Assembly: GCA_025350695.1 (NCBI GenBank)
Contig: JANXXI010000325.1
Span: 1 to 43,054, forward strand
Length of the DNA: 43,054 nucleotides
From: Acidobacteriota bacterium
GTDB lineage: Bacteria > Acidobacteriota > Terriglobia > Bryobacterales > Bryobacteraceae
Reading direction: 5' to 3'
Shown one piece after another: positions 1 to 43,054 of the stretch. The notes beneath the pieces were generated by a model. The model saw nothing but the letters and a program-made list of their open reading frames with translations. It had not been told where the DNA came from and searched no databases. A program made the translations under genes and the position numbers. Position 1 is the first letter of the stretch. The number at the start of each line of letters is the position of its first letter.

Positions 1-1782
1 CACCTCAAGGAATACGAACGGGCTTTGGTGCGTCGAACTCAGGATATGGAGGCAGCCAACCGGCTGGCGGACATGGAACGAGTGCGAGCAGAGGACGCGC
101 TGAGAATTGCCCAACAATCAAAGCTGCAAATTGAGGAACAGGCCGCGCAGCTTCTGATCCAGTCCGAAGAGCTTTCCACGTCAAGAGACTCAGCCCTTGA
201 AGCCTCAAGAATGAAGTCCGAGTTCCTTGCGAATGTCAGCCACGAAATCCGAACGCCAATGAATGGGATCATCGGCATGACGGGCTTGTTGCTTGATTCC
301 CCATTGAGCGTTGAGCAAAGAGAATTCGCTGAAACAGTACGAAGATCGGGAGACTGCCTGCTTGATATTATCAACGACATCTTGGATTTTTCGAAGATCG
401 AAGCCGGCAAGCTGGAGATTGAGTATGTTCCGTTCGACCTTCGCGCAACCATTCAGGATGTAGTCGAACTGCTGGCCGAACGAGCCGATGCCAAGGGGCT
501 GGAGATACTAACCAGTATCCCGGCGGAGGTACCGCAAATAGTTGATGGCGATCCCGGCCGGCTGCGGCAAATTTTGTTGAATTTGGTGGGCAATGCGGTG
601 AAGTTTACGGTTCAAGGCGAAGTTGCCGTGGCGGTTGTCTTTGAAGAGAATGCTGGAGAGGATTTTTCGCTTCGCTTTGAAGTTCGCGACACGGGAGTCG
701 GCCTGGCGCCAGAAACCAAAGCCAATCTGTTCCGGCCCTTTGTTCAATCGCAAGGAGGAGGGGCGCGCAAGCACGGCGGCACCGGGCTCGGATTGGCAAT
801 TTCCCGTCAGTTGGTCGAGTTAATGGGTGGGGATATTGGCGTGGAAAGTGAATTGGGCGCTGGCTCAACGTTTTGGTTTACACTCCAATTCAAAAGTTCG
901 ACCGCTAAACTGGAATATCCACAAGCGGCAACCCTGAATGGGATTCGCGTGCTTTTGGTGGACGATAACCACACCGTTCGACGAACCATTCTGACTCAAC
1001 TTGCCGGAGCGGGAGCGCTCGCGCAGGGTATATCAAGCGCAGAAGATGCACTCGAATTGATACAAACCGTTGAGAGCCGCGGACATGGCTTCGACATCAT
1101 ACTGGTGGACGAGCACATGTCACCGATTTCGGGATCCGACTTCTGCCGGCAAGTCCGAGACACCCCCGATTTGAAATCAGTGAAATTAGTACTCATGACG
1201 CCGTTCAGCCAGCGTAGCAGTGCGCCGTTTAGTGAGACTGGAATCGCCGCGACTTTGTCGAAACCGGTAAGGGAATGGCACCTCCTCGAAACGGTTTCCG
1301 CGTTGGCGGGCGGTTCAGACACGACGAACCCGAGCAGTGACCTGATTCGCCTTCACGAATCCATGGCGCCCCAACCTTCTGCCGATGCCCCCATTCGCGT
1401 TCTGGTCGTCGAAGACAATTTGGTGAGTCAGAAGGTAGCGACCAGACTATTAGAAAAGATGGGCATTAGTGTTGAAATCGCCGTGGACGGCAACGAAGCG
1501 ATCGCGAAAAACACGGAACATAAGTATGCCATGATTCTTATGGATTGCCAGATGCCGAATATGGACGGGTTTGAGGCAACCAAGATTATCCGGGATCGAG
1601 AACAGCCTGGGGAGCACATCCCCATCATCGCAATGACGGCATCAGCAATGAAGGGCGACAAAGAGCGGTGCCTCGCAGCGGGTATGGACGACTACTTAAG
1701 CAAACCGGTTAAATGGGAAAGTATCCGGGAAATGATGAATCTTTGGACTAGACTCATCCGAGAAGCCAACGGGACTAATTGA
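1..1782 (+). CDS. Hybrid sensor histidine kinase with two receiver domains (5' end missing)
   Basis: The reading frame is open to the first base of the window, so the N-terminus, probably a sensor region, is missing. Numbering from the first codon here, residues 1-65 form a charged coiled coil. A HisKA dimerisation domain follows with SHEIRTP and phospho-acceptor His81, then a HATPase_c domain with [11 protein letters not shown] (N box), DTGVGL (G1) and [10 protein letters not shown] (G2). Receiver 1 begins at LLVDDN, and its acceptor should be Asp370 in LVDEHM; it lacks the usual D-x-x-M-P run and may be a divergent receiver. Receiver 2 begins at LVVEDN and has a canonical acceptor, Asp515 in [10 protein letters not shown], plus MTASAM and SKPV. 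There is no HPt domain, so a separate phosphotransfer protein or direct output is expected. The architecture is of the BarA/TodS kind. Kinase assignment is secure; the signal is unknown. Confidence 0.96.
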
Positions 1783-1952
1783 AGAGGAATCTGATCTAGC
1801 TTCTTCAGACTGACGATGGAAGCGAGATCCGCAGCCGGTACAACCTCAAGACGCCACCTCCCCCGAGTTTAGCGCTCATGATCATACCGGCCAACGGAAA
1901 TCTGTATTCAGTTGTAACAGGTCCCTCCCAAGATTGCTAGGGGAAAGTTCGT

Positions 1953-1981
1953 TTCTGGCCCACCTTTTTCTGTTGTATAAT
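1953..1981 (+). promoter_or_regulatory. Possible sigma-70-type promoter before nagA
   Basis: A perfect TATAAT lies at 1976-1981, 44 bases before the nagA start. The best -35 match at 17 bases spacing is TTCTGG (1953-1958), which is poor, so recognition would depend mainly on the -10 box. It is the only good -10 box seen in the gap between the kinase and nagA. Confidence 0.35.
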
Positions 1982-2025
1982 CAATAGCTTAGAAGCCCTC
2001 GATCGGGCAAAACTGTGGATAAAAC

Positions 2026-3189
2026 ATGGAAGAGCTAAAATGTAGTGGGATCGATGCCCTCACAGGGAATGAAATAACACTCAAGGGCGACACTAAGATT
2101 ACCCAAATGGGGCCCCCCCCTATGCGGGGTGGACATATTGCTTCATATGTCGCTCCTGGGTTTGTCGATATTCAGGTAAATGGCTTTGCGGGAGTCGATT
2201 ACAATTCCGGTACCACGCCGCACGACGAAATCGCCCGCTCCATTCAGGCACTTTTCTCGACAGGGGTATCAAGATTCTTCCCTACCGTGATCACAGGGGG
2301 ACCAGACGCCATGCTTGCCGCTCTTCGGAACCTCGCCAAGGCGAAGGAGAGGTTACCGGAGGGATTCGCCATCGAGGGATTCCACGTTGAAGGTCCACAT
2401 ATATGCGTCGAAGATGGACCGCGAGGAGCCCACCCTCGTCAATGGGTTCGAAAACCTGACGTCGAGGAGTATAAACGATGGCAAGAGGCAACTGGCGGAA
2501 GGGTCAAACTAGTCACTCTGGCGCCCGAGTGGCCCGAGGCTCCAGGCTACATAGAAGCACTTGTCATGGACGGCGTAACTGTGGCGATCGGTCATACGGG
2601 GGCAAACCGGGAACAGATTCAAGCGGCTGTTTCGGCGGGGGCCAGCTTGTCCACCCATCTAGGGAATGGGGCTCATGCTAATCTACCTCGTCATCCGAAT
2701 TATATTTGGGAGCAGTTGGCGGAGGACCGTTTGTGGGCGGACTTCATAGTAGACGGAATTCACTTGCCTGAGAGTTTCATTAAGACTGCCCTGCGCGCCA
2801 AGGGCATTGACCGTTCGATTCTTGTAACGGACGCCAGCTCGCCGGCGGGGGCCAAACCTGGACGTTACATGTTGGGCGAGCAGGAAGTGGACCTTACGGC
2901 AGATCAGCGCGTGGTGTTGGCTGGCCAAACACGACTGGCAGGGTCCGCCTTGCGGATGGATGTGGGGGTTTCCAACCTGATGCGGATCTGCGAATTGCCC
3001 TTAAGCGATGCAATCCGCATGTCGACAATCAATCCCGCAATCGTGGGTAAAGTATCTGATCGAACGAAGGGACTCGTCCTCGGCGAACGCGCCGATGTCA
3101 TCGAATTTGAGGTAGTTGATGCTACTAAGGAAATTCGAATTCTTAAGAATTATACAGACGGAAACCTCGTGTATCAATCTCATACTTAA
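2026..3189 (+). CDS. nagA: N-acetylglucosamine-6-phosphate deacetylase
   Basis: Cytoplasmic amidohydrolase that removes acetyl from GlcNAc-6-phosphate to give GlcN-6-phosphate, in amino-sugar and cell-wall recycling. The 387-residue length fits the family. The fold signature APGFVDIQVNGFAG (43-56) is followed by HVEGPH with metal-ligand Glu122, then IGHTGA (His190), STHLGNG (His211), DGIHLP (His246) and the catalytic LVTDA (Asp269), so the metal site and catalytic Asp are all present. The usual THLFNAM block reads THLGNG here. The ATG start has only a weak ribosome binding site. No nagB, PTS or GlcNAc transporter gene is adjacent, which is unlike classical nag operons. It may act on peptidoglycan-derived sugar in this genome. 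Confidence 0.94.
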   Translation: MEELKCSGIDALTGNEITLKGDTKITQMGPPPMRGGHIASYVAPGFVDIQVNGFAGVDYNSGTTPHDEIARSIQALFSTGVSRFFPTVITGGPDAMLAALRNLAKAKERLPEGFAIEGFHVEGPHICVEDGPRGAHPRQWVRKPDVEEYKRWQEATGGRVKLVTLAPEWPEAPGYIEALVMDGVTVAIGHTGANREQIQAAVSAGASLSTHLGNGAHANLPRHPNYIWEQLAEDRLWADFIVDGIHLPESFIKTALRAKGIDRSILVTDASSPAGAKPGRYMLGEQEVDLTADQRVVLAGQTRLAGSALRMDVGVSNLMRICELPLSDAIRMSTINPAIVGKVSDRTKGLVLGERADVIEFEVVDATKEIRILKNYTDGNLVYQSHT

Positions 3190-3305
3190 ACACTTGATTG
3201 GTTGTTCTAGTAGCAATAGTACTTTGGTTGATGTAAACTTACGTAAAAGATTGTTGTGAGTCAAAAGCAACATTCATACATCAACTATTCGACTGGAGGC
3301 ATCTT

Positions 3306-6300
3306 TTGCACATGTTAAGACCAATATTCCCCGTGGTTCTGCTGGCGGCTCTCACTTTTCCCGCTTTCTCGCAGGGCTTAAACACGTCCGCGACCAAGGA
3401 TGACTGGGAAGAAATCAATTTTGCATTTGATTCCGCAACCCTCGTCGACGGGTATCCCAGTCTGTTGCGACTATCGGAGTTGCTGGCCAAGAACCCCACC
3501 TTCAAGGTAAAACTGGTGGGCCATACCGATTGGCACGGATCAAGGCAATATAACGAAAAGTTAGGCTCCTCTCGCTCCCAAACGGTGAAGTCCTTCCTGG
3601 AAAAATATGGCGCTCGCGGCGCTCAGATCGAAATTGTATCACTGGGCAAAGAAAAACCTAAGGCGCCAGGCAAGGATATTAACTCCGACTTGATGAATCG
3701 CCGTGTTGAGATGACGGTGCTTGACGGAAGCGGCAAGCCGATCTCCTCCGGTGGTATTGGCGATGCGATTCGTGGGCTTGAATCCACAAAGACAATGGGC
3801 GAGCAGTGTTGCAGCGAGGTTCTGAAGCGCTTGGACAAACTGGACGACATTCTGGCGATGTTGCGGAACTTGAAGACTGAAAACGAACAGATGAAGCAAC
3901 AGCTGGCTTCCACGGCGGACGGAGTGAAGAGAGCCAATGGAGAGATCGACGACTTAAAGAGCAAGTTGACGGCGCACATGGGCTCTCCCACAACACCACC
4001 TGGATCCGGGGCCGCTTCGATGGGGCCGGCCCAAGGGGCAACTGGTCCGACAGGGTCGGGCCCGATGGGTCCAGTTGGCGGCAGCGGAGATGGCAACACA
4101 ACTGGCAAGAGCAAGAGTTCTTCCAGCGATTCTTCTGACAGCTTCGTGAAGAAATTTGCGTTGCTTGGATTAAATGCCGGTCCGACTTCGGACGGCAAAT
4201 TGACTTTCACCGGAAAGGGCCGATTCTTCAGCAAACTGAACGACAGCACGGCACTGCAATCGGAAGGCGAATACATGTACTTCCGGGATCGGAAAGAAGG
4301 CCAATTCGATCTGGGTTTAGTCAACCGTTACAAGAATGTTCAATTAGGATTGTTCTCGAGCTTCAAGCACGTGACTTTCAGCCAATTTCAAGACGGCGGA
4401 ACGTTGGGACAAGCGGCTTTCACCGCCGACTATGTTTTCAAAAAGGGTCGGCTGGGTGTATTCGGAACCAAGGCATTCATGGACAATGCCGTGGTTAACC
4501 GGGCGCTGTTGACGAGGAATGTCTTCGAGGAAACGTACATGAAGGTGGTTGACCAAATTGGCGCTTCCACGAGCTTTGCGCTTTACAAGGACTTGTACGC
4601 TGAAGCGAACCTCGCCTATTTGAAGAGCCGTTTAAGCAATGACAAACCAGGTGGAACTATCCGGCTGGTTAAGCCGCTGAACACACACATCGCTTTAAGC
4701 GTTGAAGGCGGATTCAATGAGACGCAAATCGGCAAAGATGCGAACGGTCGCGTGGCCTTCGGCGTCTTGTTTGGCAATTATCTTCGCCCTCACACATACG
4801 GCGATCAGACCGGCCCAGTACCGGTCGACATTCCGCGGATCCGCTACGAAATGCTGACCCGAAAGGTCCGAACCGGAAACGATCCGCCAGTGGCCGATGC
4901 TGGTCCCGACCAGTTGGGCATAACAGCGGGCTCGGTGACCTTGGATGGAACCGGTTCCTATTCGCCGGAAGGAAATGCGCTCACCTATCAGTGGACGCAA
5001 ATTGCCGGTCCGGCCGTAACGATCAACAACTCTTCTTCTTCCAAAGCCAGCTTCACCTCGACGGATTCGCAAACCTATTCGTTCCGGTTGACGGTGAAGG
5101 ACGCCTACGGCCAAGGAACGGCGAAGACGACAGTAACGACACGCGCTCCAAATTTGGTGCGAATCATCCGCTTCACGGCGAACCCAGCTTCTATCAAGTC
5201 CGGAGCAACCTCGACGATAGTGTGGCAGGTTGAAAATGCCGACACGGTTGAAATTAGCGGCATAGGCGCGGTGGATAAGACCCAGGGCACGTCGCAAGTG
5301 AGCCCGAAGGAAACCACCACTTACAAAATCACGGCGAAAAACAAGAACAGTGAAGCAAATGAAACCATAACTGTCACGGTTGATAAGCCGGTGGTTCGTA
5401 TTCTAACCTTCTCGGCCTCACCGGCCAATATCAATCCAGGTGGATCATCGACGCTGTCCTGGCTGACCGAAAATGCCGACACGGTTGAGATCGATGGGAT
5501 TGGCAAGGTCAATGTGAATGGCACGAGTATGGTTTCGCCGAGGGAAACAACTACCTACAAGCTGACGGCTCGGAATCAGTTCGGCGATGTCAGCGCCACG
5601 GCTACGGTACAGGTCGGCCCGGCTGGCCCTGGTCCGGGAACGCAAGGACCGAGGATCATACGCTTTGACGCGAATCCGCAGGACATCACCGCTGATCAGA
5701 GTTCTACTTTGACTTGGGTGGTGGAGAATGCTGATACTGTCACTATCACAGGACTTGGAGGCGTTCCATTGACCGGTTCGCGCCAAGTGAATCCTCAACA
5801 GAACACGATCTATACAATTACAGCGACGAACCCCAGTGGACAAGTTTCCTCGACAGTGGGGATTAACGTTCGCCCGGCTGCGCCGAAGCCTCCCGTATTT
5901 GCATCCTGTTCGATCTCCCCGTCGGTGATCAATGCGGGAGACACGGCAATGATCACCTTCACGACTACAAACGCGAACGTGGTAACTTTCAATGGACTGG
6001 GAGTTTCCAGCCCTATTCCGGTGAAGCCAACGGTAGACACCACCTACACGCTAACCGCTTTTGGAGTCAACCAATTGACCACCACTTGCCAAGTGCAAGT
6101 GAAGGTCACCGGAACCCCGACAAGGGTACCCACGGCCAACCCCGGCCCGAACTTCGAGACGTTGTATCGGGAAATCGTTCTGGACGCCGGCCAATCCACT
6201 GATCCTGACGGACTCGCGCTAACTTACAGGTGGAGGATTGTGGATAAGACGGCGGCGATCCTGAATCCCAACTCGCAACGGACAACGGTCCAATTAGGGG

Positions 6301-6404
6301 AACAGTTTGGGCCTTATGCCTTCGAGTTAACAGTCACGAATTCAAAAGGCGTCTCCGCTACAAGCCGCATCGTAGTAAGCTTCATTTCGACCCGCGTATT
6401 CTAA
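3306..6404 (+). CDS. Exported OmpA-domain protein with PKD domains and Ig-like repeats
   Basis: A 1,032-residue envelope protein. Residues 1-24 are a signal peptide (hydrophobic core, then AFSQG). An OmpA-C peptidoglycan-binding domain follows at about 35-145 (NFAFDSATL, GHTD, NRRVE), then a coiled-coil stretch at 160-225, a Gly/Pro/Ser-rich linker with short collagen-like GPx runs at 230-280, a roughly 220-residue region of alternating beta strands, a PKD domain from about 526 (VADAGPDQ), and Ig-like repeats beginning near 619, 698, 783 and 865. A final PKD-like domain starts near 942. OmpA-C is usually C-terminal, so its N-terminal place is unusual. The start may be TTG 3306, six bases after GGAGG, or ATG 3312, twelve bases after it; TTG has the better spacing. 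The likely role is linking peptidoglycan to an extracellular or outer-membrane adhesive structure (inference). Confidence 0.85.
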   Translation: MHMLRPIFPVVLLAALTFPAFSQGLNTSATKDDWEEINFAFDSATLVDGYPSLLRLSELLAKNPTFKVKLVGHTDWHGSRQYNEKLGSSRSQTVKSFLEKYGARGAQIEIVSLGKEKPKAPGKDINSDLMNRRVEMTVLDGSGKPISSGGIGDAIRGLESTKTMGEQCCSEVLKRLDKLDDILAMLRNLKTENEQMKQQLASTADGVKRANGEIDDLKSKLTAHMGSPTTPPGSGAASMGPAQGATGPTGSGPMGPVGGSGDGNTTGKSKSSSSDSSDSFVKKFALLGLNAGPTSDGKLTFTGKGRFFSKLNDSTALQSEGEYMYFRDRKEGQFDLGLVNRYKNVQLGLFSSFKHVTFSQFQDGGTLGQAAFTADYVFKKGRLGVFGTKAFMDNAVVNRALLTRNVFEETYMKVVDQIGASTSFALYKDLYAEANLAYLKSRLSNDKPGGTIRLVKPLNTHIALSVEGGFNETQIGKDANGRVAFGVLFGNYLRPHTYGDQTGPVPVDIPRIRYEMLTRKVRTGNDPPVADAGPDQLGITAGSVTLDGTGSYSPEGNALTYQWTQIAGPAVTINNSSSSKASFTSTDSQTYSFRLTVKDAYGQGTAKTTVTTRAPNLVRIIRFTANPASIKSGATSTIVWQVENADTVEISGIGAVDKTQGTSQVSPKETTTYKITAKNKNSEANETITVTVDKPVVRILTFSASPANINPGGSSTLSWLTENADTVEIDGIGKVNVNGTSMVSPRETTTYKLTARNQFGDVSATATVQVGPAGPGPGTQGPRIIRFDANPQDITADQSSTLTWVVENADTVTITGLGGVPLTGSRQVNPQQNTIYTITATNPSGQVSSTVGINVRPAAPKPPVFASCSISPSVINAGDTAMITFTTTNANVVTFNGLGVSSPIPVKPTVDTTYTLTAFGVNQLTTTCQVQVKVTGTPTRVPTANPGPNFETLYREIVLDAGQSTDPDGLALTYRWRIVDKTAAILNPNSQRTTVQLGEQFGPYAFELTVTNSKGVSATSRIVVSFISTRVF
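5160..5898 (+). repeat. Tandem Ig-like domain repeats inside the OmpA-domain gene
   Basis: Three in-frame units start with the codons at 5160, 5397 and 5652 (periods 237 and 255 bases, 79 and 85 codons). Each opens with R-I-[IL]-x-F and carries ENADTV and a T-T-[TI]-Y-K/T-[IL]-T pattern. A fourth, more divergent unit follows. The 20-base string GAAAATGCCGACACGGTTGA occurs identically at 5232-5251 and 5469-5488, which suggests recent duplication or gene conversion between units 1 and 2. Confidence 0.85.
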
Positions 6405-6428
6405 TCGGGAAAGGACTGGATTGATTGA

Positions 6429-6466
6429 GGGCAGGGAGTTAAGTCCCTGCCCCCTTATTTTGTTAT
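6429..6466 (+). terminator. Intrinsic terminator after the OmpA/Ig gene
   Basis: A perfect 9-bp stem, GGGCAGGGA (6429-6437) with TCCCTGCCC (6444-6452), has a 6-base loop and is followed by a T-rich run (TTATTTTGTTATTT). It sits 25 bases after the stop codon at 6404. Confidence 0.88.
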
Positions 6467-6509
6467 TTGACTTTATCGGCACTTTTTTATCGATGAATAG
6501 TTGTAATAG

Positions 6510-6539
6510 TTGCACATGTAACCCACCAAGGTGTATAGT
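6510..6539 (+). promoter_or_regulatory. Sigma-70-type promoter of the small transcription unit
   Basis: TTGCAC (6510-6515) and TATAGT (6534-6539) are separated by 18 bases, one mismatch to consensus in each box. Transcription would begin near 6546. It lies after one terminator and before another, so it should drive only the short unit that contains the 16-codon ORF. Confidence 0.6.
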
Positions 6540-6557
6540 GTCCTACATGGTTAATCT

Positions 6558-6580
6558 GAGAAAACCTCCTGGGGTTTCTC
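6558..6580 (+). promoter_or_regulatory. 5' leader hairpin of the small transcript
   Basis: GAGAAAACC (6558-6566) pairs with GGTTTCTC (6573-6580) with one bulged A and a 6-base loop. It would form about 12 bases from the predicted transcript start and 26 bases before the ribosome binding site. It could stabilise the 5' end or control translation; which one is not visible from sequence. Confidence 0.45.
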
Positions 6581-6620
6581 TTTAGAGCCAACTAATTGAA
6601 AACTGTAAAGGAGATCAACA

Positions 6621-6671
6621 ATGAAAGTGCGTTCAAATGTGAAAGCTGGCACTGGTCTTTGGGGTGATTAA
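6621..6671 (+). CDS. 16-residue peptide, MKVRSNVKAGTGLWGD
   Basis: ATG at 6621 follows an excellent ribosome binding site, AAAGGAG (6607-6613), with 7 bases between. The frame closes at TAA (6669-6671). The peptide is basic at its N-terminal half (K2, R4, K8) and ends GLWGD. No signal peptide or membrane segment is possible. A complete unit surrounds it: promoter 6510-6539, hairpin 6558-6580, another hairpin GACTAA/TTAGTC (6682-6687 with 6695-6700), and a strong terminator at 6710-6746. From memory only, and unchecked, short bacterial peptides with a similar KVxxNVKAG start exist as uncharacterised small proteins. It could be a genuine micropeptide, a modified-peptide precursor whose maturase lies elsewhere, or a sRNA with an incidental ORF. 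No maturation enzyme is adjacent. Confidence 0.55.
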   Translation: MKVRSNVKAGTGLWGD

Positions 6672-6709
6672 TCATCGCAGCGACTAAACTGGTCTTAGTC
6701 TGAAGTACG

Positions 6710-6746
6710 ACGCCGGGTGGGATAATATCCTCCCGGCGTTTTTATT
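6710..6746 (+). terminator. Intrinsic terminator of the small transcription unit
   Basis: ACGCCGGG (6710-6717) pairs with CCCGGCGT (6732-6739); the stem continues inside with GGAT/ATCC around an AAT loop, and TTTTTATT follows. It is 38 bases after the 16-codon ORF. Together with the predicted start near 6546 it defines an RNA of about 200 nt. Confidence 0.85.
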
Positions 6747-6859
6747 GACACAATCACTTTGTTACTTGATCACTGGTAGATTTTGTGGAAGTGCCAAGGT
6801 ACAGCATACTCCTAGGAATATCTAAAGTTCCTAATACTATCTGACGATTCCAGCCTTAG

Positions 6860-8923
6860 ATGAGGCAAAACGCCAACTCCGCTGTTGTCAACAAGATGAG
6901 TGAGATGTCACATGCAGCAACATGTTATGTTTTTGCTGTGATAGCTCTAGCTTTTCTTGTAATCGGGTTGGATCCATTCACCTGGCATTCGGGCGTCTTA
7001 AGTTTCCTCGGTTTGCTAGCCCTCTGTTCGGCTACGAGCGTCTTGAAAGTGGGACTTCCTGGGATGAGCATCCACCTGTCCGCTAGTTTCCTGGTGCTGA
7101 TTTGGGCTATCGTTCGTCTCGGGTCTGGCGAGGTGTACGTTCTTGGGTGGGCCTCCATTTTGGTGCAATCCCACTGGAAATGTAAACGAAAACCAGCGCT
7201 TGTGCAGCTAGTCTTCAACTTGGCCGTAGTTAGTCTCTCAATTTCCAGTGCCCGGTTAGTCCTTCAAGGCGAGTTGACAAAGCAGTTCGTCCCGCAAGAA
7301 TTATACCGATTAGTTTTGGCCAGTGCCGCCTACTTCGCTGTGAATTCGTTTACCCTGTGCGGCGTGATTGCCTTGACGAAAAACCTTTCTGTTTGGAGCG
7401 TTTGGCGTGAGTCTTATCTGTGGTCATTCCCGCATTATTTGCTAAGCGCCTCCGTTGTTGGGGCTGTAGAGATGATTCGCAAGTATATAGGATTCGAGGT
7501 TGCGTTCCTGATCCTACCGGTTGCCTATTTTCTATATCACACTTACCAAATGCACCTTGCGGCGCTCAACCGGGTAGTCGAAAGAGCGGAGCAGGAAAAG
7601 CGGCATGCCGCAGAAGCCAACGAACTCCATTTGAGGACAATTCGAGCCCTGGCGCTGGCCATTGAGGCAAAGGATCAGACGACGGGCGATCACCTTCACC
7701 GCGTCCAGACCTATGCGCTTGCGCTGGGTAAAGAGTTGAATCTGTCAGTTGAGGAACTGGAAGGGCTGGGGGCCGCTGCCATCCTTCACGATGTCGGTAA
7801 GCTTGCCGTGCCCGAGTACATCATTTCCAAACCCGGGAAATTAACGCCTGAAGAGTTTGCCAAAATGAAGACCCACACAGTGGTTGGATCTGAAATTGTG
7901 GAAAGCGTGCACTTCCCGTTTTCCGTGGCTCCTTTGGTTCGGGCGCATCACGAGAAATGGAACGGGACCGGCTATCCTGACGGACTCAAGGGTGAAGAGA
8001 TACCGATCGGAGCAAGAATACTTTCCGCGGTGGATTGCTTAGACGCGCTGGCAAGCGACCGCCAATACCGGAAAGCAATGCCGCTTGAAAAGGCCATGTC
8101 GATTGTCATCGACGAGTCCGGAAAGAGTTTTGACCCACAAGTGGTTGACGCGCTCAAGTTGCGCTACAAGGAACTGGAGGCGCAAGCGAGAACCACTCTC
8201 AGAACGGGTGATGTAAAACTGTCCATCGACATGGTGGTGCACTGCGGATTCGGACCCGATGCCGGTTATGCAGTGGGTTCAATGATTGAAGGACGGAAGA
8301 TCGGGCTATTGGCCGATGGTGTCGCCAAGGAAGTGACCCTTCTCGATTGCATTTATTCCAGTATTGGCAAATTTGAATCAGTGGAAGACGATGTGTTGGC
8401 AATTGAGAAGCAACTGAGGAGTTTGATTCCCTATGATGGCCTAGCCCTGTATCGGAAGAAGAACGAGACTGTTGAATGCTCGATGGCGTCAGGAGAGGGG
8501 TCGTCCTCACTCCTTGGAATTACGATCCCGCTGGGAGTTGGAGCTTCAGGTTGGGTTGCGGCCAACCGCACCCCTCTATTGAATGGCGTGGCCGCAACGG
8601 AGTTTGGTGTAACCGGAAATATTCCAGTCGACTTTAAGCTTTCTTCGTCGTTGGCAATTCCGCTGGAGTCTGAGTACGGAACCATTGGTGTTTTGACTCT
8701 CTACAGTTTGACGCGCGAATCGTTTGAATCCTGCCACCTTCGAATGCTTTTGGCCATCAGCTCAAAACTGGCTCACCAGCTGCACCTTGAAATGAATGGG
8801 GTCAAACGCGAACGCATCCCCGCGGTATCGAGAGAAGAACAGTCTCTTTCCCTTCAGTTGGAACGCCTCTCCGACGCAGTTGGCGGCAACCTCAATACAC
8901 CTTCAAGGGTTGTTCAACCTTAG
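6860..8923 (+). CDS. Membrane HD-GYP domain protein with C-terminal GAF domain
   Basis: Predicted cyclic-di-GMP phosphodiesterase. Residues about 18-225 hold roughly seven or eight hydrophobic segments (for example CYVFAVIALAFLVIGL), ending in a short coiled coil near 235-260. The HD-GYP domain spans about 265-430, with HLHRVQ, the metal-binding LHDVGK (His310-Asp311), HHEKWNGTGYPDGL (GYP at 371-373) and the following DALASDRQYR. A GAF domain occupies about 530-665, in the unusual position after the catalytic domain. All key HD-GYP residues appear intact, so activity is plausible. The ATG at 6860 directly follows an in-frame TAG and has no clear ribosome binding site; ATG codons at 6896 and 6908 are alternative starts. 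The stop overlaps the convergent gene by 21 bases. Confidence 0.9.
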   Translation: MRQNANSAVVNKMSEMSHAATCYVFAVIALAFLVIGLDPFTWHSGVLSFLGLLALCSATSVLKVGLPGMSIHLSASFLVLIWAIVRLGSGEVYVLGWASILVQSHWKCKRKPALVQLVFNLAVVSLSISSARLVLQGELTKQFVPQELYRLVLASAAYFAVNSFTLCGVIALTKNLSVWSVWRESYLWSFPHYLLSASVVGAVEMIRKYIGFEVAFLILPVAYFLYHTYQMHLAALNRVVERAEQEKRHAAEANELHLRTIRALALAIEAKDQTTGDHLHRVQTYALALGKELNLSVEELEGLGAAAILHDVGKLAVPEYIISKPGKLTPEEFAKMKTHTVVGSEIVESVHFPFSVAPLVRAHHEKWNGTGYPDGLKGEEIPIGARILSAVDCLDALASDRQYRKAMPLEKAMSIVIDESGKSFDPQVVDALKLRYKELEAQARTTLRTGDVKLSIDMVVHCGFGPDAGYAVGSMIEGRKIGLLADGVAKEVTLLDCIYSSIGKFESVEDDVLAIEKQLRSLIPYDGLALYRKKNETVECSMASGEGSSSLLGITIPLGVGASGWVAANRTPLLNGVAATEFGVTGNIPVDFKLSSSLAIPLESEYGTIGVLTLYSLTRESFESCHLRMLLAISSKLAHQLHLEMNGVKRERIPAVSREEQSLSLQLERLSDAVGGNLNTPSRVVQP

Positions 8924-10103
8924 GATATCCACGGCTTCCTCTAAGACCCGCCTTGCGACGTCCGCTTGCGGCTCATTCTTCACACGGATGACACGGTTCT
9001 GGCCTTTGCCCGATGGGGACCACCGGGCGAGCATTCGCTCATCTACCCATCCTCGGAAAGCCGTAATGGACGAAACCCGAAAAGCGGCGGCGGCGTGTTG
9101 TCCGGCGGAGTCATACCCGACATACAGCCTGCTCGCTTCTATTTGCCGGGAGAACGAAGCAAAACTGCCGTGATGAGTCCGGCAACCTGTTGCCGCCGCG
9201 ATCCGACGGGCCAGATCGTGCTCTTCGCTGGAGCCTCCTTCGTCAAGAAGAACATCTAGACCCAGGCCTGTCAGAGAACGGACGGTTTCCAACTCAAACG
9301 TTTCTCCGACTCTTTTGGCGGGGTTGCCTCCGAATCCGAAACTGATGGCGACATCGTTACTGCGTGCTGATGCTGGTTGCGAGGGATTCACCCAGGGAAA
9401 CGCTCCTCCATAGCCAAGGTGGTCGCGTATGAAGTCTCCAGAAAGCTCAGCGATGGACCGTGAGCCTTTGGCTCCAAATGAACGGCTCTCGAAGAAGAAA
9501 TATTGATCGTCGGAGATTACAGGGAGCAGGCCTAGTTGCGTAAGTCTTGAATCCGGATCGAAGACCAGCGAGTTATTTCCGGATAATGCCTTTGCCAGTT
9601 CCTGGCCGGATTTCAGCCGGTCGGCAAGCAGCCCAGACCTCCCGTAGTTGAAGTCAACCAGTTGCAGCCGGGGATCACCGGAAAAGAGTTCGAAGTTCTT
9701 GCGCGGCCCAACAAAGAAGATTTCAGCGGTCGGGTAGAGCGCGGCGGCGGCGGCTAGGAATTGACTGGTTATGGCAATGTCCGCGCCGAGAGTAATGCGG
9801 CTAAGCACGAAGACGCGGCCGACCTCACCAACAAATGCCCTGGGGTGACGAATCCGTTGGTAGCGATCTTGAATTTGCCGTGCCGTTTTTCTAGGGATAA
9901 AACGCGCAATGGCCTCGGAGAAAATGCTAACGTAGCAATCGACTAAGCGCGGGTCGAACCGGTCGCCCAACGGCTCGACCAGTTCCGCGAAGAGCGCTTT
10001 GGTCCCCCGCGGGTCCGCGCAGGAATCTAGCAGTAACTGAAGAGCCTCGCGCGACCAATCGTGGCCAGAAAGGCACTCTTCGAGCAGCTGGCGCGCTAAC
10101 TGT

Positions 10104-10123
<20 letters not shown>
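8903..10123 (-). CDS. GT9 (heptosyltransferase)-like GT-B protein
   Basis: 406 residues, no signal peptide. Residues 1-90 are helical and of no recognised family. From about 96 the pattern is GT-B like: [16 protein letters not shown], then FFVGP, a second Rossmann half from [24 protein letters not shown], and the nucleotide-sugar site region [14 protein letters not shown], matching the D-x-G-x-x-H-x-A-A pattern of GT9 transferases such as WaaC/WaaF. The sugar and acceptor cannot be inferred. The only upstream start is TTG at 10123, directly after an in-frame TAG, with GGAG seven bases before it inside mtnP. The 20-base overlap with mtnP implies translational coupling. It is last in the minus operon and overlaps the HD-GYP gene tail to tail. 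Confidence 0.65.
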
Positions 10124-10960
<837 letters not shown>

Positions 10961-10964
<4 letters not shown>

Positions 10965-11377
10965 ATCAAGTTCTCCTGGATCAATTCTAATAACACTCCG
11001 CCTGTGGAGCGGGGGTGTACAAATATGTAAGTGTGACCGCCGGCGCCAATCCGGGGTTCATTCAAGATCCGCGCCCCTTGGGCTTTCAACTTCGCGACCG
11101 CCGCATTCAAGTCCGGAACGCGTATAGCGATGTGGTGCAGACCTTCGCCGCGTGAGGCGATGAATTTGGCGACCGTCGAATCGGGCTCGGAGGCTTCAAG
11201 AAGCTCGAGTCGCGATTCGCCAGCCGGCAGCATTGCCACTTTGACCTTTTCCGCGGTTACAGTTTCGCGATGCTCCACTTCCATGCCCAGCGCGCCGCAA
11301 TAGAATTCCAGCGCCTGTTCAATAGACTTGACAGCGATGCCCAAGTGGTCAATTGCGAATTTGTTTGAACCATTCAT
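10961..11377 (-). CDS. mce: Methylmalonyl-CoA epimerase
   Basis: 138-residue vicinal-oxygen-chelate (glyoxalase fold) enzyme that interconverts (S)- and (R)-methylmalonyl-CoA. The two beta-alpha-beta modules are visible: [20 protein letters not shown] at the start and [17 protein letters not shown] in the middle, each supplying a metal-ligand His, then [20 protein letters not shown] with further ligands at the end. Its N-terminus overlaps the meaB 3' end by 29 bases with no obvious ribosome binding site, so it is probably translated by coupling or re-initiation. Pairing with meaB and an acyl-CoA dehydrogenase supports the methylmalonyl assignment over other glyoxalase-family roles. Confidence 0.92.
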
Positions 11378-12281
11378 TTACGATTTCGTAAGGGTCGCGG
11401 TCCCGGCGCGCCACCGCTGCTGCCGCTTCTTTGATTTGTTGGCGCGAGACACAGCTCCCAATTTTTTCCTTCCACATCTGCTCAAGACGGGGAACCCACC
11501 GCGCCGCGGCTCTGTCAGCCAGCAAACCCTGAGATAAAAAGGATCGCAAAGCAGAGAGGCTCTGCGCAATTCCCTGCCCTTCTTTGGCGATGGTTTTTAC
11601 AATCGGCGGAACCCAATTATCCGGACGGTGCGCCAGCGACAGCATCATCTGTAATTCGGATTCGAGCTTCGAGGCGCCAGCGAGATCGCTTTTGTTAATG
11701 ATGAATACGTCGGCGATTTCAAGGATACCGGCTTTGATGGCTTGCACATCGTCCCCCATTCCGGGCACCAACACAACGGCAGTGGCGTCGGCCATGCCGG
11801 CAATTTCCACCTCGTCTTGACCCACGCCGACGGTCTCAATCAGCACGGCGTCGAATCTCGCGGCGTCAGCCAGGACCGCAAGGTCCATTGTTGCCGGTGC
11901 AAGGCCGCCCAAGTGCCCGCGAGTGGCCATGGAACGGATGAAGACCTGCGGATCGGCATGATGATCGAGCATGCGGACCCTATCGCCAAGAACGGCGCCA
12001 CCGGAAAAAGGGCTGGTGGGGTCAACGGCAATCACGGCGACGGACTTAGATTCGGCGCGGAGCTCCTTGATCAAGGCCGAGACAAATGTGCTTTTGCCCG
12101 CGCCAGGAGGCCCTGTGATTCCAAATACCACCGCCTTTCCCGTGTGGGGCCACAGCACTCGCAGGAGGGCTTCGGACTCAGCAGACCGGTTTTCAATCGC
12201 GGTCGCGGCCTTGGCAATCGCCCGGGGCTGGCGCAATAGGATCGCTTCAGCCCATTCGGAAATGTGATTGGTTGCAGTCAC
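11349..12281 (-). CDS. meaB: Methylmalonyl-CoA mutase-associated GTPase MeaB
   Basis: G3E-family P-loop GTPase (also called ArgK) that protects and reloads B12-dependent methylmalonyl-CoA mutase. 310 residues. The P-loop GPPGAGKS is at 57-64, followed by [20 protein letters not shown], the family signature [15 protein letters not shown], the G3-region [14 protein letters not shown] and the guanine-specificity NKSD. The start is GTG at 12281, sharing GTGA with the acyl-CoA dehydrogenase stop. The mutase itself is not in the window, so the operon must act with mut genes elsewhere. Confidence 0.95.
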
Positions 12282-13420
12282 TGCTTAAGCAGTTGCCTGG
12301 CGATAACCATTCGCTGAATCTCGCTGGTGCCTTCGCCGATAGTGCAGAGTTTAACGTCGCGATAAAACTTCTCTACAGGGTAATCTTTTATGAAGCCATA
12401 GCCGCCATGAATCTGGACTGCTTCATTGCAAATATCCACCGCCGCTTCCGAGGCGAATAGCTTCGCCATGGCCGATTGCTTGTTCACCGATTGCCCTTGA
12501 TCCTTCAGCCAGCCAGCGCGGTAGGTAAGCAGCCGAGCGGCGTCAATATTCATCGCCATGTCGGCCAGTTTATGTTGGATAACTTGGAACTCGGAGATAG
12601 GTTTGCCGAACTGTTTGCGCTGCTTGCTGTATTGAATCGCCGCCTCATAGGCTCCCTGAGCGATACCCAACGAGAGTGCGGCAATTGAAATGCGCCCGCC
12701 GTCGAGGATGCGGAGGCTATCCACAAAGCCTTCCCCGATATTGCCCAGCAGATTCGCTTCGGGCAGACGGCAATCATCGAAAATCACCTCACCGGTATCG
12801 CTGGCGCGCATGCCCAGCTTGTTTTCTTTCTTCCCCAGTTTGAAGCCAGGCGTTCCTTTTTCGATGATGAAAGCGGAGATACCGTGGTGAGAGCTTGATC
12901 GATCGGTTACGGCCATGGCGACGCAAACATCGGCGTGGTGGGCGTTGGTCGTAAATGTTTTCGATCCATTCAGCACCCAGCTATCGCCATCGCGAACGGC
13001 TGTGCTTCGAGTGCCGCCGGCGTCTGAGCCTGCTTCGGGTTCAGTGAGTGACCAGCAGCCGATCCATTCGCCAGTCGCCAGTTTCGGAATGTATTTCAAT
13101 TTCTGATCCTCGTTGCCGGCGAGGAAAATATGATTGGAACAGAGGGAGTTGTGGGCAGCCACGATGAGGCCAATCGACCCATCGACGCGCGATAACTCTT
13201 CGATGACGATGGCATAGTCGATGTACCCGAGCCCGGCTCCACCGAGTTCTTCAGGAAAAATAACGCCTAGACAACCCAGATTGCCCAGTTTCTTTACGAC
13301 TTCAAGCGGGAAGGTCTGGGCTTCGTCCCAAAGCATGACGTAAGGCTTGATCTCCGCTTCGGCGAATTCGCGGATCTGTTTTCGAAGTTCAATTTGTTCG
13401 GGGGAGAACGAAAACTCCAT
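12278..13420 (-). CDS. Acyl-CoA dehydrogenase
   Basis: 380-residue FAD flavoenzyme that desaturates acyl-CoA at the alpha-beta position and passes electrons to ETF. It has the helical N-terminal domain, the FAD-site strands [14 protein letters not shown] (ACAD signature 1) and the C-terminal signature [20 protein letters not shown]. The catalytic base is Glu363 in [10 protein letters not shown], the position used by short- and medium-chain and butyryl-CoA dehydrogenases, not the isovaleryl or long-chain position. Chain-length preference cannot be set from sequence. Context with mce and meaB suggests breakdown of branched or odd-chain acyl-CoA feeding the methylmalonyl route. The start lies 12 bases after the upstream oxidoreductase stop. 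Confidence 0.95.
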
Positions 13421-13432
13421 GATATTTGCTCG

Positions 13433-14632
13433 CTAAACTATTTCTTCTTTGTCAGCGTCCCAGCGCATGGTGCGGCCCTGGCGGTAGCTTTCGACCGCCA
13501 TTCTGCAGGCGATCGAAACGCGGAAGCCCACGTCGAACGGGCAATTGGTTTGGGTGCTGTTCCGGATGGAGTCGAAAAAATTTTGCATGTGAGCCTGAGG
13601 AGCCGTCTTGGTTTGGCCGACAATTTCCACGGCTTTTGGACGGTTGACGATTTGGGGGATATAGCGAATTTGCTGGCTCTTCATGATGCTGCCTTCGTCG
13701 CCCAAGATGTGTTCAGCCGCGCCTAGCTGGCTATTGCCAAACCCGGAACTCCAACTGAAGAGAAGGTCTTCGGGATGCTGCATCGTGACTGACATTGTGT
13801 CGGGAACTTCGCGGCCGTCTTTCCACAGATAGACGCCACCGACCATTGTCACCGCGTTAGGGATCTGCAAGTTCATGCACTTGTACCAGAAACTGAGTTG
13901 GTGGCAAAGATTCTCATATACATTGCCCCCAGAGTAGTCCCAAAAGAATCGCCAGTTGATGTAACGGTTGGCGTCGAACTCACGCTGCGGGGCGTCGCCC
14001 AGAAATTTACTCCACAGAATGTTCTCCGGCGTCATATCGGGGAACACGGGCCGGGACCACTGTGGTTTGCCGCGCGGCGTGTTGCGATACATGTGAGATT
14101 CAATGGCCGTGATTTGGCCGAGGATGTTCTGACCAAGGAAGTTCATTGCGTCAGTGACTTGGCCAGAGGAGCACGATTGATGCCCAATTTGCACGGTTCG
14201 ATTGGCTGCCTTGGTGTAAGCTGCCCGCATGCGCTTGGCGTGCTCGACGGTGAAGGCCATCGTCTTTTCCTGGTAGACGTGCTTGCCTGCCTCCAGCGAG
14301 TCAACGAAGTGTTGGCAATGTAAGTGTTGGGGCGTCGAGATCAGCACCGCGTCGATGGCTTTGTCTTCGAGCAGATAACGATGGTCAAGGTAAGTCTTGG
14401 CATTTGGCGCAAGCGTTTTCGCAGCTTCAAGGCGCGCCGTGTAGATATCTGAGAAAGCGACAATTTCGGCATTTGGACAGGCCATGGCATCGCGCGTGAT
14501 TTCAGTACCACGGGCTCCGATTCCAATGACGCCGACGCGGATGCGATCATTTGCCCCGAGGACTTTGCCTGGGGCGGCCATCACAGCCAACCCGGACGCC
14601 ACATTGCCGATGAAGTTTCTTCGGGAACTCAT
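13433..14632 (-). CDS. Gfo/Idh/MocA oxidoreductase with Tat-type signal
   Basis: 399-residue NAD(P)-binding oxidoreductase. The N-terminus MSSRRNFIGNVASGLAVMAA looks like a Tat signal. The Rossmann loop VGVIGIGARG is at 33-42, and the family EK signature appears as YQEKTMAFT, with Thr replacing the usual Pro after EK. The C-terminal alpha/beta domain includes the WDYSGG and CHQLSFW regions seen in the exported acidobacterial and planctomycete group. The substrate is probably a sugar or sugar acid (family inference only). It is first in the minus operon, and its function is not obviously tied to the methylmalonyl genes downstream. Confidence 0.88.
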   Translation of the reverse strand: MSSRRNFIGNVASGLAVMAAPGKVLGANDRIRVGVIGIGARGTEITRDAMACPNAEIVAFSDIYTARLEAAKTLAPNAKTYLDHRYLLEDKAIDAVLISTPQHLHCQHFVDSLEAGKHVYQEKTMAFTVEHAKRMRAAYTKAANRTVQIGHQSCSSGQVTDAMNFLGQNILGQITAIESHMYRNTPRGKPQWSRPVFPDMTPENILWSKFLGDAPQREFDANRYINWRFFWDYSGGNVYENLCHQLSFWYKCMNLQIPNAVTMVGGVYLWKDGREVPDTMSVTMQHPEDLLFSWSSGFGNSQLGAAEHILGDEGSIMKSQQIRYIPQIVNRPKAVEIVGQTKTAPQAHMQNFFDSIRNSTQTNCPFDVGFRVSIACRMAVESYRQGRTMRWDADKEEIV

Positions 14633-14949
14633 TTAAGATTACTCTACTCAATTGTATCTGATTGGGGGCAATGTTTATGAAATTGCCCATTTCGAGTGTG
14701 CGGAAGTATCTAGGCTTGGGTTCCGTCCACACCGGCGCACATACCACTGCCCCTTTACCACTTCGCTCGGCGTCCTGGCGGCCTTCGGTTTGTACCTCAG
14801 ATGTTCAACCGGAGATTTCGTTCGGTGGACTGCACTGGCTCGGTGGGTCTCGCACGGCGCGACTTGAGAGTTGCGCGCCGAGCAAGGCTCGGCCCAACTC
14901 GTGGGGTATTGCGCTTGCCGTGATACCATGAAAGAACTCAACTCCTATC
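14633..14949. promoter_or_regulatory. Divergent intergenic region with an inverted repeat
   Basis: 317 bases separate the divergent Gfo/Idh and carbonic anhydrase genes. Both promoters must lie here, but none is convincing; TGATACCAT (14921-14929) is a possible extended -10 box toward the carbonic anhydrase gene. The clearest element is an inverted repeat at 14868-14900: GAGTTG/CAACTC outside and GCCGAGC/GCTCGGC inside with an AAG loop, without a T run. I see no believable gene: the 60-90 codon frames here lack family features and a supported start. Confidence 0.4.
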
Positions 14950-15480
14950 ATGATTCGAGCCTTTCGCGGGGTGTCGCCACGCGCCGCCGCCTCCGCATAT
15001 ATCGATCCAAGCGCACAAGTTATCGGTGACGTCACGGTCGGGGAACTGTCCTCGATTTGGTGCAACGCCACGTTGCGCGGCGACGTGAATCGCATTGTAA
15101 TCGGCAACGAATCCAATGTGCAGGATAACGCCGTTCTTCATGTCGATGAAGGCCCGTTCGCGCTGCATATTGGCAATCGAGTCACGATCGGTCACTCAGC
15201 CGTGTTGCATGGATGCACGCTCGAGGACGGTGTGTTAATCGGCATCGGCGCGATCGTTCTGAACGGAGCCAAGATCGGAACCGGGGCCGTTATCGCCGCT
15301 GGCGCGTTGGTCGCCGAAGGAATGAAAATTCCGCCTCACTCGTTAGCTATGGGTGTGCCCGCCAAAGTTCGTCGTGAAGTGACCGAAGAGGAAAAGGAAC
15401 GTTTCCGCGTCAACGCGGATCATTATGTGGGATTGTCGAAAACCTATCGTGCTGAATCCGATAACCAGGAGCCCTCTTGA
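14950..15480 (+). CDS. Gamma-class carbonic anhydrase family protein
   Basis: 176-residue left-handed beta-helix (hexapeptide repeat) protein of the CaiE/YrdA/gamma-CA group. The three Zn-ligand histidines fall where expected: His64 in AVLHVDEG, and His82 and His87 in TIGHSAVLHGC. The hexapeptide pattern runs from about residue 20 to 135, then a C-terminal helix. Members hydrate CO2 or have no detectable activity; the short form lacking the acidic loop of archaeal Cam is often inactive unless regulated, so activity is uncertain. No ribosome binding site precedes the ATG. The stop overlaps the hisS TTG start (TTGA), so both are probably co-translated. Confidence 0.9.
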   Translation: MIRAFRGVSPRAAASAYIDPSAQVIGDVTVGELSSIWCNATLRGDVNRIVIGNESNVQDNAVLHVDEGPFALHIGNRVTIGHSAVLHGCTLEDGVLIGIGAIVLNGAKIGTGAVIAAGALVAEGMKIPPHSLAMGVPAKVRREVTEEEKERFRVNADHYVGLSKTYRAESDNQEPS

Positions 15481-16724
15481 TCCACGCGATTAAAGGAACT
15501 CGTGATATCCTCCCACCCTCGTCAACCACTTGGAACCGAGTCGAGGCGGTTGCGCGCCGCATTTTCGCCAACTACAATTATCAGGAAATCCGCACCCCCA
15601 TCTTTGAGGAAACGGCTCTTTTTGCACGTGGCGTGGGCGAAGAAACCGACATTGTCTCAAAGGAAATGTACACCTGGGAAGATCGGGACGGCACATCGCT
15701 AACGCTTCGTCCGGAAAATACGGCATCGGTGATCAGGGCCTATATTGAACACAGGATGGATCAGATTCCCGGACCCAAGAAGCTTTATTACATGGGGCCG
15801 ATGTTCCGCCGCGAACGGCCGCAAAAAGGCCGCTATCGCCAGTTTTTCCAAATTGGGTCGGAAGTGATCGGCTCGGAATCCCCGGCAACCGATGCTGAAG
15901 TGATTGAGATGGTGGTGGCCATTCTTACTGGTTGCGGTGTGAAGGACATTCACCTGATCATCAACTCGGTCGGCTGTAAGGAATGCCGCCCCGGTTTCAA
16001 TGCAGCGCTGAAAGAACAACTGCAATCCATCAAGCAACACCTGTGCGAAAATTGCCAGCGCCGCGCGGAGACAAACCCTCTCCGCGTGCTCGATTGTAAA
16101 GTTCCCGCCGACCAACCTTACGTCGAAAAGTTGCCCTCGATCTTGGATCACCTTTGCCAGAATTGCACCAACCACTTCGCGACGGTTCGACAGTTCCTGG
16201 ACGACCGGCAAATTGGCTACGAGGTTCGTCCGCGGCTGGTGCGGGGCCTGGATTACTACACGCGCACTACGTTTGAGATCGTGCACGGAGCACTGGGCGC
16301 GCAAAGTTCGGTGATGGGTGGCGGCCGCTACGATGGCTTGGCCGAATCGCTTGGATCTAAGATATCCTCACCCGGCATTGGCTTCTCTATCGGGGAAGAC
16401 AGGCTGGTGATGATCCTTGAAGAAACCGGCGCCGCTGAACCCGTTTCGTTGGATTTGTACATCGCGCCCATGGGTGACGCCGCCCTGCGCCATGCCGGAA
16501 TCCTGGCCCGCGACCTTCGCCTTCAACAAGTATCCGTTGAAGTTGGAGAAGGGAAACTTAAGCGGTTAATGGAACTGGCCAACAAAGCGAACGCGAAACA
16601 CACCCTCATCCTGGGCGACAATGAAATTACTGCTGGCACATACGCTTTAAAGAACATGACCAGCGGCGAGCAGCGCTCGATGACGCGTTCCGAATTGGTC
16701 GATCATTTGACCGCGAAAAATTGA
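15477..16724 (+). CDS. hisS: Histidyl-tRNA synthetase
   Basis: Class II aminoacyl-tRNA synthetase charging tRNA-His, cytoplasmic. 415 residues. [10 protein letters not shown] opens the protein. Motif 2 is [20 protein letters not shown], preceded by [17 protein letters not shown]. The histidine-specific [14 protein letters not shown] (HisA) follows, then motif 3 [13 protein letters not shown] and [11 protein letters not shown]. An HGTP anticodon-binding domain closes it. A central insertion carries cysteines ([26 protein letters not shown]) in the pattern of a zinc-binding insert known from many bacterial HisRS. The start is TTG at 15477 with AGGAG five bases upstream; it shares TTGA with the carbonic anhydrase stop. 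Confidence 0.97.
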
Positions 16725-16746
16725 AACTAAAGTTGAAGAAATTGAT

Positions 16747-18552
16747 ATGGCTGAACAAGTACCGCTAGACTTCCTTGGAGACCTCCGCCGCACACATTCC
16801 TGCGGCCAACTAAGAGCCACCGACGTGGGCAAACGCGCCCTGGTGATGGGCTGGGTGCATCGCCGCCGTGATCTGGGCGGCATCATCTTCATCCATCTGC
16901 GCGACCGCGACGGAATTACGCAAATTGTTTTTGAAGCCGATATCGATCCAGCCATTCATGCCAAGGCTGAATTGCTGCGTTCAGAGTACGTGGTCGGTGT
17001 GGAAGGCAAGGTTGTCATGCGTTCCACCGATACGATCAATCCCAACATCATCACCGGCGAAGTGGAAATCGTGGTGGACAAGGTATGGATCTTTAACGAA
17101 AGCCGCACTCCACCATTCCCGATGGACGAGGCCGACAATATCAATGAAGACGCGCGGTTAAAGTACCGCTACGTGGACCTGCGCAGGCCCAGCGTGCAGA
17201 AGAATATGATTCTACGTTCGAAGCTCTCGTTCGTCGTTAGAAAAGTTCTCTTCGACATGGGCTTTCTTGAAATCGAGACGCCGGTCCTTACGAAGTCCAC
17301 CCCTGAAGGCGCACGCGACTTCCTGGTGCCCAGCCGCATCAATCCGGGCCAGTTTTACGCACTGCCGCAATCGCCGCAAATCTTTAAGCAGCTGCTGATG
17401 GTCGCGGGTTACGAGAAGTATTTCCAAATCGTGCGCTGCTTCCGTGACGAAGACCTGCGGGCTGATCGTCAACCAGAATTCACCCAAATCGATTTGGAGA
17501 TGTGCTTCCCTCAGCAGGATCGCATCTTCGAGGTGATCGAGCCGCTGCTGGTTGAAGTATTCAAGGAAGCCGGCTTTACTATCGAAGCTCCTTTTCCGCG
17601 CATCACTTACGCCCAGGCGATGAGTTCTTATGGCATCGATAAACCCGACCTGCGCCTACCCCCTTTCCACCAGGTCAACGACCTGTTCACGCTCGAATCG
17701 AACCTGTACACGGGCGATCTCCCCTTGGTGGCTATTCATATTCCGAAAGTCGGCTCTCTCTCCCGCAAAGAGCGTGACGACCTGAAGGCATTCGGCCAAA
17801 CACTTGGCCTGCGCGTGTTCGATGATGCTAAGCGACTGGAGCGTGATTTTCCAGCGGAGATGGCCAAGGTACGCGAACGCGTGGGCACTGCTGAAGAAGA
17901 CCTGCTGATTATGGCCTCCTGGGCAGGCGAACCTGAGGGCCATTTGCCCGAACAGACGGTGTTCAAAGCTTGTGGCCAGTTGCGGCTTGAAGCCGCGCGC
18001 CGCTTCAACGACCGGCACCAGCTGCTTGATCCGAAAGTTTTCAAGATGCTTTGGGTTGCCGACTTCCCCATGTTTGAATGGAGCGCTGAGGACAAGCGTT
18101 GGGTTGCCGCCCATCACCCGTTCACATCGGTTCACGACGAGGATATCGAAAAACTCACCACCGATCCCGCTCGATGCCGGGCCAAGTCATATGACATTGT
18201 GCTTAACGGGGTGGAATTGGGCTCAGGGTCGATTCGTATCCATCGCCGGGACGTGCAGTCCAAAGTGTTCTCCGCACTTGGTTTCAGCGAGGAAGAGGCA
18301 AAACGCCGGTTCGGATTCCTGCTTGAGGCACTTGAGTATGGAGCCCCTCCGCATGGCGGCATCGCCCTTGGCCTCGATCGCCTGGTAATGATCCTTTGCG
18401 GCTTAACCTCCATCCGTGACGTCATCCCGTTCCCCAAGACAGCCAAAGGAACTGACTTAATGTGCGACGCCCCATCGACCGTACCCGATAAGAACCTGCG
18501 GGAGATACACATCGCGGTTCGAGTTCCGCAAGTTAAGCCACCAGTTTCTTGA
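16747..18552 (+). CDS. aspS: Aspartyl-tRNA synthetase
   Basis: 601-residue class IIb synthetase of the bacterial type. It has an N-terminal OB anticodon-binding fold ([20 protein letters not shown]), the [13 protein letters not shown] hinge, motif 2 [21 protein letters not shown], a GAD insertion domain at about 290-420, and motif 3 [14 protein letters not shown] near the end. Whether it is specific for tRNA-Asp or also charges tRNA-Asn cannot be settled here; it depends on whether the genome has AsnRS or GatCAB. It starts 22 bases after hisS with a weak GAAG-type site and is probably co-transcribed with it. Confidence 0.97.
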
Positions 18553-18677
18553 GATAGCTTCCTCAGGAGTGAGCCTTCACCCAGATCTGGGCCTAAGAGG
18601 CCTGGGGTTCTCAGTTGGTGTGTATGCGCAACGTGAACCTGTCGGCATGCATCTATTAAGCCAAGGGAGTCAAAGCA

Positions 18678-19052
18678 ATGAAACTCAACCGCCTGGTATT
18701 GACGTTAGCAACGGTTTTAGGAATGACGGCCGTTTCGGCGCTCGCAGCCGATATTGACGGTAAGTGGAAGGGACAACTCCCTGGGCGCGACGGCAATATG
18801 CGCGAGATCTCCTTTGATTTCAAAGCTAGCGGCACTACCCTAACCGGATCCATGCAAGGCTTCCGGGAAGAAGTTCCCATCTCCGACGGCAAGGTTGAAA
18901 ATGGTTCGCTTCAGTTCAAGGTTGCCATGAATATGGGCGGGACACCCATGGTCATGAACTATCAAGGGAATCTTGCCGGTTCTGAGTTAAAAATGAAGAT
19001 GGCTAGTGAAAACTCACCGCGATCGGTTGAATTTCAATTAAAGAAACAGTAA
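18678..19052 (+). CDS. Small secreted beta-rich protein
   Basis: 124 residues with a clear signal peptide (MKLNRLVLTLATVLG, cleavage likely after SALA, leaving ADIDGKW). The mature part of about 100 residues alternates strands (GKWKGQLPG, TTLTGSM, GSLQFKVAMN, LAGSELKMKM), like a small lipocalin- or calycin-type barrel seen in many acidobacterial exported proteins. There are no cysteines in the mature region. The start is supported by GGGAG nine bases upstream. No function can be named. It is unlinked to its aminoacyl-tRNA synthetase neighbours, with 125 bases before it. Confidence 0.8.
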   Translation: MKLNRLVLTLATVLGMTAVSALAADIDGKWKGQLPGRDGNMREISFDFKASGTTLTGSMQGFREEVPISDGKVENGSLQFKVAMNMGGTPMVMNYQGNLAGSELKMKMASENSPRSVEFQLKKQ

Positions 19053-19453
19053 ACCAATCTGTCTAGATTATCGGGCGTTTTGCCTAAAGCGTTTCCAATG
19101 GCTGTAAACATTGGCGATGACGCAATCACCCTAATCTCTATCAAGAATTACAAATGATTGACGTCGTTTAGGACGTTTAGGAATTTGTCCAATATCATCA
19201 GGCAATTGCATATGGCCATTTGACATTCTACCCCCCGCATAACAAAGGTATTCCATTGAAAATAATGACTTACAGACTCCCACGGACTTAATCGATTTTA
19301 CTAGTGAAATGATTCTCTATATGTTATAATTACATTAAGTTATTCCTGCCATACTGATCTGCATTGGAAGGTAGTGAACTCTACGCCGTTGGGCCGTCAC
19401 GAAGTCAAAGGGCTGTTCTCTTGGTCCGAAAAATCACATGAGAGGTTTCGCTT
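19053..19453. other. 401-base AT-rich intergenic region
   Basis: Noticeably more AT-rich than the flanking genes. It contains a short direct repeat of GTTTAGGA near 19168-19186 and the promoter-like box listed separately. No terminator, RNA gene or supported ORF was recognised. Confidence 0.5.
19322..19330 (+). promoter_or_regulatory. Extended -10 promoter element
   Basis: TGTTATAAT is a perfect extended -10 box (TGn plus TATAAT). No good -35 box lies 17 bases upstream (TAGTGA), which is normal for this promoter class. It would give a leader of about 115 bases before the small glucosaminidase-like gene. Confidence 0.5.
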
Positions 19454-19957
19454 TTGAGACAAGTTGTATCCAAGGGTGTTGTATTTCTAGCGATCGTGCT
19501 TCCCCCGGCAGCCAACATAGCCGCACAGCCAAAATTCATCTGTCCCATGCCGATGTCCATGGAGCGGAAGTACGCGAAGGATCCTCGCCTTGCTCTACTG
19601 AAGAAATTCTTCAGCGACAATGAGTGTCCGGTGAAAGATTTGTCAGTCGATTTCCTTGTCGCCGCCGACAGGAACGGGCTTGATTGGCGCCTGCTACCAA
19701 GCATCGCCTTCATTGAATCAACCGCTGGTAAGGCTTACCAAAATAACAACATATTTGGCTGGGATAACGGAGATGTCCGATTCGCCAGCATCAAAGACGG
19801 TATCCATAGCGTCGGCGAGGAACTTGCCAATTCAAGGTTCTATAGAGGCAAGACCCTGGATCAGAAGCTTCGAACCTATAACCGATTTGCTCACTACCCT
19901 GGAAGTGTCAAATCCGTGATGGCGCAAATTGGACCGCCGGCCGTAGCTGTTAACTAG
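19454..19957 (+). CDS. Exported glucosaminidase-like (lysozyme-fold) protein
   Basis: 167 residues with a signal peptide (VVFLAIVLPPAANIAAQ). The mature protein has a muramidase/glucosaminidase-like core: LDWRLLPSIAFIESTAGK, where Glu in FIES would be the general acid, then NNIFGWDNGDVRFASIKDGIHSVGEELANS and the RTYNRFAHYPG-like end, typical of PF01832-type domains. A role in trimming peptidoglycan in the periplasm is likely. The start is TTG at 19454, after GAGG eight bases upstream; an in-frame stop sits just before, so no longer form is possible. Two cysteines after the signal (ICPM, NECPV) may form a disulfide. Confidence 0.72.
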   Translation: MRQVVSKGVVFLAIVLPPAANIAAQPKFICPMPMSMERKYAKDPRLALLKKFFSDNECPVKDLSVDFLVAADRNGLDWRLLPSIAFIESTAGKAYQNNNIFGWDNGDVRFASIKDGIHSVGEELANSRFYRGKTLDQKLRTYNRFAHYPGSVKSVMAQIGPPAVAVN

Positions 19958-20033
19958 CCGGGACAGTCCCACAAATACGCGACCAGCGATGGCGACAGTA
20001 CTGCTGCCTCTGATCGATACGTAACTTGCGGAT

Positions 20034-20180
20034 TTAGCTTATGTTTTGCAGTCCGTAGTATACAGCCGCAAAAGCCAGCAGGGTGCTAAGAACGACTGCT
20101 GTCCAAATAAGCACTCGTTCCTTCGGGCTTGATGCCGCTTTTTCGTCTTTACGGATTTGATCGCTTAGATCTTCGAACAT
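20034..20180 (-). CDS. 48-residue single-span membrane protein
   Basis: The start is ATG 20180, five bases after a perfect GGAGGT site; a longer frame to 20222 exists but lacks such a site. The 48 residues begin MFEDLSDQIRKDEKA, a charged cytoplasmic-type segment, and end with one membrane span (VLIWTAVVLSTLLAFAAVYYGL) and a very short tail. N-in, C-out topology is expected from the positive residues before the span. It is divergent from msrA. It resembles no named family that I can recognise. The strong start signal and clean hydrophobic segment argue for a real gene. Confidence 0.65.
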   Translation of the reverse strand: MFEDLSDQIRKDEKAASSPKERVLIWTAVVLSTLLAFAAVYYGLQNIS

Positions 20181-20263
20181 GGTCCACCTCCAGGTAAGGA
20201 ATAAGGACAAGGTATGAATCAAACGTATGTGTTATCGAACGGAAACAAGGACTTCTGTCGCAT

Positions 20264-20274
20264 TGATACTATCA
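20264..20274. promoter_or_regulatory. Perfect 11-base palindrome between divergent genes
   Basis: TGATACTATCA is symmetric about its central base and lies midway between the 48-residue membrane protein gene and msrA. It might be an operator for a dimeric regulator of one or both genes. No convincing -35/-10 pair was found beside it. Confidence 0.25.
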
Positions 20275-20352
20275 CACCTTTAAAATAAGTAAAGGCAAAT
20301 TTTGGAATAACCGAGTCCACTGCGGCTATGCTTTAGGTAGGGAGTAGACACG

Positions 20353-20898
20353 ATGGCTGAAAATGAATCAATAACGCTTGGCGGCGGGTGCTTCTGGTGC
20401 CTGGAAGCCGTTTATAAACAAATGGATGGAGTAGTTTCCTGCGTTTCCGGATACATGGGGGGGCATACGGATCGGCCTACCTACAAGGACATTTGCACGG
20501 GTTCGACCGGCCATGCGGAAGTTGTTCAGGTTACTTTTGATCCTGCCTTCACTCCCCTTGAGGAGATCCTCTCGGTCTTCTTTACAATTCACGACCCCAC
20601 CACTCTCAACCGGCAAGGTAACGACGCGGGCACCCAATACAGATCGATAATTTTCTTCCACAATGAAGCTCAAGAAAACATCGCTCGACGCTTGATGGCT
20701 GAATTGGATTCCAGCGGCGTTTGGGATGCGCCGATTGTGACCGAACTGGCACCGCTTGTAACGTTCTTCCCCGCGGAAGACTACCATCAAAGCTACTATT
20801 TCGCGAACCCCAATCAATCCTACTGTCAATTTGTCGTGGCGCCGAAAATAATCAAATTTAGAGATAAATTCAAACACAAATTTAGATCATTTCGGTAA
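20353..20898 (+). CDS. msrA: Peptide methionine sulfoxide reductase A
   Basis: Reduces methionine-S-sulfoxide in proteins and free methionine with thioredoxin. 181 residues, cytoplasmic (no signal peptide). The catalytic Cys13 lies in GGGCFWCLEAVY; GYMGGHTDRPTY and TGHAEVVQVTFDP form the substrate pocket, and HDPTTLNRQGNDAGTQYRS is the family signature. The C-terminal YFANPNQSYCQFVVAPK supplies a possible resolving Cys. GGGAG stands eight bases before the ATG. No msrB is fused or adjacent. Confidence 0.96.
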   Translation: MAENESITLGGGCFWCLEAVYKQMDGVVSCVSGYMGGHTDRPTYKDICTGSTGHAEVVQVTFDPAFTPLEEILSVFFTIHDPTTLNRQGNDAGTQYRSIIFFHNEAQENIARRLMAELDSSGVWDAPIVTELAPLVTFFPAEDYHQSYYFANPNQSYCQFVVAPKIIKFRDKFKHKFRSFR

Positions 20899-20914
20899 TA
20901 CACATATCGCCAGG

Positions 20915-21808
20915 CTACAGGCGCTGCCAGGCAACCCCTTCCAGCCTCGGTTTGAAAACCTGGGGATGAAGTATTTCGGCCAGGATCCGGACGCACTCAA
21001 CGACTCTCGGGCCTGGCCGGTTGAAGTAGTGATTCCCGTCGGCCAGGAACCACTGGGCCGGGCCCGGAAACTCCGGCCTATCGGTAATCCAGTGCAAATC
21101 GTCACGGGTCCTTTCCAAACCAAAGCCACAGGGCATAACGATTACAACCTCTGGTCTGGCTGCCGCCAGGTCTTGCCATTCCATCCAAGGGGAATGCTTT
21201 CCTTCTTCGCCAAAAAGATTGATTCCTCCAGCTATCTTTACCAGCTCGGGCGTCCAGTTGCCGGCCGCCATCAATGGTTCTATCCACTCGATGCAGGCCA
21301 CCCGAACAGGAGCCGACTTCGATATTTGTTCTCCCATGACTGACATTCGCTCTTCTAGGCTTGCTACCAAATCGAGGCCACGCTGGGGATATCCACAGCG
21401 ACCCGCAATGCGGTTAATATCGTCGAAAATCGCCTGTAGCGAATTCGGCTCACACGCGATCACTTCAGGATGACTTGCTACCGAGCTCGAAACGGCCCTT
21501 TCCACATCCTCCATGCTCACCGCACAGACCTTGCACTGGGTCTGCGTGATGATGTGGGTCGGCGCCACGGCGTTCAAAATTTCGGGAAAAACTTCGTACA
21601 GGGTTCCGTCCTTTGCCAGGGTCTCCTTCACTCGTTTGTCGATCTCCAGGCTACTACCGGAAATGTCGAACCGCGGTCTGGTGCAAACGGGCAAGGCCTT
21701 GACCGTTAAGGGCCAATCACATTCGTGCGAACGCGCCACTTGAAACTCCGTTAGACCTAGGGCGTGAACAATTTCGGTCGCACTGGCGATCATTGAAGCA
21801 ATTCTCAT
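20915..21808 (-). CDS. BtuF-like cobalamin/iron-chelate binding protein
   Basis: 297 residues of the helical-backbone (cluster III) periplasmic-binding fold: MRIASMIASATEIVHALGL, VKETLAKDGTLYEVFPEILNAVAPTHIITQTQCKVCAVS, and PEVVIVMPCGFGLERT. No signal peptide is visible; the protein begins directly with the first strand. This soluble group is usually annotated as cobalamin-binding, and the TQ-x-QCKVCAVS motif is characteristic. No ABC permease or ATPase is adjacent, so a cytoplasmic role is possible. A B12 link would suit the B12-dependent mutase implied by meaB elsewhere in the window, but this is inference. It is convergent with msrA and divergent from the NHL gene. Confidence 0.75.
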   Translation of the reverse strand: MRIASMIASATEIVHALGLTEFQVARSHECDWPLTVKALPVCTRPRFDISGSSLEIDKRVKETLAKDGTLYEVFPEILNAVAPTHIITQTQCKVCAVSMEDVERAVSSSVASHPEVIACEPNSLQAIFDDINRIAGRCGYPQRGLDLVASLEERMSVMGEQISKSAPVRVACIEWIEPLMAAGNWTPELVKIAGGINLFGEEGKHSPWMEWQDLAAARPEVVIVMPCGFGLERTRDDLHWITDRPEFPGPAQWFLADGNHYFNRPGPRVVECVRILAEILHPQVFKPRLEGVAWQRL

Positions 21809-21870
21809 AGTCCAGAGTCCTATGATGCTCCATTGCGCTGACGCTATGTAATGAAATATTATGGTCCCGC

Positions 21871-22665
21871 ATGCTAGCCGCGATCGTATTTGCCTCTTTA
21901 GGCTTCCTTCAGTTTCCAGACGAGGTCGGATTGGGACCGCTTAGCGCGGTGGCCGTCCACCCCTCGGGCGATATTTACGTGCTGCAGCGAGGGACCAAAC
22001 CCGTCGTCATTTTCGATAAGAATCACAAATTCAAAAGGGCGTTTGGTGAGGGTCTGTTTGAGATCCCTCATGGCCTGCGGATCGACAAACAAGGAAACAT
22101 CTGGACCACCGACAACAAGACCAATATCCTCCGAAAATTTTCGCCCGACGGGAAAATACTTCTTGAGTTAAAGGAAGGATTCAAATCACCGGACGATTTG
22201 GTGTTTACCTCAAAGGGCGAAATCATTGTTGCGGATGCCGGCAATGCCCGGTTAGTAAAACTCACATCCGACGGCAAGGTCATCAAAACCTGGGGCAAGA
22301 AAGGTAAGGGGGACGGTGAATTCAACTTGGCCCATTCGCTCTCCATCGACAAGCAAGATCGCATCTACGTCGGCGACAGGGGAAACAATCGCGTTCAGGT
22401 ATTTGACGCCGACGGAACGTTCCTCGCCGCCCGAACCGAACTGGGCAATCCATTCGGAGTAATGGTTTGGGACAATGAACTGCTATCGAGCGAAGGGGAG
22501 CAGCACAAGATCTTTCACACCAGCCTTGACGGTAAACCTCTGGGAAGTTGGGGCGGCCCTGATCTTCTGCAATTACCGCATTTGATGGCGTTCGATAAAT
22601 CCAACACTTTGTATATTGCCGAAGTGAATGGCAAACGGGTGCAGATGTTTCGGAGAAAGCCATGA
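21871..22665 (+). CDS. NHL-repeat beta-propeller protein
   Basis: 264 residues, probably exported: a short hydrophobic N-terminus (MLAAIVFASLGFL) precedes the propeller. Six-bladed NHL repeats are visible: GPLSAVAVHPSGDIYVLQR, IPHGLRIDKQGNIWTTDN, SPDDLVFTSKGEIIVADAGN, LAHSLSIDKQDRIYVGDRGNNRVQVF, ending LPHLMAFDKSNTLYIAEVNGKRVQMF. The fold matches peptidyl-alpha-hydroxyglycine lyase-like propellers, but no enzyme activity should be assumed. The ATG has no clear ribosome binding site. Its stop overlaps the next gene by four bases (ATGA), making it the first gene of the DUF1549/DUF1501/FGE-fold operon. Confidence 0.8.
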   Translation: MLAAIVFASLGFLQFPDEVGLGPLSAVAVHPSGDIYVLQRGTKPVVIFDKNHKFKRAFGEGLFEIPHGLRIDKQGNIWTTDNKTNILRKFSPDGKILLELKEGFKSPDDLVFTSKGEIIVADAGNARLVKLTSDGKVIKTWGKKGKGDGEFNLAHSLSIDKQDRIYVGDRGNNRVQVFDADGTFLAARTELGNPFGVMVWDNELLSSEGEQHKIFHTSLDGKPLGSWGGPDLLQLPHLMAFDKSNTLYIAEVNGKRVQMFRRKP

Positions 22666-24500
22666 AGTATTTCCTTGTCGCGTTAACCACCATTTTCGCC
22701 TGCGCGCAGGATCCCCAGTTCGATCCACAAGACCGTGTTGAGCAGGCGCACAAACCGCTCATCGAACCGAAGACCAAGCCATCTAAGCAAGCTTCTGACC
22801 TCACCGCCGAGTTCGCCAAAACCCGGGCTACCGTTGTTCCGAAAGCCCGCGTTCCGCGCAAGAATTTCATCGACCAGCACATTTTCGGCCGCATGGAGCG
22901 CGACAAAATTCCCTACGCGGCTCTAGCTTCCGACGAGGAGTTCGCACGCCGCGCTTGGCTCGACGCCACCGGCCGTATTCCTCAGCCAGAAGATCTAATT
23001 GCATTTCTCAACGACAAGGACACGAAGAAGCGCGACAAACTGGTTGACCGTTTGGTGGCTAGCGATGCCTTCGTCGACCGGTGGACGTTCTATTTTGAAG
23101 ATCTTTTCCGCGCCGGGGGCCGCATGGGCGCGGGCTTAAACCTCTTCCATTATTGGGTGAAGGAGTTCGTCCGTCTCGACCGCCCCTACAACGAAGTGGT
23201 CACGGACCTATTGACCCAAAGTTCCAAAATCAGCCATGACGCTCCTGGCAGCATGTACTTCGCGCGCGATTTCGTGAAAGCCAAGGACGATCCGGAAACT
23301 CCCGAAGCCGAGGACATCCTGAGCCGCGTGGATACGATTGACGAATTTACGGTCACCTACGGCAAGGTCTTTCTGGGACTGAATCTGGCATGCATCTCTT
23401 GTCATGATGGCCGCAATCACCTCGAGAAAGTGAATCTGTTCCTGACCAGCAAGAAGCGTTCCGAGTTCTTCGCGCAGGCGGCCTTCTTTGGTAATTCCCG
23501 CCAAATCATGAATTGGGAAAATGGCTATCAGTCCACAACCGAATTTACCGTGGACGATGTGGCCAAAGGGTACGAATTGGGTGAAGAAAGCATTGTTCGA
23601 GTTCCCAGAGTTCCCGCTTCAAAGAAGAACGCACCCGCACCTGACCCCCGCTTTTTGCTAAGCGGCGAGGCGGCCCGAAAAGGCGAAAACCCTCGCGACG
23701 AATTGGCGCGAATGATGACTAGTCACGAACAATTCCGGCGGGCCTTCGCAAATCGGATGTGGGCTGAATTGATGGGAGTGGGGATAGTGGAACCAGTCGA
23801 TGAATTCGATTTGGATCGGTACCGCCCAAAAGGTCCGCTACCTGAGGGGTTTCTACCCCAGGCATCCAACCCGGATCTGCTCGATGCCTTGTCCGAGGAA
23901 TTCCGTACCCATAAGCACAGCCTTCGTCATATGGTGAAGACGATCATGAAGTCGTCCGCTTATCAGTTGTCTTCTTCTTTTGCCGGTGAGTGGAAGCAGG
24001 AATATGGAAATTATTACGCTCGCAAGTTCATCCGCACACTGACCGCGCCTGAACTGCATGACGCCATCACGGTGGCGACAGCAAAAGCTGCAAACTTCAC
24101 GCAAGGCACGGAAAAGAGCGGCATGGCAATGCAGATGCCAGAACCCAATTCCGCCAAGGGCGATTCTAAACAATTCATGAAAGTCTTCGGGCTATCGAAC
24201 CGGGACGACATGCCCAAGAAATCGACCGCGACATCCCTGCAAGCCATGATGCTGATGCAATCCCGCTTGGTCACAAGAGGTGTGGAAGCAAAAGATGGAA
24301 CACGCGTGGAGCAGTTGTTGAAATCGTTCAACGACGACGGCGAACTGATTGAGCGCCTTTACCTCTCTACTGTTTCTCGTAAACCACTGCCGCCTGAAGT
24401 GGCCATCGCGCGCAAAGAACTTGGCAAGGATCGCCGCAAAGGCGTCGAGAATCTGCAATGGGCGTTGATTAATAGCCCGGAATTTTTGTTTAACTATTGA
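22662..24500 (+). CDS. DUF1549/DUF1553 (PSCyt2/PSD1) protein lacking the cytochrome domain
   Basis: 612 residues with a short signal peptide (MKYFLVALTTIFACAQ). DUF1549 begins near 65 (FIDQHIFGRMERDKIPYAALASDEEFARRAWLDATGRIP) and includes a CISCHDG motif (Cys244, Cys247, His248), a possible c-type haem site. DUF1553 follows from about 345 (RDELARMMTSHEQFRRAFANRMWAELMGVGIVEPVDEFD) to the end (LYLSTVSRKPLPPE, WALINSPEFLFNY). The N-terminal PSCyt1 domain with its own haem site, present in the paralogue at 36001-38448, is absent here. Function is unknown; these proteins are exported and pair with DUF1501 proteins. The start overlaps the NHL stop, with GGAG six bases upstream. Confidence 0.88.
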   Translation: MKYFLVALTTIFACAQDPQFDPQDRVEQAHKPLIEPKTKPSKQASDLTAEFAKTRATVVPKARVPRKNFIDQHIFGRMERDKIPYAALASDEEFARRAWLDATGRIPQPEDLIAFLNDKDTKKRDKLVDRLVASDAFVDRWTFYFEDLFRAGGRMGAGLNLFHYWVKEFVRLDRPYNEVVTDLLTQSSKISHDAPGSMYFARDFVKAKDDPETPEAEDILSRVDTIDEFTVTYGKVFLGLNLACISCHDGRNHLEKVNLFLTSKKRSEFFAQAAFFGNSRQIMNWENGYQSTTEFTVDDVAKGYELGEESIVRVPRVPASKKNAPAPDPRFLLSGEAARKGENPRDELARMMTSHEQFRRAFANRMWAELMGVGIVEPVDEFDLDRYRPKGPLPEGFLPQASNPDLLDALSEEFRTHKHSLRHMVKTIMKSSAYQLSSSFAGEWKQEYGNYYARKFIRTLTAPELHDAITVATAKAANFTQGTEKSGMAMQMPEPNSAKGDSKQFMKVFGLSNRDDMPKKSTATSLQAMMLMQSRLVTRGVEAKDGTRVEQLLKSFNDDGELIERLYLSTVSRKPLPPEVAIARKELGKDRRKGVENLQWALINSPEFLFNY

Positions 24501-24510
24501 GGCAACTGTA

Positions 24511-25908
24511 ATGCAAAAGCGAATGAGTGACATGTTCCCGGCCCGACGCGATGTTCTTCGCCTAGGTGGCTATGGTCTGCTGGGCGCATTTGCCGATCAG
24601 GCATTGTTCCCCATTCGCGCACAAGCGGCCGGACGGTCCAGCCCTCGTGGCACAGCCCGCTTCGCCATCGTCATTGAACTGGCCGGGGCACTGAGCCATA
24701 CCGATAGTTTCGACTTCAAAGAGAATGCCGGTACTCAGAAAGATTTCGACGTCCGCCCCATCCGCAACGACCTCTACCTGTCCAACCGGCTCTTCCCAGA
24801 GCTCTCGAAAGAAATGGATCGCGTCACCATTGTGCGTTCCATGAAGAGTCACGAAGTGGTCCACTTCAGGGGCCAGTATTATACCCAAGCCGGCCGGCCG
24901 TTGAACCCGGCGCAGGCCCCTGAAATTCCGGCCGTGGGCTCGGTCGTCTCTTACGAATTGGAATCGAAGCGCCGCGAAACCGATTCTCTGCCTACTTATG
25001 TTGGCTGCAATCTCGACACCGCCGGTTGTGGCGCGCTCACCACTGGATTCCTACACCCGCGCCACTCCGTTCTAGACGTGAGCCTGAACGACGTAGGTAG
25101 CAAAGCCCTTTCGGCTGACGCGCTATCCGTGCTGGAAGAGCGTTACACCCTACTGAGGAAGCTTGACCAATCGATGGCTCCAGCCCGTTCTGGCCGCGAC
25201 CGCAAGCTTTCCAGCTTCGGCAGTTTTCAAGATTCCGCGTACAAGATTCTTGGTGACCCACGATGGCCCAAAGCCTTCGGTTTTTCCGATGAAGAAAAGA
25301 AGCGCTACGGCGCCAATTCCGTCGGCCTGGGTTGCCTGCTGGCGCGGAACCTAGTCAAGGCCGATGCGGGCGCGCGTTACTTCCACGTCACACACCCCGG
25401 CTGGGACCATCATAAAAACATCTTCGAGCACAAGTCGACCGACAACCACTACAAGCACTGCAATGATTTTGATCGCGCCATGGCGAACCTGATGCGCGAC
25501 CTTGCGGCCGAGCCCTCTCCCCGGGAAAAAGGGAAGACGCTGCTCGATGAAACCATGGTCGTCATGGTCACCGAATTCGGTCGCACGCCTGGCGCGCTGA
25601 ACGGCGTCAAAGGCCGCCATCACTACAACGCGGCCTACCTTTCGCTCTTCGCAGGGGGTGGGGTGAAACCTGGGCGAATCCTCGGCAAAACAGATGCCGC
25701 TGGGGAACAGGTAGTCGAATCCGGTTGGAAGCACGGAAAGTCGCAAATCAAAACGGAGAATATCTACGCCTCAATCTATTCCGCCCTGGGCATTGATTGG
25801 CGCAAAGAAATTTCCGATACGCCCTCAAAGCGCGTCTATCGTTATGTCGATCCATTGGGCGCAACCGAGTTCGTGGTGGACGATGAAATTGCGGAGCTCT
25901 TTGTTTGA
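24511..25908 (+). CDS. DUF1501 protein with Tat-type signal
   Basis: 465 residues. The N-terminus has a twin-arginine motif (PARRDVLRLGGYG) followed by a moderate hydrophobic stretch and AQAAG. The alkaline-phosphatase-superfamily-like DUF1501 core includes FAIVIELAGALSHTDSFD, MKSHEVVHF, HVTHPGWDHHKNIFEH and the family end MVVMVTEFGRTPGALNGVKGRHHYNAAYLSLFAGGGVKPG. Family members are regularly encoded next to DUF1549/DUF1553 proteins; the reaction is not established. The ATG at 24511 is preceded by GAGG eight bases upstream, and the gap from the previous gene is 10 bases. Confidence 0.88.
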   Translation: MQKRMSDMFPARRDVLRLGGYGLLGAFADQALFPIRAQAAGRSSPRGTARFAIVIELAGALSHTDSFDFKENAGTQKDFDVRPIRNDLYLSNRLFPELSKEMDRVTIVRSMKSHEVVHFRGQYYTQAGRPLNPAQAPEIPAVGSVVSYELESKRRETDSLPTYVGCNLDTAGCGALTTGFLHPRHSVLDVSLNDVGSKALSADALSVLEERYTLLRKLDQSMAPARSGRDRKLSSFGSFQDSAYKILGDPRWPKAFGFSDEEKKRYGANSVGLGCLLARNLVKADAGARYFHVTHPGWDHHKNIFEHKSTDNHYKHCNDFDRAMANLMRDLAAEPSPREKGKTLLDETMVVMVTEFGRTPGALNGVKGRHHYNAAYLSLFAGGGVKPGRILGKTDAAGEQVVESGWKHGKSQIKTENIYASIYSALGIDWRKEISDTPSKRVYRYVDPLGATEFVVDDEIAELFV

Positions 25909-26666
25909 TCCGCTTTATTCTCTTCCTTACTGTCAGCTACGCCGCAACACCTGAGGGTATGGTCCTTGTGCCCGAAGGTGAATTCACCATGGGCCGCACT
26001 AAGCTTACGCCGGATGACAAGACCATTATGCGCCCGCGCATCCTTCTTGATGATCGTCCGGCTCGCAACGTGTTCGTCTCCGCCTTTCACATCGATGTTA
26101 AGGAAGTCACGCACGAACAATACGCAGTGTTCGTTGCAGCCACCAAACGCGCCGCACCCTATCATTGGGTTGACGGAAAGCCACCTGCCGATCTGTTGAC
26201 GGCTCCGGCATTCAACGTAACTTGGAATGATGCGGTCGACTACTGTAAGTGGCAAGGCAAACGTCTACCGACTGAGGCTGAGTGGGAGAAGGCTGCCCGT
26301 GGCGGCAAGGAAGGGCTCGATTACCCACTCTCCAACAAGATTGACGCAAAATCCGCCCGTTACGCAAACACGGCAGGTCCACTGCCGGTCGGCAAGTTCC
26401 CGCCAAACGACTACGGTCTCTACGACATGATTGGCAATGTCGCCGAGTGGTGTTCCGATTGGTTCGACCGCGACTATTATTCGAAGAACGAGAACAAAGA
26501 TCCGCAGGGTCCGCCGATGGGTCAATACAAAGTGATTCGCGGTGGCGCCTGGTCCGATGCGGCCAAAATTCTAAAGCTGAATTACCGCAACTGGGTTCGG
26601 CCCAACCAAAGAACGCCTAACATCGGTTTCCGTTGCGTACTTCCCGCTACTGCAGGAAGGCCTTAA
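25905..26666 (+). CDS. FGE-sulfatase fold (SUMF1-like) protein without the catalytic Cys pair
   Basis: 253 residues with a short signal peptide (MIRFILFLTVSYAATPEG). The FGE-sulfatase fold is clear: GMVLVPEGEFTMG, VSAFHIDVKEVTHEQYAVF, APAFNVTWNDAVDYCKWQGKRLPTEAEWEKAARGG, and DMIGNVAEWCSDWF. The C-terminal segment reads VIRGGAWSDAAKILKLNYRN followed by NIGFRC; true formylglycine-generating enzymes have a Cys pair in that segment, absent here, so this is unlikely to be a sulfatase activator. It may bind a partner or carbohydrate. The start is TTG at 25905, sharing TTGA with the DUF1501 stop, with GGAG eight bases upstream. The 3' end overlaps the convergent gene by 20 bases. Confidence 0.85.
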   Translation: MIRFILFLTVSYAATPEGMVLVPEGEFTMGRTKLTPDDKTIMRPRILLDDRPARNVFVSAFHIDVKEVTHEQYAVFVAATKRAAPYHWVDGKPPADLLTAPAFNVTWNDAVDYCKWQGKRLPTEAEWEKAARGGKEGLDYPLSNKIDAKSARYANTAGPLPVGKFPPNDYGLYDMIGNVAEWCSDWFDRDYYSKNENKDPQGPPMGQYKVIRGGAWSDAAKILKLNYRNWVRPNQRTPNIGFRCVLPATAGRP

Positions 26667-27222
26667 AGCGGTCTGCAAAATTCTCTCCGGATTCCGACCA
26701 CAGCTTCCGTTTTTCTACCGCCAACGTTTGATCCAGAGCATGCGCGAGCTGTAGCAGGCCTTTCAAGTTCGATTGAGCAAAGTAGGCGCTGTTAGGCAGG
26801 TCCGGTTGCACCAGAAACTGGCTCTCCAACCCAAACTCAATGCGGAGATTCTCGCGCGTGCCATCAGGGAGATCGAAGCCTTGAAACTCCGGCCCAAAGC
26901 AGAGCAGCGTAACCGGGCTCGGGGTCAATTTCCAATCGTCATGGTATTGCCAAAGCCCCCAGAAGCCTTCTACTTGCAGGCACGAATCAGTGCTGGCGAT
27001 CTCTTGCATCACGATTCCGATGGCCGACACATCAACCGGATCGGGAAAAACATTCTCTCGAACATCGGGCTCCTCCGACGATACGGCCTGTACCCGCAAC
27101 ACTGTATTGGCGGGGTTCAGTGGCGAAAAAGGAAAGTTGCTCAGCATCCGCTCGAAATGCCGGGTCATGTTCATAGGTGAAAACCCGCGGAGCCAGTAGG
27201 ACAAATAAAGACGATCAGCCAT
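26647..27222 (-). CDS. Uncharacterised cytoplasmic protein
   Basis: 191 residues, no signal peptide or membrane span, rich in aromatic and acidic residues. It opens MADRLYLSYWLRGFSPMNMTRHFERML and has a central block FWGLWQYHDDWKLTPSPVTLLCFGPEF; the end is helical (AYFAQSNLKGLLQLAHALDQTLAVEKRKLW). I do not recognise a family. Amino-acid composition and well-spaced motifs are those of a real protein. It stands alone on the minus strand and is divergent from the molybdenum hydroxylase operon. Confidence 0.72.
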   Translation of the reverse strand: MADRLYLSYWLRGFSPMNMTRHFERMLSNFPFSPLNPANTVLRVQAVSSEEPDVRENVFPDPVDVSAIGIVMQEIASTDSCLQVEGFWGLWQYHDDWKLTPSPVTLLCFGPEFQGFDLPDGTRENLRIEFGLESQFLVQPDLPNSAYFAQSNLKGLLQLAHALDQTLAVEKRKLWSESGENFADRFKAFLQ

Positions 27223-27375
27223 TCATACCAGCTTAGTACGGGAATCGCGGAAACAGTACAGGTTCAGCATTCCCTCTGGCGCTACCTCAGAATGTTACCC
27301 TCTAGACTGGAACAAAATCTTGATCGTCGCATTGTGATCGAGCCTCCATCGTTACACCCAAGGAGTAAACTTTCT

Positions 27376-28245
27376 GTGAAGTGGTTCGACTATCAGGCCC
27401 CCACCACGCTCGCGAATACGCTGGCGCTCTTTGACAGCCATCCAGGAGCATATCTGCTGGCCGGCGGAACGGATCTATTGGTCCAACTTCGCGCCGGGCG
27501 CAAGCAGACCGACCTTGTTCTTGACATCAAGCACGTCGCCGAGCTGAACGAAATCTCGTTCGATGTGGCGGATGGGCTCACTCTGGGCGCGGCTGTCAGT
27601 TGCGCACAAACGTACGAGAATGCCGCGGTGAAGACGCATCACCCCTCGTTGGCCGAAGTTGCCTCAATCATAGGCGGCATCCAGATCCAAGGCCGTGCCT
27701 CCATCGGGGGTAATCTGTGCAACGCTGCTCCCAGCGCGGACGCAATTCCGCTGCTGATTGCGCTTTCCGCCAAATGCCGCGTGGCAAGTTCAAAAGGCGA
27801 AAGGCAGATTGCCGTGGAAGATTTCTGCATCGCTCCTGGTAAGAATGCGATGCTGCCTGGCGAAATATTGGTATCGTTGCATCTCCCTGCTCCAAAGAAG
27901 GGCTCTGGGGCAAGTTACCTGCGATTCACTCCGCGTAATGAAATGGACATCGCCGTTGCGGGCGTAGGGGCCAGCATAGTGCTGGAAGGCGGTGTGTTCA
28001 AGCACGCGCGCATTGCGCTTGCGTCGGTGGCGCCCAGGCCTCTGTTCGTTCCTGTGGCGGGCGATTCGTTAATTGGGAAACCCGTGAACGTGGAGTCAAT
28101 CGAAGCCGCGGCGGAATTGGCCAAGGGAGCCGCTACGCCTATTACAGACATGCGCGGAACGGTGGAGTATCGTCGCCACTTGTGCGCGGTTCTCACCAAA
28201 CGCGCACTGGAAGCCGCGGTAAAGCAAGCCCAGGAGGCTAAATAG
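27376..28245 (+). CDS. Molybdenum hydroxylase FAD-binding subunit
   Basis: Medium subunit (CoxM/HcrB/XdhB type) carrying FAD and passing electrons from the iron-sulfur subunit to the acceptor. I place the start at GTG 27376, ten bases after AAGGAG, giving VKWFDYQAPTTLANTL, the normal family N-terminus; a frame from ATG 27292 would add 28 residues without family match. 289 residues. The FAD motifs LLAGGTDLLVQLR and ASIIGGIQIQGRASIGGNLCNAAPSAD are intact, and FTPRNEMDIAVAGVGA belongs to the C-terminal domain. It is first of a tight operon with the small and large subunits. Confidence 0.93.
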   Translation: MKWFDYQAPTTLANTLALFDSHPGAYLLAGGTDLLVQLRAGRKQTDLVLDIKHVAELNEISFDVADGLTLGAAVSCAQTYENAAVKTHHPSLAEVASIIGGIQIQGRASIGGNLCNAAPSADAIPLLIALSAKCRVASSKGERQIAVEDFCIAPGKNAMLPGEILVSLHLPAPKKGSGASYLRFTPRNEMDIAVAGVGASIVLEGGVFKHARIALASVAPRPLFVPVAGDSLIGKPVNVESIEAAAELAKGAATPITDMRGTVEYRRHLCAVLTKRALEAAVKQAQEAK

Positions 28246-28247
28246 AA

Positions 28248-28724
28248 ATGCGGTCAAAAACTCACGTCCATACGAAGATCAATGGAGAGGAAAGAGATTT
28301 CCTTTGCGAGCCGCGGCAGAGCCTTCTTGAAGTGTTGCGCGACACTCTGAACATGACCGGCACCAAGGAAGGTTGCAACGACGGCAATTGCGGTTCTTGT
28401 ACAGTAACTCTCGATGGGCGCATCGTTACCTCCTGCCTGGTACTTGGAGTGGAGGCCGAAGGTCGCGAGATTACCACCATTGAAGGCATCGCACGCGGCA
28501 ACGATCTTCATCCCATTCAAAAGGCGTTTTTGGAAAACGCTGCGTTGCAATGCGGCATCTGCACGCCCGGATTCATTGTTGCGACCAAAGCGCTGCTCGA
28601 TAAGGAGCCCGACCCGAGCGAAGAGCGCATCCGTTTCTTTCTCGCCAACAATCTTTGCCGCTGCACCGGGTACGACAAGATTATTCAGGCCGTCCAACAG
28701 GCGGCCAAGGAGATGCAGGCATGA
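28248..28724 (+). CDS. Molybdenum hydroxylase [2Fe-2S] subunit
   Basis: 158-residue small subunit (CoxS/HcrC/XdhC type). All eight cysteines for two [2Fe-2S] clusters are present: the plant-ferredoxin-type set Cys43, Cys48, Cys51, Cys63 (CNDGNCGSC) and the helical-domain set Cys102, Cys105, Cys137, Cys139 (CGICTPG and CRCTGY). AGGAGG lies ten bases before the ATG. It follows the FAD subunit by two bases and overlaps the large subunit by four. Confidence 0.96.
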   Translation: MRSKTHVHTKINGEERDFLCEPRQSLLEVLRDTLNMTGTKEGCNDGNCGSCTVTLDGRIVTSCLVLGVEAEGREITTIEGIARGNDLHPIQKAFLENAALQCGICTPGFIVATKALLDKEPDPSEERIRFFLANNLCRCTGYDKIIQAVQQAAKEMQA

Positions 28725-30985
28725 GCACACCCTCTTATTCAGTAATTGGAACCCGCCCGATCCGTCACGATGGCGCTGACAAAGTCACGGGCCGCGCAAT
28801 TTATGGCGCTGACTTCCAGATGGCGGGAATGCTCCACGGATTCATATTGCGCAGTCCGCATGCGCACGCGCGAATTAAGCGGATCGATACGTCAAAGGCC
28901 GAAGTGTTCCCGGGAGTGAATGCCGTTGTCACAACGAAGGACTTTCCGGCCGTGGACGACAGTAAAATCGTGGATCTAGGCGAAGGGAACACGCCGCTAA
29001 GATGGGCCCGCAGTAACGTTCTGGCTGACGGAAAGGTGCTGTATCGCGGGCATGCCGTGGCGGCTGTGGCAGCTGTCAATGCTCACGTTGCCGAAGAAGC
29101 GGCGGGCTTGATTGAAGTGGAATACGAAGTTCTGCCGTGCGTGCTGACCGCGCCCGAGGCGATGAAGCCGGATGCGCCTATCTTGCACCAAGACTTAAAA
29201 ATGAAGGAACTGGGCGAGACCACCGGCAAAGTTTCGAATGTAGCTGAGCATTTCCGCCACGTCATGGGCGATATCGAAGCCGGATTCGCGGCGGCTGATG
29301 TGGTGGTTGAGCGCGAGTTCAACACAGCAACGGTTCACCAGGGCTACATCGAACCGCACAACGCCACCGCGCTTTGGAACAACGATGGCCGCATCAGCAT
29401 TTGGTGCAGCACGCAAGGATCGTTTGTGGTGCGCGATGCGACAGCGGCCATCCTCGACATTCCAGTTTCTCAAGTGAAAGTTACTCCGATGGAAATCGGC
29501 GGCGGTTTCGGCGGCAAGATTCCTGTCTATATGGAGCCGGTTGCCGCGCTGCTATCGAAGAAAACTGGTCGACCGGTGAAAATCCTAATGCCGCGCCAGG
29601 CCGTGTTTGAGGCCACGGGACCTACGCCTGGTTCCTACATGAAGGTAAAGGTCGGCGCCAAGAAAGACGGTACAATCACCGCCGCCCAAGCGTATCTTGC
29701 ATTCGAAGCGGGCGCCTATCCTGGCGCAATGGTGGGCCCTGCCGGCATGACGGTATTTGCTGCCTACGACCTGGCAAACGTAACAATTGACGGCTACGAT
29801 GTCGTGGTGAACAAGCCCAGCACGGCGGCCTATCGGGCTCCGGGCGCACCCAACGCCGCGTTCGCCGCCGAATCCGTGATCGACGAACTGGCGCTTAAGC
29901 TCGGTATGGATCCTCTCGACCTGCGGTTAAAGAATGCCGCGAAGGAAGGGACCCGGCGCGCGGATGGACCCAAGTTCCGGCGCATCGGATGCGTCGAAGT
30001 GCTGGAGGCGATGAAGAATTCCGAGCACTACAAATCTCCGCTCGAAGGCTCTAATCGCGGCCGCGGTGTTGCAATTGGCTTCTGGTTCAATGTTGGGCTT
30101 CCATCCAGTTGCACACTCAACGTTACCGCCGACGGCACTGTCAATTTGATTGAAGGTTCCACCGACATCGGAGGCACGCGAACCTCCATCGCCATGCAAG
30201 CGGCGGAAGTGTTGGGCCTTAAATCTGAGGACATTCATCCCACCGTGGTTGATACTGACTCGATCGGGTTCACGGGCGTCACCGGCGGTAGCCGAACCAC
30301 TTTTGCCACTGGCTGGGCTGCCTACGAAGCCGCGCAGGACGTGGTGCGTCAGATGAAAGAGCGTGCTGCAAAGATTTGGGACGTGCCTTCCGAAACGGTG
30401 GAACAGGCAGGCGGCGTCTATAGGTCTAACGGCCATTCCATCGGCTTCAAAGAACTGGCGGCGCGCATCGGAGAAACCGGCGGACCCATTGTGGGCCGTG
30501 GGGCAGTCAATCCACGAGGCGTCGGCGGCTCTTTCGCGGGTGCGATCGTTGACGTTGCAGTTGACCCTGAAACCGGCAAGACCACAATCCTGCGTTTCAC
30601 CTCTATACAAGACGCCGGCAAGGCAATTCATCCCGCGTATGTCGAAGGCCAGATGCAAGGCGGTTCGGTACAAGGAATCGGTTGGGCGCTCAACGAGGAG
30701 TACTTCATGAGCGGCGACGGACGGATGATGAATTCGAGTTTCCTTGACTATCGCATGCCCACTGCGCTCGATCTTCCGATGATTGAAACGATCATCGTTG
30801 AGGTTCCAAACCCTGGCCATCCATTCGGTGTGCGCGGTGTGGGTGAGGCAAATATTGTGCCGCCGCAAGCGGCCGTGGCGAACGCTATTGCCCACGCGAT
30901 CGGCACGCGCTTGACTCGCCTACCCATGAACCCGCCGGCCGTGATGGAGGCTATCTGGCAAAAGTCTACATCCCCGCGCTCTTAA
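28721..30985 (+). CDS. Molybdenum hydroxylase large (molybdopterin) subunit
   Basis: 754 residues from ATG 28721, which shares ATGA with the small-subunit stop; longer in-frame starts lie inside that gene and lack family match. It binds the Mo cofactor and hydroxylates the substrate. Landmarks: IRHDGADKVTGRAIYGAD (start), MEIGGGFGGKIPVY (Moco contact), the substrate loop STAAYRAPGAPNAAFAAE, IEGSTDIGGTRTSIAMQ, and the catalytic Glu709 in GVRGVGEANIVPP. The loop lacks the Cys of form I CO dehydrogenase (AYRCSFR), so it is not CoxL; it is closer to the xanthine dehydrogenase or 4-hydroxybenzoyl-CoA reductase groups. The substrate is unknown. No signal peptide, so it is cytoplasmic. Its last 31 bases overlap the MoaD-like gene. 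Confidence 0.94.
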   Translation: MSTPSYSVIGTRPIRHDGADKVTGRAIYGADFQMAGMLHGFILRSPHAHARIKRIDTSKAEVFPGVNAVVTTKDFPAVDDSKIVDLGEGNTPLRWARSNVLADGKVLYRGHAVAAVAAVNAHVAEEAAGLIEVEYEVLPCVLTAPEAMKPDAPILHQDLKMKELGETTGKVSNVAEHFRHVMGDIEAGFAAADVVVEREFNTATVHQGYIEPHNATALWNNDGRISIWCSTQGSFVVRDATAAILDIPVSQVKVTPMEIGGGFGGKIPVYMEPVAALLSKKTGRPVKILMPRQAVFEATGPTPGSYMKVKVGAKKDGTITAAQAYLAFEAGAYPGAMVGPAGMTVFAAYDLANVTIDGYDVVVNKPSTAAYRAPGAPNAAFAAESVIDELALKLGMDPLDLRLKNAAKEGTRRADGPKFRRIGCVEVLEAMKNSEHYKSPLEGSNRGRGVAIGFWFNVGLPSSCTLNVTADGTVNLIEGSTDIGGTRTSIAMQAAEVLGLKSEDIHPTVVDTDSIGFTGVTGGSRTTFATGWAAYEAAQDVVRQMKERAAKIWDVPSETVEQAGGVYRSNGHSIGFKELAARIGETGGPIVGRGAVNPRGVGGSFAGAIVDVAVDPETGKTTILRFTSIQDAGKAIHPAYVEGQMQGGSVQGIGWALNEEYFMSGDGRMMNSSFLDYRMPTALDLPMIETIIVEVPNPGHPFGVRGVGEANIVPPQAAVANAIAHAIGTRLTRLPMNPPAVMEAIWQKSTSPRS

Positions 30986-31218
30986 GACAGTTGACGGGCG
31001 GCTGCGCGGAATTGGAAGTGGCGGGCGCGACCGTCCGTCAGATCGTTGCGAATATAGAGGCGCTATATCCGGGTTTTGAGGAAAGGCTGCTTGATCAGGG
31101 GCGGCTGCGGGCAAATGTTTCGATTGCCGTCGATGAGGAGATTAGCACGTTGGGCTTGCTGGAAGCAGTAGGGCCTTCAAGCGAGGTTCATTTCATCACA
31201 GCAATTCGAGGTGGATAG
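30955..31218 (+). CDS. MoaD/ThiS-family sulfur-carrier-like protein, probable CTG start
   Basis: 87 residues read from CTG 30955, four bases after GGAGG (30946-30950): LAKVYIPALLRQLTGG opens it, giving a full first beta strand of the ubiquitin-like fold. The next start, TTG 30991, would delete that strand. The protein ends in the double glycine FITAIRGG, the adenylated and thiocarboxylated tail of MoaD and ThiS. GATVRQIVANIEALYPGFEERLLD and LRANVSIAVDEE are typical. Overlap with the large subunit by 31 bases indicates coupling. It may supply sulfur to the Mo cofactor for this hydroxylase or act as a MoaD paralogue; no moaE is adjacent. Confidence 0.8.
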   Translation: MAKVYIPALLRQLTGGCAELEVAGATVRQIVANIEALYPGFEERLLDQGRLRANVSIAVDEEISTLGLLEAVGPSSEVHFITAIRGG

Positions 31219-31279
31219 TTACCTCACCGTCAAGGCGGCCCCTCGAGCGGGCTAACAACAACAAGGAGTGTGTATCTCA

Positions 31280-32212
31280 ATGACCAAAGTAACCGCTAGC
31301 CGTAGAGCACTTATTGGTTCGCTAGGAACCGCCGCCGCTTCTTTGGCGGTGGCGCAAGAGCCCCCGATCCCTATCATCGATACGCACTTTCATCTTTACG
31401 ACGCAACTCGTCCCCAGGGCGCGCCGTTCCCGAAGACTCCAAATCCACCTCCGTTCCTACCGAAACACTTTCGCGAGACGGCAATGCCGCTCGGCATTGT
31501 CGGCGGCATCAAAGTCGAAGCCAGTCCTTGGGTTGAAGATAACCTGTGGGTGCTAATGATCATTGCGGACGAGCCAATGATTGTTGGCATGGTCGGCAAC
31601 TTGGACCCGGTCAAACCCGAATTTCAAGAATATCTCGAAAGGTATCATCGCAATAAATTGTTCCTCGGTATTCGCTACGGAAACGTCTGGGAGCGTCAGG
31701 ACATCGTCTCCGCGGTTCACAAACCGGAATTCATCGCCAATATGAAAGCATTTGCCCAGACGGGTCTAACGCTCGAAGTCGCCAACCCGAGGCTGGATTT
31801 AATCGACGCAACGGTTCGTCTCACCGACAAAGTACCGGAATTGCGCGTGGTCCTCGGTCACCTGCAGGCACTGGCTCTGCCTACCGCGCATGATGTGATG
31901 AAGCGCTACGCGGATAATCTCAAGGAGCTGAAAGGGCGGAATGCGTTTGTTAAGGTTTCAGGCGTACCCGGTCCCAGACCTAACGGGATGGGTCCGGATC
32001 CAGCCGTCTACAAGCCGGTGCTCGACTTATTCTGGGATATCTTCGGCGAGGATTTGTTGGTTTATGCCGGTCGAAATAAAGCGAATCTTGATATTTTGAA
32101 ACAGTACTTCCTGGCAAAGGGACGGCCTGCGGCTGAGAAGTTTTTTTGGAAAAACTCAGTGCGCGCGTTTAAGTGGGTAAAACGCGATCCGGCACAGCCA
32201 TCGTTGGCTTGA
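31280..32212 (+). CDS. Exported amidohydrolase-2 family protein, degenerate C-terminal active site
   Basis: 310 residues from ATG 31280, eleven bases after AAGGAG; a frame from GTG 31268 is longer but overlaps that site. A twin-arginine signal (TASRRALIGSLGTAAASLAVAQ) precedes a TIM-barrel hydrolase of the COG3618 type. The N-terminal metal motif DTHFH (Asp34, His36, His38) is kept, as are FLGIRYGN and VVLGHL. The usual C-terminal G-S-[DN]-W-P segment, which holds a catalytic or metal Asp, is replaced by VYAGRNKANLD, and the following loop seems shortened. No frameshift explains this. Activity is therefore uncertain; lactone or ester hydrolysis would be the family guess. Confidence 0.82.
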   Translation: MTKVTASRRALIGSLGTAAASLAVAQEPPIPIIDTHFHLYDATRPQGAPFPKTPNPPPFLPKHFRETAMPLGIVGGIKVEASPWVEDNLWVLMIIADEPMIVGMVGNLDPVKPEFQEYLERYHRNKLFLGIRYGNVWERQDIVSAVHKPEFIANMKAFAQTGLTLEVANPRLDLIDATVRLTDKVPELRVVLGHLQALALPTAHDVMKRYADNLKELKGRNAFVKVSGVPGPRPNGMGPDPAVYKPVLDLFWDIFGEDLLVYAGRNKANLDILKQYFLAKGRPAAEKFFWKNSVRAFKWVKRDPAQPSLA

Positions 32213-32310
32213 CACAACTGGTAAAATCACGCACCCGGTTACCCGGGCTTTACGCCGAGCCTCGATTCGCGATATCCTCACGTCAGTCCCTCGTCAAGGA
32301 GATTGTTCAA

Positions 32311-33540
32311 ATGAATTCACGTCGCCAGTTTCTAGCCGCCAGCGCAAGCGCTCTGATGACCAGCCACGCCATGGGAGCCAACCCAAAGGCCTATCCATAC
32401 ACCGAATTCGAGCAGCGCATTGCGCGCAAGGATTTTCGCGGCATGACCAAGGACGTGCTGCCGACACCCTGCATGGTGGTCGACATTGATCTTTTTGAGA
32501 AGAACCTGAGGACGATGGCTAGCTACGCCAAGTCCGCGCCCATTCAATTGCGCCCCCACGTAAAGGTACACAAGAGCGTCGACATCGCCAAGCGTCAGAT
32601 GGCCCTAGGGGCAATCGGGATCACCGCCGCCACCATCGCCGAATCGGAACTAATGTCCAACGCGGGCATCAAAGGCGTTCTCTGGACTAAGCAGCCTGCC
32701 AGCGCCAACAACCTGTTACGCGCGATTGCCCTCACCCGCAAGGACCCCACTTTCATGTTTGTTGTAGATGACCACGCCGTGGCCTCAAACGTGGAAGAAG
32801 CGGCCGCGGCAGCTAAAGTAAAGGCGAGAGTGGCTGTTTCGGTCTACGCGGGCCTCACCAGACAGGGCATCGCGAACGGAAAACCAGCACTTGAACTTAC
32901 CCAGAAAGTGGCCTCCTCACCTCACATCAGTTTTGAGGGCTTCATGGCGTACTCGGGTTACGCCTCACACACGAAGGGTTGGACTGAGCGCAGGAAGAAG
33001 ACCCAGGAAGATTTGGCCGGCGTGAATGAGACTGTGGCGCTGTGCAAGCAGGCCGGTCTGCCGGTTAAGATCGTTAGCGGCGGATCCACCGGCACGTATA
33101 ACATGGACCATGAGTTCGGCTTGACGGAACTCGAATGCGGCTCTTATGTCTTCATGGATTCGCTCTACAAGCATGTGGGTGGAAAGACAAACGACGAGAT
33201 CTACACGGACTTCGACAGCTCTCTTTCAATCATCACCACTGTCGACAGTAAGCATCATTCCGGCCAAGTGACCACGGACTACGGCAACAAGGCCATGGCG
33301 CAAACCACGGACATCGTGAAAGGGAAGGATTGGCTGCAGGTGGACAAGCAAGGCGCCGAATACGGACTGCTGCGATGGAAGGACGGCGGCAATGAAATCA
33401 AGGTTGGCGATCGCGTGGAGATTTACTGCAGCAACCTTGACATGAGCACCAACAGCTACGACCGCTACTACATTGCCAAGGGCAACGACATTGTCGATGT
33501 CTGGCCCATCATGGGGCGCAGCGGCGCCGCCCAGCGCTAA
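32311..33540 (+). CDS. D-threonine aldolase/D-serine dehydratase-like PLP enzyme with Tat signal
   Basis: 409 residues from ATG 32311, nine bases after AAGGAG; an upstream extension to 32173 overlaps the previous gene and destroys the signal sequence. The N-terminus MNSRRQFLAASASALMTSHA is Tat-like. The fold-III alanine-racemase-like barrel includes the PLP lysine Lys85 in RPHVKVHKS, preceded by LPTPCMVVDID, and the phosphate site IVSGGSTGTYN. The C-terminal D-ser-dehydratase-like domain usually has a metal site of His-x-Cys; here the aligned stretch reads IYCSNLDMSTNSYD, with Asn and Asp where His and Cys are expected. Metal use may therefore differ. Substrate is unknown; a D-amino-acid or hydroxy-amino-acid lyase is likely. 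Confidence 0.85.
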   Translation: MNSRRQFLAASASALMTSHAMGANPKAYPYTEFEQRIARKDFRGMTKDVLPTPCMVVDIDLFEKNLRTMASYAKSAPIQLRPHVKVHKSVDIAKRQMALGAIGITAATIAESELMSNAGIKGVLWTKQPASANNLLRAIALTRKDPTFMFVVDDHAVASNVEEAAAAAKVKARVAVSVYAGLTRQGIANGKPALELTQKVASSPHISFEGFMAYSGYASHTKGWTERRKKTQEDLAGVNETVALCKQAGLPVKIVSGGSTGTYNMDHEFGLTELECGSYVFMDSLYKHVGGKTNDEIYTDFDSSLSIITTVDSKHHSGQVTTDYGNKAMAQTTDIVKGKDWLQVDKQGAEYGLLRWKDGGNEIKVGDRVEIYCSNLDMSTNSYDRYYIAKGNDIVDVWPIMGRSGAAQR

Positions 33541-33553
33541 GCACATTGGACTG

Positions 33554-34573
33554 ATGAGCACGACTCAGATCCACACCGATATTAACTTTAGTTCGCTTCA
33601 TGGGAAGCAGTGCGGACACCTGGCCATCCCTTACTCGCACAATCTGGGCGGGTGGGCGAATCTGCAAATTCCGATCAGCGTGATCCGCAATGGAGCCGGT
33701 CCGGTGGTGCTGCTGATGGCGGGCAACCATGGAGACGAGTATCCCGGACAAGTGGCGATTCTCAAGCTGTGGCGTGACTTGACACCCGACGAGGTCACCG
33801 GCACGTTGATCCTGATGCCTTGCCTGAATCCGTCGGCCGCCAAGGCATCCACTCGCCTCTCACCACTCGACGGGCGCAACTTTAATCGCTGCTTTCCAGG
33901 AAACCCCGCAGGCACGGTTAGTGAAATGCTGGCGCACTATCTGACGACGGTGCTGTTCCCAATGGCCGAGTACGTGATCGACCTGCACACCGGCGGGCGC
34001 AGCATGGGGTTTCTCCCCTGTGCGCATATGCACCTTGTAGCGGACCTGCATCAGCGCGAAAGGATGATGCGCGCCACGGAAGCGTTTCTTACGCACGTCG
34101 CATTTCTCTACGCCGATGTAGCGGGCGCCGGATTGCTGCCAAGTGAAGCGGAGCGTCAGGGAAAAATCGTGATTACCACAGAGCTAGGCGGAGGAGAGAC
34201 GGTGCCCGCCAACATTCACCGTATTTGCCAAACTGGACTCCGCAACGTATTGATCCACTGCGGTGTACTGCGCGGCGAAGAGCAACGGCGTATGCAGCCC
34301 GCGCGCTGGGTTCAAGCGTTGGATCGATCCGATTACCGTTTTGCCCCTGAATCAGGCTTGTACGAAAACTGCGTCGAACTCGGCGAGTCAGTGACCAAAG
34401 GCGATCTGCTGGGGCAGGTGCACTTTCTAGAGCACCCTAACCGGGAACCAGTCCGCGTGGTTGCTCATTCCGGTGGTCTGTTAATGGCGAACCGCGGCCC
34501 GTCAATCGTGGGCCAGGGCGATTGCGTGGCCTGTGTGGCGCACGATGCCGACAGCATTGCCCTCAAGATGTAA
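33554..34573 (+). CDS. Succinylglutamate desuccinylase/aspartoacylase family deacylase (DoeB-like)
   Basis: 339 residues from ATG 33554, 13 bases after the previous stop; an in-frame extension to 33473 runs back into that gene. Zn carboxypeptidase-like fold: ligands His59 and Glu62 in NHGDE and His145 in DLHTGG, plus the catalytic Glu in TTELGGGE. RLSPLDGRNFNRCFPG is typical of the branch that contains the ectoine-degradation enzyme DoeB (N-acetyl-diaminobutanoate deacetylase). No signal peptide, so cytoplasmic. No ectoine hydrolase (doeA) gene is adjacent, so the substrate remains open. It abuts the convergent DUF1501 gene with no gap. Confidence 0.87.
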   Translation: MSTTQIHTDINFSSLHGKQCGHLAIPYSHNLGGWANLQIPISVIRNGAGPVVLLMAGNHGDEYPGQVAILKLWRDLTPDEVTGTLILMPCLNPSAAKASTRLSPLDGRNFNRCFPGNPAGTVSEMLAHYLTTVLFPMAEYVIDLHTGGRSMGFLPCAHMHLVADLHQRERMMRATEAFLTHVAFLYADVAGAGLLPSEAERQGKIVITTELGGGETVPANIHRICQTGLRNVLIHCGVLRGEEQRRMQPARWVQALDRSDYRFAPESGLYENCVELGESVTKGDLLGQVHFLEHPNREPVRVVAHSGGLLMANRGPSIVGQGDCVACVAHDADSIALKM

Positions 34574-35995
34574 CTAAGCCACGGCCTCGCGAATCAACTC
34601 GCCGCCCGTGTCCGTCAACCGCATATTCCGTCCCGCGTGGTAGTGCGTTAACCGCATATCGTTCAGCCCCATCAAGTGAAGAATCGTCGCGTGTACATCC
34701 CGCATCCGGTACACCTTGTCCACTGCCTTCCATCCCAATTCATCGGTGGCTCCAACCGTCACTCCAGGCTTAGTCCCACCACCTGCGAAGAACATCGTCA
34801 TCGCTTTGGTGTTGTGATCACGACCTGCCTTGTCGCGCAGATCCGCCGGGTGGTCCGGAGTCCGGCCAAACTCACCCATCCAGACGATGAGCGTCGAATC
34901 CAGAAGATTGCGTCGCTTCAAGTCTTTAATCAAACCAGCGATCGGCAGGTCCACTTCTTTAGCGTTCTTGGCGTGGCCTTTCAGAATGTCCGTATGGCTG
35001 TCCCACGATTGACTGGGCGTATAGAGCTGCACAAAACGGGTGCCTTTCTCCACCAGTTGCCGGGCCATTAGGCAACGCGTACCGAACGATCGTGTCACCT
35101 CGTCGTCAATCCCGTACATCTTTCTAGTGGCTTCACTCTCCTTAGCCAGATTCAACACTCCCGGAACCTCAGCCTGCATGCGGAAGGCAAGTTCATAGGA
35201 GTCGATGCGGCCCTGCAAATCCGGATTGGTGAAGTGCCCGTCCAGATAAGCGTGGTTATATTCCCGTAGCAAGGCCATTTGATCCTGCATATCCTTCTGG
35301 TTTAGCCCGCCAGCGGGACGCAGATCATTTATCGGATCGCCCTTCCACTGCATCATCGTGCCCTGATAGCTGGCGGGAAGAAACCCGGCGCCCCATTGCT
35401 GCGAACCGCTGAATGGGAGCGCGCGGTAATCCGGCAGTACAACAAAACCGGGCAGGTTCTGATTCTCCGTGCCCAACCCATAGCTTACCCACGCGCCCAC
35501 CGACGGCCGACCAGGCAAGACTAAACCAGTGTTCATCAGAAACGTAGCCGCCGGATGGTTGCCATTTTCGCCAGTAATAGTCTTGACGAACGTCATGTCA
35601 TCCACGCAGGTTGCTAGGTGCGGGAGCAACTCTGAAACGTCCATGCCACACTGGCCGTACTTGGCGAACTTCCACGGGCTCTTCAAGATCAGTCTAGGTT
35701 TAGAATAAAGTTCCGGCTGGTCCGTACGCTTCTCATTGGCCCAATCGAGTACCGTATTATCGAACTTATCGAGGGCGGGTTTTGGATCAAACGTATCCAT
35801 CTGCGCCACACCGCCAAGCATCGTCAGAAAAATGCACGACTTCGCTTTGGCCGGATGGTGCGGCGCCTTGGGCGCGAGCGGGTTGCTTGAAGCGGCCGCC
35901 TGCAGATCGGAATTCAAAAAATCCATAAGGGCCAAACCCCCAGCGCCAACAAGGCTGCGGTAAAGGAAGTTCCGTCGATTCCATTCTTTGTTCAT
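34574..35995 (-). CDS. DUF1501 protein, second copy
   Basis: 473 residues. The N-terminus NRRNFLYRSLVGAGGLALMDFL is twin-arginine-like. The core resembles the copy at 24511: SCIFLTMLGGVAQMDTFDPKPALDKF, LVEKGTRFVQLYTPSQSWDSHTDI, and the end VWMGEFGRTPDHPADLRDKAGRDHNTKAMTMFFAGGGTKPG, but it belongs to the longer planctomycete-type branch. It is five bases downstream of the PSCyt1/DUF1549/DUF1553 gene, with GGAG eight bases before its ATG, so both form one operon. Biochemical role is unestablished. Confidence 0.88.
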   Translation of the reverse strand: MNKEWNRRNFLYRSLVGAGGLALMDFLNSDLQAAASSNPLAPKAPHHPAKAKSCIFLTMLGGVAQMDTFDPKPALDKFDNTVLDWANEKRTDQPELYSKPRLILKSPWKFAKYGQCGMDVSELLPHLATCVDDMTFVKTITGENGNHPAATFLMNTGLVLPGRPSVGAWVSYGLGTENQNLPGFVVLPDYRALPFSGSQQWGAGFLPASYQGTMMQWKGDPINDLRPAGGLNQKDMQDQMALLREYNHAYLDGHFTNPDLQGRIDSYELAFRMQAEVPGVLNLAKESEATRKMYGIDDEVTRSFGTRCLMARQLVEKGTRFVQLYTPSQSWDSHTDILKGHAKNAKEVDLPIAGLIKDLKRRNLLDSTLIVWMGEFGRTPDHPADLRDKAGRDHNTKAMTMFFAGGGTKPGVTVGATDELGWKAVDKVYRMRDVHATILHLMGLNDMRLTHYHAGRNMRLTDTGGELIREAVA

Positions 35996-36000
35996 GCGGG

Positions 36001-38448
36001 TTACTCCAGATAAATAAATTCGTTCAGATTGAAAAGAACGGTTCCGAGACGCGCCAGCGCATCCTGCGGAGTACGGCCTTCATACAATGTGCTTGCTTTC
36101 TGCCGTTCCGCGGGCGAAGGCTCACGAAGCAGCGCCAGGCTAAAGGCTTTGCCGATCTGCCTTGCCGGATCGGCCCCGACTAGTTCGATTACGCGAGCGG
36201 CGAAGCGCTGCGATTCCACCGCCGACAATTCTCCGTTCAGCAGCGTGAGCGCCTGCGGCGCCACCGTCGTCACGCTACGCCGCGAGCAACTTTCGCTCAT
36301 ATTCGCGGTATCAAATACTTCCATCAACGGCATGGATAGCGACCGCCGCTGAAACGCATAGATCGAACGCCGAAGCTGAGCTTTGTCGTCTGACGGATAC
36401 CACTTGAACATCTGGAATCCCTGTGCCACCTCGTCCTTCACACCGAAAAACATACTGGGTCCACCAGCCTCATGATTAAGACTGCCGCTGAGCGCCAGAA
36501 TGGAATCCCGCAACACTTCCGATTCGATCCGCATCCAGTTCATGCGTGACAGTAGCCGATTATCCGGATCGCTATCGGCAATCTGTTTCGCGTCGGGATG
36601 GCTGGTAGATTGGCGATAAGTGTTCGATAAAAGCATCAGGCGATGCATAGCCTTCACGCTCCATCTCTTTTCCACGAACTGGGTGGCTAGCCAATCGAGC
36701 AGTTCCGGATGCGATGGCCGATCCCCGTTCATGCCGAAGTCCGATGGAGTGCGCACCAAGCCCTCACCAAAGTGGTGCTGCCAAATGCGATTCACCATAA
36801 CGCGAGCGGTCAACGGATTCGCGGGCGACGCAATCCATTCCGCCAAAGCCAATCGACGCCCTGAGCGGTAACGCAAGAAGTTGATCTTCGCCGGGTCGCT
36901 ATTTCCAGTGATCCTCTGAGGGAACCCTGGTTCCACGATGGCTCCTCTTGCGCTACGTTCTCCGCCCGCCAACACATAAGTCGGCTCAATGTCCAGGACC
37001 GCCGGCGGAGCCACTTCATTCACGCTATAGGCGATTGGCTGGTAACGGGCAGCTTCTAGCGTCAGCTTCTGAACATTCTCGGTAAGCTCCTTGTGCCGCT
37101 TTCTGTCATCGGCCGCTATCGCCAGGCTCTCCTTATCGGCAAGAACGCGCTGCAGATTATCGACCGGCTGCGTCTTGCCATCACCTGCCGCCGCGCCTAC
37201 TTTTTTTGCCTCTGCCAGTTTAGACCGTAGCTCTTTTTCAAGTGTTTTCAACTGCTCGCTGGCCGCTTCTTGCTTATCCTCCAGCCCTCGCAAGGTTTGG
37301 CGCATCTTCAGACGGCCTTCGGATTCAAGGAACGGCATCGGACGCTCATCGATCCGAGTGGCCGCGAAGAATGCCTGCATCCGGTAAAAATCCTTTTGCG
37401 GGATCGGGTCGTACTTGTGATCATGACATCTTGCACAGCCCACGGTGAGCCCCAGAAATGCCTGTGTTGTCGTGCCCGTCATCTCGTTCAACCAGTCCAA
37501 CCGCAACTGAGCGTCGAAGTTCGCATCACGCTCCCAGGGCCCCATCCGGAGAAAACCCAACGCCAGCATGCCCTCATTTTCAATTTGTCCGCCACGCACC
37601 GCGGGCTTCCGCTGCATTTCGTCACCTGCCAGTTGCTCTTGGATAAATACGTCATAGGGCTTGTCATTGTTGAAAGCGCGAATCACGTAATCACGATAGC
37701 GCCAAGCGGTCGGACGTTCGCCGTCAATCGCGAAACCGTCACTTTCCGCAAATCGGACCAAGTCGAGCCAATGGCGAGCCCAACGCTCACCGTAGCGCTT
37801 GTCCGCCAGTAATTTGTCGACAAGCTTCTCATATGCGCCGGAACTGCCGTCCTCTAAGAACGTACGGGCTTCGTCCTCGGTGGGTGGAAGCCCGATAAGA
37901 TCGAAGTAGACCCGCCGCAGCAAGGCCCGCTTCGATGCAGGTGCAGCGGGCGCGAGGCCCTTCTCCTCAAGCTTGGCCAACACGAACGCATCAATTGGAT
38001 TTAGCGTGGCTGTCGACGCCGCATGGCGCAAGGCAGGTATCTTCGGCGAAGCAGGCGGTGTAAATACCCAACTGGCGTAATCTTTGTTGGGCGATTGCTG
38101 ACTGTTTGCCTTCATCGAATCGATCGCGGTCGCCAGAGCAGCGACGGCGCCTTCGGCCAGCGGCTTTCCTCCAATCGGCATCCGCGGATTCTGCTCTCCC
38201 CGGACAAATTGGAGCAGCAGGCTGTGTTTCGATTCGCCAGGGCGTATCGCGGGCCCACGTTTGCCGCCCTTAAGCAAGTCTGCTAGGTTGGCGACGGATA
38301 AGCCAGCTTGCGCCTGCGATCCGGAATGGCATCCTGCGCAATTCGCTTTGAGGATGGGTTCGATCTGATCGCGGAAGACCTGATCTTCGGCAGCCGCCCA
38401 TACTGGCGCTAGCGCAGCTATGGCCAATACGAATCCGATTCGGAACAT
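36001..38448 (-). CDS. PSCyt1/DUF1549/DUF1553 protein with two haem-type motifs
   Basis: 815 residues with a signal peptide (FVLAIAALAPVWAAAED). An N-terminal cytochrome domain (PSCyt1) has NCAGCHSG (Cys37, Cys40, His41) and the Met-bearing ENPRMPIGG. DUF1549 spans about 150-350 with a second CxxCH, GCARCHDHKYDPIP (Cys338, Cys341, His342). A long coiled coil follows at 385-470, and DUF1553 occupies the C-terminal part (LAEWIASPANPLTARVMVNRIWQHHFGEGLV, NSLIKE-type end FNLNEFIYLE). It is a likely exported redox protein of unknown substrate. GGAGG five bases before the ATG is strong. First in the two-gene operon. Confidence 0.92.
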   Translation of the reverse strand: MFRIGFVLAIAALAPVWAAAEDQVFRDQIEPILKANCAGCHSGSQAQAGLSVANLADLLKGGKRGPAIRPGESKHSLLLQFVRGEQNPRMPIGGKPLAEGAVAALATAIDSMKANSQQSPNKDYASWVFTPPASPKIPALRHAASTATLNPIDAFVLAKLEEKGLAPAAPASKRALLRRVYFDLIGLPPTEDEARTFLEDGSSGAYEKLVDKLLADKRYGERWARHWLDLVRFAESDGFAIDGERPTAWRYRDYVIRAFNNDKPYDVFIQEQLAGDEMQRKPAVRGGQIENEGMLALGFLRMGPWERDANFDAQLRLDWLNEMTGTTTQAFLGLTVGCARCHDHKYDPIPQKDFYRMQAFFAATRIDERPMPFLESEGRLKMRQTLRGLEDKQEAASEQLKTLEKELRSKLAEAKKVGAAAGDGKTQPVDNLQRVLADKESLAIAADDRKRHKELTENVQKLTLEAARYQPIAYSVNEVAPPAVLDIEPTYVLAGGERSARGAIVEPGFPQRITGNSDPAKINFLRYRSGRRLALAEWIASPANPLTARVMVNRIWQHHFGEGLVRTPSDFGMNGDRPSHPELLDWLATQFVEKRWSVKAMHRLMLLSNTYRQSTSHPDAKQIADSDPDNRLLSRMNWMRIESEVLRDSILALSGSLNHEAGGPSMFFGVKDEVAQGFQMFKWYPSDDKAQLRRSIYAFQRRSLSMPLMEVFDTANMSESCSRRSVTTVAPQALTLLNGELSAVESQRFAARVIELVGADPARQIGKAFSLALLREPSPAERQKASTLYEGRTPQDALARLGTVLFNLNEFIYLE

Positions 38449-38657
38449 GCACGCCTCCTTCAGTCCTCTTAGAATACTACCTTGGGTCGGCGATGTGGGC
38501 CGAAGAAGGCTTCATGACAAGATGGAACAGCGTTCCAGAAAGGCTTATAGATCCCGTAATTTCGAAAACTATAAACTTCGAGGGGAGGTTTCGTGTTCTA
38601 TCCGAGAAAACTGGGTTGCCGCGTTATGGCGTAGAGTCTAGAGCCACTAAAATGAAG

Positions 38658-38733
38658 TGGCGTCCCCAGCGGGAGTCGAACCCGCGTTACCGCCGTGAAA
38701 GGGCGATGTCCTAGGCCACTGGACGATAGGGAC
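38658..38733 (-). tRNA. tRNA-Glu (anticodon TTC)
   Basis: A full cloverleaf folds on the minus strand. Acceptor GTCCCTA (38733 to 38727) pairs with TGGGGAC (38668 to 38662). D stem is GTCC/GGAC. Anticodon stem TCGCC/GGCGG encloses the loop CTTTCAC (38701 to 38695), giving anticodon TTC at 38699-38697. T stem GCGGG/CCCGC has loop TTCGACT. The discriminator is G (38661) and CCA is encoded (38660 to 38658). No integrase or direct repeat marks it as an attachment site. Confidence 0.96.
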
Positions 38734-38820
38734 GCATTGGAGTTAGTTTTCAAAGCAAAACTGACTTTAACACTACAACTGGCCTGACTCTTCTACTTTA
38801 CGATTTATGACGTTGGTTCG

Positions 38821-40245
38821 TCAACTCTTGGGATTCTTTGTGGCCTGTTGTTTGCAGCAAGCGTCGAAAGTTGCAATCTTGTACAAGTCGCCTAGCGTCG
38901 GGTAATTGAAGCAGGAAGCCTCAAACAGGTCGCGGCCGGCGCCGGTAACCATCGCCAGCAATCCAATGTGGATCACCTCAGTGGCTATTTCACCCATGCA
39001 ATGGGCGCCAAGCAATTTCATCGACTCATCGTCTGAAAAAATCAGTTTTAGAAAACCAGCAGACTCGCCGATGATTTGTCCGCGAACAGTCTGATCGTAG
39101 CGAGCATGGCCGGACACGTAGGGGATATTTTTCAACTTCAACGACTCTTCGGTTTCGCCAATCATGCTGACTTCGGGAATAGTATAAATTCCCGTCGGAA
39201 GAATCGACGTAAGCTTTAGTTTCGAGGTTTCAGAGAAGGCGTGGTGAACGGCAATGCGACCTTGTTCAAAGCTAGTAGCCGCCAACGAGGGAAAGCCGAT
39301 GATATCGCCAGCCGCGAAAATGTGGGGAACGGAAGTCCTGTATGTTTCATCAACCGTGATGAGGCCACGCGCCCCGGGCGTGATCCCGGCGGCGGATAGA
39401 TTCAGTTTTTCGACATTTGAACATCGGCCGGCAGCCACCAGCACTTGATCCACTTCTATTGGCGGCCCAGGATCGCATTCAAGCTTCATCTTGCCATCAG
39501 ACTGCGCGGCGCATCCGATGACTTTCACCGGACGATGGAATCGAATCCCAAGTTCCTCGAATTCTTCGGTGAGCGCCGTGGAGACTTCACGATCCAGGTA
39601 GGAAAGCAGAATGTCGCGCCCATCTATCAAGTGTGTTTCAACGCCAAGGGCGGCAAAGGTACAAGCATATTCGCTACCAATGACGCCTGCGCCGACAATT
39701 GCGATACTGCCGGGCATGGACTCAATGCCCAAAATTTCATCGGAATCGTGAATTCTGTTATCGTCGAAATCAAAAATCGCAGGACGCACGGGAGATGACC
39801 CAGTCGCCAGCAAAATGAAATCGGCCGCGACAAGTTGATCTCCCAGTTTTCCAGCTACGCTCAACGTGTGGGGATCGACGAAACTCGCAAGCCCTTCGAC
39901 ATAGTCCACCTTCCAACCTTCAAGCACCTCTCTCACGCGGGTCCGCTCCTGAACCTTAACCGACTCTTCGTGATACATGAAATCCTGCAAAGTCGCCTTT
40001 CGATGCAGGGCAAGATTCACATCGACGCCATAAAGACTGCGAGTCTTCCAGCCCGAGAGTGCCACTGCGGTTTCGCGAAAAGTTTTGCTGGGAAGCGTGC
40101 CCGTATTGGTAGACGCTCCACCAATATATGGATCTTTTTCGATGAGGGCTACACGCCGCCCTAACGATGCAGCTGTCGTAGCCGCTTTTTCGCCTGCGGG
40201 GCCAGAGCCGATTACGACCAGATCATACCGAATAGTTGCTGACAT
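38821..40245 (-). CDS. sthA: Soluble (Si-specific) NAD(P)+ transhydrogenase
   Basis: 474-residue FAD flavoprotein of the lipoamide-dehydrogenase fold that moves hydride between NADPH and NAD+ in the cytoplasm. FAD motif VVIGSGPAGEKAA (10-22) and NAD(P) motif IAIVGAGVIGSEYACTF are present, as is the dimerisation region. The redox site reads GGASTNTGTLPSK, with Ser45 and Thr50 where lipoamide dehydrogenase has its two cysteines, so it cannot be a disulfide reductase. Escherichia coli SthA keeps the first Cys of this pair, so loss of both is a slight departure. AGGAC eleven bases before the ATG could be a weak start signal. It faces away from the gene at 40296. Confidence 0.92.
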   Translation of the reverse strand: MSATIRYDLVVIGSGPAGEKAATTAASLGRRVALIEKDPYIGGASTNTGTLPSKTFRETAVALSGWKTRSLYGVDVNLALHRKATLQDFMYHEESVKVQERTRVREVLEGWKVDYVEGLASFVDPHTLSVAGKLGDQLVAADFILLATGSSPVRPAIFDFDDNRIHDSDEILGIESMPGSIAIVGAGVIGSEYACTFAALGVETHLIDGRDILLSYLDREVSTALTEEFEELGIRFHRPVKVIGCAAQSDGKMKLECDPGPPIEVDQVLVAAGRCSNVEKLNLSAAGITPGARGLITVDETYRTSVPHIFAAGDIIGFPSLAATSFEQGRIAVHHAFSETSKLKLTSILPTGIYTIPEVSMIGETEESLKLKNIPYVSGHARYDQTVRGQIIGESAGFLKLIFSDDESMKLLGAHCMGEIATEVIHIGLLAMVTGAGRDLFEASCFNYPTLGDLYKIATFDACCKQQATKNPKS

Positions 40246-40295
40246 AAGAGTGTCCTCATTTTCTCATTGTTAGGTGAATTCAGGTACCCTTAATT

Positions 40296-40697
40296 GTGAG
40301 CCTCGGCGAATTCACCAAACAACTTGCCAAAGAAGCGATTGGCAACCAAATGAAAGACGTGATGGGCGCCCCGCGTCCCCAGGAGACTCCTGAGCCCATT
40401 CCAGGACATTTGGGAGCAGTGCTGATCGGCCAGGTGCAGGCAATGCAGAATGCTCTAAAAGAGGACCAAGAGCTGGTTGTAACCTGCGCGGTGGGTGGCG
40501 AGCAAATTCGTCTCACGGAATTGTTTTCACCCGCGCTTGGCGTGCTGGTGCTTACCGGCCTCGACAAGGAAAGGAACGTTTCCCGAATTGTGACAGCGGC
40601 AAGTGCCGTGCAACTGCTTTGTAAGCCAGCCCAAGCCGCCACCGGCGCCAAAGGCACGCGCATGCGTTTCGTTTTACCCCGTCCGAAATCTGACTAG
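40296..40697 (+). CDS. Uncharacterised small cytoplasmic protein
   Basis: 133 residues from GTG 40296. An N-terminal helix (LGEFTKQLAKEAIGNQMKDVM) and a proline-rich linker precede a beta-rich part (LGAVLIGQVQAMQNALKEDQELVVTCAVGGEQIRLTELFSPALGVLVLTGLDKERNVSRIVTA). No signal peptide, membrane span or family I recognise. The start has no clear ribosome binding site. It is 15 bases ahead of the PIG-L gene and may be co-transcribed with it. Confidence 0.68.
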   Translation: MSLGEFTKQLAKEAIGNQMKDVMGAPRPQETPEPIPGHLGAVLIGQVQAMQNALKEDQELVVTCAVGGEQIRLTELFSPALGVLVLTGLDKERNVSRIVTAASAVQLLCKPAQAATGAKGTRMRFVLPRPKSD

Positions 40698-40712
40698 CCG
40701 TAAAGCGGTACG

Positions 40713-41669
40713 ATGGATCGCATGTTGAGGCGATCTTTTTTCACCACCATCGGCGCGGTCGTCGCCACCAAATCATTTGGCCAAGTAGTTACCGACGGCA
40801 CGGCCATGACCTCCCAGATATTTGTGGAGCGCCCTCTCTCCGGAACTCCTCATGCCGGTAAAGTTCTGGCCGCGATTCAGCCCCATTCCGATGACATTCC
40901 TATTTTCGCCGCTGGCGCCGTGGCCAAATTGCTTCGTGAAGGTTATACGGGCTACCTGTTTCGGATGACCAACGATGATATGGCCGGCCCCGGCACCGTT
41001 GGCGACACCGTGTTGGCTAACGAAAAAGACAACGACGCGGTAGCTCAGGCGCTGGGCCTGAAGAAAGTCTTCAATCTTAACTACGCCAATCACCAGATGG
41101 ACAAAGAATCGCGTTTGGAGATTCGTGCCCGGCTGATCTTCCTGTTTCGGCTGCTTAAAATTGACACCGTCATTTGTTACGATCCAGTAGCACATTATGA
41201 GGAGAACCCGGACCACTATGTGACCTCGCAAGTCGTCGAGGCGGCCTGCTGGATGGCTGGCGGGTCGAAAGATTATCCTGAACATTTTGCGGCTGGTTTG
41301 TCCCCCCACTCCGTGCAAGAGAAGTATTACTTTTCTCGAGGCCCGCAAGTGGTGAATCGAGTGGTGGATATCTCTAGCGTCATCGATGTGAAGGTCGCCG
41401 CCAACCGCGTCAACATGGCGCAAGGACCCGCCGGAAATCACGGCGCCGCGCTGCGAAAGTCGCTCGCCGAACGCGGAATGAAATTGCCGATCTTAGGGGA
41501 AGATGATGAAACCGCATCCAACCAGTTCATCAAACACATAATGCTCAAGCGCGACGCCGACGTTGGCAAGCTGCATGGCCTGCAGTTCGCGGAACCGTTC
41601 CACTACATTGGGCCGGAACCGGATTTTGTGGGTGACTACGTAAAGAAGAATGCAGTGAAGGCCAGGTAA
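40713..41669 (+). CDS. PIG-L (LmbE-like) deacetylase, exported
   Basis: 318 residues. The N-terminus MLRRSFFTTIGAVVATKSFG is a Tat-like or Sec signal. The Zn-dependent N-deacetylase fold follows: the motif PHSDD at 57-61 (canonical PHPDD, with Ser for Pro), MTNDDMAGPG, ANEKDNDAVAQALGL, and the second His motif ENPDHYVTSQVVEA. It would remove N-acetyl groups from sugars, as MshB and BshB do, but an exported position suggests an extracellular or periplasmic substrate. ATG codons at 40713 and 40722 are both possible starts. It abuts the convergent ATPase gene. Confidence 0.85.
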   Translation: MDRMLRRSFFTTIGAVVATKSFGQVVTDGTAMTSQIFVERPLSGTPHAGKVLAAIQPHSDDIPIFAAGAVAKLLREGYTGYLFRMTNDDMAGPGTVGDTVLANEKDNDAVAQALGLKKVFNLNYANHQMDKESRLEIRARLIFLFRLLKIDTVICYDPVAHYEENPDHYVTSQVVEAACWMAGGSKDYPEHFAAGLSPHSVQEKYYFSRGPQVVNRVVDISSVIDVKVAANRVNMAQGPAGNHGAALRKSLAERGMKLPILGEDDETASNQFIKHIMLKRDADVGKLHGLQFAEPFHYIGPEPDFVGDYVKKNAVKAR

Positions 41670-42677
41670 TTACAATTGCGCAAGGGAATATCTGACGATT
41701 CCTTTGCGCTTCAGTTGCCCATGACGTTGGGCAATGATGGCGCCCTGCTCGACGGCGGCAAGATCCATCCATCGGTGTAACCGCACCACATCCACCGGGT
41801 TCGGCTCAGTCGCAATCGAAATCGGCATTGGCGGCATGTCGTTCGCCTGAACAATTAATTGAATCTCGAATCCATTGGAGTCCCGCCAATAGCTAAGGTT
41901 GGGCGCGTTTCCCGTGTGCATGGCATTGCAATAGATTTCTAGCACTGCTCGGCTTTCAAAGCAATCACTATCGAAGAAGTGCAGCTTAGGACTGCGCACC
42001 ATCCTCCGCCCGAAATCCACCGAAGAGGTAGGCAGTCGAACGGTCTTGAAACAGGCAGCCAGCGCATCAAGCCAGCGCGTTACCGTGCGATGCGAAACCC
42101 TACTTTCAAGGGCTATGGCTTGCATATCCAGCACCGCGCCACTAGTCGATTCAGCGAAGTGAAGGAACGTCTCGAAACGGTCGAGGTCGCGCACATTGAT
42201 AAGATCGCGCACATCACGATCGATCCACGACCGATCAGTTCCCCGAGAACTTACAGATGAACTGACGAAGTCGCGGCCGGCTGGCGCAAAGCGTCCCAGC
42301 ATTTCAAGAGACACCGGCGCGCGTCCTTCGCGTTCCGCATTTGTTGGCGGGTAAAGCTCAAAAGTGGCAATGGGCAATTGCATTCGGCGGGAACTCGCAA
42401 GTATCAGCGAGCGCGTTACCGGCAAATGGGGCAACAACTCTGGGGCGCGCTGCAAATCATCAATCACAGCGGGGCCGCGCAGTTTTGCCAGGAAGCTACG
42501 TGGGTCTGATCGAGCGCGACTACGGTCCGCCACGTCATCCAACGACACATAGGTGTGGCCTGGAAATTCGCGTCGCAAAAGCGAAGTCTTCCCTGCCCCG
42601 CGTGGTCCGTGCACTAGAAGGGGTTCACCCTTAAGCGCGGCGCGATGCAGAGGAATGGCAAGTCGCCGATCTAGCAT
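41670..42677 (-). CDS. AAA_14/DUF4143-type ATPase
   Basis: 335 residues. Walker A GPRGAGKTS is at 24-32; the Walker B region reads AVIDDLQRAPELL, with Asp where most relatives have Glu (DE). A sensor-like LILASS follows. The central helix-turn-helix-like part (ALESRVSHRTVTRWLDAL) and the C-terminal DUF4143 segment (LSYWRDSNGFEIQLIVQ) match the family, but the usual Glu-x-Asp of the nuclease-like fold reads EIQ. Many relatives are orphan ATPases of unknown role. No toxin or other partner is adjacent. It is divergent from the inositol phosphate synthase gene. Confidence 0.82.
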   Translation of the reverse strand: MLDRRLAIPLHRAALKGEPLLVHGPRGAGKTSLLRREFPGHTYVSLDDVADRSRARSDPRSFLAKLRGPAVIDDLQRAPELLPHLPVTRSLILASSRRMQLPIATFELYPPTNAEREGRAPVSLEMLGRFAPAGRDFVSSSVSSRGTDRSWIDRDVRDLINVRDLDRFETFLHFAESTSGAVLDMQAIALESRVSHRTVTRWLDALAACFKTVRLPTSSVDFGRRMVRSPKLHFFDSDCFESRAVLEIYCNAMHTGNAPNLSYWRDSNGFEIQLIVQANDMPPMPISIATEPNPVDVVRLHRWMDLAAVEQGAIIAQRHGQLKRKGIVRYSLAQL

Positions 42678-42791
42678 GTAAATTCATTCTACTAAAATGA
42701 TATTACATAGCACGATCATACAATTCAGTAACCTAGCGATTCACTTCATTGACCGGCGCACCGCCCCCTCCTTAGCCTTGAAGTAGATCCT

Positions 42792-43054
42792 ATGAATCAA
42801 AAGATTGCACCCGCAAAAGGCAAACTCGGCGTTCTGATGCCCGGCATCGGCGCCGTCTCCACCACCTTCATGGCTGGAGTCATGGCCGTCAGAAAGGGAC
42901 TCGGTAAACCAATCGGCTCGCTCACCCAATTAGGCACTATCCGGCTCGGAAAGCGCACTGACAACCGAACCCCAAAAATCAACGAATTTGTCCCACTTGC
43001 TGGGATTGATCAACTGGTGTTCGGAGGTTGGGACATATTTGAGGACAACGCCTA
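42792..43054 (+). CDS. Inositol-3-phosphate synthase (3' end beyond the window)
   Basis: The frame from ATG 42792 runs off the right edge after 87 codons. It reads MNQKIAPAKGKLGVLMPGIG, then AVSTTFMAGVMAVRKGLGKP, GSLTQLGTIRLGKRTDNR and PLAGIDQLVFGGWDIFEDNA. These match the N-terminal Rossmann nucleotide loop and GGWD-I-x-x-x-[ND]AY region of bacterial myo-inositol-1-phosphate synthases, which convert glucose-6-phosphate to inositol-3-phosphate with NAD. The ribosome binding site is weak (AGTAGAT-like). Inositol could feed phosphatidylinositol-type lipid in this organism (inference). Confidence 0.9.
   Translation, partial: MNQKIAPAKGKLGVLMPGIGAVSTTFMAGVMAVRKGLGKPIGSLTQLGTIRLGKRTDNRTPKINEFVPLAGIDQLVFGGWDIFEDNA

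Follow-up and report, generated by a model that had tools for sequence, protein, structure and literature searches.

Organization of the transcription unit

A compact unit lies at positions 6510–6746 of the window, the whole stretch of 43,054 nucleotides of Bryobacteraceae DNA that was analyzed. It stands downstream of an OmpA/PKD-like gene (3306–6404) and an amidohydrolase-like gene (2026–3189), both assigned by eye and both syntenic in a second genome of the same genus. An HD-domain gene (6860–8923) is found downstream of the unit, and in the second genome it does not adjoin the peptide copies. A sequence-only reading of this DNA had described a promoter, two flanking intrinsic terminators, a 5′ hairpin, and a Shine-Dalgarno sequence with a correctly spaced 16-codon ORF, and all of these were confirmed as follows.

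6429–6452, + strand: intrinsic terminator of the upstream gene, forming the upstream border of the unit (9-pair stem, 7 G-C, T-rich tail)
6510–6539, + strand: sigma-70-type promoter, TTGCAC (6510–6515), 18 bases, TATAGT (6534–6539), read directly
6558–6580, + strand: hairpin GAGAAA...TTTCTC of the 5′ untranslated region, read directly and present in the predicted fold
6607–6613, + strand: Shine-Dalgarno sequence AAAGGAG with the ATG 7 bases downstream, read directly
6621–6671, + strand: 16-codon ORF MKVRSNVKAGTGLWGD, ATG at 6621 and stop TAA at 6669–6671, read directly and conserved
6621–6650, + strand: codons 1–10, conserved leader MKVRSNVKAG, from the family-wide pattern and the repeats in long relatives
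6651–6668, + strand: codons 11–16, variable core TGLWGD with Trp third from the end, from family comparison
6711–6746, + strand: intrinsic terminator, stem 6711–6738 and T run from 6739, read directly and in the fold, listed in part by the terminator scan

The second hairpin of the sequence-only reading can be drawn at 6682–6700 but is missing from the predicted minimum-energy fold. In that predicted fold, positions 6611–6617, part of the Shine-Dalgarno region, pair with 6690–6696 on the 3′ side of the stop codon, and this pairing could tune translation.

Consensus scans of positions 5400–8000 found six promoter-like sites against 2.0 expected and three terminator-like sites against 2.7 expected. 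Since both scans are near chance, the case for the unit rests on comparison with relatives.

Conservation of the ORF within the genus

A blastn comparison with related genomes, which the sequence-only reading had suggested, was performed with a 246-base region against 61 genomes. The same-genus genome (G001, locus L030) contains two neighboring copies of the unit, preceded by a gene homologous to the one upstream in the window. The remaining matches in the 61 genomes were short (E 0.009–0.99), and the two inspected (L009 and L015) both lay in unrelated sequence. In the window's own genome (G000), the region has a single real match, itself; five others cover 15–25 bases at E values of 1.5 or more.

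Each G001 copy carries the ORF MKVRSNVKAGMAVWGD with AAGGAGA upstream. Copy 1 has a promoter (TTGCAA-17-TATAGT) at the place corresponding to that of the window, and the promoter scan of G001 listed none before copy 2. A T-tailed stem was read by eye 3′ of each copy, and on the copies' strand the automatic scan reports a single terminator, the one preceding copy 1. Hairpins also precede the Shine-Dalgarno sequence in both copies, unlike that of the window in sequence and shape. The downstream neighbor is an HD-domain protein in G000 versus a convergent ORF in G001.

Across the three pairs formed by the window and the two G001 copies, codon positions 1, 2, and 3 take 2, 4, and 18 substitutions, respectively. 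The window differs from the copies by 5 and 7 synonymous codons (null P 0.012 and 0.00026) and from each by 3 non-synonymous codons, all within codons 11–13. The copies themselves are 3 synonymous codons apart (P 0.008). Because the substitutions are mostly third-position and synonymous across syntenic copies, this comparison indicates that the 16-codon ORF is a real, conserved coding gene.

Alternatively, the unit could specify a small regulatory RNA and contain the ORF only by chance, as the sequence-only reading had also allowed. It has its own promoter, hairpins, and terminator, and the folding z-score of its transcript against shuffles was −3.1 (0 of 200 as good), for which, in our reading, the terminator would account. 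However, the third-position bias and an ORF intact in all three copies argue against this explanation, as do 5′ hairpins that vary while the ORF is kept and the occurrence of the same peptide type in tandem arrays within other sequence contexts. When the window was scanned against Rfam, the unit had no match at the gathering score, and a tRNA elsewhere was the only match. We regard a regulatory RNA as highly improbable.

Distribution and diversity of the peptide family

The DNA pattern of the ten-residue leader occurred in 44 stretches of a genome-contig collection and 2 of a viral-contig collection. The 44 stretches contain 59 distinct leader-pattern sites, 56 of which are closed ORFs no longer than 60 residues, and GGAG, GAGG, or AGGA lies within 18 bases upstream of 57 of the 59 sites, compared to 136 of 1088 ATGs drawn at random from these stretches. 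The record titles name Acidobacteriota, Methylococcaceae, Nitrospira, Burkholderiales, Planctomycetota, and Anaerolineae, among others. Tandem copies with varying C-termini are frequent, with seven in L035, five each in L076 and L060, and three in L077. The ORFs of the two viral contigs (IMG/VR; L078:9073, MKVRTNVKAGGMSRCFERLE, and L079:2296, MKVKSNVKAGKPAKCPGKIFC) share the ten-residue start and may reflect chance or prophage cargo.

A looser leader pattern was found in 26 of 237 genomes of the same family (Bryobacteraceae); the reversed control pattern matched in only 1. In G000, the window's peptide is the sole match genome-wide, with none or one mismatch allowed.

The pattern fixes the leader only. 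Trp was third from the end in 24 of 37 short ORFs, mainly from the same-family set, a count that takes in seven from L035, a Terriglobia record that may lie outside Bryobacteraceae. In the wider genome-contig set, Trp was at this place in only 9 of 34 short ORFs, so cores other than the Trp type exist in the family. Among 35 distinct members picked as Trp-type, from seven genera in all, 27 are 16-mers, and the commonest form is that of the window, 10 plus 6 residues ending mostly in W-G-(T/S/D/A/E). The Trp in 42 of 42 entries of the Trp-type tally is by selection; the unselected counts are the two above and the 15 of 21 given below.

Long relatives were also found. The 186-residue ORF at L164:1501–2058 has eight leader-like units of the VKSKVKAGG type between nine NHNQ cores, and those at L143, L229, and L071 are likewise chains of leader-like units and NHNQ cores. 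They are apparently multi-product precursors, and leader-like repeats between the cores are as expected of a cleavage element. A plasmid search with one long NHNQ ORF gave no match.

The window's 16-mer is below the 20-residue limit of the Pfam and NCBIfam scan, and longer relatives were scanned in its place. Eight relatives of 23–101 residues gave no convincing family, with all NCBIfam matches below cut-off. The Pfam model PmbA_TldD_1st exceeded its cut-off on a repetitive 101-residue ORF; no stretch of that ORF passes alone, and the match was taken for chance. Furthermore, among the matches listed from the open-licence literature, there was no paper on this family. The family is apparently undescribed.

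Genes of 15–22 codons fall below the usual gene-caller limit, and the family may thus be absent from most annotations. Opposite two arrays, antisense ORFs with GAPN-type repeats were observed at L196:7500–7820 and L193:7211–7507 (107 and 99 residues); being longer than the real peptide genes, they could be annotated in their place.

An attenuator leader peptide that senses Trp for a downstream gene was also considered, since the ORF is short, contains one Trp, and precedes a terminator. However, the Trp is single, up to four or five neighboring copies occur in arrays elsewhere, and the downstream neighbors are unlike in G000 and G001. The N-terminal leader is, moreover, the conserved part. This is the least credible of the explanations considered here.

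A C39-peptidase ABC exporter near the peptides

The neighboring genes were clustered at the 46 peptide loci, which are not all independent: two contigs occur twice, some genomes are repeated, and L036 is the G001 locus. Two viral loci among them exceed 8 kb. An ABC exporter with an N-terminal C39 domain and a second ABC protein form one cluster present at 15 loci, and a HlyD-like protein lies near the exporter in 9 of the 15. By a subfamily profile, a single C39 subfamily occurs in 13 of the 46 loci. Peptidase_C39 (PF03412) was above the Pfam cut-off in both exporters scanned, from G000 and L063. The catalytic C, H, and D are conserved in 13 of 13 aligned members; a Gln is also conserved in the 13, the domain having been excised by a motif that contains this Gln.

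The best exporter match had an E value of 2.9e-153 or better in 4 of 41 genomes and 2.4e-36 or worse in the other 37. This gap sets the specific exporter clearly apart from generic ABC proteins. In G000, it is encoded on another contig (C364; L110:6880–9573, minus strand) as an open frame with 47% identity to the query, and contig coordinates place it no closer than about 19 kb to the peptide, even were the two contigs contiguous. The exporter is an open frame in G001 as well.

A HlyD homologue at E 1e-10 was present in three of the six genomes searched, and none was found in G000, G001, or G619. Export in these three may therefore rely on a different fusion protein or stop at the periplasm. 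The place next to the exporter that is occupied by the HlyD gene in other genomes holds, in G000, genes for a methyltransferase-like protein and a histidine kinase (L110:9519–11734). Beside the G001 exporter, the kinase is present and the methyltransferase is absent.

These data bear on whether the peptide of the window's genus is no longer exported and is a relic or has a cytoplasmic role. The missing HlyD match in G000 and G001 and the location of the exporter on a different contig would fit this. However, the exporter is open and retains the catalytic C, H, and D in both genomes, and the peptide is under constraint and duplicated in G001. We consider loss of export unlikely.

Co-occurrence of peptide and exporter

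The exporter was detected in 35 of the 237 same-family genomes. It was present in 21 of 26 peptide genomes compared to 14 of 211 others (P 1.9e-16), and in 13 of 18 compared to 14 of 211 (P 2.3e-10) without the eight genomes that have both linked. By genus, 13 of 14 with the peptide have the exporter, compared to 3 of 62 without (P 4.9e-11). The P values for co-occurrence are optimistic because the genomes are related, kinship being addressed in the genus-level test alone. The exporter query was picked for lying beside a peptide, which the unlinked test answers in part. Unlinked mostly means separate contigs of draft assemblies, some in hundreds of contigs (G524, G487, and G562 among them). 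The sole measured unlinked distance is in G523 (4 contigs), where the array and the exporter are about 1.4 Mb apart on the same contig.

In a phylum sample of 396 genomes, the exporter was found in 11, comprising 4 of 4 real peptide genomes and 7 of 392 others (P 3.3e-7). The control pattern matched in 1 of 396. The pattern match of G376 is interrupted by an in-frame stop and is not counted here; with it included, the count becomes 4 of 5 (P 1.6e-6).

No exporter was detected in five of the 26 peptide genomes. If exporter-only genomes hold peptides missed by the exact pattern, one mismatch should reveal them. At one mismatch, peptides were found in 8 of 14 exporter-only genomes compared to 0 of 16 exporter-less genomes (P 5e-4, no control matches), a contrast that is not phylogenetically balanced because all 16 controls belong to two genera. 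The other six exporter-only genomes were still without a peptide at one mismatch. The Trp motif ends 15 of the 21 newly found ORFs, at least one in each of the eight genomes, with cores including RALWGA, NSSWGS, SAIWGA, GSVWGD, and SIIWGS.

Among the genomes surveyed, the exporter is shown by these counts to go with the peptide in both location and genome content. The sequence-only proposal of a conserved micropeptide or peptide precursor is thus supported, with an ORF kept through synonymous changes and a leader-plus-core family tied to a C39-peptidase exporter. Its small-RNA option finds no support, and it had anticipated neither an exporter nor so wide a family nor a recurrent Trp.

Leader features and comparison with known systems

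The leader ends in AG in 30 and SG in 5 of the 35 distinct Trp-type members. Position −4 is V, I, or L, and position −7 is polar in all 35, which are too short for a position −12. Hydrophobic or small residues (V3, S/T5, V7, A9) alternate with polar residues, and the strand moment of five leaders was 0.90–1.06 compared to a helix moment of 0.23–0.43. Based on this alternation, an extended strand fits better than a helix.

In the portion of PMC10885120 drawn on here, C39 substrates have GG, GA, or GS before the cleavage site and hydrophobic residues at −4, −7, and −12, and LahT150 leaves leaders without those residues in place. Tested against these rules as given there, the peptide leader lacks GG/GA/GS and deviates at −7 and −12. 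Because the leader fails the double-glycine rules, exporter logic is claimed here and not membership in the double-glycine leader class.

The PCAT/AMS transporters (ComA, LahT, and PCAT1) share with the present system a C39 peptidase-ABC exporter (PF03412) with intact catalytic residues. They also share an N-terminal leader ending in Gly and the use of one leader for several precursors whose cores differ. By sequence, 4ry2 and its relatives are the nearest C39 domains of solved structure, followed by ComA (5xe8/3k8u). However, the leader of the present family has 10 residues, an AG or SG end, and a polar −7, and the core often has 6 residues.

The NHLP/NHLM systems (TIGR03794, TIGR03796, and TIGR03797) have the same three-part layout of HlyD-like protein, C39-ABC exporter, and second ABC protein. 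Their precursors, as described in the same portion of PMC10885120, carry a long Nif11 or nitrile-hydratase leader, which the present family does not have. The proteins scanned also scored far below the curated cut-offs, at 190.5 vs 853.3 bits for the C39-ABC protein of L063 against TIGR03796 and 65 vs 156.2 bits for the HlyD protein of L063. The second ABC protein of L040, which ends at the locus edge, scored 107 vs 709.4 bits.

Gram-positive peptide pheromones of the Phr, SHP, and PapR type are exported by other routes. Like the product proposed here, they are short runs of plain residues encoded by small genes, whereas the host phylum here is Gram-negative. Based on these sequence comparisons, we rate the peptide as of the exporter-processed kind with an unusually short, different leader, and not as a canonical double-glycine member.

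Neighboring regulators and candidate modification genes

FHA-GAF-sigma-54 activator genes are divergent from Trp-type arrays in three genera (L193:5276–7153, L195:8361–10430, and L196:4991–6949). These activators are mutual best full-length matches in their genomes. Using the −24/−12 consensus, sigma-54-like sites before two of the arrays scored above shuffles (P 0.003 and 0.006), with P 0.30 for the third. Of 1456 background stretches, 14 also reached a score of 10. Scores in nine other upstream regions, including that of the window, ranged from 6 to 8. No relative of the activator was found in positions 1–14000 of the window.

At three Chloroflexi/Anaerolineae loci, related TPR-type regulators were found near the arrays, and the L077 member has HTH, NB-ARC, and TPR domains. 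Two-component-regulator propeller (sensor) genes lie beside Trp-type peptides at L201:4458–7757 and L202:1379–3598. They cluster with a hybrid kinase-like gene of the window (25–1782) and its G001 counterpart.

Near the peptides of five Methylococcales/Nitrospira loci, a MauG/MbnH-like di-heme protein is encoded (L042:350–4948, L050, L061, L065, and L075), and a protein of about 615 residues occurs near the peptides in seven loci (L042, L043, L050, L055, L065, L069, and L075). One member of each cluster was scanned, from L042, and that of the 615-residue protein had no Pfam or NCBIfam match. At the di-heme loci, oxidative modification of those peptides is possible.

These neighbors are relevant to a bacteriocin-like or RiPP precursor, in which the core would be antimicrobial or would be modified, for example at Trp, by an enzyme encoded elsewhere. 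The cores are variable and arrayed, the di-heme and 615-residue proteins occur near peptides, and RiPPs and bacteriocins are commonly served by C39 exporters according to the portion of PMC10885120 used here. However, no modification or immunity gene was recognized among the scanned neighbor clusters of the short Trp-type members. A core of six residues is also small for a bacteriocin. We regard a bacteriocin or RiPP as possible, if somewhat doubtful.

Proposed mechanism and significance

We consider it likely that 6510–6746 is a stand-alone gene encoding an exported pre-peptide of 16 residues, composed of a leader and a hexapeptide and served by a dedicated C39-ABC exporter. In this mechanism, the 16-mer would be translated from its own gene. 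The leader MKVRSNVKAG would serve as the element for exporter recognition and cleavage, bound by the C39 domain of the C364-encoded exporter, probably as an extended strand, and cut after Ala-Gly, i.e., after Gly10. The core TGLWGD would be the released hexapeptide, moved out of the cytoplasm by the ABC exporter.

Outside the cell, TGLWGD would most likely be a short signaling peptide, a role to which we give slightly less than even confidence. A signal is favored over a bacteriocin on the grounds of the very small core, the lack of a recognizable modification or immunity gene among the neighbor clusters scanned, and the activators beside the arrays in three genera. More tentatively still, the ten-residue strand-like leader, the distinct C39-ABC exporter, the hexapeptides whose third-last residue is Trp, and the multi-core NHNQ precursors of sister lineages may together constitute a peptide communication system that crosses phyla and relies on a new export code.

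The family is possibly unannotated, yet its exact ten-codon pattern occurs in 26 of 237 Bryobacteraceae genomes. If export holds true, a secreted-peptide language would be at hand for a major soil phylum, a very short leader would be usable as an export tag, and concrete hexapeptides would be named for synthesis and testing. If the communication reading is also true, the Acidobacteriota would possess peptide pheromones, encoded in part by orphan genes of 16 codons dispersed at a distance from the exporter, and the exported peptide is possibly a chemical message between soil bacteria.
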